This document shows, one piece after another, positions 1 to 64,000 of a stretch of 64,000 nucleotides of DNA. Position 1 is the first letter of the stretch; each line of letters opens with the position of its first letter. Under the pieces are notes generated by a model. It saw only the letters and a list, made by a program, of their open reading frames with translations. It did not search any database and was not told the DNA's origin. The DNA comes from Thelonectria olida (lineage: Eukaryota; Ascomycota; Sordariomycetes; Hypocreales; Nectriaceae): positions 1,364,001 through 1,428,000 of the forward strand of contig JAGPYM010000007.1 in assembly GCA_020736575.1 (NCBI GenBank). The letters run 5' to 3'. Made by a program: the position numbers and the translations under genes.

Positions 1-407
1 GGTCGCCGAGGTATTGCTACACGGGCCGAACGAGGATGGAGGAGGGCGTGGGCATACGTTTGACCAGCCTCAGCTGAACAGTGCCTTGGCGCTCTAGTTG
101 GAATAAGCCTCGCCGACCTCCTTCCAAGAGGCTCATCGCGGTAGATGTTGTTCTCATGAGCTTTTGCGACCAAGAGTACGAATCCTCTTCCGGATTGATA
201 AGAGGCCGCTATCGCTGCTGGCCCAAAGGAGTGTGGCGGCTAATTCCCGGCCCACTGCGTCATGGCGGGGTCCAGTTCCTGCCGATAAATTTTTTGGAAA
301 TTTTGGAATTTGGAGGGGCACCAGCCAGCGCACGGCGTCAAAATTCTAGCTGCATCGCGAATTGATCACGGATTTCACCTCGATTGACCGTTTACCCATA
401 ATTCGCC
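1..407. promoter_or_regulatory. Upstream region of the RRB1-like gene
   Basis: No convincing gene. The short open frames here lack family motifs and overlap each other in several frames. The stretch directly precedes the ATG at 408 and probably holds the promoter and 5' leader of the RRB1-like gene. I saw no clear TATA box. Confidence 0.4.
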
Positions 408-1919
408 ATGTCAAAACGTACCGCCGATGCCGAGCACGATGCTCCTCTCAAGGACCGTGACCGCCCCGAGAAGATGGACGTCGACGAGGACGCGGCCATG
501 GGCGAGTTTGAGGACGAGTTCGAAGACGAGTTTGAGAGCGAAGACGAGATTCTCGAGGCTGGTGTTGACGGAAGACCTGATGCTGAGCGGGAGGCCGAAG
601 AGAAGGGTGAGTTTCTCCGAAAGCTGGTCCATGAGATGCTAGACTAACACATGCCTTCTTCAGACGCCATGGAAGTCGACCAAGGAACCTTCATCGTCGG
701 CCGAAATAAACTCGAACCTGGCCAGACCCTCGCTCCCGATCTAACCACCTACGAGATGCTTCACAGCCTCAGCACGCCCTGGCCGTGCCTTTCTTTCGAT
801 ATTGTCAAGGATGGCCTAGGAGATAACCGCAAGGCCTACCCGGCTACCATGTACACTGTTGCTGGCACCCAGGCCGAGTCCTCGAAGACCAACGATAACA
901 AGATCATGGTAATGAAATTCAGTGGTCTCAGCAAGATGGACCGTGGCGAGTCCGATGATGAGTCAGGGGACGACGAAGAAGACTCCGATCCTATTCTCGA
1001 GAGCAAGAGCATTCCCATTAGCTCTACCACCAACAGAATCCGAGCCCACCAGATCCCTAGCTCAGATGGGCGACCTGTGACCACCCTTACGGCCACTATG
1101 ACCGAGTCGTCTAACGTCCTCATCCACGACATCACTCCCCACCTGGCCTCCTTCGACAACCCTGGAACTACCATTTCCGCCCAGCAGAACAAGCCCATTT
1201 CCACTGTGCGCGCGCACAAAAGTGAGGGTTACGCAGTTGACTGGTCTCCTCTCGCCCCTGGCGGCAAGCTGCTGACTGGCGACAATGATGGCCTCATTTA
1301 TGTCACCACGCGAACCGACGGCGGTGGCTGGGTCACCGACAACAGGCCGTTCCAGGGCCACACCAACAGTGTCGAGGAGATCCAGTGGTCCCCTTCGGAG
1401 CAGTCCGTTTTTGCATCTGCCTCAAGTGACGGCACGATTCGCATTTGGGACGTGCGATCCAAGTCGCGCAAGCCTGCCATCACTGTTCAGGCGTCCAATG
1501 TCGACGTGAACGTCATGTCGTGGTCGCGCCAGACCTCTCACCTGTTGGCCTCAGGAGACGATGCCGGAGTCTGGGGAGTCTGGGATCTGCGTCAGTGGAA
1601 GTCCAGTGCTGACAAGCCTCAGCCAATCGCCAGCTTCAACTTCCACAAGGAGCAGATTACCAGCGTCGAGTGGCATCCCACTGATGACTCCATCATGGCC
1701 GTTGCTGCTGCCGACAACACGGTCACTCTGTGGGATTTGGCTGTTGAACTGGATGACGAGGAGAGCAAGGATACAGCAGGAGTCAAGGATGTGCCACCGC
1801 AGCTGCTGTTTGTGCACTACCTCAAGGATGTCAAGGAGCTTCACTGGCACCCTCAAATTGCGGGCAGCTTGGTGGCCACGGGCGAAGAGTTTAGCGTCTT
1901 CAGGACCATCAGCGTGTAA
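408..1919 (+). CDS. RRB1: Ribosome assembly protein RRB1 / GRWD1-like WD40 protein
   Basis: Two exons, 408..606 and 664..1919, giving 484 residues. The 57-nt intron has a GTGAGT donor, a CTAAC branch site and a CAG acceptor, and joins frames exactly to give ...EEKDAMEVDQGTF. The N-terminus is very acidic (EFEDEFEDEFESEDE), followed by the family block MLHSLSTPWPCLSFD and a second acidic run near residue 185. WD40 repeats fill roughly residues 240-470, for example GHTNSVEEIQWSPSE and FASASSDGTIRIWDVRS. Family knowledge: yeast RRB1 and human GRWD1 are nucleolar/nuclear chaperones of ribosomal protein uL3 needed for 60S assembly. The length matches yeast RRB1 (about 510). Single-copy housekeeping gene; very confident. 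Confidence 0.95.
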
Positions 1920-2967
1920 GCGGGAGTAGGGAGGGTTTGGTATGCAGGGAGGAAGATGAAGGGAGGGAAAAGAGGGATTGGATGGACACGAAAAGTTCAA
2001 TGACATGGCGTATAATGATTCAAAGGGTGCATTTAAGCGATAGAAAGGTATTCGGCCAAAGATGTGCAAATGACCTTGCTTCTACTCTCTGACACGACTT
2101 TCTTGTGACGGCGCTCATTGAAGCCGGAGCGAATGAATTGATGCCATCTCGCCACGCGCTGGGCTTCCAAGGCCAATGCACGCAGGAATTACACCCGTTC
2201 CAAACAAGTTGGACAATAGCGTTAGCCTCTGGGTGATAGCTGTAGGCAAAGGGGGTGGCGTCTTTTGTTGACTGTCGATACTGGACGTGTCAGACATTCA
2301 CACCTTCGCCGTGGAAAGTGCTGAGAGTGGCAAAGTGTCAAGGGAGGGAGCCCTCGCCCTCGCGTGGCGTGGTAATCGAACTGAGACATCGAGCCCAATC
2401 AAGTATAATCTCTGGTATTCTTGTCAGGATGGCGTTGAGACAATCGTCGGTTGCCTCCTTATCCGACGCTGTATCTCGGAGTTTGGAGCAACTGGGCGTT
2501 GATACGTTGACTGAGCCATGGCTAACATTCGAGCATGTGCGCACTCGAGTCTCACTGTTGAAGAGCTGTCAAAGGAAGGTGAATGACAAAAGTGCACATG
2601 CCGGGTCATCTCATCCTCGTAAGTCGCCATTGAGACAACCTCCTCATCCAAGGGAGTTCTAGATGTCAGGGCTGATGCCAAGCCGGACTCGACTCCCGTG
2701 CCTAGAGATTCAGTGACCGGAAAACACTCCGGTAAGTAAGATCTGCTGCACTAGATGCCATTGGCAATCCTCGAGACTTGTTTGCCTGCTATGTAGGTCC
2801 CGATGTTGTGAGACATGCTCCGACGCGAGGCCCCTCATGGCACCCATTCCTCCCTCCCTTGCGTAAATTAATATCCTCAGTGCCCTCTCTCTCCGATGGC
2901 CCAACTTCCCCCCCTCTCTACTTGATCTGTTGCGCATTCACAGACGGGTCTGCATTCGGTGTCCCTC
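1920..2967. other. Intergenic stretch; possible small unrecognised frame
   Basis: About 1 kb with no recognised gene. A plus-strand frame from ATG 2429 to 2662 (78 residues) is followed by GTAAGT-like donors near 2619 and 2731, so a small spliced gene is possible. The peptide resembles no family I know and I could not build a consistent multi-exon model. The 3' part must contain the promoter of the gene starting at 2968. Confidence 0.3.
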
Positions 2968-4300
2968 ATGGACAACCTTCAAGATTCGCCCCGATGGGGC
3001 AACCCTTCGTACTCGGACGATCCTGACCGTGATCTGGAGTCGAATAATGAGAAGACAAGCACCCTCGCCCTCTACTCAAGGCGAAGAAGGCGTATGTGCC
3101 TGTCGCCCACTCGCATCACTTTATTGCTCCTTATCATCCTCATGACCATGAGCCTGATTTCCCCAGACTCGTTTAAGGTGAGTCTTGCTCCGCTTCCTAT
3201 TCCTCAAACATCATGGGATCGTGAGGATTGACGTTGAACAGGGCTGGCTTGATTCTTCCCGAGACTTTGTCAAAGTAAACCGCTTCGAAATGTCTAGAGA
3301 GCAACTGCGCAAGGCCGACACCCAGACCACCAACACACAATCAGGCCGACCAGCTGCCGCATCAAACAAGGCAGCGTTACCCTCGGGCGCACCCCAACCC
3401 ACCGGGGACATCATATCGCCCGGCCCCGTGTCGGGTGCGGACAAGGCCTTCCAGGAGAACGAGCCAGTCACGCCCAACTCGGACACGGCGTCGGCGGCGA
3501 AACCAGCTACCGACCAGCTGCTGAAGCCCACGTTCCCAGAGCTGCCCGAGCCAGCGGGACCGGCCCTCAACCGACCCATTGCACCACCTCCGGATAAGAA
3601 GATCTTGGCTAAGATTGGGTCGCAGAAGACGGGCAGTGTCCCGCCGCCTGAGACTGTTGAGAAGAATGTTGTGGTGCAGAAACTGACGACGGGTAAGGAG
3701 ATTGCCAAGGGAACTCAGCAGCAAGGAACTCAACAACAGACTGCTCAACAGCAATCTGGCCGAGAACAAACGACATCGTATGACCAAGACAGTTCTCTCC
3801 AGGGATCTAAGGATGCAACATACTCGGCTGGTAAAAATACTGCCCAAAACGCGACTCCATTTGGATCCAGATCTCAATCAACGACTAAGCAACAAAATGC
3901 GGTCCAAGGATCCAACGACGCAATGTACTCGGATGGCCAAAAGGGGACCCAACAACCGACGTCCTCTGGATCAACTACTGCGCAGCAGAAGGACTCAGTG
4001 AAGGGGTCCTTGGGTACAGACTATTCGACGGGTCAGCAAAAGGCGGTTGAACTAACGACTTCCTCCGGTTCAACAACCGTACAACAGCAACAGCAGCAGG
4101 AGGAACAGAACTCACCCAAGAAGCCCGGAGACTTTGGGTACCTGAGCTCGTCGAGCTCGTCTATCCAAAAGGACCAATCTCTTACATCAACGGGAGAGTC
4201 AACTTCAGCCGATGCAGGTGCTTCATCTTCTCAGCAATCGAGCACGGTCGAGGACTCCTTAGTGGTTGATCTGGCCGAGGATGGCGAGAACTATTATTGA
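2968..4300 (+). CDS. Single-pass membrane protein with Gln/Ser-rich repeat domain, function unknown
   Basis: Exons 2968..3177 and 3242..4300, 422 residues. The intron has GTGAGT donor and AACAG acceptor and is phase 0. I used the ATG at 2968; the open frame extends slightly further upstream but only with a GTG. Residues 1-45 are charged and end in RRRRR, followed by one hydrophobic segment (about residues 51-66, ITLLLLIILMTMSLI), so the short N-terminus is probably cytosolic and the long tail lumenal or extracellular. The tail is low complexity: Pro-rich near residues 105-215, then Gln/Ser/Thr-rich with three copies of a 32-35 residue repeat and a CAG-rich polyglutamine run. No catalytic motif. 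The topology is inferred and the function is not recognised. Confidence 0.75.
3794..4100 (+). repeat. Three tandem coding repeats of 32-35 residues plus a polyQ run
   Basis: Copies begin at about 3794, 3899 and 3995 (spacings 105 and 96 nt). Each starts with (S/A)-(L/V)-(Q/K)-G-S, has a YS-(A/D/T)-G block and ends in Gln-rich sequence: SLQGSKDATYSAG, AVQGSNDAMYSDG, SVKGSLGTDYSTG. A CAA/CAG run near 4081-4100 encodes about six Gln. The copies have diverged at the DNA level, so this is a protein-level repeat, not a recent duplication. Confidence 0.75.
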
Positions 4301-4458
4301 TCACTGATGCAAAAACTGTGGGAGTGCATGGGCCGGTGCAACGGCTGGACGATCGCTTGTTTTCCTTTTGTTTGTTGATTAGCATTATGATATCATCGGG
4401 AGTAATATTACAAGTCACTCCAGAGTCTAGAACATTGATGCGTCGTGATTCTCCGCCG

Positions 4459-6621
4459 TCATGTGGCTATCGTACATATCTCCATTTCTTCATCCAGTTG
4501 TTCTTTGTCCCAAGTCTTATTCGACATGGCGCCGCTCGCAAGGCGGATCATCTCGGCTACGAAGTTGTCCACCTGTTGCATGTAGATGCGTTTGTGAGGG
4601 GGCATGCCCTCTAGCGGCATGCCTCGAATGAGAAGCGCAGTCGAGCGCATCAGCTGCATGTCGAGCTGGGCTTGTGGTCCTAGAGGATCGGCGAGGATGT
4701 TGAGGCATAGTGCCTTGACGGCGACGGCCGGGTAGAAGCTGACCAGCGTGGCCACCCTGAGATGACCCGAGTTAGTCAATCGAGGTTGCGAGGAGGAAGT
4801 ACAGGCGAGAGCTTACCAAGATGCAACCGACACCAGCCCGTTGAGGGTCGCCCCCAGATACACTAGCGTTGAGCGGCTTGCTTCCAAGGAGAGGTTATTG
4901 CTAGATTGAACAGCGCCATCTCGCTGGGGAATAGAAGCATCGAGCTGGAGCTGTGGACGAATATCGGGCTCGAACGGATTCAGCCTCCCACTCGCCTGGT
5001 GGATCGTGATGATGAGATGGTGGTATTCCAGGTGCAAGCTAACGTAGCGCGTGCTCGGAGGCAGCTTCAATTCAGGCAAGCGAACATGAGCCTTGTCGAG
5101 GATGGAGAGCGCAGGCCGCACTTCGGCTGGCAGGGACAATCGCCAGTTCTCGAGTTCGTCGTCCAGTTCTCGAATGGTCCGGAGCACGTCGGCGTCGGAC
5201 TTGGCTTTGGCCTGCGGTGAATAGAGCGAGTTGTATGTCTTGGACTTGAGATGGCTTAGGCTGAGGTCAGTAGGGAACACTTGATGCATAAAGGCGAAGT
5301 CTGAGCTGTGATTGGGGTGAGAGCTGGAAGAGTCATGGTCTGTGAGCGGGGTGAGGTCGCAGTAGTCGTCCTGAATGAGAGGGGGATTGCCGGTCCGTAG
5401 AGTGATGTGCTTGTCGAAGATGTAGCATTGCCAGAAGAGCATGCGCAGCTGGCGCTTCATGCGGTTCCCTTGAGATGGGTTGGTGTCGTGCGAGTCTAGT
5501 GGTGTACTGACATGTCCGCCAAGAAGAAAGACCAGGCGAGAAGCAACAGAGTGCATCAGTATCGCAGATTGATAATGTCCTGAGAAGATGTGATATAAAT
5601 GCTTCAAACACGTTAGCTTTTTGGCTGAGGCGTGGAAGTGATTGTGCTCACCAGCATAGTAATGGTCTGAAGCACCACAATATCGGCCGTGTCGAGAAGG
5701 CCTGAGACTATGCGATAGGCCTCTGCTGCATAGACGGTGCAATCTACGGAAAAGAAGATGCCGCTGTTCCCCTGAAGATAACACATGACGGAGACGAACG
5801 CTAGAACGCATGCCCTGGCACTTATGCCGTCAACACTGAACTGGTCTTCTTCTGAGCTGTAGGCCTGTGTGATTGTCTCTTCGAATAACACCGGGTCGAT
5901 GACTGGGTGAATGAGTCGCATTGAAGATTTCGAGAACTGCTCAAGGACTTGCCTCACAAGGACTTCTTCGGGAAGGTCATAGAGATCTCCCTGCGAATGA
6001 CGCGACGCTGTGACTGCTCGGTTAAATGAGACATCCTCTGCGACCTTGGACAAGGAGCATCCCTCGTCGAACCCCGAGAAAGCCGGGAGGGATATGGAAC
6101 TGTGCAGCTCATGACTAGGTATTGATAGAACTGAGGATCGCTCAAAGCTGGAGAGAGTGAATGCCACGTTCGGGGGGCGAGTAATTGTGGCCACCTGTGT
6201 TGAGATTGCCGAGACAAGTGTGTCTGGAGATTTATTGCTACTTTCATTCCGGGTGATCAGTCGATCAAGGGCGTCCTCGATATGTTCAAGACGGTAAGAC
6301 AAGCTCTGCTCATCACTGAACTTGCTCCTGGGCGAAACTCAAGAGAGCCTGTTAGTCCAGCACCTTTCAACTCCTGGCAACGCAAAAGGACGGACGGAGC
6401 TCACGTAGGCTTGGCTTTCTTCCTGCGGCCCCTCACTCTGTTGAAGGTGCAGCTGAGGTCATGGTGCCGACACCAATCGCACGCGGGTTCCGACTTGACC
6501 TTTTCGCATTGGATCTTCTCATGTGTCAACGGTTAACGTCACTGCAGGCGGATGGACTACTAACCTTGCGCTTGTGACAGGCATCACATGCCTTCTTTCT
6601 CATTAAGGCCAAGGGGTCCAT
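4459..6621 (-). CDS. Zn2Cys6 fungal-specific transcription factor
   Basis: Five exons: 6621..6565, 6514..6405, 6327..5652, 5601..4817 and 4756..4459, giving 641 residues. All four introns have GT-AG ends and keep frame; three have CTAAC-like branch sites. The zinc cluster is complete only after splicing: CDACHKRK from exon 1 joins IQCEKVK and CDWCRHHDLSC from exon 2, i.e. C-x2-C-x6-C ... C-x2-C-x6-C, with a basic linker RGRRKKAK. The middle homology region (about residues 130-500) has the Fungal_trans signature, e.g. RQLRMLFWQCYIFDKHITLRTG near residue 330. Nuclear DNA-binding regulator with unknown targets. It faces away from the secreted AttH-like gene at 7802 across a 1.2 kb shared upstream region, so regulation of that gene is an inference worth testing. 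Confidence 0.9.
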
Positions 6622-7801
6622 AGTGACGGTGGACGGCATGCATCAGCCGCGGCGGGGGGAATCGATCTGGTGCTCTCGGGAGTCGAGTGGCGTGGTACCA
6701 AGTCAAGTGGCCGCCTGCGAACTGCCGACTTTAATTCTCAAAGGTCCCTCCAATGCGGATGAGAATGAATTGAGAGAAGCCTTGGCTGGACACAGGCGAG
6801 ACCTCCCTGACGTGTCGAGGCGCTGGGGGACTATATACCACTTACTCAGCGGCAAGTGTCCCGATGAGGATTAGGAGGCTCCGCCACATCTCGATAGACA
6901 TGCCATGATGCAAATGGTAATTGAGGGAGGGCAGAAGGCCCGCTTCCGGCAGTGGAAACGAAGCTATCCCTGTTCGTTTAAGGGACTACTTCGTACTGTC
7001 TGTCCGACCACGTCTCCCGGTCATGGCTTAGACGTTACTAGAGCTTAATCATGATCGTATTCAAGACGGTTCATTGACTTCGCAGATTGCTTCCTTGATG
7101 GTTTGGTGAATTGCTTGCGCAAGCATGGATGCACGGACTGGTGGTTCACGACTCGGAGTCTACATAGTTCCCGAACTGCCGAGTTTTGCTCCTAAATCAG
7201 CCATGGTCGTGAAGTAGTTGAATGAGCCCTTGTTTACATAAGCGGAGTTTCAAAGTGTCCATCACTTATACATGTCAACTACTGTGTTGGCACAGCTGAG
7301 GACTGCTTATAAGAACATACGGATTTAGACTACCTATCGTGACATGCAATAGAGCCCTAAGAAAATCGTCAGAAGAGAAAACGGGTAAAACCCTTCATAT
7401 TAAAATTGACTAGAAATTGTACGATGATGACACAATTCCCAAGGAAACGCGCCTACTATCACCCTCCCCATCCTCGTCCGGCGACTCGGTGCGCACTCGG
7501 AATCAACAAATACCCATCACCTACCGACGCCGGATTTCGCCGTCTGTCAAGGCCTAGTTTTCCTATGTCGTATGTCAGGGTCCCTGGTGGCGATCGGAGG
7601 GCGAGATACCGATACGCCGATATGTATATCTTGTTTTGAACTGGACTTTGCATATTCGTTTCTATAAAGACGCCCGACCTAGACGATTGAGAAAGAACTG
7701 TCAGCCGTCGAGACACCAATTCCCTCACTGTTCAACCTTTTGTCCTCCAAAAAGGACCACTACAATTATATCCTCAGTTCTACCATCAGAGAAGAATAGC
7801 C
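6622..7801. promoter_or_regulatory. 1.2 kb divergent intergenic region
   Basis: Lies between the start of the Zn2Cys6 gene (minus strand) and the ATG of the AttH-like gene (plus strand), so it should hold both promoters. No open frame here shows a family motif. A TATAAAGA sequence near 7661-7668 lies about 135 nt before the ATG at 7802 and is a plausible TATA element. Confidence 0.5.
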
Positions 7802-8910
7802 ATGAAGCTCGCCAAGCTCTTCGCCTTAGCCAGTTTAGGCATATCAGTGCTCGGTGCTAGCACCCCGAAGAAGTACCAATTCAAACCAGAGGCCGAGACT
7901 ACCTGGCAGAACGTAGGTCTCGTCACGTCCTCTCAAATAATCAAGACTAACCAGAGCAGTCCCATATTCCTGCTCTTATCAATCTCACCGAGAGTCAACA
8001 TGATGTCCCAAGAGGCTCATCCTACTGGATGAGCTCTTTCATCACTACTACTCGTGGCAAGCAGTACCTAGCCATATCCCATATCATGACGCCATTCAAG
8101 AATATCTGCCGATCCTCTGTCCTGGACCTAGCCTCCTATGAGTACTGGGTGGACTTTAGCTACTGCAACAGCGTGGCCGATAACACCTCGGAGACATCTC
8201 AACCTTTCGCAATTGATTTCGAAGGCTACGGCTTTGGATCAACGACGGATGACAATATCTCCAAGATGTACGCGTACGCCAACTCAAACAACGCCTCCCA
8301 CTCTTTCAACATCACTTGGGAGTCCACGGCCAAAGCCGTTCTCAATGGCGGCTCAGGAGTCATCGGGTTTGGGCCAGAATCAGCCAATGCGACGGAATGG
8401 GGTATTCCGGCAGGCAAGACAGACGGAAGCCTGACGCTCGACGGAAAGACGAGCGAGATTGACACCGAGAACTCCTTCACCTGGTACGACCGCCAGATCT
8501 CGTATGGATCTCCTCGAAACTGGACCTGGTTCGAACTCACCTTTCCCGGCACCGAAATCAAAGCCAGCATTTGGGCACAGGATGGAGGCCCTGCTGAAGG
8601 CGATGTTACCTATACGTTCGCGACTGTTCGCATCGGCGAGTCGCAACTTGTGCTGGCGTATGAATTGATCCCGGACATGTCGAACACGTGGACGTCGCCC
8701 AACTCGGGACTCGTTTACCCGCTCAGCTGGAAGCTCAAATTTGAAAACGGCGATTACCTTACTGTCAAGTCTGTGCGGGCTGACCAGGAGATGTATGGGT
8801 GGAAGGATCCTTTGGATTCGGCATATGAGGGCTTCATCACGACGTCTGGCAAGTTTTTCGGGCAGAAGCATGGCTACGGGGTTGTCGAGCTTGTTACCAT
8901 CTATCAGTAA
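7802..8910 (+). CDS. Secreted AttH / kievitone-hydratase-like lipocalin-fold protein
   Basis: Exons 7802..7912 and 7960..8910, 353 residues. The 47-nt intron has GTAGGT, a GACTAAC branch site and GCAG, and exon 2 continues as SHIPALINLTESQHDVPRG. Residues 1-18 form a signal peptide ending near VLGAS. Several N-glycosylation sequons (NNTS-like, NASH, NITW, NWTW) fit secretion. The fold clues are the repeated Trp-rich strands NWTWFELTFPGTEIKASIW, YTFATVRIGES and a C-terminal LKSVRADQEM-like block, as in AttH/CrtC-type hydratases. Known relatives include kievitone hydratase (isoflavonoid phytoalexin detoxification) and Diels-Alderase-like tailoring proteins. Which reaction this one catalyses cannot be read from sequence. 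A Zn2Cys6 regulator lies upstream and an SDR is convergent downstream. Confidence 0.7.
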
Positions 8911-8975
8911 GCTAGTTAGCACGCAGAGATACTGACACTTCTTCGATTCATGTATATAGAAACAATTGATCCACC

Positions 8976-10029
8976 CTAAGCCTTTGAGTACTGTTCCTCA
9001 CACCAGTCCCAAAACTTCACACAATAGCCCAGCCCGCCCTCTTCCTCTGGAGTCATGGCCTTGATAATGTCCTGTCGAGGAGACGCACTGTCTGGCCGGA
9101 TTCTGCCCCAGGGAATAATGTATGAACCATTGTGCTCCGGCGTGATCTCAGGCGACAACCCTGCATAGAGCCCAGTGTAGGCCCCAAACTGGGTCTCGTG
9201 CAGAAACATATTCAAGAACAACATGATGTGTCCCGGCATGCCATCGTAAGAGCCGGCTTTAACGTTGCCGGGGTTTATTGTCACACTCACGATGCCTTTA
9301 CTTGCGTAACGCCGAGCCATTTCTCGACCGAGCATCCAGCTGCCGACTTTGGAAACGCTGTAGTTGCGTATGCGGTCCTCGGTTCCGTGTTCCAAACGAT
9401 CAAACTCGATGCCGTTGCGGGGTGCGTCTTGGTCCGAGATACTCGACGTCCAGACTACTCTGACGGATCCAGGGACAGTTGCTGCGTCGGCGGCTGCGCG
9501 CAGTTGAGGCTCAAGCAACTGTGTGAAGAGCAGGGTTGCAACGCAGTGCATCCCGACCAAGGCCTCCAGACCTTGGGCCGTCTTTGCCTGGGCCTCGATG
9601 CGATACGGGCCCATTCCTGCATTGTTCCAAAGGGCATGGAGCTGGGGCTCTTGCGCGGCAAAGGTGGAAGCTGCCGATCTGACTGATGTAAGGTCATTGA
9701 GATCTAGCTGGAGGAATTTGAGTTGGCCCGGAGAGGTTGGTGGTGTTTCGGGGTTGGTAATCTGTTTGATCGCATTTGTAGCGCGCTCCTATTATTACGA
9801 TTAGATACAGCATCATAAACATCGGTTCTCGATTTAATCTTACCTCGGATCTCGAAGCCATGTAGATTGTGGCGCCAGTCCCATAGAGGATCTTGCACAG
9901 CTCAAATCCGACACCAGAGTTGCCACCTGTTACGATAAAGACCTTTCCCCGTTGAGAAGTGACATTCTTCTCTGTGAGGACTGGCTTGGGAGGGAATAAT
10001 TGTGTGTATAAGCTGCGGAGAGACGCCAT
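8976..10029 (-). CDS. Short-chain dehydrogenase/reductase
   Basis: Exons 10029..9844 and 9788..8976, 332 residues. The intron has GTAAGA and ATAG ends and is phase 0; the join gives MASRSEERATNAIKQITN. Start chosen at the ATG at 10029, because the open frame upstream of it is non-conserved. NAD(P)-binding TGGNSGVG near residue 35, NNAG after the second exon's first third, a serine-rich WTSS strand, and the catalytic YSVSK all fit a classical SDR of the WW-oxidoreductase/retinol dehydrogenase-like group. Substrate unknown. It ends 65 bp from the AttH-like gene in convergent orientation, and a second Zn2Cys6 gene follows on the same strand, so a shared pathway is possible. Confidence 0.9.
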
Positions 10030-10418
10030 TGTGTCGGTCTGTTTGTGGATATCTCGGCTTGGGAAGTTGCAGTGTTGAGGTAGACGTTTGTGCATATGGC
10101 GTAATGTGATTAAGAAAAGAGGAAATCATGGAAATATTCTAAATGAGGTGGCTTTAAGTAGTTGTTATCGAGAGCGGACTTTGCGGTGCTGATGCCTCGA
10201 GCAATAGCTAGTTGGCGGAATTCCGCCTCGTCCAGCGGCCACATACTGCTTTTCAAGACGGAATGTAATAAGCATAGCGGACTGATACGACGTGATTGAT
10301 ATCGGTAACACTAAATTTCCGAGCAATTATTCGGATGCTGTATATTTCTCTCGTCCATGTTCGGGGGGGTGTTTCCCTCTCTTTCGTCTCTAGCACTCTT
10401 TTGCAGCCCCTGTGACGA
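10030..10418. promoter_or_regulatory. Promoter region of the SDR gene
   Basis: 389 bp between the SDR start and the 3' end of the second Zn2Cys6 gene, both on the minus strand. It must contain the SDR promoter and the regulator's 3' untranslated region. No gene seen. Confidence 0.4.
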
Positions 10419-12731
10419 TCAAAGGAAGTTCCACATCGAATCTATCCCAGAAGTTTCTTCCCAAGCATTCCAGTCCATGGGCATCAAATCCCCTAATACG
10501 GCAGCTTCTGGTTGGCCCAAGCCATCAAACCTGGTCGCGGCAGACCACAGCGAAGGATCAGCTGAGTTTGAGTAAAGGCCAGAAGCAGATACGGGTGGAA
10601 ACTCGGTGCCATAATCTTGCGACTGGAGTTCTAGTTGGTTGAGCTCGTTTGCCAGATAGGGAAAGTCCGTCGCTGTGGTTTGCGGCCCTTGGCTTAACCA
10701 TTGTTGGGGAGCAGGAATCTCGGTCGGAATTGGCTCTTGTTGCACGGTAGCGGCGGTTTGGTGACTCTCTATGTGAGTCGCTCTGTGTTGCTCCGTGCTC
10801 TTGATCAGTTGCATCAAAGGCCTCCATAATCGATCTTCTTTTGCTTCGTCCGACGCCACATCTAGCAATCTCTTGGTCGTAACCCAGACCTGCTCCGACT
10901 CAGGCCCCCATGGTTGTCGGCAGGCTTGGCCAAGAAATATGCCAATCGCATGCCATGGAACATGTCCCGCAAGCTGCCAGCGCCATTGAGCCCAATCAGG
11001 ATCGGTGATGAGCGAATGGACATCGGTGATGATGGTGATGGAGGCCTTGAGGGCTGCTTGGACCAACGCTTGAGACTCTGGCTGAGTTGACGACTTGTGG
11101 ATGACGAGATCGGCTTTGGCAAAGAACAAGGAGCCCATTGTTCTGATGTATCTCTCAAGAGGGCCGTTTGAGCGGATACGGCAGAGATAACAGCGTGCTA
11201 CTCTCGACTTGATGTCATTGTATATCCGAAGCTTGACCTGTAGACTCTCGGAGGCATTGTCCTGCAAGGAATGCACCAATTGCCACAGCTCACAGCGGAC
11301 TAAGCATGGGATCATTCGACTGGACAGCCGTTGATCTGCAATCGGGATTGTTGATGTTGCCGTAGGATCCAGGTCGGTGTCATCGACAATGCCGGGCATT
11401 TCGGTATCAAAAGACGACTCGGATAGCGACAGATCTCGCGTGCCCGGCTTCTGCGATTTGGAGTCGAGGAAGCAAATGTGCCACCACAGGCGACGGCGCA
11501 GTTCCGCCTCTAGCGGACTGCAATGGCGCGCGCCGTCCTTGCGATGAAGCTGAAGAGATTTTGCAACTCGTAGAAGACTTCCTATCAATGGCCATGCGAG
11601 TTCATTGGCCCCAAGGTAGAACAGCACCGTGAGATAGATGACCAAGGCTTGGACGACGGCAATTTCTTTGGTGGTGAGAAAAGCGGCGCGACCGAGAGCT
11701 TGCTCAGTGCTGAGCCTGTATCGCGCAAGGAGTTGCTGCTTCGGGACACTGAAGTTGAGGACGACTGACTCGTCGTCCATTGACATGATGGCAGCGAGGC
11801 AGATAGAGAAAAGCAACGGCTCCATGTTTGGACCGAGAGAGCTGAAGTTCGTCCCTTTCAACTCCCGTATGACTTTTTCCATGCTCGGCACGTGAAGAAT
11901 CTTGAGGAATGGGTCAACGTTGTCGACGTATGTTTGCCAGATGAACAGCATTTGGGAGGGAAGGGGATTAAGTGCATCAAGGCTGCCAACGTTGGCTGTC
12001 CCGAACACGAAGCTGTGCTTGCCATGAGGGCCCCCGGAAGACGCCTCGGATGCGCTGGGATCCGTCAATCCAGCCGAATCGGCTACATCATGCATAGCTT
12101 CAAAGATATGGTCCACCTATGAGTGAAAGTGTGAGTATTCATCCGGGAGCAGTTGATCTTGTAGTGAACGTACCTCGTCGCAAAAGACGGACCAGAAGCG
12201 ATTGCCGACATGAAGACTCCCGTCTTTATCCACGACCAATCGACCAAATTCTTCGTCAAACTCACTCCCAGCAGGTGTCGCTTTAACGCCAAATGCTTCA
12301 CTACCAGAGCTCGTTATGGATTGCACCACGGATCTGGCATCCGACTGAGTCGCGTCTGGACTCGATGTGCTTCCAGTCACAGTGACGGAGCTTGAATGAG
12401 CCGTTGCTGGATGGCTGCTCGGTGCATTGGGACCATCTTCGACCTGGCCAGCCAGCTCAATGACAACGGTTTCAAGGCGTCGTAGGCGACTCAGAAGCTC
12501 CGATTGCTTCTGTGCGGGAGACCTCCACGCTGCCGGGTCTGCTCTTCGGCGTGGAACCCGTCCAGTGACGGGATAGTGACATTCGACGCCCGCTTTGGTA
12601 CAGTTGGAGCAGGGATCTCGTCTGTCGCACCTCACTTTACGGCGTCTACAGATGACGCAGCTCCAGATTTTGAGTCCATTTTCCGAGACCGCAGATTGCT
12701 TGTCCTCAGGCGATGTTGCGATTGCTGACAT
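10419..12731 (-). CDS. Second Zn2Cys6 fungal-specific transcription factor
   Basis: Exons 12731..12174 and 12116..10419, 751 residues. The 57-nt intron has GTACGT and CATAG ends and joins ...VFCDE to VDHIFEAM in phase 0. The start at 12731 (MSAIATSPEDK) is preferred over an in-frame ATG at 12872, because sequence between the two is not DNA-binding-domain like. The zinc cluster is CVICRRRKVRC, then DPCSNCTKAGVEC, with linker RVPRRRADP and a short coiled coil (QSELLSRLRRLETVVIEL). The Fungal_trans core includes SLLRVAKSLQLHRKDGA and ELRRRLWWHICFLDSKS. Nuclear regulator. It is divergently transcribed from the AIF-like oxidoreductase across 511 bp, which makes that gene, or itself, a natural candidate target. 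Confidence 0.92.
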
Positions 12732-13242
12732 GGTGGGAGAAGCGTCGGTGCATCGGTGGTTATCAATGCCGATGCCGTCGAGGACCAAAGCGATGGGACA
12801 AGGCGCAGAAGAGTAAGTTTGTTCCGAAATGGGATGTTTGGCACGGTAAATTTGTCCCTTTGAGGCCAACAAAGTGAAATCTCGGTGCAGGACATTGGCC
12901 GATGAGGGTGAGATTCACATGAAGGGCTGAGGCGGGGACGGATCGGACGTCGCTCTCGGACACGGAGCTCGGTCAAGATGCTCATCACGCTGAGACCGGA
13001 GATCCACCCCGATGGCGATGGCACTAATAGGGGGTACATCGAGCTTTGCCAGACGCCGGGTAAAAAAACCTGCCTAAGTAAGTACTCATTGATATCACCT
13101 TATCTCCATACAAGGCCACCACGCCCGATATTGCAGTTCTTGATGGCCTTCAAATACAAGACATTCCCCTTTCAGCCTCCAAGAGACATTCCGTTATTTA
13201 TTCTTCTCTCGCTGCCATAATTATCCCGCAGTCACACCCAAC
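12732..13242. promoter_or_regulatory. Bidirectional promoter region
   Basis: 511 bp separating the divergent Zn2Cys6 gene and the AIF-like oxidoreductase. Open frames overlapping it are shadows or leader sequence. No recognised operator, but by layout both promoters must lie here. Confidence 0.55.
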
Positions 13243-14388
13243 ATGGCAAAAACAGTCGTCATACTCGGTGCTGGCTGGGCCGGCCTCCCTCTTGCGCACA
13301 AGCTGCTCAAACACACCCTCCCAAAAGTCACTGGCCTCAAAGTCGTTCTCGTTTCGCCAAACAGCCACTTCTTCTGGAATGTCGCCGCTACTCGTGGAGT
13401 GATCCCCGACGAAATACCTGACGACCAACTCTTCTTGCCGATCCAGCCTGGCTTTGACAAGTACTCCTCTGAAAACTTTGAGTTTGTCCTCGGCAAAGCA
13501 GATGGCATTGATAGAGCGGGAAATGCCGTCAGTGTGGCCTTGAATGATGGGGTTGAGCGCAGGGTATCCTATGATCAATTGGTCATCGCTACAGGAACTT
13601 GCCTTGCTAGTAGTCTTCCGTTCAAGCCCGTCGGAAGCCACGAAACTACCCTTTCTGCATGGCATGATCTCAAAAATCAAGTCAAGCATGCAAATTCCAT
13701 CATCGTTGCTGGTGCCGGAGCTACTGGCGTCGAAGTCGCAGGCGAATTGGCCGCGAGATATGGCGCGGAGAAGCAGATCACTCTGCTTGTGAGCGGAGAA
13801 CTACCACTCGAGGGAACTCTTGCTTCCGTTCGAAACTGTGTCGACAAGGATCTCAAGCGTCTCGGTGTCAAACTGGTGACTCAGGTTCGCGTGACGGGGA
13901 CAAAAGAGGCAACTTCAGGGAAACAAACCGAGGTTTCCTTGTCCAATGGCTCTACTCTCACTGCCGACCTCTATCTGCCGCTTCACGGCATCAAGACAAA
14001 TACGTCATTCGTTCCCATGGACTTGTTGGACTCGAACAACAACGTCAAGCTCGATGGACACATGCGGGCCGTTGGCACGAAGAACATTTGGGGCATCGGC
14101 GACATTGGCGACATTGAGCCCAAGCAGCTCACAGTGACGGACAACCAGATCATTTACCTGGCGACTGCGCTTGACGCAGCATTGACGGGCGCCGCGGATA
14201 CGGCTCCTTACCAACCGACGGACAAGAAGATGATCTTTTTGTCGCTGGGAAGGAAAATGGCGACTGGCCAAATCGGCAACTGGAAGCTGTTTGGGTTCAT
14301 GGTTTCGTATGTCAAGGGGAGGAAGCTGTTTGTTGACACGGCTGAGGGATATGTTGGTGGGAAGTATCTGCGGCACGCTGCCATGTAA
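13243..14388 (+). CDS. AIF/AMID-like FAD-dependent pyridine nucleotide-disulfide oxidoreductase
   Basis: Single exon, 381 residues. The N-terminal FAD-binding Rossmann motif VVILGAGWAGLPLA starts at residue 5, a second dinucleotide fold IIVAGAGATGVEVAGELA lies near residue 155, and the C-terminal FAD-contacting WGIGDIGD near residue 290. This order is typical of AIFM2/AMID and type II NADH dehydrogenase relatives. The chain lacks a mitochondrial presequence and redox-active cysteine pair. Family members oxidise NAD(P)H and pass electrons to quinones; the actual acceptor here is unknown. It sits next to a divergent Zn2Cys6 regulator. Confidence 0.88.
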   Translation: MAKTVVILGAGWAGLPLAHKLLKHTLPKVTGLKVVLVSPNSHFFWNVAATRGVIPDEIPDDQLFLPIQPGFDKYSSENFEFVLGKADGIDRAGNAVSVALNDGVERRVSYDQLVIATGTCLASSLPFKPVGSHETTLSAWHDLKNQVKHANSIIVAGAGATGVEVAGELAARYGAEKQITLLVSGELPLEGTLASVRNCVDKDLKRLGVKLVTQVRVTGTKEATSGKQTEVSLSNGSTLTADLYLPLHGIKTNTSFVPMDLLDSNNNVKLDGHMRAVGTKNIWGIGDIGDIEPKQLTVTDNQIIYLATALDAALTGAADTAPYQPTDKKMIFLSLGRKMATGQIGNWKLFGFMVSYVKGRKLFVDTAEGYVGGKYLRHAAM

Positions 14389-14827
14389 GAACATTGGCGA
14401 GTCGATTGTATTGCCAGTAATAGATGCTTGGCAATAATTCTGTCAGGGATTGCATTAATCGTAATAGTTTCAATAAATCTAGCAATTCGTGTTGCGTTGA
14501 GTCACCGATACAGCGTCACATGGACAGCAAGTCTGGGCACGGAGAGAATAATAGCCCGGCTCGAACTGCAGCTATTCCAGCCAGGGTACGAGTGGCTTGA
14601 AACGAACAAATGAATTGCTCCGGGACGCTCGGAATGGTCCGCAAAGCGATCCATTCACCTTGAAGATCCATCGACTAGGGAACCGCCGGGTGTAATCGGG
14701 AGTAATTTGGCTCGTCTGACAACCTTAGCTTTAGGTGAAGGATCGGAAGCGAAAACGAATAAAAAGAACGTGGTCGGTTATGTGAGCAAATATTCGTATT
14801 GCCACAATTCTTCTCCGAATCGTTACA
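14389..14827. other. Intergenic, no gene seen
   Basis: 439 bp between two plus-strand genes. It should contain the 3' end of the oxidoreductase transcript and the promoter of the gene at 14828. Small open frames have no family signature. Confidence 0.4.
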
Positions 14828-15661
14828 ATGGCATCTCGAAGTTTCTCGGTAGGGAAGGTTGCCGTGTCTTTGGCGCTGGCCGCCGGGGGAACATACGGAT
14901 TCTTGGTCTATAGACGAACGAGGGCGACGGATTCAAAACGGATTCAAAGATTCGACAGAATCCCGGACGCTTTTCGACAGTCTCCAACTATCACCAAAAT
15001 CGTCAATGTGAAGAACCATGCAGCAATTGGGGACTCACGGTTCATCGCAATCGACATTCCTTCCCAGCACCAGCACTTGTCAGACGAAACCCTCCTAGCA
15101 AAGTTCGTTCAGGGCTTCTTTGGGGGAGTTGTCATCAGTCCAGAGCGGATGACGCTGCAGACTCTGGGTTTAAACCTCGTACACTTTAGTCGTAAGTCAA
15201 CTGGACTGAAGGGTTGTGAGAATCGACTGACACGAGAAATAGAAGCTCAGATCCCAGCAAAGGCTCCTTCACCAATATGGCGTAAGAACCAGTTGTCGGA
15301 CACGGCACTGCCTCCTTTGCATTCCGTCCTGTACGGAGTCTTTCAAGTGCTTGATCTACAGTTGACTACGGAAGACGACAGTGAAGGTAGAAAAGGCGAC
15401 ACGGAAAGCCACATAGATTTTGGATTCGGCAGCGATCAGGTAGGATTTGCTGGCGCTCATCGATTCTCCGTCGTGAGACCAAAGAAGGATCCCAACAGCG
15501 ACGTCGAGACGGTTCAAATCCATTACCACAGTACGGCTTGCAACCCAAAAACCAATAAACCGATGGGACCGGCCTTTATGTTCCGGTTTCACGAGGCATA
15601 TGGCGAATTTCTATTCAGGGAAGGAATTGCCGAGGTGGTATCTTATATCCAAGGAGCATAA
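14828..15661 (+). CDS. Membrane-anchored protein of unknown function
   Basis: Preferred model has exons 14828..15191 and 15243..15661, 260 residues. The 51-nt intron has GTAAGT, a GACTGAC branch site and an ATAG acceptor. Its length is a multiple of three with no stop, so an unspliced 277-residue form is equally open. Residues 8-28 (VGKVAVSLALAAGGTYGFLVY) form one hydrophobic segment followed by RRTR, a signal anchor or a mitochondrial inner-membrane-type anchor. The rest is soluble, with a conserved-looking block FGFGSDQVGFAGAHRF and a C-terminal domain GPAFMFRFHEAYGEFLFREG. I do not recognise the family. The coding signal is supported by a long frame, a good intron and a defined end. Confidence 0.7.
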   Translation: MASRSFSVGKVAVSLALAAGGTYGFLVYRRTRATDSKRIQRFDRIPDAFRQSPTITKIVNVKNHAAIGDSRFIAIDIPSQHQHLSDETLLAKFVQGFFGGVVISPERMTLQTLGLNLVHFSRKSTGLKGCENRLTREIEAQIPAKAPSPIWRKNQLSDTALPPLHSVLYGVFQVLDLQLTTEDDSEGRKGDTESHIDFGFGSDQVGFAGAHRFSVVRPKKDPNSDVETVQIHYHSTACNPKTNKPMGPAFMFRFHEAYGEFLFREGIAEVVSYIQGA

Positions 15662-16028
15662 CGACTCTATTTACATTAGGCCTTGATGGCGACGGCTTGA
15701 ACGCGTCTGAATTAGACAATCTCTGCTTATAATCAAGAACCCATTCAAGGGAGTATTTAAAGACTTTTTATAGGTGACAAAGCGAAAATAATTGAAATTA
15801 TCTGGCATGAAAACCGGGATAACCTCCAACGCTCCATCTAGTAACAAACAATGAGCGAGTTTCTTGGGATGTTCGGATCAAATCATTTTCCAAGTGTCTC
15901 CAGACCTGGCATACAGGCCAGTCTGTACCTCAAAGCTGACCCAAGACCTTCCGCCGTTTAAAACTGTGCGTTGCTTCCACAAGAGAAAACGCCGCTGATC
16001 GAGCTATCTTCCGAGTTGAACGAGTCTA
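15662..16028. other. Convergent 3' intergenic region
   Basis: 367 bp between the stop codons of the plus-strand unknown and the minus-strand permease. Partly AT-rich; both 3' untranslated regions should lie here. No gene seen. Confidence 0.4.
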
Positions 16029-17472
16029 TCAATCCCGTAACTGCAGCCCACAAACCAGCTCCGTTAATAAAAAGGTCATTGCTATAAGAAGACCACATGA
16101 CACTGTCACACCCGTTTTCTTCCATCCGTTAAACTTGGCATCCCAGTTTGAATGCAGCCAAAAGATGGCGCTGAAGCCGTACGTAAGCCATCCGACAGTC
16201 GTGGCTGAGCTGATGGACAAGATGGAGTCGAAAATTGGAATGACGTTGGAAATGATAAAAGTGATGATCCAAAAACTCGTGACACAAAAGACCCAGGTCG
16301 ACCAGGAGGTGAAGGTGTTGGCAGTGAGCTGATCAACCGCGTTTCGCTGGCGCATGATAGACACATAAACATACTTGCAGCCCGTGTGTCCGATCGACAT
16401 ACCGGTTGATGTAACGGCGGGTAGTACAACGCCATAAGCCACTTTGGCTGGGATAGTGGCAGCAGTGCCTAGAATAGGCGAGGTCGTGTACTCTCCCCCT
16501 AGGCAGTATAGAATAATAGCGATTCCGGTATAGAACACCATGCTGCCTCCTTCCAGCCAAGTGAGACAGTAGTTGAAGTCCTTGTCTGGGTCAACCATTT
16601 CGGCCATGTATGTAACGAACACCATATTGCTTGCATAGGCAAAAACAATCTTGAGACACGCCGTGAGTCCTTCGCTAAAGGTTGGGTTGCCGACGATCTT
16701 GATCTCCCTATGCCAGTCGTCGGGGGCAGCAACAGGGCCACTGACGCCTAGACTGACAATGACTATCATGGCCGCGGCGATGACACTCACAGCGTTGGGT
16801 ACACCGCTAAGAGAGACGAACTTCATCGTCCTTGGAAGGCCAAGCATGCAGCACACCAAAGACGCTACCGTGATGAATGTGACGGTGCAAGTCGCATGGT
16901 CGCTTAGCGTGTTGAAAGCGATTGACATTGTGACGACTGCAGAGGCGGCAGTGAAGAGCAGTTGGATCATGAGCATGATTCCGGCGGCAATCTCGAATGG
17001 TCGTCCGCCAACAACCCTGCACATATCAACAATATTGACCACGTGTGGGTGACGCCTGTAAAATTGGAGAAGCTGGTAGGCTGTGTACCACGACATGGCG
17101 CCGATGCCAATGAGAGCAATGATTCCGGGGACCATGCCCATGGTCTTGAGGATGGAAGGAAGCGACAGGATCCCAAGACCGATCTATACATCACCGTTAG
17201 TTGACTAGTACATGATAATATTGAGTGTGGAGGGATCTTGCCTGGTTGGTAAACATGACCAGAATGGTATCCTTTCGGCGAAGAGTGCGGTAATTGTTTC
17301 CGCCTTGGCTGAAAATATTATCAACTGGCTCGGCGGCGACTGATTTGAAGTCGACGGGGCCTTGGAGGATGTTGCTTGAATCCGATTTGATGTGTTCAGC
17401 ATCAGATCCGCTGGATGTGTGGAACTGGCCTTGGGCGACGGCCACCTTATCCTTTTCGTCGACAATCTCCAT
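16029..17472 (-). CDS. Neutral amino-acid permease of the AAAP family (MTR-like)
   Basis: Exons 17472..17242 and 17183..16029, 461 residues. The intron begins with GC (GCAAGA) instead of GT, has a CAACTAAC branch site and TATAG acceptor, and is the only join restoring the conserved N-terminal block FTNQIGLGILSLPSILKTMG. A hydrophilic N-tail of about 75 residues precedes about 11 predicted membrane spans, with family motifs such as GGRPFEIAAG. The size matches Neurospora mtr-type permeases (about 470). Family role: proton-coupled uptake of neutral and aromatic amino acids at the plasma membrane. Substrate range is not readable. Confidence 0.9.
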
Positions 17473-19280
17473 TTTGATGTTGATCCAGGTACTTGTTGAG
17501 TCCAGGAGAGAGAAGTCAAGAAGGAAAGAAACAAAGACTACAGAGTTGATAAGTAACTTGAATTGGTCAAGGCCAAGTCTGATCTGTCACAATGAACCGT
17601 GTCTTGGAGTGAAGAAAGGGCTGGAGAAGAGGATAGGCTAGTAAGAAACGGGAGACAGAGTCTGTATTTATACTAGTCGTCCATAAATCGCTCTGCGCTA
17701 CCAAGTGGCGAGTTGGTCCATGGAAACAACAGGAGTCAAGTCAATGGCATGATCTTCTAGCCTTGAATCAGTCGAGAACCGTTGTCTTCTAGACAACCAC
17801 TGGAACAATGCGGAAGCAGTCAGCGTAGCCCGTGTGCAGGGGAAGCTGGCCTTGTCCTTGGTGTCAGAGAGTCCTCTGTTGAACCAAGCATTTCACAACG
17901 CCCGCAGGGTCTCTGGGTTATCAAGGACAAGTGGAGAGAAGGGGTGGGGTGAGGGTCTGGGGACACTTGCTGTCGATTCCCCAGACTGTTTCGTTGCGAA
18001 CCCCTGTGGGAGAGCGGATGATGAGGGAATGCTCCGTCGAGTTCCCCGGTTCAAAATCTGGGGCCGGAGTTCCGCGGTCGCACGCTCCATTGATAGATGC
18101 GGAATGAATAATGGCTGCTCGTAAAGTAAGTAAATACGGTTGTGTCAGGCTTGAGCGGAACGAACAGGAATCACATCCGCTACTCAAACCTACCAGAGAT
18201 GTCTTGGTGGCTCTGCTTGCTAGTGAAAGAATGTCACTGCTGTAACATTGAGGCTTCAGTGCATTTGAACTGGTAAGAACTCATCCCAACAGCATGTACA
18301 AAGGTTCCAAAGCATAGAAATTGAGTTACGGCGCAATATGGTTGTCTGATTGTACTTTGGTGGTAACTTGTGGAAGACTGGTAGTTCTCTCTACCTTGTT
18401 CCTCAACTTACTGCCATATGTGAGGCTCTGCGGATTGAGCCTAGTTCCTCTCAAGTTGAAAAATAACACTCCTCACATATAAGCCTTATCATCAATGGTT
18501 GTATCAAAGATCCTGCTCATCACAGTTATCTCTTCAAGGTCAGCTATCAGTACCAACACCATTTCCCTTTAGTCGGAAACAATTATCATGAAATCAAGCG
18601 TGGGATAGCTAACAAGGCAAGAGACCTCGTGTCAGACTGTCAGTGCCCAACCTCCGCCACTGTGATGAGCAGGGGCTTCCAAGACTCCTCGAGAGTTATA
18701 TCCATCACAGACCAGGTTTCAAGAAACAACAAAGCCGTCAACATCCTCTTTTGCTCTCGAGTCTCGTCTGAAGGGCCGAATTTGCAACTGCCATGATCCA
18801 CTCCCTTGGCACGCCATGATCCAAGGGTAACTCACTGCGAAGATGGCCCAATTTATCTCCACCGCATGAGGATGAGGTGGATGCAAATGCGAATGGCCCG
18901 AGCAACACCAGGGCGGGCCATCGCCAACTCCTTCTTCTCCAGGTCAGGAGAAATCGATTGCGAGATTCTGCCAAGAGTCGACATGGAGAAACCTGACCAT
19001 TCTCATGTTCCAATTGACGCATCACAATGTCGCCAATGGTCAGAAAGAGAAACGATGCCGTAATGGTTAGGAATACTTGTGAGTCAACTGAAGATCCTTC
19101 CACGATACATACTACTCTTCATGTCAGGTCAGGTATTGGTGGTTAAATTAATAACTTCATGTTGTTGCCCGGGTTTCATGGTAAGAGGAAATCTTCACAT
19201 AATGCAATCAAAATGAAGACGTATCTTGTCTCCAATGAAATATAGATGCCAAAAGAACCCAATTTCTAAACGCTGCACCC
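17473..19280. other. 1.8 kb intergenic stretch
   Basis: Begins with the permease promoter. Several short open frames (the longest 121 codons, minus strand, 18738-19103) lack motifs, family resemblance or sensible splice context. I see no gene. A TTCAAAA hairpin near 18036-18060 superficially recalls a tRNA T-arm but lacks the other arms. Confidence 0.4.
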
Positions 19281-20380
19281 AGTGTGTGCGTATGAAGCAG
19301 TCGTGGAGAGAATCAAGCGGCAGAACTCCCGCCAAATGGAACTTGCGATGCAGGCTCTGCAATAGATCACTTGCTCCAGAAGACCGCTCTTCGCAGCGGA
19401 ACTTCAGCATGCTCTAGCCGCACGAAACCATCAACGCACGATTCTCCCCAAAGATGTCGTTCCAATTGCAGACGTTGTATCCGCGTGTGCTGGGCTCATC
19501 GAAGTCGATCGACTAACAGACCTAGTACGGTTCGTTCACGAGAGAGAAAGCGCTACCAAGTCCGCACATCGAAAATGACTGGGGTACACTTAGCGACCTA
19601 CCTTGGGATCACGAAGGCCGTGAGAATGCTGCTTGAGGCAGAGTTCATCGACCAAGAGGACGGACGGGGTAGGACCGCGTTGTTTTATGCCGCCGAACAC
19701 GGGCATGAGGATATTGTCAAACTGCTTCTCGAAACGGGACAGGTCGCTGTCAACCCTGTAGATGATGAGACGTCGACACCCCTTCTCCAAATTACGGCGC
19801 GAGGCTTGGGGCCTCTAGGCTGCTCTCATACGCCATTCTCGCAAATGATGAGGGCGTAGTCAAGGTGCTACTCGAAAATGGCGCCGACCCAGACTCAGCA
19901 TTAGATTTGACCGGATACCTCTATTTGAAGCCGCATCAAGGGGCGAAATGGCCATCGTCAACATGCTGCTTCATCACGGCGTCGACAGATGCCAAGGACC
20001 TTATGGGTCAGGCGGCGTTCTCATGGGCAGCCAGATACGGACAATTGGAGATTGTGAAGAGGATGATGGGATTGTGAGACGTTGATGTGGACTCTAGGGA
20101 TACTTATGGATGGACGCCGCTGTTGCATGCCGTCGAGAACAACCATGAGAGTGTCGTCGAAGCGCTGGCTATGTCGAAAAAAGTAGATGCTGACACGAGA
20201 GACAAAGATGGCCGGACACCGCTCTCATATGCTTCCGAGAGCGGATATACGGCTATCGCTCGAGTGTTAGTCGACACGGGAAGGGTTGACGTTGAACGGA
20301 AAGATGGAAAATGGCGGACAGCGTTCTAGTATACATCTATGCATGGGCACGATGCCATGCTTTATCTACTGGAGTAAGAT
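19281..20380 (+). pseudogene. Decayed NACHT-ankyrin (STAND/NLR-type) gene fragment
   Basis: Read across three frames, the segment gives the end of a NACHT/winged-helix region followed by ankyrin repeats. It starts with YEAVVERIKRQNSRQMELAM, then ALQ, a TAG at 19363-19365 where family members have Trp, then ITCSRRPLFAAELQHALA and VSACAGLIEVDRLTDLVRFV. Ankyrin-type units follow in changing frames: TGVHLATYLGITKAVRMLLE, GRTALFYAAEHGHEDIVKLL, LSYAILANDEGVVKVLLENG, YGWTPLLHAVENNHESVVEA and GRTPLSYASESGYTAIARVL. At least three frameshifts and stops at about 20075 and 20327 break it, and the NACHT P-loop half is missing. The TGG-to-TAG change is compatible with RIP-type C-to-T mutation but one site proves nothing. 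Not functional as a receptor. Confidence 0.85.
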
Positions 20381-20795
20381 ATTGGGATGCTAGAGATAAT
20401 AAAAGAATCTCACCAGGGTGAGGATATTGGCCCCCAATACTGCTTCGTAAATATACAAGATGTAGAGTCGGGGTGGTATTAATTGGAAACCCACCGTCTC
20501 CCACCAGCGACAACGCCTAGATCTTCATCCGCTCTGCAGATCCTAAGTGCATGAACACAAGCTTTTATTATAGCACCTCAGCTACCATGCGTTCTAGCAA
20601 GTATGAATGCTTGTGTGACTTAAGAAACTATCGAGTTCTGGCCAGTGAAGAACATGCGTCACATCCAGCTTCATCATTCACCCACCTACACCACTACATG
20701 TAGCATCATTCGGAGTCATGAAATATTCATAAAACGACTTGAAGCAGACATATATCAAATGACACATTTCAAACCCTCGCTCTCCTCCGCTTTGC
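20381..20795. other. Intergenic, no gene seen
   Basis: 415 bp between the ankyrin relic and the 3' end of the M20 gene. No open frame with family resemblance. Confidence 0.4.
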
Positions 20796-22118
20796 TCACT
20801 TTGACTTCTTGAATTCGGCCTGAATCTCGTCAAGTAACCCATCCACTGTCAACACATCCACAGCCACCCCAGCAAGGCTCTTGGCCACCATGAGCGCCTT
20901 CTTGAACGCGGGCTTGCTTCCTGCTGCTACCTCGAATTCTTCCGTGTGTGGTCCGCCGTCGGGCACACTTCCATTTGCGTGGGTGATTTGGAACTGGGGG
21001 CTGATGGCAGGGAAGTCATGGCTGATATTGCCCTGGTCGGTCGAGCCGCTGGGGTCTCGCAGCTTGTCAATGTCTGCATCAGGAATCTCGCCGCCTAGCT
21101 TCTCGAACCAGCGTGTGTACGACTCAGCGAGACCATCGTTGTTGTTCATGTTGGCGTAGCCATACGGGCGCATGGTGAGGTTCATCTTGGCCCCCGTGCC
21201 TAGCGCACCGGCCTTGAAGCACTTCGTGACGCGGTCGGTGAGGTCGTCAAGTTGCTCGTCGTCAGCGGAGCGAATCTGATAGCTTGCTGAAGATAGAGCC
21301 GGTATCACGTTGATGCGGGTGCCGCCCGACTCAATGATGCCGTGGACCCGGTCCGTTGGGCGCATCTGCTGGCGCATGTATGAGAGCGCGCTGTTAGCGA
21401 GCAGCAAAGCGTCCTGGGCATTGACACCCTGCCAAGGGGCTGCAGCGGCGTGTGCCTCCTTTCCTATGAACTCAACATCAAAGCGGTCCGTCGACATGGT
21501 GATCATGTAGGGAGTGTCGTCACCGTTGCCGGGATGCGAAATAAGAGAGATGTCGATTTTGGCATCCTCAAAGACGCCAGCCTCGAGCATCTTCACTTTT
21601 CCGCCCAAGGACTCCTCCGCCGGCGTGCCGAATAGTATGACTTTACCTGCCAGCTTCTCTTTTTGCATAATCTCGGCAGCTGCAAGTGCTCCGCCTAGTG
21701 ATGCCGTGGCGATGAGGTTGTGACCACAGGCATGACCGAGACCCTCGAGAGCGTCGTATTCAGCGTTGAAACTGACCACAGGGCCATCGCCGCTACCTTT
21801 AAAAACGGCCATGAAGGCTGTGTCGATACCACCAACAGTGTCTGTGACATTCCAGCCATCTTGCTTCTTCATGAAGGAAGTCAAGAGCTTATGCGCCTTG
21901 ACCTCCTTGTATCCCAGCTCTGGGTTGTCATGTATGTTTTTGTTGATTGACCAGAGTTCATCGCAAATGGAGTCGACATAGTCAGAAACCGCCTCGACAT
22001 ATGGGCTTGTTTCGTTCTGCGTCAGGCGGGGCTCAAGAGCAGGTTGAGGTGCGGCGACGATAGTGTGGATTGACGCCAACCCAGCAGTAGCGATTATGAG
22101 GCGCTTTGCGTTATACAT
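20796..22118 (-). CDS. Secreted M20-family amidohydrolase / metallopeptidase-like protein
   Basis: Single exon, 440 residues from ATG 22118. Residues 1-22 are a signal peptide (cleavage near VAA-PQP). Metal and catalytic signatures are present: NPELGYKE near residue 65, EYDALEGLGHACGHN with the zinc-binding HACGHN near residue 130, the general-base region GTPAEESLGGK near residue 165, and the dimerisation-domain block KEAHAAAAPWQGVNAQDAL. This is the M20D/M20 dipeptidase-2 amidohydrolase group, which hydrolyses amide bonds of acyl amino acids or small peptides. N-glycosylation sequons (NETS, NVTD, NLTM, NGSV) fit secretion. Substrate unknown. All expected residues are intact. Confidence 0.92.
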   Translation of the reverse strand: MYNAKRLIIATAGLASIHTIVAAPQPALEPRLTQNETSPYVEAVSDYVDSICDELWSINKNIHDNPELGYKEVKAHKLLTSFMKKQDGWNVTDTVGGIDTAFMAVFKGSGDGPVVSFNAEYDALEGLGHACGHNLIATASLGGALAAAEIMQKEKLAGKVILFGTPAEESLGGKVKMLEAGVFEDAKIDISLISHPGNGDDTPYMITMSTDRFDVEFIGKEAHAAAAPWQGVNAQDALLLANSALSYMRQQMRPTDRVHGIIESGGTRINVIPALSSASYQIRSADDEQLDDLTDRVTKCFKAGALGTGAKMNLTMRPYGYANMNNNDGLAESYTRWFEKLGGEIPDADIDKLRDPSGSTDQGNISHDFPAISPQFQITHANGSVPDGGPHTEEFEVAAGSKPAFKKALMVAKSLAGVAVDVLTVDGLLDEIQAEFKKSK

Positions 22119-25100
22119 GGCTGCAATTCTGGGTCTAAAGAGAACGAGGAACTGCTCAACTGGAGATGATCGAGGTCCTAGTGGCTAAATCAAAGACACA
22201 AGGTGAAACCCAAAGACCAGAAGGCACCGCATCGGTGTAGCACCCAAATAAAGGCTTCGGGGGAAACATCTCGACTTTGTAGAAAGCCAACTTGGCCGAT
22301 CCCCCTCTTCAGTCGGATGACATTTAGAGAATGTATGCACCGATAGTAATGGCGCACTATGATTGTCTATCTTGGCAAAAAGTTGGCCGACGTGCAAGGA
22401 GCCAGAACTGTTCTCCGACATACATCACTCTTTGCTTCCCCTATCCTCCGCTCTCTCTATCTCAGTAGCAACCTTCCTAATAAGGTAGCCAGCCATGTCG
22501 ATACTATAGAAAATCAGCGCATGTCCGCTTCCGAACCTGAAGCCGGCGGTCTGAAGGCCGATGTCACCACCGAGGGCTTGGCAGCCCGCAGCGGGGTATG
22601 GTGACAATGAAGAATGGCCATCTCGTTTATAGCCATGGACTATGAGTGGTACGCTTGTTGGTAATCTTGAACCAAATGCACATATCTAGGCCTAGAGCTC
22701 TTGATTGTGGCACTCTCGTGCCAAAACAGCCCAAGGATTGATTCGTTCGATCCAAGCCCTGCCAGGCATTTATCTATCCGCTCCTTGCACTTCCGACATG
22801 GATTGACCGACGAGATAGATGCAAGTACACATCATTCACACAACAGAGTTCACTACAAGAGGTCTACGGCCTTATGGAGCTGAATGAATCTACCTACGTT
22901 CATAGTTTAGGCCTATGTTTTTTTACTCTTGGGCCCATGATTCTTATAATTTCCTAAAGTCGTACACTAGGAGTCGTTTAGTCCATGGCCAACCTGACTC
23001 CTCACAATCAATTCCTTATGATAATGAAATTATAAGCGCAGGATATTCTCCCATCACGGCCTTTATGAAGAAATAGAGTCCAATCAACCGATCATAACAA
23101 CGAACGACACCCTGACGTATAGTGCCACGGGCGTTATGGGGCAATAAGATCAAAGGAACCAACGAACCGACAACCCTAGACGCGCAACATCACCATCTAC
23201 TACTACTCATAAAGTCTACATTGCGATGGAAATTCACATAATAATTAGACTGCCGCGCTCAGACAGTGTTTTTCATCTACGAAAAGCTTAACCAGGCTAG
23301 GAAAGCTAGGTGTTTAAAGCACTGGGCCTTGAAATGCTAAAACTTTACGAAAAACCGTCAATGTTTCTTGCACCTGGGATGGAGCAACTCGCCCATGATC
23401 GAGCAGGCAGCTTATACAATAGTTTCCATCTGCGTTGCATCACCCCAACGACGTGGATTTAATTTTATATCAAACCTTGAAGAGCAGCTCGGATTACGGC
23501 GACCAATGTACATCATCATTTGTTAAGACCATCCCTCATGACTAACTTCTGGTCAACTAAGTAACCTACTTAGTCCTTGAAGTGCCGATCTCTATTATCC
23601 CCAGCCACATTGCACCTCTGGCCGAGACACCAACTCGAGTCCTGCTGGGCGCAGATTGCCTGAAAGCCATTTTGTAATGTATCAGTAAAGCATGACTGAG
23701 GTAGGTGTTCTGTGTTTGGTGATGAAAATATGAAACGAATAGTGGTTCGCCTTCAGCCACTTCTCCCTCAGCTTAAAGCTGTCTCAGCGTAACTTAAGAA
23801 TTCCTGCAAGAGGCATGAAGATGGAAAGGCAAATTATCTATGACGTGAATAATAAGGACTTTTGGAACTGCCTGGTTTGATTAAGCCAGAGGAACCGTCT
23901 CACTTAAACTTACAGAGTGTCACGCCCAAGTGCAAGGAGAGTTCTTGCCCAGATTCAACTCCTAGGCCATGAACATTCAAACCAAGGCAATTTATTGTCA
24001 AGCGGACTGGAACACCGTGCAGAGGCTGAACAGTCTGTCGTTTAACAAGCTTCACATCAAGCATATCACTGCTCAGCGGCCAACCTCGCGCAATATTGGG
24101 CCATTCAGACCCGAGGCCGGAAACAAGGGCCGAGCAAAAAGATAACGAATGTCGGCCCGCAAAGCAGTTTAGTATTCTGCAGCATGATCTGAGGAACAAC
24201 CACGAGTGGAGAGACGTGGACGTTCAATTGCCCAATTACTGCCCAACGACTGGGCTTTGGCGTTGCATCGATGGAGGAGCCTTCTCATCCCCAAACGTGC
24301 TCTGAATTGAGTTTGTAAATGTGGAGTCCTCGTTTCCGAGGACTGAAGCACGTCAGAGAAGAAATCAGCTTTAATTTCGTGTTGCGTGCCCAGTCAAGCA
24401 CGGAGTTAACAGACCCCTTGAACTGGGCGCAGAGCGCTTAGACAGCCGTTTCGGCTGTATTCGAAAGAACTTATATAGGTAGGTAGGTAGTTAAATGTTT
24501 CAACTTGCACACCGGCAAGGTCGAGGTTTCGGTGATTTGTCAAGTAGTTAGGCGTGTCGAATAATTTCCAACGCCCGCATTCTCCAGTCAAACAGCCGGC
24601 TCGTTGCGCAAAAGTGCCCTGCAGCGTTACATCTCCATCGATGCCTTCTTCCCAGGGTTCTAATAACATGGCCACTGCCGCTGTCTGAAACGTCCATCGT
24701 CCCGTCAGTCTAACGCCGTCAAGCAGCTTGGGGCTTCGCGAAGGCGGGATGCGGCGTCAATCTCCGACGCCTCCGGACCCCTGCAGACACTCCGTGGCTT
24801 AGACCAGTTCTATCTCAACTACTGGACTCAAACTTTGCAGCACACGCCAAAGATGTAACCGAGCCGGTTAGTTAGCAAGAAACTCAAAAAATGCTTTGTC
24901 GGTTGGAGGATTTGGTTGCGGGCGCCTCATTGTGCCTGAACCTTCTGCGCGGGACTAATCATTTGTGACAGGAACAGCGCCTTTTCGAGAACGCCATTGT
25001 CGGCAGGGGACCGGCAGTTGGACGCCTCAAAAGCGAATGATCCCCAAAAAGCCCAGATGTGAATCCACCAGTTCCACAACTTCCCATAGACCACTACCTC

Positions 25101-25124
25101 TGCCGCATGAGTTCAGCATCTTGA
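22119..25124. other. 3 kb gene-poor intergenic stretch
   Basis: Contains the M20 promoter at its left end and the MFS promoter at its right. Between them are only short frames in all six readings; part of 22.9-23.9 kb looks AT-richer than the flanks. A short TAGGTAGGTAGGTAG simple repeat sits at about 24476-24490. I found no tRNA, transposon terminal repeat or recognisable gene relic. Confidence 0.45.
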
Positions 25125-26869
25125 ATGGAAGACCACATCAGCGAAGTGGAACTCGTCCCCATGGATCGTCCTTCTGCCTCATCCAAACATGCCTCCATGG
25201 ACGTCTCTGGCAGCGTCTTTTTCATCTCGTCTTCCGGCCAAGTTCTTCGGCTTCCTATTCCAAGCACCTCGCCCCGGGACCCGTTGACATGGAGCCGGGC
25301 CAAGAGGTTTGGTGCATGTATGGCGCTGCAGTGCTACTCTGGCGTCTGTTCATTCGAAGTGACTGTCCCAGGAATTCTGTCTCAAGCCATCCAACATGAG
25401 TTCCAGCCCGAGGTACTTCATTCAGTATGACTGCGTCGTGGACAAATGAATGACTCATGAATCGCAGGAAATGGGACCATTCAGTGTCTCGACATTGTCC
25501 TCAGCCATGACACTCTTTATGGGATTTGGATACCTTTTCAGCATCCCCATCTCGACTGCGGTTGGTCGACGGCCGGTCTTTCTCACCGGTGCGGCCATCA
25601 CCACAATTTCCACGCTCTGGGCCGGCCTGAGCGGAAGCTTTGTTCAGCTTCTGGTGGCTATATGCTTGCAAGCAATTGCTGTCGGCACTGCAATCAGCAT
25701 GGTACCATGCACACTCTCCGTCCTCCCTTCACACGGCTAACATCCAGCAGTGCCAAATGATGATCCTCGATGCTACCTTTATCCACGAACGCCCCATGGC
25801 CTTGTCGCTCTATTGGTGTGCAGGCTCAGCCGTTATCAAATTGTTCTTGGTAGTCTTACCATTCACAACCGATCTCGCAACACAATGGCGTCCTGTCTAT
25901 GAGATTTGGTTCGCCCCATGCCTTCTTGCCTTCATCATCGCTCTCCTTTTCTTGCCCGAGACCTTCTTCCTCCGCCCTCCCGTCGCTCTGGATGGACGCG
26001 TTTTGGTGCAAAGCGCCTCCGAAAAGGTCCAAATCTATGAAGATTGGGCCGAGCTTTCTGAGAATATGGATTCGAAGCCTTTGCCCGACGTCCCGCAGGG
26101 GTCGACGTTCCTCCATCGGGCGAAGGTCAACAGAGCGCCTGGTACTACGTGGAGGTCGCTGCCGGCTGCTTACATGCAGATGTTGCTCTGCTTGTGCAAT
26201 CCGCTCATTGTCTGGGTCGCTCTCCTCAGCGCCTCCATTCTCAGCGGAGTCATCTATCTCAACCTGACACAGCCCGGCACACTCATCAGTCCACCTTGGA
26301 GCCAGGATCCCGAAAGAGTGAGCATCTACCTGGGAGTGAGTGGCATCTTGGGTTCCCTTCTTGCCATACCAGCTGCTGGGCCACTCATCAGTTGGTCCAC
26401 GCGGTATTTTGCGCTTCGGCGCAACGGCATTCGCCATGCCGAAGTCTACCTCCCGGGCTTCATTCCTCCAGTTCTCTGTGGCGTGCTCAGCGTGGGTTTA
26501 TTCTACCTCGTCACCTCACAGGAGTTGCCGGCACTGTGGCACTACGTGGCTTCAGCACTTAGCATCATGAGCTACGTCTCTGGGAACGTAGCCATCGTGC
26601 TTTGGATGACAGAGGCATTCCCAAATTGGGCGGCGGCCGCGCTGGCGGTGCAGATGTTCACGACCAATATGGTCAGCTTCGGCACCGGAGCCTTGCTCCT
26701 GCCGGCGGTCAACGGCGGTCATATTAAAATCCCTGCCTTGGTTATCATGGGACTGATATTGGGGCTGGGAGCTATTGCGTTGCCTGTCTCGTTTTGGGGG
26801 AAAAGTGCGAGGCAGTATATCCATGGGCGATGGAGCTCGATGGAGAGGACGGCATTGCGGCCACAATAG
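25125..26869 (+). CDS. MFS transporter (DHA1-type drug/polyamine-like)
   Basis: Exons 25125..25412, 25468..25701 and 25748..26869, 547 residues. Intron 1 has GTACTT and CGCAG ends; intron 2 has GTACCA, a GGCTAAC branch site and a CAG|CAG tandem acceptor, so one extra Gln can be included or skipped. The cytosolic N-tail ends in the family signature SPRDPLTWSRAKRFG. The first half carries the motif-A region GFGYLFSIPISTAVGRRPVF and the loop DATFIHERPMALSLY; the central loop (about residues 285-345) is hydrophilic; the second half has six further spans. Plasma-membrane exporter or permease; substrate unknown. Confidence 0.9.
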
Positions 26870-27518
26870 GAACATTGATGACTGTGATTCTTGAGCGAGC
26901 TTGGCTTTTCGCCTCTGTCATTTTCCTTTGTTTAACACTCTTTAGGTTCCTCTAAGGTGGCTCAGTCGAGACAAGGGCATACCGATACCATTCATTAGAC
27001 TTGGGCATGAAGGAGGTCGGGAGAAACAAAGAAGTCGCACTCATTAGACATTCCCTATCAGTTTCATTTTTATTAGCAAGCATTGGTAGTTAAGGAAAGT
27101 GAATTTATTCTTCTAGTGCTCACATTCCCTTAGGTCGCGTGCCTACCTTAACGTCTCAACGCCTCAACATTCCAACTCGTGGTGCAAATGCGAGGATGTG
27201 ATTGGCTCAAGCAAGACAGCGAAACAACAAGACGTTATCGTCCGGGTCTTAATTACTCAACGGGAAGTTCCAGAACCCCTGAGTTTCCATTCTAGAAAAG
27301 CTCTCTTCCCTCTCCGATCTGTGCAAAGTATCTCCAGGGCCTATTATTCTTACATATTCTGCATTGAAATCTCTCGCGTAGAAACTCCCCTGGTTCCGCC
27401 TCTTCCGGCCCCGATTCATCCGACTTCGCCCTCTTCACTAACCTCCACGTGACTCCCACCACGACATCGTTCCTACAGTAATACTTGGAGCTCCCTCTAA
27501 GGCGTCTATCAAAGAGTG
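26870..27518. other. Intergenic region before the PAQR gene
   Basis: 649 bp containing the MFS 3' end and the PAQR promoter. The pyrimidine-rich stretch from about 27370 to 27480 looks like a typical fungal 5' leader. No gene seen. Confidence 0.4.
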
Positions 27519-28584
27519 ATGACGGTAAATCGACGCATACCGCCAGCCACTGCCACCAACGGCCCCAAAGATAACAATGGCAAGGCTTCCTGCGTCGATA
27601 ACCTCGTCAATGAGCCTTCAAATAAGGCGGCACGACGTCTTCTTCATGCCGGTGAGGTACCATCGTGGTACACTCACAACTCCTTCGTCCGTACGGGATA
27701 TCGCCCAATCACCGGCTCTGTCCTCCGTTGCTTTCAGAGCCTGGGCTACTTCCACAATGAGTCTGTCAACATCTACTCTCATCTTATCCCCGCCGTCATC
27801 GCCGCGGTAGCAAACTTCTTTATCCACCTTTTGTTCTCCTCTCGGTACCCTTCAGCGTCATGGGCTGACCAATTGGTCTTCCATATCTATCTATCGACCT
27901 CGGTCCTCTGCTTTGCCATCTCGAGCACGTATCACACAATGCTGTGTCACTCAAAAGCTCTCGCCGATCTTTGGGTCCGCTTCGACTATGTCGCGATTGT
28001 CTTTCAAATTCTCGGATCCTTCATTTCGGGCATCTATGTCAGCTTTTACTGCGAGCCAGCTCTACAAAGGCTGTACTGGGCAATGGTAAGGCAAATGTCC
28101 ACACCTTAGGCGTCAATTCGTTAATGTTTGTTTCAGATCATAATGCTGGGCTTGCTCACGGGGGTAATCGTCGTCGGCCCTTCATCTCAAAGTCGACGGT
28201 GGCGCATACTCCGACTCTGTGCATTTGTGCTCACCGGCTTTTCTGCCTTTGCGCCCATCACCCATGCTATGATCGTCTTTCCATATGGTCAACTGGACAA
28301 GCAAGCTGGACTCCGATACTATTATCTCGAGGGCACCTCCACTATGGCTGGGGTCTTTTTCTATGCAGTGAGCTCTTGGCCCTGGCACTTGTGATATTGG
28401 CATCGACTGACCTTGTTAGACCCATTTTCCCGAGTCGTGGGCACCCAAAAGATTCGACCTATGGGGCGCTTCTCATCAGTTGTTTCACGGCTGTGTGGTG
28501 CTTGGAGCTTGCTTCCATTTTTATGGCATTCTAAGCGCCTTCGATTGGAACTACAATAACCCACGATGCCCGGCAGGTTTATAA
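27519..28584 (+). CDS. PAQR / hemolysin III family seven-span receptor (Izh-like)
   Basis: Exons 27519..28085, 28137..28367 and 28420..28584, 320 residues. All joins are phase 0; donors are GTAAGG and GTGAGC, acceptors TTTCAG and GTTAG. The ATG at 27519 follows a GTG in the same frame, which I did not use. The family metal-site motifs are present: SSTYHTM near residue 145 (S-x3-H) and GASHQLFH near residue 280 (H-x3-H), plus the entry motif GSVLRCFQSLGYFHNESVNIYSH. About seven membrane spans. Known relatives are yeast Izh proteins and adiponectin receptors, linked to zinc and sterol/ceramide metabolism, some with ceramidase activity. Localisation is probably ER or plasma membrane. Convergent with the amine oxidase, 177 bp apart. 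Confidence 0.92.
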
Positions 28585-28761
28585 TACCAGGTGCGATGTT
28601 AGGACGTAGAATAGAGCTCATCGGAAGAACAGGGGAGGTGTCCACGCTCACACATGATTTCTACCGGAGGCGCATTTGAAATAGATAAAACCCATTCCAT
28701 TCCGTCAAAACTATTGTCTAGAACCGTAGTGCCTCCGTTCATCAGTCATCACATCCTCAAT

Positions 28762-31298
28762 CTAAATGCCGTCCGTCTCATAATAGGGCTCATCGGGGTC
28801 ATAAGGGAACTTTCGCACCACCACATCACCCTTGTACTCCCATAAATCAACATGGGCAGGCTCATAGTCGAGCTCACAGGTGCCATTATACGAGCCAAAG
28901 TTAACGACTTCAATGGCGGTCCCGTTCTCGTAGTTTACCCGCACCATGTTGACTGTTTCAACATTGACGCCAACGTCATAGTAGTTGGTGGGCATGAACT
29001 GAATGCCGGAGTGGGCTGTGGTGAAAACGGTGGTAGGCAAGTCGCCCTATATGAGTAATTGTTAGAATGAGGCATACGACCGTTTCTCAGGTAGTTGTGG
29101 TTGACACTTACGGTATGAGGGACATGGTGCATCCCCAGATTAAGCCACAGAACTAAATCAGTCTGGTTCAGGCTCTCGCCGTCAAAGAACTTGGCAAAGT
29201 CGACTGGAGGATTCGCAGTGTCTTGGTTGTTGAACCTGTGCGTGCTTCTCGGCTCAGTGTCCTTGCGCTTGGACACCATCACATCGTACTCTGCCCAATT
29301 TGCACTGTTCTGCAAGACAGTCGAGTTTTGGACTGTCAGGTGAGATGCACCAGTGTACGGGAGGATACGGAATCCTCGGTTCTCGCCGTACTTGTTCTTC
29401 TCGTCTTGATTGACGACAAAGATCTGCTTAGCATTGTTGGCGCCCCAGTGGAAACGTCCCTCGTCCTCGCTCTCGATGTAAGATCGGTTGACCTTCATGG
29501 TGTTGAAGACCTTGCCCTTGGACCACGGGTACGTGGTCGTGTAGGGCACCTGCTCCATCAGCTGAACAGTATTGTTGACACCCAGGATGTCAAAGTCGGC
29601 CTTGTAGTTGAGAACGTGGTCATGCATAGAACCTGAGAGTTGGTCGTGGATGTGGAAGCCATAGTCCCCGTTCTTGGCGTAAAAGGCAGCTTGGATGTAG
29701 CCAGAGGCTCGAGCCTCGACAGAAATGGAGCCGTCCATGAAGAAACTGTAGCTGAACATGTAGTCGTAGTTTCCGACAGTGGAAACGGAGCGAACGGTAA
29801 AGTAGACGTTCTTAGTTGAAGTCACGTACTCGCTCGAACTGTGTCGGGCCATTGGGTAATCGGCATCAAACTCGAACAAGCAGATGCTGTTCAGATGGGT
29901 GTGCGTTGTTTCTGAGACGTAGAAGCTGGAGTTGAGATAGGTAGCGTAGGAAGGGCAGTCGTATCCCTTGAGAAGCTCAAACGCAAACGGGCCAAATCCG
30001 TAGTACGTATCCAAGTAGGCAGTGTGGGACTGCGTAGGATCGCTTCCAGCATAGTGAGCCAAGGCTTCCTGGAGACCAAGTTCGTAAAGGACGCGTTGGC
30101 CCTTGTGTCGAATATCATACAGGGCCATCCCGCTGTCTCTGTTGAAACCGACGTAGAAGCTCCAGCCCATCCATTCAACATATTTGCGCTCCGCATCGAC
30201 GGAGTATCTGGCGCCTTGGGGAGCTGTAGACACCGGCGGCGCCATGGTATCGAGAGGAGGAATGGTGCCTTGCTGATCCGTCTCGGCCCAAGGACCATCC
30301 AAGTTTCCTCCGAGCTTCTCAACCTTGCCGTCCCAATAAGCGGTACGGAACTCTTCGGTTGTCTCGTAAAACACTCCATTGTAATACCATCCCTCAACGG
30401 TCCACTTGGAGGGGTCTCGGCCAGTGGTATCCGACATGAAGAACAGACCCATGGGCATCATGGATCCGACGTCGAAGATGGACTTGGGTTGACTCCAGAA
30501 GGTATCCCATCGTAGGATCCTGTCACCATCTTGATAGACAGGATCAATGCCCCAGATCGACAACGTATCATTTTCGAGGCCAAGGGCGGTAGCGTTCCAA
30601 AGATCCAACGTGATGTCGGAGATGCTTTTGCTAACTTTGAGTGACCACCCTTCGTGCCGCGCGTCGTCATCGGCATCAAGATTCCTAACTCGTCCTTCCG
30701 TCTTGCGAGTGAAGGGGTACTCTAGTGGCGACCACGTCGTGGTTCCATTCACGGCTGGCAAGGGTCCCACGAGAATGTCTTGGTAGTATGGATTTTCATC
30801 CGCCTGGTGGTTGATCAAGGCATGGGCGTAACGAGCCGGAACTGACCCCCCGCCGTCCATGTACGACAAAGCGTCAGTTTTGTTGGGCCGCATAAGCTCG
30901 ACCAACAGTCTGGTGCAATGTTAGACAGCGGACAACCTCGTGACGAGTTGGAGGGCTTACAAGGTATTGTCCCAGCTCCCAGCATCTTCACTGGTGGTGA
31001 GATTGAGGTCTTCCTGAGCGAACAACCACGCAGCAACGCCTGCCGCTTCTTCCTGGGTGAGACCGCCCCAGATATTCTCTTTTGGCGCATCAATATCGAG
31101 GGCAGACTTGACCACGCACTCCTCTGTCGGCTGTTCCCCTCGTTTGTCAAGGCTAGCGCCGAGGAGTCTTCGACTATGTCCTTTGGCTCGTTGCTCGGCC
31201 CACGGTGTCTTGGGAAGAGCAGCTGTAGTCGGCAGCAGCTCAGAAACAAACAAAGCTGCTGCAAGCACTTTCGCGACACTGGATTTGACTGCCTTCAT
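28762..31298 (-). CDS. Secreted copper amine oxidase
   Basis: Exons 31298..30961, 30909..29112 and 29046..28762, 806 residues. Introns have GTAAGC/CACCAG and GTAAGT/ATATAG ends and restore frame exactly. Residues 1-26 are a signal peptide. The topaquinone motif is VGNYDY, with the Tyr near residue 494; the catalytic-base Asp lies in YLDTYYGFG near residue 413; copper ligands are HIH near residues 532-534 and the third His in LGMHHVPHTGD, which is split by intron 2. Many N-glycosylation sequons. It is longer than peroxisomal fungal enzymes (about 670), because of the N-terminal extension. Reaction: oxidative deamination of primary amines to aldehyde, ammonia and hydrogen peroxide, here probably outside the cell to release nitrogen. 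Confidence 0.95.
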
Positions 31299-33570
31299 TA
31301 TGAAAGCAACTTACAATCAAGGAGGACAGCGGTGAGGAGTTACATTGAAGTTTCGCAGCGTCTCAGAGTGTTTTTATATTTTGACCCGTAGACGTATGTT
31401 CCACTGTGACAGTAAGGACGATTCGGCTGGACTTGCCCGTCCGCTGTGACCGGGCCCCGAGGAATCCGACTCTTCGGATTCTGTCTCTTTGATTGTGACA
31501 AAGATTCCGACATTTTTGGTAATCTAGCAATCTCGGGTTCTCTCAGCTCTGTGAACTAGCACACGAATGCCCTTTTCCGGTTGTGCTTGTGATAAGAGCT
31601 GCTTGCACTTCAATATCCGACAGGTATTCAATGCAGGTTAGACAATGACTGTGTTGCATCCAGCCACATGGTTGGTGAATCAGGATATCGTTACTCGAAA
31701 GGAACAAGCCCGTGTGGAGAAGAACGCTCTGTGTGTCTGCTTGCCCCTGTCAACATGTATGCCCTCGGCTGGGGAAGGTTCAGGGTTCTGTTCAGATAAC
31801 AAGTCGACTGGGGCTCTCAGGCGAACGAACAGATACCAGATCCGAGTCCCCGGGAAGCAATTGAGAGTTGTAAGGTAAGTTTTGTCTTCCAAGACATAAG
31901 CGAGAAGTGAGACGCCCGCTGCTGTATGGCCAGTGATAGATCTCAAACTGATCCTTCTCTGACCACACAAGCCGACTTCTGAGGAACAAAATGCAGCATC
32001 GCAGGACTCAGATTGCGAAGGCTCGATCGGTCAACGTTATCGACATGCCATCCCAGGTTCCCCGACGCTAGAACCGGGGAACCGCTTGCACCAGTCGTTA
32101 TCTAAGATCAGTGGGCCGCGAACCCAGATTCTCCACGGTCGTTATCTTCCCCTCATTTGACATGTTTCGTTTCGGTAGATCGTAGTCAGCCGTGCTCGAG
32201 GAGACTTATTTGTAAGCTTGAATGCTCGGTCAACATTGAGCCATTTCTTTTGCCAATGAAGCTGCACGGCGAGTCAATGCAGCACGTTGGTCGGGTTTGA
32301 TGATATGATAGCACTCCGCAAACCGGGCAGACTCACATCCATGGTCTCTGAGTTATCCGATTGCGGAATCCATGTCGCGGAGAGATGGTTGTGGCCGAAC
32401 CCTGAGGGTGATAGGCTGAAACCCGAGTGACGGTTGTCGACCACGGCACTTGTATGCAGATGCCAAAGATGAGCGCTGGCCGGAGGGTATACTGTACTGC
32501 GGCCACTATCGTAGGATCTGACAATATGGTCGAGTTGAAAGCAACTAGCTCACTGAGTCACTAGAGAGAAAGAAAGTCAAAGATTCAAGAAAACATCAGG
32601 AGCCTGGATTCTATTATACTAACAAGGCCACTTGATCTTGTCTGGGCTCGACACTACTGTGCCTCTTCAATTAGCCAATTTCGCCTCGTCTCGGCAGCCA
32701 TTCGTTGAAATCGCCGATTATCCCGTTGTCTTGCAGGCTTGCGGGCGCTGCTCGACGAGCACAGCCTGTGACAATCATGAGAGAGCGCATTTTGTGGTAC
32801 GAGTTATGGGAGCGGAGATCACCACCGCTCATCCAATAATGGCCCAATACTAGTTAGTGCTTGAGCCATGAACTTACCTGGTAACCTCAGGTAGCCGTCT
32901 CCTAAGCCTGGCCAAGGAGATAGGTCAGAGAAAGTCTTGTGTAAAGAGGCGGATCAATTTCATCTCCTCACCTTTCCACCCGGTCGATTTGGGTGTTCTC
33001 GGGGCGTCTGTTGTATTCTCGCTCCTTCATAATCAGACATAATCCTCAAAGTTATTTGTTCCTCTTCATCACATTTCCTCGTTGAGGATGAGGAAAGAAG
33101 TGTTGACAAGATCCACCAACGCTCGGTTCTTACGATGAACCAGCGTCCTTTCTAAACATGGAATATATCCAAGTCAGTTATACTTTGCGTATTCGCAGTG
33201 TGATGAACCAATTCAATACAGAGTCCCTATATAAGCGCAAGCATATCGGTATATCTTTGAGTCAAGCTTACGCATAGTAATGTAGTAGAAATTACGTTTC
33301 AATAGACTAGCTGAGGCATTCAGGCTGGTTGAAAAAGACTTGACGCAAAGAAAGCTTTTACGAAGAAGAAAAAAAGAAAACTCGTTTTTGAAAATAGTAG
33401 CCAAGTCACACTAAGGCTTTATTTAATATAGGGATTCACTTAGATGGGTATTCTCAACTCTGCTCTTGTCTCTTGGTGGACCCGTGTGCACCGTTCCTGT
33501 CCTGTTTCGACGCGTTCAAGTCAGGCCTGAAATGCGTGAAACCCTCACCTCCTGCTTGTGATTTTCTCTC
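31299..33570. other. 2.3 kb intergenic stretch
   Basis: Contains the amine oxidase promoter at its left end. The remaining frames are short and motif-free; 33.2-33.45 kb is AT-rich. No gene or recognisable relic. Confidence 0.4.
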
Positions 33571-33584
33571 TCGGCGCAGCCCGA
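33571..33584 (+). promoter_or_regulatory. Perfect UaY-type binding site TCGG-N6-CCGA
   Basis: The sequence TCGGCGCAGCCCGA matches the palindromic consensus known for the Aspergillus purine-utilisation activator UaY. It lies 364 bp before the start codon of the xanthine dioxygenase-like gene. A 14-bp site with 8 fixed bases can occur by chance about once in 65 kb, so its position is the main argument. Confidence 0.5.
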
Positions 33585-33636
33585 TGTCTCGATATCGGAG
33601 AGAACCTATCGATCCTCGGAGAGCAGAGCTGGATGC

Positions 33637-33643
33637 TGATAAG
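33637..33643 (+). promoter_or_regulatory. GATA (AreA/NIT2-type) site
   Basis: TGATAAG matches HGATAR, bound by the nitrogen-catabolite activator AreA. It is about 305 bp upstream of the xanthine dioxygenase-like start and 53 bp after the UaY-type site. Such sites are common, so weight comes from the pair and the gene. Confidence 0.4.
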
Positions 33644-33701
33644 CCGCTACTAACTCCCCTTCTATTCCCGCGAAGGCGTCAACTAGCGTCGCCATCGCCA
33701 C

Positions 33702-33708
33702 TGATAAG
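33702..33708 (+). promoter_or_regulatory. Second GATA (AreA/NIT2-type) site
   Basis: Another TGATAAG in the same orientation, 65 bp after the first and about 240 bp before the start codon at 33948. Two closely spaced HGATAR sites are typical of AreA-responsive promoters. Confidence 0.4.
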
Positions 33709-33947
33709 AAACAAATCGGCCACCCACATCATTTGTACGACGTTATTGGTCATCTTTGTGAGATCTTGGAGATAGCGGCCGTCGGCGTCTTCCGCAGGCA
33801 GCCTCGTGCAACCCGAGCTCTGCAAGATATAAGGACGGCCGTAGTTCTCGAAAAATGACATAGAATCTTCACCAAAGACAACAACCGCTGCGAAGTATTC
33901 AATCACCAACATTTGAACCAAAACCAAACACACAATCAACGCACCCA

Positions 33948-35224
33948 ATGTCTTCACAAACCACCGTCCAGCCCATCCCCTCCCCCGAAGGGTCCAACAT
34001 CGACTTTGGGGCCGTCGTCTCCAACGTCGACATCGAGCACATCACTGGTAAGATCTAATGCGCGCCCTCGTGATCATGTCCTCGTTAGATGCTACAAACT
34101 CTTGGGAGAATACCCGTGAAATCGGTAACCTCCTATGGTAAGACAATCGAATTCCCCAGCCACTCACAACAGAAGCTGACGCGCTTCCAGATGCCGACTT
34201 TGACATCATTCGCGATGCCCTCTTCAACCACCAGGTCCTCGTATTCAAGAACCAGGGTCACGCCTCTCCCAAGGCTCAATACGAGATCACTCAACGTTTC
34301 GACCCTGAAGCCGCCGGCGCGTACGGCCATGGCAAGACATTGGATGCGAAGCGCTCCATCTTGCACCCAGACTTGAAGACGGTTCCGCACCAGCCTCAGG
34401 TCCAGGTGATTGGCAACGGCTTTGTCCCAGAGTACGAGGGCCTGAAGAATGTCCAGCTTCGTCACCCGCACCATCGGACTTTTCACGCCACCACCATCCC
34501 TGATGAGAAGGACCTGGACTACACCAGGTTCTATCGCTGGCACATTGACGCAGCACTCTACGGACTTGCTCCCCCAGTAGTGACTTCTCTGCTCGCAGTC
34601 CAAGTCCCTGGCGGCCGCAAGCAAACGCTGTTGTATGACGATGGTACCGATGAGGAGCTTTCCGTTCCTCTTGGTACGACTGCTTTCGTATCTGGATATG
34701 CCATGTATGATCGACTTTCTCCAGAAGACCAGGAGTTCGTTCGCACAACCAAAGTCGAGTACGCACCGCATCCGTACGTGTGGATGAGCAGCGCCAAGTC
34801 TCGCTCCGATGGCCTTGGCTTGGTTTCAGAGAGCAAGGAGGTACCGCTGGCTGACCTACCGCCGATCGAAGAAGAGAAGATCCAGATCCTGCCCATGTGC
34901 TGGCGCAACCCGGTCAATGGCCGGCTTGCTCTCCAGGTACACCCTTCGGCCATCCGCAAGATGCACCTCGCTGATGGCACTGTCATCGACGATCTTGCCA
35001 AGGTCCGTGACATGGTTCACGACTTGCAGCGCCCTGGCATTGCTCCCAAGCTGGTGTACCCTCATGACTGGGAGCAGGGCGACTTTGTTCTCTTCCACAA
35101 TCGCGGCCTGATTCATTCAGTAGTTGGTGCCTTTGCTGAGGATGAGGTGCGTCTGTTCCGGCAGTGCAACATTGCTGGTAGTAAGCTGCCCGAGGGGCCG
35201 CTCCCGATCGCTGCTCAGGCGTAG
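33948..35224 (+). CDS. xanA: Alpha-ketoglutarate-dependent xanthine dioxygenase (XanA-like)
   Basis: Exons 33948..34047, 34089..34124 and 34173..35224, 395 residues. Exon 2 is only 36 nt; splicing gives VDIEHITDATNSWENTREIE and then ADALPDADFDIIRDALF. TauD-fold Fe(II)/2-oxoglutarate site: HxD in FYRWHIDAALYG (His169, Asp171), distal His in HNRGLIHSV near residue 360, and an Arg in RLFRQCN about 12 residues later. The block HHRTFHATTIPDEKDLDYTR is characteristic of the fungal XanA branch as I know it. Reaction: xanthine + 2-oxoglutarate + O2 to urate + succinate + CO2, in the cytosol, letting fungi use xanthine as nitrogen source without xanthine dehydrogenase. The upstream UaY and GATA sites agree. 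Slightly longer than Aspergillus XanA (about 370). Confidence 0.85.
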
Positions 35225-35975
35225 GGCGACGTCGTGGTCTGGGTTTTCCGGTGGCGCAGGATTTGGAAGGAATTGCGATATATGTATTGGTTCGCGTAAA
35301 ATGCTTAGCTATTATCCTGACTGAATAATAAAGTTTCATGCACTCTCAAGGCGCTCTGGGCAGAAGTCATATCCCTGTGACAGTATTGACATAGAGGTGG
35401 CGGTCCAAATCCTTCCCTGTTGCTTTTATTTGACGTCTCCTCACTTTTGACAGGACAGCAGGCCGAAGGACCTTACCAACGGGGCATCAACTTGGTAGCT
35501 AGTAAGTTTGGAGTCGTTTGGCGAGGTATTTTCTAATTCAAGCAACCAATCGGCCACATGTCTCGGGATGGTAACGCTGAATTGGATACTGCCAACCAAT
35601 TCTTGGGCGCAATAAGTACCTCGCCCATCTATCTTTCGCACACAGTTATTCGTCTGGCTGTGCTTCATTTCGATGTTCCACCCTTCAACTGGGCGCATTC
35701 CAAGTACAAGATCAACATTATCAACTTCTCGTACTGATCGCGCCTTCGGGATTACGCCCCGAGTCGATTACACGCACAAACTCTCCGGGCGTCGAATCCC
35801 GACAGTGGACGAATGACCGGTCAGAGCAAATCGTCGGTGAAATGTCCGACCCATTGATACTTATAGGCGAAGAAATAGATGGGAAATGCGCATCTTTCAT
35901 CACTATTTGTACTTGTATAATTAGATCAAGCCTACTTTCCAAGAACCAGACCAACTTCTGGAGCACATTGACAAG
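35225..35975. other. Intergenic region, no gene seen
   Basis: 751 bp holding the 3' end of the xanA-like gene and the promoter of the VOC gene. It contains a TCGG-N8-CCGA near 35830, whose spacer is two bases too long for the UaY consensus. Confidence 0.4.
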
Positions 35976-36584
35976 ATGACTCCTGTAAGTTGCATTCATT
36001 TCAACCCCACACAAGCAAGAATGCGGGGAGATGATGGATCGATCGATCGTATCAACGCTAATAATGAACTCCTGGGGAAGCCGGTGCACAATCGCGTCTT
36101 CAACCATGTCGCAGTCTCCGTCACCAACGTCGAGGCAGCCGTGAAATGGTACTCTAGCATCTTCGGCTTCCGTCTGCTCGGCGGCATCCAGCACATCAAA
36201 CGATCCGAGAAGCCCGACGACGCCATCTTTGGAATCTACCCGGCAACGCTGAACGAGGTTAAGCTCGCTTGGATGACGACGGGAAACGCCGTTGGCTTCG
36301 AAATCTTCGAGTTCATAGACCCCAAAGCTGAGGCCCAGGCCGAGAGCTTCCAGTTCCACAAGTCGGGCTTCTTCCACGGCTGCGTCACGGATCCCGACCC
36401 GGATGCGCTGGCCGAACAGGTGGTCAAGGCCGGCGGGAGACGGATAGGGAGAACTGTCGATCCCTTAGGCAATGGAACAAAATGTTTGTATTTAGCTGAT
36501 CCTTGGGGGAATGTGATAGAGGTGTTGAATGTTAGCTTTGATGAGATGGGCTCGACCACGCCTACGGTGCCTTCAAAGCTGTAA
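35976..36584 (+). CDS. VOC/glyoxalase-fold protein
   Basis: Likely exons 35976..35984 and 36081..36584, 170 residues starting MTPPVHNRVFNHVAVSV. The 96-nt intron has a GTAAGT donor and CGCTAAT branch site; it contains no in-frame stop, so an unspliced 202-residue form is possible, but the extra 32 residues look like non-coding sequence with a GATCGATCGATC run. Fold signatures: metal-ligand regions FNHVAVSV, FFHGCVTDPD and the C-terminal LADPWGNVIEVLN, with the usual WYSSIFGF helix. Family members include glyoxalase I-like and ring-cleavage dioxygenase-like enzymes; function not assignable. Its stop codon is only 63 bp from that of the convergent amidase. Confidence 0.8.
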   Translation: MTPVSCIHFNPTQARMRGDDGSIDRINANNELLGKPVHNRVFNHVAVSVTNVEAAVKWYSSIFGFRLLGGIQHIKRSEKPDDAIFGIYPATLNEVKLAWMTTGNAVGFEIFEFIDPKAEAQAESFQFHKSGFFHGCVTDPDPDALAEQVVKAGGRRIGRTVDPLGNGTKCLYLADPWGNVIEVLNVSFDEMGSTTPTVPSKL

Positions 36585-36647
36585 TGGCCCGAATAAGAAG
36601 CAATTTTGTATTTCGCTGCCATTGATTCTCGACAAAATCTTCCCAGC

Positions 36648-38639
36648 TCAACTGCAACCATTGTTCATCAGGCTATCAATAATCTTTGCAACGGCAATGC
36701 ATTTCTCATCCTCGTATTTCCCACATACGACCTGAATCCCTACCGGCATTCCTTCCACCAGGTCAAAATCATCTGTGCAACAACTGTCAACAAGTCCGCT
36801 TTCCTCTGCAAATTAACGATCGTGTAGAATGAAAGAACACTTACACTGATGTTTGTTGAACTTGTCGGCAGGGTTTCGGGCCTTGTGTTCCAGCCAGTCA
36901 CCCTGCAGAACCTGATCTTTCTCTCCGGAGACTTTGGTGACAGGCAGCGTCAGAGCTGCCCAGTCCAACAGGTTCCAGATGCTTGTATAGCCCACATACT
37001 GATGGGACTTGACCCATGTCCAAGGCTTGTACCCGACCCAAGGCGTGACAGGCATAATGAGGGCATCGAGCTTGGCTGCCCTCCAGCGCTGAAGATACGC
37101 GGCCTCAAAAGCATACTTCTCGCCGCACAACTATGATCAGCCAGGTTAGCAGAAGCTCTCTTGTCTAAACTAGAAGTGAGAAAATTACCTCGTGAGTTTG
37201 TGGGGTACTGAGCAGGTTTGCATCGGTGCCTATGTACATGCCTTCGATCAACGGTTCGCCTGACGCGTCGATCACCTTCTTAGCAGTGGCGCCACCATCA
37301 GAGAGAACAGCTTTCTCAAAGATTTCAAAACCATTGAGATGGCATGTTGCGTCCCATTCTACCACTAGAAGTTCATTTGGGGTCAGATCTCATTTTCGCG
37401 CTACAACAGCCTTCCAACTGACCTTCATGCCCTGCGGATCGCAAAGCATCAACCACTTCCTCGACAGCACGTGTAATTGGTGGCTGAGGCTTCACTACAC
37501 CATCATCAACGACAAAACCTATTCTCAGCTTGTGCGTTGGGTCAATGGAACACTTATCCGCACTCCAAGGAAAGGGGACGGCCCTTGGGTCGATCTTCCA
37601 TGGCTCTGCGTATGGCAAGGCCTGCATGTAGGCTTCAATACTCGCGAGACTGGTAGCCAGCGGACCGGCAGTCGCAAGCACAATGTTTTGCCTGGATCTT
37701 TTGATAGAGATCGAATTAGCGTCATCATAGTAATTGTTTTCTGGCACTCGAGATAGAACTCACCCTCCCCGTTCGTAGGGATGTCGAGAATGTGTCGGCG
37801 ACAAACCATACAGACCACATAGCGCCGCCGGGATGCGAACTGAACCTCCAATATCGGTGCCAATACCTAGAGGACTACCGCGTGCTGCAACTAGCGAGCC
37901 TTCGCCGCCACTACTGCCGCCGGATATGAGTGAACGATTTAGAGAGTTGACGCATTGTCCGAACACATGGTTGTTCGAATCAGACATCTGACCGACCTGT
38001 CAGCATATTCGACACCGAGTTCTGACAAACGGGGCATTACCATGAGGGATTGCGGAACATTTGTCTTGACATAGAGCACCGCGCCGAGCCGTCGCAGTGT
38101 CATTGCAGTGCTGGAGTCCTCTGGTGCAGGTTTGTCGATGAACCCGACCCATCCTAGACCATCAGCCGCTTTCTCAAGGATACATGTCAATGTTAAGACT
38201 TACCTAGCGTACTGTCCAACCCCTTCACATGGATACAATCCTTGACGCTCACAGGCAATCCGTGCAAGGGTCCAACCGTCTTGCCAGTCAATGCCAAATA
38301 GTCATCGAGTTGCCTGGCTCTTGTGAAGGCATCATCAAAGAATATCTCTGTACAGCAGTTGGTGAGCTGATGAGCCAGGGCGGCACGTTTCGCGAAGGCT
38401 GTGGTGACTTTGAGGGAAGAGAGTTCCCCGTTGAACAGACTTGAAAGAAGGTTTTGTACGTTGTGTGTCTCCGTGATGGCAAGTTCCTCTGGTGTAAGGG
38501 AACCCGACGTGCGAATGTAGTTAAGAACGTTGGAGACAGACTCGATCGGAGGGTAGTCTGTAAGACGCCATTCGGGGGGGATGAGGGCGCGTTGTTTGGC
38601 ACGTTTCTCGGCCGCACGATCTTGGAAACTCCATGTCAT
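36648..38639 (-). CDS. Fungal amidase (acetamidase-type, amidase signature family)
   Basis: Seven exons: 38639..38204, 38153..38041, 37987..37764, 37697..37423, 37364..37189, 37130..36845 and 36772..36648, giving 544 residues, the usual fungal size. The Ser-cisSer-Lys triad region is present: catalytic Lys in LPVSVKDCIHVKG near residue 135, and the signature GGSSGGEGSLVAARG followed by GIGTDIGGSVRIPA around residues 200-235. Other blocks: SAGHEVVEWDATCHLNG and the C-terminal VEGMPVGIQVV. Intron 3 has two acceptors six bases apart (GGSRQN or GGQN). The last intron needs a distal acceptor, because the nearer AGs create a stop. Hydrolyses amides to acid and ammonia; cytosolic nitrogen acquisition is likely. 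Confidence 0.85.
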
Positions 38640-39399
38640 TTTCTTCGATGCTGGACCTGGTCGAGGTTTCCATGTACGGCAGGTCCCAAAGACACTGGCT
38701 GAGATATTTATGTCTGCACCGGAAGTGAGTTTACCCTCCTCGGATGCATGGAATCCAGGGCAAATTGGGTCCCTTTGCCTACAGGCTCATAGTGACCATG
38801 ATAGTCATTCCTTTTTTTGATCTTCGTTGGTCAATGTATTCAATGCCGGGTAATAGATTGCCTTCCAAGTTCGGAAATATGCATAAATCGGTCCATCTAG
38901 ATAACGTAGGGCGTAGCGCAAAGAGATCATGAGCATGCGTAGGGCGTAGATAGCAGGGCGCAAAGCGTCAGACCAGGGACGTGTGCCCTCGGATGCCAGT
39001 TTACCATTATGATCTGGTGTGTAAAGCAATTTGATCCCCTTCCTTTTTCGTGTTTCTTCGAGCTATGAGCTTTCCTGGCTTCCGTTGCTCTGGTCGTTCC
39101 GCATGCGCCGGCTTTGAAGTTGTCGACAAAACTGGCGTAATCTACCGGGAATAGAGTTGGGCGAGGGTATGACTCGCCATTAAGGGCTCGAAACTAAACC
39201 GTTTGGAGCAGGCTACCTATTTGGGACTGTCGGCTATATGATTTCTGAATGTGGAAAGAGATCAAGTTGGCAGTAATGGCAATTTGGCACACTTCGATCG
39301 GGTTTTCATCCATATATCTGACTGCCTACATCCCAATCCACCGCCTTGGAGCAGAAGCGGCTGGCAAGACGGAATACATCGGCTCAATTTGAGGAAGAA
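38640..39399. other. Promoter of the amidase and empty sequence
   Basis: About 760 bp upstream of the amidase start. No recognisable gene; small frames are unsupported. Confidence 0.4.
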
Positions 39400-40250
39400 G
39401 TCCTCATACCAGCCTGCTTTGTTTGCACCTTCGAAAAGTTCGAAAACCCTGCAAGTTATCGAGCAAATCTCCCTCATGCACGACTATTCCTAGAGCCGAA
39501 AGGCACAAATTCAGTTCATCAAAGACATGCGAGAGCCCAACTTCGCCACGATGTTGCCATGTATTTCCTGGACCTCGGATACTATAGCCGCGCCGAGATT
39601 CTGTCGTGATAGGTAGTGCTCGAGAGATTTAGGTTGTTTGTCCACAAAGCTCCTCAAACACTCAACGCCGCCGCTGCCTTGGCACAAGTATTTCTTATGG
39701 GCGGAAAGTGGAAGGATGCACAGAAATCCCACCGGCAGGTACTCGAAGTGCGCAATAAGACACTAGGACCATACCATCCTCTCACGCTCCACAGCTTAGT
39801 CCAATTTGCTGCAGCACTCAAGGAGCAGTTCGAATTGAAGCAGTTGGTTGACGCAGCCGTATTGCTTCGCTATGCATTGGAGACATACACGCGGGTGCCC
39901 GGCGAGCAGCATACCGATCTAACAAGCACGCTCAAGAAGCGGGGTCAGGTGCAACATGGGAGGCAAGGGAGAGCACTTTGGAGAATACCACCCGAAACAA
40001 TACCTATGCTGGCAACCGATCCAGCATCACATGACACCTTCAAGGTCACTTGGAAAAGGCGGCCAAACTACAACATTATGCATAGCGAATCAATAAGATG
40101 AAGGTTAGTGATCATCATCCTCTTGCCATGGATATCAGGCATAACGCCGGCGAAACTTGGTAATCAAGGGGCAAGACCAAAGACGCTCTCCGATTGATGC
40201 TGGATTGCTATCAATTAAGGCTAAAGGTCTCGGCCCTGGCCATCCGGATA
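39400..40250 (+). pseudogene. Decayed TPR (kinesin-light-chain-type) repeat gene
   Basis: The translation shows tetratricopeptide units typical of fungal NB-ARC/TPR and kinesin-light-chain-like proteins, but in broken frames. QVLEVRNKTLGPYHPLTLHS lies in the frame running 39616-40101, preceded by AQLRHDVAMYFLDLGYYSRA in another. A further unit reading KMKVSDHHPLAMDIRHNAG and RGKTKDALRLMLDCYQLRLK appears after the frame breaks, with stops near 40064 and 40160. No N-terminal NTPase or effector domain is visible. It is probably the C-terminal stump of a STAND-type protein. Confidence 0.7.
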
Positions 40251-41095
40251 CACACCTTAGTCTTCCGTTGGGGCACTCCAACTATGGCAATCAGAGGCTT
40301 CTGGTTCACAACGGTAAACCAGTCCGTGGTTGGTTCATGTTCGTGAATGTATTAGGCAGAAGTCACTAGGTGATTTAGCCGTCATGTCTACCGAGACGTT
40401 CCCGGTTGAGTGACTACAATCACAAATGCAGTGCGGCGTGGCATATTCTTTGTCGATGATCCTTTGGATTGGATAGAATGAGGGTTTTCCCTTGCAGATT
40501 GAGGGTTCTACGAATTCTGCATACTACTGTAGAACTTAGCCATCAGCATGCTCAAGCCCAATGCTTCGTCATGTAAGCTATGGCTGCACATGACAGGTTT
40601 GACAGCTCAATCGAACGATTCTTACCAAGTGCCGATAATATCTCCGTTCAATTGAGTCAATTAGAACTTGGAAACCGGTGGGTGCCGACAGGATCTCCCA
40701 TTCTGCGTCTAGACGAGCATCTGATAGCATCATGACAAGCATTCCCAGCACCGTCAGCAATAACGTCATATCCAATTCGCCCTCGCCATTGGTCCATCTC
40801 GTCTTATCCGTTGCAGCAGACTAGCGCTAGTTGGGTTTCACGGTGGTTGCAGTGCCACTCCGTGATATCAACCGGCGAGCACGCAATCTCGAGATCGACC
40901 AACGCCTCTCCGCCGCGAAGACGCAATCCGGATGATGCGGGGCCGACAACGGATGTGGGAGGTAAGTATAAAAGGCTTCGAGAGTGGGAGATAAGATGGA
41001 AAAGATAGCCAATTGAACCAAAAAGTCGGGTTTTGCCTTGAATTGAGCGCCAATTCATCACTGAGCCATTCGTCCCTTTCACTTACACCAATATC
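40251..41095. other. Intergenic, promoter of the TauD-like gene
   Basis: 845 bp with no supported gene. A TATAAAAG sequence at about 40976-40983 lies about 115 bp before the ATG at 41096 and is a likely TATA box. Confidence 0.45.
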
Positions 41096-42398
41096 ATGGC
41101 GCCCGGTGCTTTGATCGACGAGCCTCGGGCTCCTCTACCCCAAGTTAAGAATGCCGATGCACCCCGCAGCATCTTCCCTGATGGCATTCGAACCTCGGGA
41201 CAGCATCCTCCTCTGTACGAGAAGCTGAGGCCCTACTCGGAGTTTCCCAAGGAGATTTCCGGACCAACCTTGTGGAAGGCCGAGGACTATGCCGATAGCC
41301 CTGAGAAGTGGACGCATCCTTTCACGGATGAAGAGGTTCAAGAATTGAGTGATACTGCGGACCAATTCATTGCCAGCGGCATTCCCCTCACTGGCATCTC
41401 CAAGGTACGTGAATATCTGTCTCCGTGACCGAGTCTGACTAACACCAACCGCAGAGCAACTTCCCCCTCCCCAAGCTCAGCGCAGCCCTCGCCGACCTCC
41501 GCGCCGACCTCATCGACGGCAAGGGCTTCATCCTCTTCAAGCGCTTCCCCGCGCAGCAATGGGGATCTCTCAAGAACGCCGTCGCCTACATGGGCCTGGG
41601 CACGTACCTCGGCTACTTTGTCTCGCAGAACGGCCTCGGCCACGTCCTCGGCCACGTCAAGGACGTCGGCGACGACGCCACACAGATCGACAAGGTGCGC
41701 ATCTACCGCACCACGGCGCGCCAGTTCTTCCACGCCGACGACGGCGACATTGTCGGCCTGTTGTGCGTGCACCGCGCCCTCGAAGGCGGCGAGAGCGACA
41801 TTGTCAGCATCCACAACGTCTGGAACGACCTCCAGCGCAACAACCCCGACGTTGCCGAGCTGCTGACCAAGCCCATTTGGTACTTTGACCGCAAGGGCGA
41901 GACGTCCGAGGGCCAGGAGGAGTGGCTGCGACAGCCCATCTTCTACATCGAGAACGGCGGCAAGGAGCGCGTGTACTGCAAGTGGGATCCCTACTTTGTG
42001 CGGTCGCTCACTCGCTTCTCGGACAAGGGACTCATCCCCGCGTTGAGCGAGGAGCAGAAGCGCGCCGTCCAGGTGCTGGAGGACACTTGCCAAAAGTTGG
42101 CGCTGCACATGATCCTCGAGGTTGGCGACATTCAGTTCGTTTCCAACTCGCATCTGCTACACGCGCGAACCGCATACACCGGTAAGTCTGAACAGCCCGT
42201 CCTTGTTCAATCACGTACTAACATGACCCATTAGATCACGCTCCTCCCACTCCCCGAAGGCACTTGCTTCGTCTCTGGCTGGCTACGCCCGAGAGCGAGG
42301 GCGGTTGGGCGCTGCCTTTCCATGACAGCCACGAGAAGAAGCGAGGAGGCATCCAGGTGAACAACACTGCACCGCGATGCCCGTTGGATGCCGAGTAA
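41096..42398 (+). CDS. TauD/TfdA-fold 2-oxoglutarate dioxygenase-like protein
   Basis: Exons 41096..41404, 41455..42181 and 42235..42398, 399 residues. Introns have GTACGT/CGCAG and GTAAGT/ATTAG ends with CTAAC branch sites. Fe(II) ligands are visible: HxD in ARQFFHADDGDIVG near residue 205, and the distal His in SNSHLLHARTAYTDH. The 2-oxoglutarate-binding Arg is in PRRHLLRLWLA, in exon 3. Such fungal proteins are annotated as TauD-family; the true substrate (sulfonate, amino acid or natural-product intermediate) is unknown. The GC-rich third positions of exon 2 differ from exon 1, which explains the long antisense frame across it. Convergent with the GH5 gene, 203 bp apart. Confidence 0.88.
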
Positions 42399-42601
42399 AT
42401 CCATTTAAATGTCAATATTAGCGATCCATCATGAAGGAATAATGAGCCAAAACCTGTAAAAGCATAATAAATAGACCAAAAAATTGGAAAGATCAACGGA
42501 TGTCAATGCGTGATGAATTTGCTTCCGCCTGTCTAGCAGTGTCTAGGATGCGTTTAAGTCTAGGTGGTAACGCGAATCAAAGTGAACAGCTCTGCACTTC
42601 C

Positions 42602-45034
42602 CTATGCCTTGCGAAAAACCTGTACTCCAATCGCAAGAAGTGCCATCAAAATCGCAAGTAAAATGAATAAAACCTCGACGCCAAGGTCGACCTCATCGAA
42701 CCAAGCCTCCGTCTCGGCCGACACGAGATCAAAGGGAAAACTGGGAGCACCAGCTTCGCGTCGCGCAAGTACTCGCTGCAGGAGGTGCTTCTTCACATCT
42801 CGTATCTCAATGACCAAGCTGTGATGAGCTTCTCCGGCATGTGGACGGTGGCGCACGACCAGCGTCTGCTGTGCAGCGTCGTACGACCAATCCCCATCGC
42901 TGACCTTGACTTGAAGCTCGTGGTTCTCGTAGTGGTAGTTCGGGATGTAAAATTCCGTCAAACACGACTTGTCCGACGATGAGTTGGCAGACGCAGTCGG
43001 GGTAGCACCGCTCTCGCTCGTCCACTCAAACTCGTACCAAAGCGTCTTGTCATCCCAAGTCGATCGCAAGGGCTTGCCGGCAATTTTGGCAGCATAAGGC
43101 CGAATCACGACGTCAAGCACACGACCGCCGCGATAGAGCTCGTCGCCTTCGTGGCGTTTGTTGCGATAATCTTGACGGTGAGGGTTATCCTCCGTGTCCT
43201 CGTCGCCGTTGATGATGGAGAAGTCTTCCTTGTTCCAACCATCTCCGTACTCGAACCGGTTATGAGGGTTATAATTCCAAAGTGTGAAGCCCACCAGGTT
43301 GTCTTCCATGCCGGCAATAAGCGCGTTCATCAATTCTCGCTGCTTGTCGTACCATCCCGTCTTAAACGCGAGGCGATCGTTGATGTCAAAAGAGATGCCA
43401 ACCTCGCCAATGACCAGCGGCACCTTGCCGAGCGACGTCTTCCCGTGTCTGACAATGTTTCCGATCTGCTTTTTGTAGTTTCTCCGCAATGCCTTGGCTC
43501 CGAAATAGAGGGCATTGAGAACGAACATGCCCCGAGAGAGGCCTTGGACGTTGACACTCATGAAAGCGTGGTGCTTGCTAAATAGGACGTTGAGGTCGTA
43601 GAAATGGGGCGCATAGACAAAGTTGGATGGCCGTTTCGAGTTGAAAGCCGTCTTGACAGCATATGTTTGACGTTCAGTCTGACTCTTCTCGGCTTGGGTC
43701 TCGGGCCAAGGAGGAATGAACTCGTTCGGGATGGGTTCGACAAAGTTCATCTGTCGCGATGACTTGCGCGTCACTCTTGTGGTAAACTTCTCCAGGAACG
43801 GGCCATAAAAGTCGCGATACCACTCAATTGGAGCACCTTCACGTCCTGGTCGATGATCAACGTCGAAATAGTCATTATGCTTCACAACAGCAATCTTCTT
43901 CTTCTCATCCCATTCCCAGACGCCATGCGCGCGCCACACACACTCGCCCATGCCATGCTGAGCGTCCAAGGGTTCATTGGGGTCAGTCGACAGCCAAGCC
44001 GACCTGCCCTTGGGGTCGACAAATGACTTGTGGGAGACGCGGGTGGGCCAGGGCCAGGACTTGACGTAGAACTTGACATTTTGGGAGTAGCCGCTGCCAA
44101 GAGCCAGTGATTGCGCAAGGGATGGATAGTGGCCAATATGCAGATCAGTCTCGTAGTTCCAGCCGTGAAAGCCGTGAAGATTGATGAGACCACGGTGTGG
44201 CTCATTGATGTTCTCGAAGCCGATGCAGGCCTCGAGGTTGCCCAATTCGTCGGCGAGTCGCCCAAATGTCTCGATGAATGAGTCTTGAAGGTAAGACTGG
44301 ACTGAGACGGTCTCGGCGGCTCCTTGACCGCTCATCGGAGGCCGGCGACATTTCAGCTTCGGCGCAAAAGCGTCACCTGCCCAGAACAAGGTGGCCATTG
44401 TGGATGCTGCGAGCTTCTGATAACCCGATGGCCACACGAACGGACCGCTGGCTTCTCGTTTGTCAATGATCGTGCTGGCTCGTCTCAGCTCATCTTGTCC
44501 GTGGACGTAGGCGGCGCCCGTCTCAGTGAAGGCTTCAATGTCCAGACCAGCAGCCTCAAAGGTCCATCCGGGAGCGCCGCTTCCTCCACTATACCTGCTC
44601 CAAACGTCCTGATGGGCGCAAACAAAGCATTTGATGCCGTATTTGGGCATCATCTCAACCAATGCCTTCAGATACGCGATGTACTCCCAGTCCAGGTCGG
44701 TGTTTGGATCGGGGCCGGAGTGCGCCAGCGACTCCCAGGTGACGAGCAGGCGAACGAGCGGAAGACCCCAAGCGCGGAGTCTCCGGAAATGCAGCGGCGC
44801 CTCATCCAGAGGAAACGGCCTCCCCGCAAAGGTGACGGTGCGGTGGTTGAAAAATCCATCGGTGAGGTGAGACAAGCCATTCGGCTCGGTGGGCAACTTG
44901 CTGGCGGGGGACACGTTGAGCCCGCGGAGAGCGATTACGCGGCCATGGCTGTCGACGAAGTGGTCGTCTTGGATGGTGAGAGGGCCTCCCAATGCGGCAT
45001 CCGAGATGTCTTGTGCTGGGAACGTCTCGACCAT
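42602..45034 (-). CDS. EGH1: Sterylglucosidase / endoglycoceramidase-related GH5 protein (EGH1/EGCrP2-like)
   Basis: Single exon, 810 residues from ATG 45034; the frame extends to 45070 only with a GTG. GH5 (beta/alpha)8 barrel with acid/base Glu in GFENINEPHRG near residue 280 and nucleophile Glu in VPLVIGEVGISFD near residue 565. Other blocks: VIALRGLNVSPASKLP, the aromatic-rich FVCAHQDVWSRYSGGSGAPG and a C-terminal beta domain. A hydrophobic segment (VEVLFILLAILMALLAIGV) near residues 785-803 anchors the C-terminus, as in fungal ergosteryl-beta-glucosidases. Family role: hydrolysis of ergosteryl glucoside in the vacuole or ER, important for membrane homeostasis. Complete and intact. Confidence 0.9.
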   Translation of the reverse strand: MVETFPAQDISDAALGGPLTIQDDHFVDSHGRVIALRGLNVSPASKLPTEPNGLSHLTDGFFNHRTVTFAGRPFPLDEAPLHFRRLRAWGLPLVRLLVTWESLAHSGPDPNTDLDWEYIAYLKALVEMMPKYGIKCFVCAHQDVWSRYSGGSGAPGWTFEAAGLDIEAFTETGAAYVHGQDELRRASTIIDKREASGPFVWPSGYQKLAASTMATLFWAGDAFAPKLKCRRPPMSGQGAAETVSVQSYLQDSFIETFGRLADELGNLEACIGFENINEPHRGLINLHGFHGWNYETDLHIGHYPSLAQSLALGSGYSQNVKFYVKSWPWPTRVSHKSFVDPKGRSAWLSTDPNEPLDAQHGMGECVWRAHGVWEWDEKKKIAVVKHNDYFDVDHRPGREGAPIEWYRDFYGPFLEKFTTRVTRKSSRQMNFVEPIPNEFIPPWPETQAEKSQTERQTYAVKTAFNSKRPSNFVYAPHFYDLNVLFSKHHAFMSVNVQGLSRGMFVLNALYFGAKALRRNYKKQIGNIVRHGKTSLGKVPLVIGEVGISFDINDRLAFKTGWYDKQRELMNALIAGMEDNLVGFTLWNYNPHNRFEYGDGWNKEDFSIINGDEDTEDNPHRQDYRNKRHEGDELYRGGRVLDVVIRPYAAKIAGKPLRSTWDDKTLWYEFEWTSESGATPTASANSSSDKSCLTEFYIPNYHYENHELQVKVSDGDWSYDAAQQTLVVRHRPHAGEAHHSLVIEIRDVKKHLLQRVLARREAGAPSFPFDLVSAETEAWFDEVDLGVEVLFILLAILMALLAIGVQVFRKA

Positions 45035-45356
45035 TTTGCAGCGGACAATTGGAGGTGTTGAAGCGGACACGTTTTAGGTGAAGCCGATGGGTTATGCGGA
45101 AGCCTGGCGCAGTTGGCGGTGGGCTCCACGTTGACCGTTTGTCAGTTGTTAGTGTCGCCGCGTTTGCTCTTAGCCAGCGCTAACAATTCAAGAACGGGTG
45201 AGAAACGAACAGTCCGGGGTTGAGAAAAGAAGCCATTTTTAGTAGACATTACGAATACATACATAAAACATTGCTCATCGACGCTGGTCGTAATGATACT
45301 TGAAATCCGTCCCTAGGTATGCTTCGCTAATAAACAAGAATTCGATCCCATTATGC
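45035..45356. promoter_or_regulatory. Promoter region of the GH5 gene
   Basis: 322 bp between two tandem minus-strand genes: 3' end of the large membrane protein and promoter of the GH5 gene. Nothing else seen. Confidence 0.4.
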
Positions 45357-47993
45357 TCATGCCTGTCGCTGCTGGCCACCGTAACTTCCAGTGTGGTGGC
45401 CATCGCCTCCAGGCTGTCCTCCGCCACCGTAAGCAGTTTGACTATACGTCGTTTGACTGCTGTACCCCGTGTCGCCGTGGTCAACCTGGATCGGAGGCGG
45501 ACTGGTGACCCCGAGATGCCCAGGTGAATGTCCACCATCAACAGCCTCATAACTTCCGCCAGGCGCTCCCGGTGTGCCGGGGTGTTCGAAGAATCCGCTC
45601 TGTCGACTTCTCCTCCGTACCGATTGACTTCCCCAATCCATCATTTGCAGTGCCGGCGAGCGGAAGATCTTTGGCTTATCCTGCGTCACGTCGCCCTCGA
45701 ATCCGAACCCATGCGTCTTCTCTCCCGAGTATCCCGGCACCAACCCGAAGCCGACCTTCAAACTCTTGATATCCTTTTCCTGGTCCCAGCGCACTCGGTT
45801 CAGACTCTGCGCTCTCGTCGCCGCCACAATGGACGAGAACTTGGTGTCGCGCATCGACCCCAGTTCGCGAATCGCCAACCACCCGGCGACGACGGCTCCG
45901 ATGGCCATGGCGATGGAGATGGAGTACACGATCCACAGCTCGGTAAAGTGATATTTGTACGTGTTGACGATGCGTGACCGCTTACACTTGTACCGTGTAC
46001 TATTATCCCCAACCAACGGCCCGCTAGGTGATGAAGGATCCGAGGCCCATGAGACGGAAATGAACGACGGGTTAGACAGCATCGACAGGATGATTTCTTC
46101 GTAGAAAGCCTCAACCTCATTCTGGAAATCATCAACCGGGAGGTAGTTGGGCAGCGAGTTCAGACGCGTTGAGATGAGGTCGGTGTTGGCGATGTAGTAA
46201 GGCATCGAGATGGTTCCGTTGATGAAGCGGCGCATTTGTTTGCCTATGGAGTGATAAGCCGCAGTCCGGCGGTAGTTTTCGATGTCCCGAGCGAGCACAA
46301 AGTTCTCCGAGGGCGTTGCTGTGACATTGTCCCAAGAGCCGTCTGAGTTATCCTTCTTGCCGCGCACAAACCGGGTGTCGATGATCCTTCCAAGGCTCTT
46401 CTTTTTCAGGATTTCGTAGTTTTGCATGCCGTTGGTGTAGTTGAGCTCGACCGTGTAGTTCATCTCGTGGTGCTCGCAGCCAAAAATGGTTGGGACATAT
46501 GACGTGTTCCATCCTTCGGTGGTCCTGTTTACAGGTTGCAGCTTGCTGAGGTCCTCGACCTGGGCATATCCGACCCAAACGATGGGTTCCGTCTTGAATG
46601 CTCCAAACTCTGTCGAGTAGGGCTTCTTCAGGTGCTTTGGCGCTCCGCCAGGTTCGACATCGGCCAGCTGGGCTGGATACTCGCCCTCGTCGGTGATGGC
46701 GATGTAGGAAAATCCTCCCTCGGGCAGAATATCGCTGGTGTTGAACCGCGGCAGCTGTCCGTTGAGCTTCTTAGTCGATTTCCCAACGCCTTTGGCGAGC
46801 TCTGTGCACTGGTACCCCGGTCCGACAAAGTTGATGACATAGGAACAGTTCCATCCTGAGGAGCAAATCTCTGCCGGGGAGTGTTTCTTCATGACAGGCT
46901 TCTGCAAATACGCAGCTCTGTACGCCACCGTCTTGAACTGCTGGCTGCTCTCGGTCCAATAGTCAAACCAGTCGGGATCGCCGGCCTTGCCATCTGGCAT
47001 TGTCGTGTTCCAGAGAGAGACGGAATTTTCGTATATTCCACCCAACATGACGCCTGCGCGCCAGTCCATGGTCTCCTCGTGTGAGAAATTCAAGGTCCGG
47101 ACTGATAGACATGTCGTGTTCTCCTCGTGCCTCGTAGGGACGACTGTGAGTGTTTCCGACGTCAGAATGATGATGAGCGGGGTACACCAAATGTAAGCGG
47201 CCAGCAACATGGCCAGCTTTGCCCTCCTCAGCGCCTCCCAATTGAACAGTGCCGAGAGATCTTCTGCGGCAGCGAAAAGCGAATCCACGGCGCCTAAGCT
47301 AAGAATCTTGCGCCGCACCATCATCCATGCCCGTTGGCGAAACGCCAGAATGACGGCCGTCACCAAGCTCGCTTTTGCAAGAAAGGCCAGGGCCGTGCCG
47401 TATCGCCGCTTGCGCATCTGGTCGCGTGCAAGCTGCCCGTCGAGACCTGCGTAGAAGAGGTGGTGTCCGATGGCGAACATGATGCCGCAGAAGAGGAAGA
47501 AGCCCATGGTCCAGCTCTGCGTCCAGGACCTTTGGTAGAATACCCAGGCGCGGACGAACAAGTTGGGGTTTCGGCGAGGATATTGGCCATTCTGGCGACT
47601 GGCCTCTTGTTGGAAGGGATCCAGAAGGTCGTTCTGGCTGTCGCCTCGATTGTGGAATCCATATCTCGGGCTCGGCGTCTGCGGGAAGGCTCCCCAGGGC
47701 GTTGGGGGCGTAGAGTCATATCCGGTGTCGGCGGGATTGCGCTGCACCGGTGGAAAGTAGCCTGGCGTCGAAGGGCCCGTGTGGCCAGGATTCGAGTATT
47801 GGCCCGAGAAGCCGAGGCCAGCAACGTCAGGCGGCGGTGCTCTGCTGTTGTTGAAGACGAGTTGTGGTGTTTCGGGCGAGGTTGGTGGTGATATGGCGTC
47901 GGCGGGATTGTGCGAGGCGGCGGGCGGTTGGTGGTGACTGACCTGTCTCGTCGGCCTCCAATCGGCGGGATTGTGGTTGAGAGGGGGCTCCAT
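45357..47993 (-). CDS. Large four-span membrane protein with lumenal loop, function unknown
   Basis: Single exon, 878 residues from ATG 47993 (MEPPLNHNPADWRP); the nine upstream in-frame codons begin with TTG. The first 140 residues are Pro/Ser-rich and carry three spaced NPAD motifs (HNPADW, HNPADA, RNPADT). Hydrophobic segments: SWTMGFFLFCGIMFAIGHHL, ALAFLAKASLVTAVILAF, AKLAMLLAAYIWCTPLIIIL, and near residue 700 LWIVYSISIAMAIGAVVAGW. A roughly 400-residue loop between spans 3 and 4 has many Asn-linked glycosylation sequons and paired Cys, so it is probably lumenal or extracellular. The Gly/Ser-rich tail is cytosolic. I know this architecture as a conserved fungal family without assigned biochemistry. 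Confidence 0.8.
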   Translation of the reverse strand: MEPPLNHNPADWRPTRQVSHHQPPAASHNPADAISPPTSPETPQLVFNNSRAPPPDVAGLGFSGQYSNPGHTGPSTPGYFPPVQRNPADTGYDSTPPTPWGAFPQTPSPRYGFHNRGDSQNDLLDPFQQEASRQNGQYPRRNPNLFVRAWVFYQRSWTQSWTMGFFLFCGIMFAIGHHLFYAGLDGQLARDQMRKRRYGTALAFLAKASLVTAVILAFRQRAWMMVRRKILSLGAVDSLFAAAEDLSALFNWEALRRAKLAMLLAAYIWCTPLIIILTSETLTVVPTRHEENTTCLSVRTLNFSHEETMDWRAGVMLGGIYENSVSLWNTTMPDGKAGDPDWFDYWTESSQQFKTVAYRAAYLQKPVMKKHSPAEICSSGWNCSYVINFVGPGYQCTELAKGVGKSTKKLNGQLPRFNTSDILPEGGFSYIAITDEGEYPAQLADVEPGGAPKHLKKPYSTEFGAFKTEPIVWVGYAQVEDLSKLQPVNRTTEGWNTSYVPTIFGCEHHEMNYTVELNYTNGMQNYEILKKKSLGRIIDTRFVRGKKDNSDGSWDNVTATPSENFVLARDIENYRRTAAYHSIGKQMRRFINGTISMPYYIANTDLISTRLNSLPNYLPVDDFQNEVEAFYEEIILSMLSNPSFISVSWASDPSSPSGPLVGDNSTRYKCKRSRIVNTYKYHFTELWIVYSISIAMAIGAVVAGWLAIRELGSMRDTKFSSIVAATRAQSLNRVRWDQEKDIKSLKVGFGLVPGYSGEKTHGFGFEGDVTQDKPKIFRSPALQMMDWGSQSVRRRSRQSGFFEHPGTPGAPGGSYEAVDGGHSPGHLGVTSPPPIQVDHGDTGYSSQTTYSQTAYGGGGQPGGDGHHTGSYGGQQRQA

Positions 47994-49690
47994 TGCAGAG
48001 GACAAAGATGCCCGAAGCAACGAGCTGTGATGGGTGAGAGTCCGCGATCTCTAGCAAGACGAAACACGGTCGACGTCGGCGTTTCGTGACAACGCGGTTG
48101 GGAGTGTCGCAACAAATGATCGACAAAGCATCAAAGGATTGCCAAGGACGAGCAGACGGGAACCGTCACAATAAGAATGGTCAATAAAGCAGGTCCTGCC
48201 CCTCACACCTAATTCAAGTCGGTTATGTATTCGTCCAGTCTGCTGCAACCCTTGAGACATGGTACCCTTGCCCCCCAGCTATGCCTTGACGGCGCAGAGC
48301 CACAGGCCCATAGCCTTTGGTCCAGGCCGGTCTCAGCCGCTTCAGCCCTAGCAGGCCAAGCTGGAGCTCTCGCGCGGCATCTGGTTGCGGCTTGGCCCGT
48401 CTGCCCAGCTCGAGTGTCGGACTAAGAGGGGGCAAGCTGACCAGTGATGACCCAACGAAGACAGCATGGCTGAGCAAGCAACGACCCAATCACCTGCCGT
48501 CAGCCAAAGCCCGACGATGCAAAGAGGCGACCGATGCCGGGCTTCTTGTTGGTGGCATGGAAGAGCCTGTCGTCAGCAATTGGGCTGACGAGACTATTCC
48601 CAGCTGGGGATGCAGGGGACGGGTACGCAGCGGACGTGAGCGAATTGAGGAAAGCAAAGGCCACGCTCTGGCGGGTTCTTTGCCTTGTCAGGTTGTGCAG
48701 GGGAAATGCTGTACAGTTTATTCCGTTGAATCAATTGGATAAATGAGCAAAAGGCGGAGTCAAGGGGAAGGGAGAGATCGCCGACCACTTTGTTGGTGGC
48801 CACATGAACAAGGATCTACCTCCATAACTATACATGTACCGCAGCATCCTCGAATGCCGTTTTTCCTCTCATCATTCTCTTTCTCCTATTTCAAATCCTT
48901 CACACGCATCCCGTTGGTCGATAGAAAGGAACATGTATCCTCCTGCGCGTGCTTGGGTGGCCCCCAAGAATAGGTACATAATTCCCCCAGCCCCCCTCCC
49001 ATCCCCTGTGTCAATCAAAATGTGGTGGCTGAAGGATTGCTAGTTTGTTGAAAACTCTTCGGTTCGCCAGTCCAAATCCAGTCTGGGACGCCGCGTGGAC
49101 ACTGCAGCTATGTTTGCTGCGTTGTCTTTTCTCCTCCAGAGCAGATAGAGCCGGTATGCCTAACGCCAGCGGTCCAGCCACACTACAAATATGATTCAAA
49201 GAAACATCATGTTGGCGTCTTCTTCATCGAGACTCCTGACCGCCGACCCATCCACCAGTGTCCACATGTGATGCTTAGCGTCCCAGGGCTAGAGCAGAAG
49301 GGGGCCGGGGCGCTTCTCCAGCTCCCGCTCATTCTCAAGAGACAAGCAGTGCGGGCCACCAGCTGCCAGAAATGCCACCTCCCGTCCCCAACGGAGGATG
49401 GCGTCTTGTGGATAAGAAGAATGGTTTGTGATTGGTTCGGCATCTGGTTGTTCGACTTTGTCCAACAGTTGGCACATTGTGAGTGGCAAGCCACGCAACA
49501 ATAACTCCGGTCATTGTTGAAGCTGCATTGGATTGAGCACAGACAAAGACACCCGTCCATTCGAGAGCCCAAAACCCCATTCAACTCCAACATTCCCCCA
49601 TGGCCACCTCTGGGAGAGTATTCCCCTCACCTCGGGCCTCCGCGTCGGGACGCCAAGGATCTGCAAGACACCGTCCAGCGGGATCCGGAA
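47994..49690. other. 1.7 kb intergenic stretch
   Basis: Contains the promoter and 5' leader of the large membrane protein. Small frames overlap each other in both strands with no motif. No gene recognised. Confidence 0.4.
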
Positions 49691-50790
49691 CGGCCCCCTA
49701 TCGCGTCGGATCGTGCAATGGAGACGGTGGCAATGCCTTTCTCGGTTTTCTCATCAACGGTGCAAGCGGCGCTGCTATGATGTAAGACTGCACACAGTCA
49801 TCGAATAGCCAGCCACGTTCTCGTACGAGTGCTGACGCCGTTGCCTGGTCCTAGGCTTTGGTCCCTTCTGTGATTTCTCAATGGGTTGCTCAAGTACTCA
49901 CCAGTAACCGAACTGAGGAACCAGCTGGAAGCGTACTATCGTATTGGCTACCAGTTTCGCTCACATTGTATCACCCTTTTTAATGTCATAGTTGATGTTG
50001 CATCTGAGGTTTGGCCAGAGCGGTGTTACGTACTTTGCTTGCCCAATGTGCCGACTCGGACAGGTAACGATATCACAACGCCCTCCCTATCTCATCCTAA
50101 TCCTGATATCCACATGTCATGGCCTTACTAGTGACGCTTGTAACGTCCGAATGGGGAATTTGTCTCAGGCCAACGAACTTGTCGGGTTTCTACACAGCTT
50201 TCCGACACGGGAGGTATCGTCAGCCCTCTCATCGCCACGACCACGGTGACCAAGGGCCAGTTCCCTTGTATGCATTCTACTACGTAATAGTATGTTCCTC
50301 ATAGTCCATCAATAATCTCCCCCGTCATATACTACGTGCTAACATCTTGTTCCTGGAGATCAGCCTTGCGAGCTGCGTATTCATCCCCTCGCAGCGCGAG
50401 CATGAGCGGCCCTCGTATCGATGCTTCACGCCCGCGCCACCTGGCTCTGCGCCCTACTCCTGCTCGGTTTCGTGGAAGCGGACGTCTCACTCGACGGCTG
50501 GATCATGCAATTCATGATTCGCGTCCATGACACCGACCCCTTCCCCGCCGGTATGACATCTGTAGGATTCCAGCAAGGCATCACCCTGGGCCGTGCTATA
50601 TTGGGCCTCGTAACGCCGATAATGTATGCCAAGCAGGCCGTTGCATTATACCTCTACAAAGCCACTCGAGAATCGGGAGAAAGGGGGATTGATGAGTTGT
50701 GTTCTGATGATGGACTGACCCAAGGTTGTGGGCCAGTATCGAGGTCGCCGCTCAGTCATACTGTGACGCATCGCTATTCAAGATAGCCAG
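49691..50790 (+). pseudogene. Decayed MFS transporter (fucose-permease-like subfamily)
   Basis: No single frame is long, but segments in several frames match consecutive parts of one fungal MFS protein in the right order: FLGFLINGASGAAMM, LEAYYRIGYQF, TSDACNVRMGNLSQANELVG with FLHSF, GGIVSPLIATTTVTKGQFPL in another frame, and FPAGMTSVGFQQGITLGRAI with LGLVTPIMYAKQAVALYLYK. Frame changes separate nearly every block and stops lie between, so it is not translatable. The blocks correspond to spans 1-2, 4-5 and 7-9 of family members as I remember them. A degenerated paralogue or lost gene, not a spliced one: the breaks fall inside conserved helices. Confidence 0.65.
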
Positions 50791-51491
50791 TAACTCGGCG
50801 ACTTTTGAGCAATCTCATAGTCCAGTCCCGATGTGGATTACATCGTTTTGGCAACCCTCCCCCAGATGATACGTACCCTTGGAGCTGCTTGCTTGCTCGT
50901 GTGACTTGGGAGATACTCTCTGAAGTCATCAAATGGAGCCAGTTCCAGCGCTTACCTACCCTAGATTTGTGTCAAATCTTTACAGACATTCATATTTGGG
51001 AAAGAAGGCATGCATGCATATGCACTCAATTAAACGAGCATTCTCAGGCCAGATCTCGTGTGGAAAGACTATCTAGCTACAGTCTTATTGTGAAGTATCA
51101 TCGGGCTCAACAGTCAATTACTCTCCCATCTCAGGTGGATACTTTGTGCAATCCGTGATCTGTCACGACCCGGAGCTAGAGTGCAGAAGTTAGGTTCGGT
51201 TAGCGAGCCGGCACCCGGGCGGTGCATCGTCTCATCGCCCTATTTTGGATTGGGTAGTTTTCTCAGTTCTTTGGCTTTTCCGTATTTCGCAGCATCTGAA
51301 TCATTTTCCGATTCATGGATGACTGTATTCGTACACGACTCTGAGCATCGATGTCACCAAGGTTGGACTATTCTCCCTACCCTGACCGGGCTGCTCCGCT
51401 TATTCAGCGAAAGCTGTCTCATGGTGCTGTTAACTGGGCTATCTGTTATTGTAAGAATCGCCTAACAAGGCTCCTAGAACAACGAATCGCT
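50791..51491. other. Intergenic, no gene seen
   Basis: 701 bp between the MFS relic and the 3' end of the MYND gene. No supported feature. Confidence 0.35.
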
Positions 51492-52223
51492 TTAAACACG
51501 GTTGGCGAAGTTGCCATTCATGTGCATTACGTTGGTAAAGGGCGAGTCCCCAGCCGCGGTCCCCTGCTCCATGGACACCATCAGCTTCCTCATCGACGTT
51601 CCGTTCTGACCACCAGGACCTCTCTGGAGGGCAGTTTCCGCAAACATGCGCAATTGCATGGGGAATTGAGGATCGCCGTAATGCTCAATGACGTCGCTCT
51701 TCTCAATGGCACACTTGAGATTCTGCCAACACTTTTCGTCTAGGCCAAGTCCCTCGCAGGCCTTTCGCTTCTCGGCGTTCCACCAGTCCGGGAGGAGGCC
51801 AGGCCGGCGCTCAGCAGCGTTCAAGAAGCGGCGGAATCCTGGGAGCCCATCGGGGTTGCCACCGTACAAGCCGTCGGCGTCGGCGTTCCCTTCCATGTTG
51901 TAGTCATCCTCGGTCCTGAGACGGTACGCCTCGAGGAGCAGTCTGAAGACGTCGGATTCGGAGCGACCGTGCAGCCAGGTGTTGTTGTCGAGTCGGGTGA
52001 AGGGCTGAGAGATGCCACCATCGAGGCCCTTGGGCGGAGACAGGCTACGGTCGTGTGGAGTGTCGGATTGAGCCCCAGCGGATTTTCCGCAGATCTTCTT
52101 GTGAGCTTTCCAGTCTTTCTTTTGGCATTCTCGGGAGCAGTACGGGGTGTCGCTGCACTTGGCACATCGTTTGATGCTGACTTCCGTGTCAGGTTTCTTG
52201 CAAATGGTGCAGGAGAGTGCCAT
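51492..52223 (-). CDS. MYND-type zinc finger protein
   Basis: Single exon, 243 residues from ATG 52223. The open frame upstream of it reads like 5' leader. Residues 4-42 are a complete MYND finger: CTICKK, then RCAKC, then PYCSRECQKKDWKAHKKIC, supplying the C-x2-C, C-x2-C, C-x3-C and H-x3-C zinc ligands. MYND fingers bind proline-rich partner peptides. The remainder (about residues 80-243) includes a block resembling fungal MYND proteins, LPGFRRFLNAAERRPGLLPD, WWNAEKRKACEGLGL and DVIEHYGDPQFPMQLRMFAE. No SET or catalytic domain. Probable cytosolic or nuclear adaptor; the specific role is unknown. Confidence 0.88.
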   Translation of the reverse strand: MALSCTICKKPDTEVSIKRCAKCSDTPYCSRECQKKDWKAHKKICGKSAGAQSDTPHDRSLSPPKGLDGGISQPFTRLDNNTWLHGRSESDVFRLLLEAYRLRTEDDYNMEGNADADGLYGGNPDGLPGFRRFLNAAERRPGLLPDWWNAEKRKACEGLGLDEKCWQNLKCAIEKSDVIEHYGDPQFPMQLRMFAETALQRGPGGQNGTSMRKLMVSMEQGTAAGDSPFTNVMHMNGNFANRV

Positions 52224-53564
52224 TGCGAAATGTTGGGGCCGAGCTGGGGATGTGGAGGGAGCTGGGGTCTGAGCTTTGATGCGACACGTCGAAGCGCTGT
52301 GATGGAGTATTAGCAAGACGAGACGAGACACGAGCACACTGCGATTTCTTCCCTTTTCAATGCGATTTGAGGCCGACTTGACCTTTTTATAGATGAACAA
52401 CAGGTAGCAGAGCCAGGGGGAACGTGTTTTGCGGCTGGCAGACGGCGTTTGTGTGACGCATGCCCAACGATCGCCGCGTAAACTCCTTTCAACACCCTGT
52501 GCCTCAGGCAGACAGTCACTTTGATGCCTGAGACGGCACCAGTGGTTAGGGGTCTCTTATCTCATTTGATCCCTTGCAGGTCTCTGTCTTCTAGAGGAAA
52601 CACTGCGTGAGAGAGGGTTGATTGGTAGGTGGTGGTCTCGACCATGTAGTTTGAACGGAAACTCATTCACCCGGGCGATCGTTTCCAAGGCAAAAAGCAA
52701 TTATAACCAGCAGGGCCTCCCAGGGGGTTGGTAACGCAAGGGGGATTTTGGGCATAAAAACATAAATAATAATTCCTTATGTTCCTATCAAAGATGTGAT
52801 CAAGTAAATTGGAGCTGTGCGAATGGAACCTTCGTAGATATAGAACATGGAGTGAGCCGTGACTTAAGTTGTTTCTTTTCGTGGCTGCCCGTCTTAGTCT
52901 ATCCGTGTACTTGGTACGAAGAACCTACATCCCAACTGCCCGGAAACCTGCCTTTGCTGCCCGACCTAACAGTACCTCCCTCCCGTATTCGACGATCACT
53001 CTGCAATGCAGCACGAGCTGAGGCACTGCACATGTAACTAGGTACCGAGTCACAATTGGCTCTTTTTGTCAATCCTAACGGTTACTGTTTCCCTCTCTAA
53101 TTGCGGGTTCGTCATTGAAGCTATTCACAAAAGTTTGTCGCTGACCAGCCCAAGTGCATGGTTGCATGTGGTGACATCCCCGGTCTCTCTTGCAACTTCC
53201 CCGAAACTTTGTGAAGGAGCTGAATTACCTACCTGTAGTTAGTACCTATTTACCAATCTGCAGTTCTTAACTAGTTACCTAGGTACGTATGCAATTTGGA
53301 TGAGAATGGAAGCCTTCACCTGGTGCAACTAGAACGCCTGATCACAACTCTCTAGAAGCCAGTCTGCCTGTCTCCAGGCTTTCAGTTGGGCATTTCGGCT
53401 CAGCCACCAGGCGTGCGTGCCATGTGACCAGGCTATCTACCTTCCGAGCAGGAGCTCGCGTCCTGGACGATTTCTTCAATCACGTTCCATTTGACTTCAT
53501 CCCGCTGCAAAGCTTGCCTCCCGCCTGAAATCCAATATTTGCTCCTGGCCAGACACTCCCGCGA
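52224..53564. other. 1.3 kb intergenic stretch
   Basis: MYND promoter at the left, upstream region of the NACHT gene at the right. Around 53230-53290 there are several copies of TACCTA/CTAGGTAC-like short palindromic words, common in fungal intergenic DNA. No gene recognised. Confidence 0.4.
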
Positions 53565-55276
53565 ATGGCTCAACGCCGCATACATGGAATACGCATGAAG
53601 GGCGACGGATCCAGTTCCGTTTATCACAACAACACGTCTTGCGACAGCTCAAATCAATTTAACGGGCCCGTTGAGAATGTTCATCTTTTTTGCAGACGTA
53701 TGTATAGCCTAAACCACACCGTCACTGTTCGATCCCAGGGTAATAGTCACGATTATAAACCTGTTGCCTCTCCCACCAGATCTTCGTTCCTCTAATATTG
53801 ACTTTCCGACTTTTAGGCAGAACAAGCAAGGACGACCGTTGCCTGCAGGACCTGCGCACCACCGACCTCGAGGACGACAAAGTGAGCATCGAAGAAGCAC
53901 AGGATCGCCTCCTGCCAGACGTATCCTGTTGGGTACTCGATAATATCGACTTCAAGCAATGGCGAGACGAGAACAATAGCCGGCTGCTCTTGATCGAGGG
54001 CGGCCGCGGCAAGGGCAAAACAATGCTGCTCTGCGGCATCATCGACGAGTTGCGCCCCGGAACAAAACTGGCGAACAATGAGTTCAGCACGCTCTTATCC
54101 TTCGCTTTCTGCCAGGGCCAAAAGGCCACCAACGTGCTGCGTGGCCTAATCTACTTGCTTGCCTCGCAGCAGCTGTCACTCGTCTCATGCATCCAAAAGA
54201 AATACAACCGGGCAGGAAAGCAACTCTTTGAGGACAGGAATGCCTGGGTGGCCTTGTCAAAGATTCTTCTAAAGATGCTCGAGGACACAAGAAATCAGCA
54301 AGTCTTTCTGATTGTCGACGGAGTCGATCGACTTGGAGCTGACGCGGCTGGGTTTATAAAGCTCGCCCAAAACTCTTGCCAGAGATTTTCACATGTCAAG
54401 TGAATTGTCTCCAGGCGCGAGCCGTGTGGCAAGTTCCGTGACAAGAGTCTCGAAATTTTAAGACAGGAAGGAAGTGTGTGTCTTAAGCTACAAAAAGACA
54501 CTATCTCAGCTGCTGTTAACATATACATCGACCACAAGCTTTCGACGATTGACTGGCTGAAGGATGGCCAGTGGCTCCTGAGGCAAGTCCGAAAAGGAAT
54601 TTGCGATAAGGCTGATGCAAATTTTCTTTGGGTGACGCTCATCTGGGATGATCTGCAGGCCGAGGACCGCTCGAGTGTTCTCTGCATGCTGGAGGATACC
54701 CCGACGAAGTTGGACTGCATGGAGGAACGTTGGAGGGCCAGTGAGTTGCTAAAGGATGGCTACAGGAAATTTGAAGAGTTTCAGAAGACTCCGATCACAA
54801 AGACTCTAGATGATGCTATTAAGAAGTATCTCACGGCTATGGAGGCCTCCAAAGGAGTAAGACCACCTTATAGGATTGGTATGCTCAAAGCCATGGTTGG
54901 CCTCTCCGAGTGTTATCGTGAACTAACGCACCGTAATTGCTTCCAGCCAGTTCAAAAGATCAAGTACCTGGAAACTGCCGAGAAATATAACAAACAAGCT
55001 CTGCAGCTAGCCAAGGCGACTATGAATCAGCCACGGGTCGAGCGAGTGGTGTTGGACGCGGCTGTCTTGTCCGCTAGGAGGGTGGTTCTCGAGCTAAGGT
55101 TAAATCCAGGTAGTCCCGCACGTCTCAAAGACCAGATTGGTGTTGCCTGGAATCATTTGAAGAGTCTTAAGAAAAAGTACGATAGGGCTGGTGATCAAAG
55201 ATTGGCGGATTGGGTTGATGAGTGGTTGGAACAGCTGAAACGAGCACGAATAAGTTATTTTGTATTAGATAGATGA
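53565..55276 (+). pseudogene. NACHT STAND protein with N-terminal amyloid-like motif; interrupted by an in-frame TGA
   Basis: Exons 53565..53697 and 53817..55276; the 119-nt intron has GTATGT and TTTTAG ends. Residues 19-43 form the motif shared with two neighbouring genes (YHNNTSCDSSNQFNGPVENV...). The HET-E-type NACHT entry CLQDLRTTDLEDDK follows, then the P-loop EGGRGKGKTMLL near residues 105-115 (family members usually have GDPGKGKT) and a Walker B VFLIVDGVDRLG near residue 210. At 54401-54403 a TGA replaces the expected Trp of VKWIVSSR, ending the protein at 239 residues; the same frame stays open to 55276 (530 codons in all). The distal part has the NACHT tail TISAAVNIYIDHK and ANFLWVTLIW, then TPR-like helices. 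A weak 63-nt intron (54400..54462, GTGAAT...AAG) could bypass the stop in frame, but it removes conserved sequence. I call it probable pseudogene. Confidence 0.75.
53619..53690 (+). repeat. Amyloid-like motif, receptor copy
   Basis: Encodes residues 19-42 of the NACHT protein. Core: Y-x-N-N-x-S-x-D-S-S-x-Q-F-N-G, followed by a V and VHLF. It aligns with both copies in each of the two downstream genes and is closest to those of the 158-residue protein (SNQFNG versus SRQFNG, VHLF versus VHIF). It sits exactly where NWD2-type receptors carry their single HET-s-like motif. Confidence 0.7.
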
Positions 55277-55427
55277 ATTACGGAAGGCATAAACTGCCTG
55301 CATTAGCTGACAGGAAAGCGCCGATCGAAGAATCGAAGATATGTCACCTAATCCCCATCCACTCTGAAAACACAACCACGAAGAAATGAAAGGAGTCACA
55401 GACTCTGTGCAGGACCTCTTTCTAGTG

Positions 55428-56351
55428 CTAGATCATCATCCCGGGCCCTGGATGGCGTAAATTGGAGCCACCTGTTTGACGGCGGGATGGTAAATTGTGA
55501 TCTTCTTCTGTTGGTTGTGGTGTTCGCCTAACCTTTTGGGTAAGCCACCTCCTCGAGGACGGGACAGCACAGCATATTATTACAAGTAAGACAACTATTC
55601 CGGTAACGACGATACCTGCGATGGACCCAGAAGAGAGCGAGGTAGGTTCGGTAGAGGAGGAAGCAATCGGCAATGGGGTCGGGGTGCCTTCTGTTCGCCC
55701 ACAGGTCGTCAAAGTGGTCAAGGCACTCTCGTCAGCGGGTCGATCCGAAGCGTGCCAATTAATCTGGATTAAAGGCGCATATAGAGTGTACGGGCTATCG
55801 GTTTCTCGGATGGTTAGCTGTGAGAGAGGACCACTGGTGCCGCTCATACATGTAACGATGAGAAGAACGGTGGAAGTCGGGGCGACGGTACAAGTGCCGC
55901 CATTGATGTTTGCGCATTTGTAGCCGCTGGCCATTCATAAACATCAGCATACCCACTAGGACTGAAAAGAAGGGACTACGTAGATAAATGCGTACCTCGG
56001 ACAACATCCCACAGCCGTCTCACCAGTCATCATTGGAAACTGCACCTGCCACTCGCTCTTCCCTCCCGCTGTGGCGCTGCACGCCGACACAAAGCCGCTT
56101 GGGCACACGAGTCCCGGGGAATAGAAGCCCCATCCATTCAGTGTTGGCGAAGAACGTGGTGCACCGTCGGTGGTGGGCGGCCAGCAGGCGGTGTTGTCTT
56201 GTACTCCTGTCTCGGCGCATGCTTGCCCTAACCACGCAATGGTGCAAGTGTCACAGAGCCCAACGGGGCGTGTGCAGCTGGGCTCCGGGGTGAATGTTGC
56301 TGTGAGGGGTCCAAGGATGGGACGAGTCTGGGATGTGATGACGGAGACCAT
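55428..56351 (-). CDS. Cys-rich single-pass membrane protein
   Basis: Exons 56351..55996 and 55926..55428, 284 residues. The intron (GTACGC...CCAG) joins VGCCP to SGYKCANINGG, restoring a typical Cys-rich fungal ectodomain. I start at ATG 56351 (MVSVITSQTRPILG); the frame upstream opens with GTG and no clear signal peptide precedes, so a missed upstream exon is possible. The ectodomain has about a dozen Cys, then a Ser/Thr-rich stalk (PIASSSTEPTSLSSGS), one hydrophobic span (IAGIVVTGIVVLLVIICCAV) near residues 220-240 and a basic cytoplasmic tail (SSRRWLTQKVRR). The design resembles Mid2/Wsc-like surface proteins, but no named domain is recognised. It lies between the NACHT gene and the HeLo-like gene; any functional link is speculation. 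Confidence 0.75.
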
Positions 56352-57226
56352 CTCGCCATTCTTCACGGTACTTGTGTAAAACGCCTTGAATAGTGGCCAT
56401 CAATAATAAGAGGTGGGCCTCGCAGCTTCAAGATAACCTCATCGCCTCTTGATGATTGGGGCAGAAGGAGAGGATTATATATACATCCATGGGCGTAGAT
56501 CGGCGACAAAGCCCTGTTTCTCCCTACCAGTTCCCGAATAGTTTAGGCTCTACAGGCTGTAATACAAAAACTGGAGGTCGCAAAATGCATCTCGCAGGCC
56601 TGCTGGGTTCAGCCTGTGTTGTAGCGGGTCGATGCATTCGCTCAGCCAGTTAACACTCGGTCCTAGGCGCGCCCGCAGATAATTCATGTCAAGATGGGGG
56701 CAGCGGTTACTGATTAGACTTGGTGAGCCCAGTTTGATTTGAAATATGAAAGAGGAGGCAAAAGGCTGATGCGAGGGGCCAATGTGCAGTTTGTACGGGC
56801 GGCTAAGCCAGCCTCACCGTCTCGCATCCCATTCCGGTTCTGTTTGCATTTACAACCGTGACAAGTGAGTCGGTAATTAACAATAGCCTGGCCCTGAACT
56901 CGAATCTGCGTTCAAGGTGTATTCTCTGTTAGTGCAACAGCAGGCTTCGCCTTCTTTTGAGGGGGCTGATTCACAAGTCGACAAGGCAGGCTGTGTTGGA
57001 GAAATGGCCTCGCCCCCCCACAGACCGAAAGGATTGAAGAAATAACCGGTTTTGCCGTTATTTTTTCAGTCATCCTCATCGGCTGAATCGAGCCTCACAA
57101 CAGCGGGATCCCATGTAAACACCCTCAGTTAATGTCCGTAGTTACCGATTTCGCCATCCATCTCGTGCCTCGTTTACTCGTTACCTCAGGCTTGTCCAGA
57201 CCTAGGTTCCTCTAACGAGCGAAATC
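56352..57226. promoter_or_regulatory. Divergent intergenic region before the HeLo-like gene
   Basis: 875 bp separating the minus-strand membrane protein and the plus-strand HeLo-like gene. Should hold both promoters. No supported gene. Confidence 0.45.
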
Positions 57227-58147
57227 ATGGTAATGAAGAATCTGGTTGTATCAAATCCCCCAATCTAACTGCTTGCTCCAGGAAGTTATCGCCTCCGCGG
57301 CCAGTGTCGCTCAATTGCTGAGCCAAACAATTAACCTCGCCGAAAGAATTCTCGACGCTCGACGGACTGTACGCGGCTATCCAAAACTGCTTAAAGAATA
57401 TGAAGATCAGCTCGAAGACCTGAGAAAAACCTTGACTTTGGTCAGGATGGAAAAAGAGCTGCAAACGGCCAATGTCATGGATCAAACTGAGAGAGTTCAC
57501 AGCATCGCACAGGAGCTCCAGTCCGTCCTAGAAGAGATGAGTGAATCTATGGCGAAGAAGAAGATGAGACAGTATTTTCACGCCATAACTTCTGGGAAGC
57601 GGCACGAAAAGGGTATCGCCGAGATACTGGATCGCTTGGATAGAGCAAAGACGGAGCTCCGGACACGGATCTTATTAGTGCACGTTGGCATAACCGGTTC
57701 CTTGAACGGCGGATTCCGAGCCATGTTACCGCTGATTCAGCGCGTTGACCGGAACGTCCAAAGTGTGCTGGGTTCAAGATTACTGGTTTCTTCTCAGCTG
57801 GACGGCAGATGGACCTCCCCAGAAGGTCCGTTCGATGGTACCTACCTTTTTTCTTTTTCTTTATTAGCTAACGCCTCACAGACGATGGGCCTCTTCTTTT
57901 GAACGAGGAGGACTTGAGGGCTATAGGCTGCGACCCTCCCGCTGACACGAGTCCAGGTGAGCGGTCATACGTCGGCAACTTGACCTTTGATCAGGCGCAA
58001 GCGATAAATGGCGATGTCGGGGCTATAAAATGGAACACTGTACCTAAATGCGAATACAGGAAGAATGAAGCGAGGGGTAACAGCTTGCAAGTAAATGGGA
58101 ACGTGGATTTGCAGTCATTCCAGCAATTAATCGCTGGGCGCAGGTGA
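57227..58147 (+). CDS. HeLo-like domain protein with two C-terminal amyloid-like motifs (candidate cell-death effector)
   Basis: Three exons: 57227..57229 (the ATG alone), 57282..57837 and 57882..58147, 274 residues. The first intron directly follows the start codon (GTAATG, ATCTAACT branch, CCAG) and restores MEVIASAASVAQLLSQTINL, a standard start of fungal HeLo-like/STAND N-terminal domains. Residues 1-150 are helical: the early KLLKEYEDQLEDLRKTL helix, then EKGIAEILDRLDRAKTELRT and ILLVHVGITGSLNGGF. A linker leads to two motif copies at about 215-237 and 244-266, 29 residues apart: YVGNLTFDQAQAINGDVG and YRKNEARGNSLQVNGNVD. HeLo-type effectors with two C-terminal amyloid motifs are templated by a NACHT receptor carrying one copy and then attack membranes. 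That function is inferred. The frame is intact. Confidence 0.82.
57965..58120 (+). repeat. Two amyloid-like motifs, HeLo effector copies
   Basis: Tandem pseudo-repeats of about 23 residues with a 29-residue period. Shared positions are the leading Tyr, an Asn at +3, the Q-x-N-G block at about +10 to +13 and a Val two residues later, with an aromatic near the end (Trp237, Phe266). The second copy is the better match to the receptor motif. Confidence 0.7.
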
Positions 58148-58280
58148 GGCAGCCTTTTGATGTATCCCAACCGGCGAGACGCCCGGAGTGTTGGCTAGAT
58201 AAATCTCAATTCAAGACGCAGCAAAAGCTTCAATGCGGCTATATAATAATATGCAATCATGCCCATGAAGAGAGCCAGTC

Positions 58281-58834
58281 TCACTTCTGGAAAATGTGAA
58301 CGGCTGGGACAAGACCGTTGACCTGTAAGCTCCTGTCCCTCGATTCATTCCCAGTGTAGGTGGCTTTTCCTTTGGGCATAGGAGGTGGGATATGACCATC
58401 GTAAAGAGTTCCATTGAACTGTCTGGACTCATCGCGCGAGATATTTTCGGAATAGTCCGTTTTACCGCATGTCTGGTCGTCCGCGCTTGACATGGCCTTG
58501 CAATCATCTTCTAGATGTGGTGTTCGTAGACCCTGATTCTCATAGATATCCGAACTAAACACACCTCGAAATTGACCGTGTATCGGGGGCGGGAAGCGCT
58601 GGAGTGGATGAGGAAGAATTTGTTTCTTGTCCTCGTTGATCATGAGCGAGTCTTTGCCTGTGGCCGATTGAGTGACGGTGTATGGCACAGTCTGGTCGCC
58701 TGGACACGGATCCGTTAGCAGAGTGCTTTGCCAATACGTTGAGCTGATCAGAAGGCCGGAGAGGAGGATAACATACCGCGTTTGGCTGGAATGTTCCGGT
58801 TCGCTTCAAGTTGAAATCCCGCATTTAGGCTCAT
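58281..58834 (-). CDS. 158-residue protein with two C-terminal amyloid-like motifs, no recognised effector domain
   Basis: Exons 58834..58777 and 58699..58281. The 77-nt intron has GTATGT, a TGCTAAC branch site and CCAG, and gives AKRGDQTVPYTVTQ. Residues 1-100 are polar, without signal peptide, membrane span or HeLo helices. Residues 101-156 carry two motif copies 32 residues apart: YSENISRDESRQFNGTLY and YTGNESRDRSLQVNGLVP, the second ending VHIF. Weaker echoes occur at residues 26-47 (YTVTQSATGKDSLMIN) and perhaps 60-80, so the protein may consist largely of degenerate motif copies. Convergent with the HeLo-like gene, 133 bp between stops. It could be a decoy, an inhibitor, a truncated effector or an adaptor; the sequence alone does not decide. 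Confidence 0.65.
58290..58457 (-). repeat. Two amyloid-like motifs, orphan protein copies
   Basis: Pseudo-repeats at residues 101-123 and 133-156. Both have Y-x2-N-x-S-R-D-x-S-x-Q-x-N-G; the linker between is Pro/Gly/Lys-rich (PPPMPKGKA). These copies are the most similar to the receptor motif in the NACHT gene. Confidence 0.7.
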
Positions 58835-59487
58835 GGTGCCGAGTTACGCAAGCTTGACTTGCAAAGACCTGAACGAGAGTCTTAACACACGGGGCGCAAC
58901 CGTTATTCGAATCGAAAGAGATTTCTAGTGAAAAGAACTTAGTTACAATAATTGGAAATGTCCCAACGTGATAAAGCCGGTTCAAGGCACCTGTGTGGTG
59001 GGCGGACGGGATTCTTACACTCTTTCCTACACACATCAGCTGGATTGTCCTGTGTAACCGTGACCAGGCAATGACTCACTCCTTGCAAGCCACATAATGA
59101 TACCATGCCCCCTGGAACCAACCAGCGTACACTGTCAACGAATTGGACTGACCCTCGGGGACCTCGTGATCCTGACCAGGTATCAAGTCGCGTTGGGTAT
59201 TGGGCGTTGATAGGACGAGCATCCGTGGTATTTCGCAAGGCAATTTTGTCACGGAAAATAACCGCCAAGAGACGAAAGGAGAAAGGATAGACGTAGCAAG
59301 ACAGCCTTATGCTGGGGCTTGGATGCCTCCAGCCGCGTGAAGGCCGGTGTGACAGTCACCCGTCCCCCTTAGCGAGCTTGACCGAATGCAAGAGAGACGC
59401 AACTTGGTAAAGGGTTTCGCGAGAGTCAGGAGTTAATAGATGAGAATTGCCTACTTGTAACATGCAATTACTTCTATTCGTATAGCA
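58835..59487. other. Intergenic, no gene seen
   Basis: 653 bp containing the promoter of the 158-residue gene and the 3' flank of the oxidoreductase. Two overlapping antisense small frames have no family resemblance. Confidence 0.4.
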
Positions 59488-60555
59488 TTAAAAGTCAAAT
59501 GGCTCAATGTCAACAGTCTTGTTCTCCTCCAAGGCGTCCTTGATTGCCTGGCAAACCGCCATGGCCGCCAACCCCGCCTCAGCCGAACAGCTGGGACCCT
59601 CCTCACCTTGAATAACCCTTACAAAGTGGCTTAATTGCAGTTCAAAGGGGACCCCGTCCGGCACAGGGACTTGGTCTTTGACAAGCTCAGAATGCCATGA
59701 CTTTTGCGTGCCCTTGTATGACCACGTCGTCATGTCAGGCACGCTGAGAGACCCTTCCGTTCCGAATACCCGGTAAAAGTCTTGACCGGACTTGGGAATC
59801 AAAGGGTTTTCTCCCGTGCCGGCCTCAAAGTTGTATGGGGAGGGGAGGTTGTCCGATACCAGGAAGCTGCCGACAGCTCCAGACTTGAAGCGGATGGTCA
59901 GCACGGCGCCCTCCTCGGCATCGAAGCCGCGTTGAGAAATGGTCTTTTCCGCGTGCACCCGAACAATGGGACCGAAGAGGTAGTGAAGCAAGTCGACCTC
60001 GTGGATCATGTTGATCAAGACGACGCCGCCCGTCTTGTCTCGTCGCCATGTCGCAGGTGGGTCGAAGTAATCGAGCGGTTTGAAGGTTGCCCAGATGCCG
60101 TTGATGGCGACAATATTCCCCAGTGAGCCAGACGAGACAATTTCTTTTGCCTTGACCATGTACGGGTTGAAGCGGCGATGGTGTCCAACGATTGCCTTGA
60201 CGTTTGACTTTTTTAGATGGTCGACAAGGTCTTTTCCACTCTGAATGTCGGTGCTGACGGGCTTCTCAATCAGCACATGAACGCCTCCTGCAGATAATTC
60301 TCGTGCTAGTGGGACGTGGGTGTGATTTGGGGTGCAGATGATGGCGGCGTCTGGCTTGTCGGGAGATGCGAGCAGTTCGGCGACGGACTTGTAGTATGCG
60401 GTGCCCAATTCCTCGGCCAGCTTTTGGCCTGCAGGCATGAGATCGACAATGGCAGCGAGGTCGGCATCGTTGCTCTCTACGACGGTTTTCGCATGGCGAG
60501 GACCGATGAGGCCTACGCCGACGACGGCAACTTTGACCTTTGGTGGTGTGGACAT
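59488..60555 (-). CDS. Gfo/Idh/MocA-family NAD(P)-dependent oxidoreductase
   Basis: Single exon, 355 residues from ATG 60555 (MSTPPKVKVAVVG); the 40 in-frame codons upstream look like leader. Rossmann motif VAVVGVGLIGPRHAKTV at residues 9-25, IICTPNHTHVPLA near residue 73 and the family EKPVS motif near residue 100 (catalytic Lys region). The C-terminal domain has GHHRRFNPY and GGVVLINMIHEVDLLHYLFG, with the His/Asp pair used in sugar or inositol dehydrogenases. Typical substrates are sugars, inositols or related polyols. The closest-looking relatives by feel are bacterial-type dehydrogenases, so horizontal origin is possible but untested. Confidence 0.9.
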   Translation of the reverse strand: MSTPPKVKVAVVGVGLIGPRHAKTVVESNDADLAAIVDLMPAGQKLAEELGTAYYKSVAELLASPDKPDAAIICTPNHTHVPLARELSAGGVHVLIEKPVSTDIQSGKDLVDHLKKSNVKAIVGHHRRFNPYMVKAKEIVSSGSLGNIVAINGIWATFKPLDYFDPPATWRRDKTGGVVLINMIHEVDLLHYLFGPIVRVHAEKTISQRGFDAEEGAVLTIRFKSGAVGSFLVSDNLPSPYNFEAGTGENPLIPKSGQDFYRVFGTEGSLSVPDMTTWSYKGTQKSWHSELVKDQVPVPDGVPFELQLSHFVRVIQGEEGPSCSAEAGLAAMAVCQAIKDALEENKTVDIEPFDF

Positions 60556-61110
60556 GGTGTAGGTAGGGACGAATAGATGACGGGAGTTGGTGTTTCCAGT
60601 AGCAAACTCGGGGATAGAAATAGCTGAATTGATCGCAGTGAGATCCCAGTCACACACGCTCTCTCCTTGTGTCATTCCCTCTTCATAATGGATGTAAATG
60701 AGGTTATATACCCCGTCACAGAAACACCATCATCATCTCGTTCCGATGCCGGTTTGATGCCAAAATGTTTTCCCACCTCCACAGTGGGGGAGCTGTCGTT
60801 CTCAATTGAACGCGGGGTACGCGGGGTAATTAATTGGATCATGTGCTGCTTGGAAGAGTGTTTGAGTTCTTGTTAGAGTCGCCTGGTAAACATTCTGCCG
60901 ACTTAAATATTGAGTCGCTCGTCACGCGGTTCAATCGACGAGACCAGAGCACTTTCAGGACTCGACAGTTGAAGGTGGAACTATGGCGACAATGTTCCAT
61001 TCGCTATCATTGAAGACGGGCTTGTCCATATCTCATTATTGCAGTCCATGATGGCGGCTATCCGTGTCCTTCAGAATTACTACCCGGAGAACCTATTCTA
61101 ACGACACCCA
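60556..61110. promoter_or_regulatory. Promoter region of the Gfo/Idh/MocA gene
   Basis: 555 bp between two tandem minus-strand genes; contains the oxidoreductase promoter and the antiporter 3' end. No gene seen. Confidence 0.4.
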
Positions 61111-63798
61111 TTAATCAACAGTCGCATGCGACTCGAGACTAAGTTTTCTCTTGCCCGCCACCTTCGATTGCCTCGACTGCACCACAAGCAAACTCATATT
61201 CGTCGCGCCCGCCTTTCTAATCTCTCCAACTAGGCTCGAAGCGACAACGCCCAACGAGGCACCGAGACCATGAGAGCCCGAACCCGAGGCCTCAGTAGTT
61301 GACTTGGGCACGGAGCGACCGACCAGAAACGTGGTGGAATGGCCATCTTGAGATTGGGAGCCGAGCAGATGTTGCGTGAATGATCCGGCATGACGGTCGA
61401 CCTCGGTGAAGACGACCTTGTGCATGATGCCTTCGGGGACATGGGACTTGACGCGCTCGAACTGAGTATCGTATTCGCCATGCGTATCCTTCAGAGAGAC
61501 GATCTGGGCATGGGTAGTCTCGTTGTGGGCGAATTGCAATGCCAGTCGCACGGCGTAGAGATCATCCATGCTTCCAGTGTACAGAGCGCAGACCTTCTTC
61601 TTGCGTTGCCTGTCAGCCGATTGGAATTTTACCGCGGTCCTTCCATGCGTCTCGGAACGGCTTCGAGTCGACGGCTGTCTTGACAGATGCCCGCCCGTTT
61701 CGCCATCTCCATAGTCAAGGAGGGTATCGTCGACGAATACGCCCACCCCAGTCACAGATCGGGCCTGGTCAAAGATCGAATGAACAAGATTGGCAAATTC
61801 ACCATTGGCAAGAGGATCGCCTCTTGAAGCGCTGTAAAACGAAGGTAGTTCAGACACGGTCCCCGTTTCACTCCATGGGATGAGAATCAGGTCGGCCTCA
61901 ATCTTGGCAGCTTCGGTGGCGAGCGTGTCGGCGAACGAGTCCTCTGGCACGACTGCGATTTGTCCCGTAACCACGACGTCGCGCGACGTATTGACTGCAG
62001 ACGTGCCCAACGCCTTGATGATCGGGTCATGGCCGGCATACTCTTCGATTTCCGAGACTTTCATGACGGACGAGTTGCGCTCAGTGAGTCCAATGAGACG
62101 ACAACCGTGGATGTTCAGAAGCTGTCGAGGTTGCTCCGACGGCTCTTCGCCTGCCAAAGCCAAGGCAGGATGCGCGACCTCTTTCTCGCCCTGAGGCTGT
62201 GGTTGGGCATTTCTCTCGGCAGTGTGGTTAGCTGTGAAGAATGGAATCGTGGACAAGAGGCTAGAGAGCCCGTCGGTTCTGAGATAGACGAGAAGGCGGG
62301 TCGCGATATCCTTTTGTTCGTGAGTAGGCTCGTCGTCATGGTTGTGTGGCTCTAGCGAATTCCCTTCCCAGTCAATCTTGCCCTGCTTCCAGAGTTCCAG
62401 CTTCCTCTGATACCAAGGTGGATAGAGCCACGAGGTTAATGGCGCCGTCAAAAATGTCGTTACGAGAGCCATGACAACAAATATCGTAAAGGTCCGGGTG
62501 CTCAGAATCTTGGCTTGGAGGCCGATGTTGAGGACGATGAGTTCCACAAGACCTTTGCATGACATGAGAGTGCCGATGGTGACGGATTCGCGCCAGACCA
62601 ATCCATTGAGACGAGCGCCGAGTGTGCCTCCAAACAATTTGCTGAAGAAGGCAGTTACAATGACTGCAATAACATAGCCCCAAATGACACCGCTATCGAG
62701 CAGCGACAGATTGGTGTTGATGCCAGACAGGGCAAAGAACAGAGGCACGAAGAGGGTCGAAATGAGATCTTCAATCTTCTCAGTGAGCTTGATGGCAAAG
62801 CCACCCTCATGCGGACACATCAAACCAACCATAAAGGCGCCGAAGATAGAGTGAACGCCAATAATACTAGTAAAGAAGGCGGAAGCAAAGACCATCAGAA
62901 TCGTCAAGGCCACGACGGCCTCGCTCGGCCCATTCTCGAGGCTGCGAGTCTTTCGAAGCACCCACATGAAGCAAGGCCGCACAGCGAATGCAAGGAACAA
63001 GGCGTATCCGACGGATACGAGCAAGATCCAGACTGTGGTCAAGCCGGCTCCGGAATTGACCAAAGTGACGCAGAGGGCGAGGAGGACCCATCCGACCACG
63101 TCGTTGATGATGCCCGAGGTGAGGACGATGACGCCAACGTTTGTGTTGAGCAGTTTGAGAGCAGTTAGAATGCGACACAGGACTGGAAACGCGGTGATTG
63201 CAATGGCGATGCCGATGAAAAGAGCAAAGACTGCAAAGCTGATGGGCGCCAATTCCGGATCGTCGCCGAATTCGTTATAAAGACCGTACGCGAGCGCCAC
63301 GCCGCAGCCAAAGGGAATGGCCATGTCCAAGGTCGCGACACCAACGGCGATGCGCCAATTGCGCAAGAGATACATCAGATTGATCTCCATGCCGACTAGG
63401 AAGAGGTATAGAATGAGGCCAATGTTGGCCGCAAGCCGGAAGGGAGCCATGCCATTCTTTGGGAAAATGGCATCTGTGAAGCCTGGGACACGACCTAACA
63501 CGGATGGGCCGAGAATGATGCCCTGAGATGGAGGGTTAGCAATTGATGAGCGGATGTTTGCATGACTTTGTGAGCTTACCGTAATCACTTCGGCAATGAC
63601 TCTGGGTTCCCTGATCTTGCCCAACGGCCAATAAAGGAGTCTGGTGAGGGAAATGACAATTGTAGCTTGGATGATGAACAGAGTGATGGGATCGGAAGGA
63701 TTGTAGACGGTGGGGTTGAGGCCCTCGAAGATGCCCCCTTGGGATGGCGCCCTGGCAGCCGTTGCCGAAGCAGGTGAAGCGGTGCTCGTCGTCGACAT
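61111..63798 (-). CDS. KHA1: K+/H+ antiporter, KHA1-type CPA2
   Basis: Exons 63798..63580 and 63522..61111, 876 residues, close to yeast Kha1 (873). The 57-nt intron (GTAAGC, GCTAAC branch, CTCAG) has a length divisible by three and no stop, so the frame runs straight through it; splicing restores the conserved AEVITGIILGPSVLG. About 12 membrane spans occupy residues 45-440, including the ITAFPVLCRIL and TSGIINDVVGWVLLALC segments that hold the ion-binding Asp region of CPA2 exchangers, and GVHSIFGAFMVGLMCPHEGG. The C-terminal half is cytosolic, with two universal-stress-like segments. Family role: electroneutral K+ for H+ exchange in Golgi or endosomal membranes, controlling lumenal pH. Confidence 0.93.
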   Translation of the reverse strand: MSTTSTASPASATAARAPSQGGIFEGLNPTVYNPSDPITLFIIQATIVISLTRLLYWPLGKIREPRVIAEVITVSSQSHANIRSSIANPPSQGIILGPSVLGRVPGFTDAIFPKNGMAPFRLAANIGLILYLFLVGMEINLMYLLRNWRIAVGVATLDMAIPFGCGVALAYGLYNEFGDDPELAPISFAVFALFIGIAIAITAFPVLCRILTALKLLNTNVGVIVLTSGIINDVVGWVLLALCVTLVNSGAGLTTVWILLVSVGYALFLAFAVRPCFMWVLRKTRSLENGPSEAVVALTILMVFASAFFTSIIGVHSIFGAFMVGLMCPHEGGFAIKLTEKIEDLISTLFVPLFFALSGINTNLSLLDSGVIWGYVIAVIVTAFFSKLFGGTLGARLNGLVWRESVTIGTLMSCKGLVELIVLNIGLQAKILSTRTFTIFVVMALVTTFLTAPLTSWLYPPWYQRKLELWKQGKIDWEGNSLEPHNHDDEPTHEQKDIATRLLVYLRTDGLSSLLSTIPFFTANHTAERNAQPQPQGEKEVAHPALALAGEEPSEQPRQLLNIHGCRLIGLTERNSSVMKVSEIEEYAGHDPIIKALGTSAVNTSRDVVVTGQIAVVPEDSFADTLATEAAKIEADLILIPWSETGTVSELPSFYSASRGDPLANGEFANLVHSIFDQARSVTGVGVFVDDTLLDYGDGETGGHLSRQPSTRSRSETHGRTAVKFQSADRQRKKKVCALYTGSMDDLYAVRLALQFAHNETTHAQIVSLKDTHGEYDTQFERVKSHVPEGIMHKVVFTEVDRHAGSFTQHLLGSQSQDGHSTTFLVGRSVPKSTTEASGSGSHGLGASLGVVASSLVGEIRKAGATNMSLLVVQSRQSKVAGKRKLSLESHATVD

Positions 63799-64000
63799 GT
63801 TGGCTGATGGCCGCGCAAAGCGAAGCTGCGAATTGCTCGCGTTTAACCACGCACTGCAGTAATGGAGAGAAGAAGCTGGACTGACGCGAACGAGGAGGGG
63901 ATACGAGTTGATAAGAACGACGGCACAGCCCCCGATCAAAGTGTAGTGTCACATGTCTCGAACTCCATTGCACTGAACAAAGCCGCTATTCTTTTAAAGA
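63799..64000. promoter_or_regulatory. 5' flank of the KHA1-like gene
   Basis: The antiporter frame remains open for 47 codons upstream of the chosen ATG but this stretch lacks conservation-like features and is probably leader. The window ends before the full promoter. Confidence 0.35.

Follow-up and report, generated by a model that had tools for sequence, protein, structure and literature searches.

Five copies of one motif were observed in three genes of the Thelonectria olida genome, within a stretch of 64,000 nucleotides that is called the window here. The genes encoded a NACHT receptor, a SesA/HeLo-like protein and a protein of 158 amino acids (Table 1). One copy was located at the N-terminus of the receptor, two at the C-terminus of the SesA/HeLo-like protein and two at the C-terminus of the 158-residue protein. 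The five copies, within 5.3 kb, lay where an earlier sequence-only reading of this DNA had placed them. Within the window the motif was confined to these three genes. A pair of reading frames on the minus strand, absent from the earlier reading, was located between the receptor and effector genes.

Table 1. Features of the T. olida locus (positions in the window)
Feature	Position	Strand	Structure or basis
Receptor exon 1, N-terminal signalling segment	53565-53697	+	spliced model, GT-AG intron 53698-53816
Motif copy r0 (receptor residues 16-36)	53610-53672	+	gap-free alignment, leave-one-out profile
Receptor exon 2 to in-frame TGA, NACHT/NPHP3_N region with P-loop	53817-54403	+	Pfam matches
Receptor frame past the stop, remaining NACHT region and all-helical sensor domain	54404-55276	+	alignment with P0006, P0007, P0053
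Effector gene, SesA/HeLo-like domain then two motif copies	57227-58147	+	three exons (57227-57229, 57282-57837, 57882-58147)
Motif copy H1 (effector)	57956-58018	+	gap-free alignment, leave-one-out profile
Motif copy H2 (effector), 8 residues after H1	58043-58105	+	gap-free alignment, leave-one-out profile
Third gene, 158 aa, two motif copies at C-terminus	58281-58834	-	two exons, one 77-nt intron
Motif copy T2 (third protein), 11 residues after T1	58308-58370	-	gap-free alignment, leave-one-out profile
Motif copy T1 (third protein)	58404-58466	-	gap-free alignment, leave-one-out profile

The shared motif and the three genes

The five copies were aligned without gaps, and Y5, N8, N18 and G19 were invariant. 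The core was S-x-Q-[FVI]-N-G, with Q-[FVI]-N-G in four of the five copies. Each copy, when omitted from the profile, ranked first among the window's 73,681 stop-free six-frame 17-mers, by a wide margin for four copies and a narrow one for H1 (15.0 vs 13.0 bits). The pattern Y..N.......[QA].NG, composed after the copies were seen, was present five times, whereas 200 shuffles gave 0.01 occurrences on average. r0 held one charged residue per 21 and the paired copies held 4 to 7. Such a low charge relative to the paired copies is a trait published for receptor motifs. Codon-level conservation of the motif was also observed. pN was lower than pS in all ten copy pairs, with synonymous sites near saturation in most of them. 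Between H2 and T2, all five codons at positions 15-19 differed and all residues were unchanged. In addition, a 36-nt inverted DNA repeat, absent from the earlier reading, connected H2 and T2.

The motif pairs and receptor exon 1 were used as queries against the genome, and no further place was found at E < 0.1, as expected of an insulated channel. Receptor exon 1 gave no second genomic place even at E <= 10. Weak matches of the motif pairs (E 0.97 and 0.14) appeared unrelated when viewed as reading frames. A motif scan of 42 other loci of the genome (30 NACHT places, 10 PF11558 places, L004 and L005) reached 16.7 bits at best, in L011. When the effector and both motif pairs were compared with PDB sequences, only weak unrelated matches appeared.

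Domains were recognised in the receptor. The NACHT region passed the Pfam cut-off (PF24883, 3e-21, 76.8 bits; PF05729, 3.5e-10, 40.4 bits), and pLDDT in the AF2 model was about 90 from residue 111, which covered the rest of the NACHT region and the helical sensor. An in-frame TGA at 54401-54403, absent from the earlier reading, broke the frame ahead of the C-terminal sensor. Codon use was coding-like on both sides of it. An intron spanning the stop was rated unlikely: 23 frame-keeping GT-AG stretches (45-160 nt) covered the TGA, none of them with a donor of the intron rule GTRNGT, and the alignments of relatives ran on through that site. Because the receptor frame is interrupted, the pathway is possibly inactive or polymorphic in this strain.

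Receptor relatives were scanned for the motif (120 listed of 1,687 matches, plus P0001-P0005). Among the 120 listed, a motif-like N-terminus was found only in P0053, a NACHT protein of Tricladium varicosporioides with the same backbone (33% identity over 94%) and without an effector domain. Its resemblance to the motif was weak (17.5 bits), and a chance stretch in P0067 reached this score as well. Among the listed NLR relatives, 10 + 10 had known-looking motifs at the N-terminus, ahead of the same NACHT start. P0006 (Scytalidium lignicola B7463_g7301) showed 42% identity to the receptor at 98% coverage. In this protein a SesA domain is fused ahead of the same backbone, whereas T. olida has a separate effector gene. 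The fusion and the SesA match of that separate effector both count towards an NLR-effector reading. BLASTP showed no likeness between the effector (P0001) and P0006.

The effector open reading frame was intact and annotated (P0001); the deposited protein was spliced 4 residues shorter than our model. The effector matched SesA (PF17107) with 23.1 bits and E 8.6e-5, below the Pfam gathering score of 26.3. A SesA match at E <= 1 was found in three of the five family members, and hhalign against SesA gave E 0.013 across 51 columns. The same method gave E 0.2 for the effector against the genome's own HET-s homologue. The earlier description of this protein as HeLo-like was modified, SesA being the better match than HeLo, with a SesA score itself under the cut-off. 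The relatives of the effector stopped short of the motif exon, and the metagenome contigs of P0002 and P0003 may carry it. The AF2 model, from five sequences, had a pLDDT of 45.9 and no usable structure over the motif region. By analogy with known loci, this protein is a probable cell-death effector.

No recognised domain was found in the third protein with Pfam profiles. A homologue search returned one candidate and none scoring at E <= 10, and the protein itself was missing from the protein database. Exon 2 was the sole open frame of six. In its motif codons the residues were conserved and the synonymous sites had diverged.

Relation of the motif to known amyloid classes

The layout and the residues of the motif were compared with those of HRAM. 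HRAM motifs have Gly19 and hydrophobic residues at positions 5, 8, 10, 16 and 18, with R or K preferred at position 15, and are arranged as two effector C-terminal repeats with a loop of 6-18 residues and one NLR copy (PMC4518210). Published exceptions include T at 10, Q16 in HRAM5 and Q18 in HRAM4. In the T. olida copies the 21-residue register was retained with Gly19 in all five, the loops of 8 and 11 residues were inside the published range, and receptor exon 1 held a single copy. The hydrophobic pattern was absent: positions 8 and 18 were Asn in all five copies and position 16 was Gln in four and Ala in one. Position 5 was Tyr in all five, position 10 was Ser, Thr or Ala, and R/K at position 15 occurred just in T1. 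No window protein matched PF11558 at E <= 1, although six places elsewhere in the genome exceeded its cut-off; among 155 double-repeat proteins in the literature, 38 match this profile. The one-plus-two design of HET-s/NWD2, which the sequence-only reading had recognised, was the best fit to the anatomy. The HRAM label of that reading was not supported, given the polar residues at 8, 18 and (in four copies) 16 and the missing PF11558 match, and canonical membership was rejected on these grounds, a divergent HRAM being retained as a rival. With the canonical r0 profile, receptor residues 6-22, upstream in exon 1, gave 9.1 bits and window rank 11; this segment had no Gly19 and was not accepted as the motif.

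Compared with published HET-S/NWD2 and HRAM1-5 pairs (PMC4518210, PMC3321046), the locus has in common a NACHT receptor with one N-terminal copy, close linkage and a HeLo-related effector with two C-terminal copies in the 21-residue register, with Gly19 and a loop of 6-18 residues. It differs in the polar positions 8, 16 and 18, in the absence of a PF11558 match, in a SesA-like rather than HeLo domain, and in a second motif-bearing partner and an intervening reading frame.

Judged by its residues, the motif core appears closer to PP and sigma than to canonical HRAM. The PP consensus is FxGx(x)NxGLQLxGxNxGxL in a single copy (PMC3321046). The T. olida copies did not match this full consensus, and the likeness was limited to the core, where SLQVNG, present in H2 and T2, resembled GLQLxG (p 0.0006 for the core, with the anchor picked by eye; longer PP forms, p 0.029 for 17 aa and 0.061 for 18 aa). 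PP is one pseudopalindrome, and these copies lack its flanking F, G and N. In Chaetomium globosum, the published PP locus (HELLP, SBP, PNT1) likewise has one receptor and two motif-bearing partners. In the published descriptions, sigma consists of submotifs A (GxGxQFNxx) and B (GGTQNINT) in three units, AAA, ABA or ABB. None of the five copies contained GGTQN or G-x-G, and Q-F/V-N was present. Two motif-bearing partners per NLR are already known for PP (HELLP, SBP) and sigma (SesA, SesB). The suggestion that this arrangement may be undescribed therefore fell to these precedents, and the suggestion of an undescribed motif stood, in that the motif matched no class compared here.

Alternative readings of the locus

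The motif could be an HRAM that has diverged strongly, with HRAM5 or the NLR12/HRAM3-like type as its nearest kin, and the locus an ordinary HET-s/NWD2 relative. We regarded this as possible, if rather unlikely. The shared register, Gly19, repeat numbers and loop lengths argue for it, as does Gln16 in four copies, a published mark of HRAM5. A profile of 10 NLR12-like r0 motifs placed the copies at ranks 19 to 565 of 73,685, with a joint column permutation p of 0.004. The polar core positions, R/K15 in one copy and the lack of a PF11558 match argue against it, as do the HRAM1 repeats of the T. olida genome (joint p 0.14), the canonical r0 profile (p 0.066) and hhalign against 13 NLR12-like motifs (E 0.14, not significant). 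The 10 + 10 reference motifs were chosen by expressions composed after reading the N-termini, and this choice, together with the Q anchor picked by eye, biased the p-values towards resemblance. The latter applies also to the joint permutation p of 0.00085 for sigma. A divergent sigma (ses) locus, akin to the original ses locus and with a sigma-like motif shared by SesA effector, NACHT receptor and third partner, was considered unlikely. It would be consistent with SesA as the top domain match of the effector, with D-x-S-x-Q-F-N in r0 and T1 against published motif A, and with sigma-like linkers in L009 and L011 of the genome. Triads of SesA, second partner and NLR are typical of published sigma loci. 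In Nectria haematococca, the published ses locus (SesA, SesB, HET-eN) is similar in its SesA-like effector, NACHT receptor, Q-F-N core and two motif-bearing partners, and this species belongs to the same fungal family as T. olida. However, the published three-fold A/B order contrasts with 21-residue units here, one in the receptor and two per partner. The motif A glycines are replaced by D/G and S/A, GGTQN is missing, and the third protein is neither SesB-like nor a lipase.

The locus might instead be decaying, with a receptor pseudogene, a third gene left over from a duplicated effector tail and no working pathway in this strain. This reading was given limited weight. The receptor stop, the inverted-duplicate DNA linking H2 and T2, and a third protein without domain, homologue or database entry would fit it, and a second effector-like copy with two stops lies elsewhere on the contig. 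In contrast, the receptor has a single stop with coding-like codon use on either side, the effector frame is open and annotated, and the third gene keeps its motif residues despite synonymous change and has exon 2 as the sole open frame. It was also considered whether the motif is a non-amyloid homotypic interaction element, or a repeat that duplication has spread and that plays no part in signalling. The charge of the paired copies and the lack of usable AF2 structure over the motif region are consistent with this. The motif, however, lies at the receptor N-terminus and at the partner C-termini, and the Q-[FVI]-N-G core is present in four copies, in a layout known as amyloid in published fungal loci. 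This possibility was judged improbable.

Proposed function and meaning

The reading preferred here, with a probability of about 0.7, is that this is an NLR-effector amyloid-templating locus of HET-s/NWD2 layout, with an immune-type receptor and a short motif that would polymerise on a template, in prion-like fashion, to pass the signal on. The candidate amyloid cluster of the sequence-only reading was partly supported, in its layout, with HRAM membership not supported and the receptor frame broken in this strain. Following work on HET-s/NWD2, PP and sigma, the C-terminal helical domain of the receptor would detect a ligand and the NACHT domain would drive oligomerisation. The single N-terminal r0 copies would gather into a beta-rich nucleus, which would act as a template for the C-terminal pair of the SesA/HeLo-like protein. 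This templating would switch on the N-terminal domain of that protein and lead to membrane damage. The third protein, with the same paired module, might be recruited into the polymer as a second effector of unspecified type, an adaptor or a damper.

In the passages of the literature consulted, no partner lacking a known effector domain was described. Two features may be new: the motif, which is unassigned, and a partner that has two motif copies yet no recognised domain. A tentative and rather doubtful proposal sees in the motif an additional fungal amyloid-signalling class, whose polar core N8-x-S10-x-D12-x-S14-x-Q16-[FVI]-N18-G19 would sit in an HRAM-like layout, and at the same time sees in the 158-residue protein a motif-only regulator amplifying or damping the receptor-effector polymer. 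CARD-only and PYD-only animal proteins are suggested as counterparts of such a regulator.

The T. olida genome also holds six above-cut-off places for the canonical HET-s domain. If the proposal is true, it would add a motif class whose core blends PP/sigma-like and HRAM-like features and would test how much sequence change one amyloid-templating layout tolerates. It would also bear on why parallel pathways in one fungus avoid cross-talk. A partner with motifs yet without an effector domain would be a new type of part in these circuits.

The locus and its shared motif

The motif was carried by three gene models, those of the receptor, the effector and the third protein, and this anatomy was directly observed. 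The effector product was 99% identical over its full length to the deposited protein B0T10DRAFT_458140 of Thelonectria olida (family Nectriaceae, order Hypocreales). A minus-strand reading-frame pair was located between the receptor and effector genes, which meant that they were near neighbours, not adjacent. The pair gave no Pfam match and contained no motif copy; by eye, it looked like a Ser/Thr-rich single-span membrane protein.

Features of the locus (window coordinates unless prefixed; G000, this genome; C133, the contig that holds the window)
Feature	Position	Strand	Basis or remark
Window	G000:C133:1364001-1428000		genome 52.5 Mb, 165 contigs
MYND-finger protein, ordinary neighbour	51492-52556	minus	domain match
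NACHT receptor gene	starts 53565	plus	gene model
Receptor residues 6-22	53580-53630		weak canonical-HRAM-like stretch
Receptor in-frame TGA	54401-54403
Reading-frame pair	55428-56399	minus
Effector gene, three exons	57227-58147	plus	gene model
Third gene, two exons, 158 residues	58834 to 58281	minus	gene model; tail to tail with effector gene
GFO/IDH/MocA oxidoreductase, ordinary neighbour	59488-60729	minus	domain match
Na+/H+ exchanger, ordinary neighbour	61111-63948	minus	domain match
L004, second effector-domain-like stretch	G000:C133:1637708-1637971		same contig

All five copies (r0 of the receptor, H1 and H2 of the effector, T1 and T2 of the third protein) were aligned without gaps, and their pattern, numbered over 21 positions as in published work on HRAMs, was Y5, N8, S/T/A10, D/G12, S/A14, Q/A16, F/V/I17, N18, G19, V/L21. 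Scored with a profile built from the remaining four, each copy ranked first among 73,681 six-frame 17-mers of the window. The next-best 17-mer was far lower in four cases and not far below in that of H1 (15.0 vs 13.0 bits). The strict pattern, written post hoc, occurred 5 times against 0.01 expected, and chance was taken as excluded as the source of the five copies. These results confirmed the sequence-only reading of one motif in three neighbouring genes. The effector motif exon, the third-protein motif region and receptor exon 1 found no second place in the genome at E < 0.1 (best other matches, E 0.97 and 0.14). Receptor residues 6-22, before and overlapping r0, ranked 11 in the window with the canonical r0 profile and had no Gly19.

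H2 and T2 formed an inverted DNA repeat (36 nt, 75%), which points to a probable inverted duplication of the paired module. The motif codons were conserved: pN was lower than pS in 10/10 pairwise comparisons of copies (pS was close to saturation in most), and codons 15-19 of H2 and T2 differed at 5/5 positions with residue change at 0/5. These patterns speak for translation of the third frame and for retention of its motif.

Class of the motif

The locus had been read as the HET-s/NWD2 (HRAM) design, and this was borne out in part. Compared with the HRAM description in the available text of PMC4518210, the locus layout, Gly19, the loop length and the low charge of r0 were alike (charged residues, 1/21 in r0 and 4-7 in the paired copies). 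In contrast, the hydrophobic positions and R/K15 of that description were not matched overall, and PF11558 gave no match. Gln16 is given there as the mark of HRAM5.

With a profile of 10 I-x-N-N-x-F-G-D-N-type NLR N-termini, the copies ranked 19 to 565 of 73,685. Joint permutation p was 0.004 for these motifs and 0.066 for canonical r0 motifs, both optimistic because the reference sets were picked by the analyst; hhalign with 13 motifs of the former type was not significant (E 0.14). PP and sigma were compared as consensus strings printed in PMC3321046. The copies fitted the PP core at p 0.0006 and sigma A at p 0.00085, better than they fitted the HRAM1 repeats found in this genome (p 0.14), and the full PP forms fitted less well (p 0.029 and 0.061), all optimistic because the anchor was picked by the analyst. 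The motif is HRAM-like by layout and PP/sigma-like by core, and was left without a class assignment; the families named in the available text of PMC12261475 are HRAM, sigma, PP and PUASM 1-2.

Receptor, effector and third protein

The receptor matched PF24883 (3e-21) and PF05729 (3.5e-10) in its NACHT region, and was interrupted by one in-frame TGA. The alignment of relatives resumed directly past this stop, with coding-like codon use on either side. The post-stop part ended in an all-helical domain (model pLDDT about 90 from residue 111). In Foldseek, the matches (TPR, 14-3-3 and designed helical repeats) were weak, and none reached E 0.001. No paralogue of this sensor was found in the genome; 11 further matches stopped at residues 109-113 of 290.

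Among the 120 matches listed of 1,687 receptor hits, two covered most of the receptor, its N-terminal side included. One, P0006 of Scytalidium lignicola (42% identity, 98% coverage), had a SesA domain fused ahead of the same receptor backbone. The other, P0053 of Tricladium varicosporioides (33% identity, 94% coverage), lacked an effector domain; a stretch at residues 13-29 (QVNNTSDGRVNLINGNG) scored 17.5 bits with the motif profile. This motif-like N-terminus is suggestive only through its place, because a chance stretch in P0067, another receptor relative, scored equally. That one receptor backbone occurs both fused and split agrees with the published alternative of an effector in cis or in trans (PMC3321046, available text).

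The effector matched SesA PF17107 (E 8.6e-5, 23.1 bits), under the Pfam cut-off of 26.3. Five effector-family members gave E 0.013 over 51 columns with two SesA domains in hhalign, and the family gave E 0.2 with the HET-s homologue encoded in this genome. A remote homology of SesA to HeLo and HeLo-like domains has been described (PMC5485727, available text). Residues 3-21 were hydrophobic (Kyte-Doolittle mean 1.27) and would fit a membrane-acting N-terminal helix; the AF2 model was of too low quality for use. Four relatives, P0002-P0005, aligned to 49-70% of the effector domain at 44-76% identity; they were metagenome fragments ending ahead of the motif exon. L004 showed 37% identity and two internal stops.

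Exon 2 of the third gene was the sole open frame of six. Its codon score of 0.077 was supportive of coding, not decisive, against a training set of 52 ORFs (mean 0.111, SD 0.042, minimum 0.044) and 177 wrong-frame stretches (mean -0.084, SD 0.116, maximum 0.158). The receptor motif was nearer to the third protein's motifs than to the effector's, because r0 identity over 27 columns was 44% with T2 and 37% with T1, compared to 26% with H2 and 22% with H1. A protein database search found no homologue of the third protein. Its role was ranked as a second effector or adaptor of unknown type, then a motif-only amplifier or damper, and lastly a remnant.

Two motif-bearing partners beside one NLR had been thought possibly undescribed. 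However, such sets are already reported for PP (HELLP, SBP, PNT1) and sigma (SesA, SesB, HET-eN) in the available texts of PMC5485727 and PMC7885112, and amyloid motifs are said to act as pairs or triplets (PMC12261475, available text). The partners named in the available text of PMC3321046 carry HeLo, HeLo-like, SesA, SesB, Goodbye, NAD or PNP-UDP domains. No partner without an effector domain was found in the available passages of the fungal amyloid-motif literature (including PMC9815663, PMC7889193, PMC12881547 and PMC12258605), searched by queries other than the motif letters. The locus is real and well formed, and unusual to a modest degree.

Proposed pathway and probable coexisting systems

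Most likely, a ligand would be bound by the helical sensor, the NACHT would then oligomerise, and the r0 copies would nucleate. This nucleus would template the paired motifs of the effector and of the third protein, and the effector would damage the membrane. Templating and death are inferred from known systems. In this strain, the receptor in-frame stop may mean that the pathway is off or polymorphic.

The genome contained at least 152 NPHP3_N matches. A sigma-like linker was seen at two NLR loci, L009 (TGNQFNA with GGTQN) and L011 (GSGKQFN, after a SesA-like domain). The PF11558 cut-off was passed at six places (L038-L043; contigs C131, C120, C81, C164, C85 and C88); the C85 place had a stop within the frame. 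At the C131 place, an open HET-s homologue lay beside an NLR whose N-terminal motif looked canonical, so canonical HET-s-type signalling probably co-exists with the present system in this genome.
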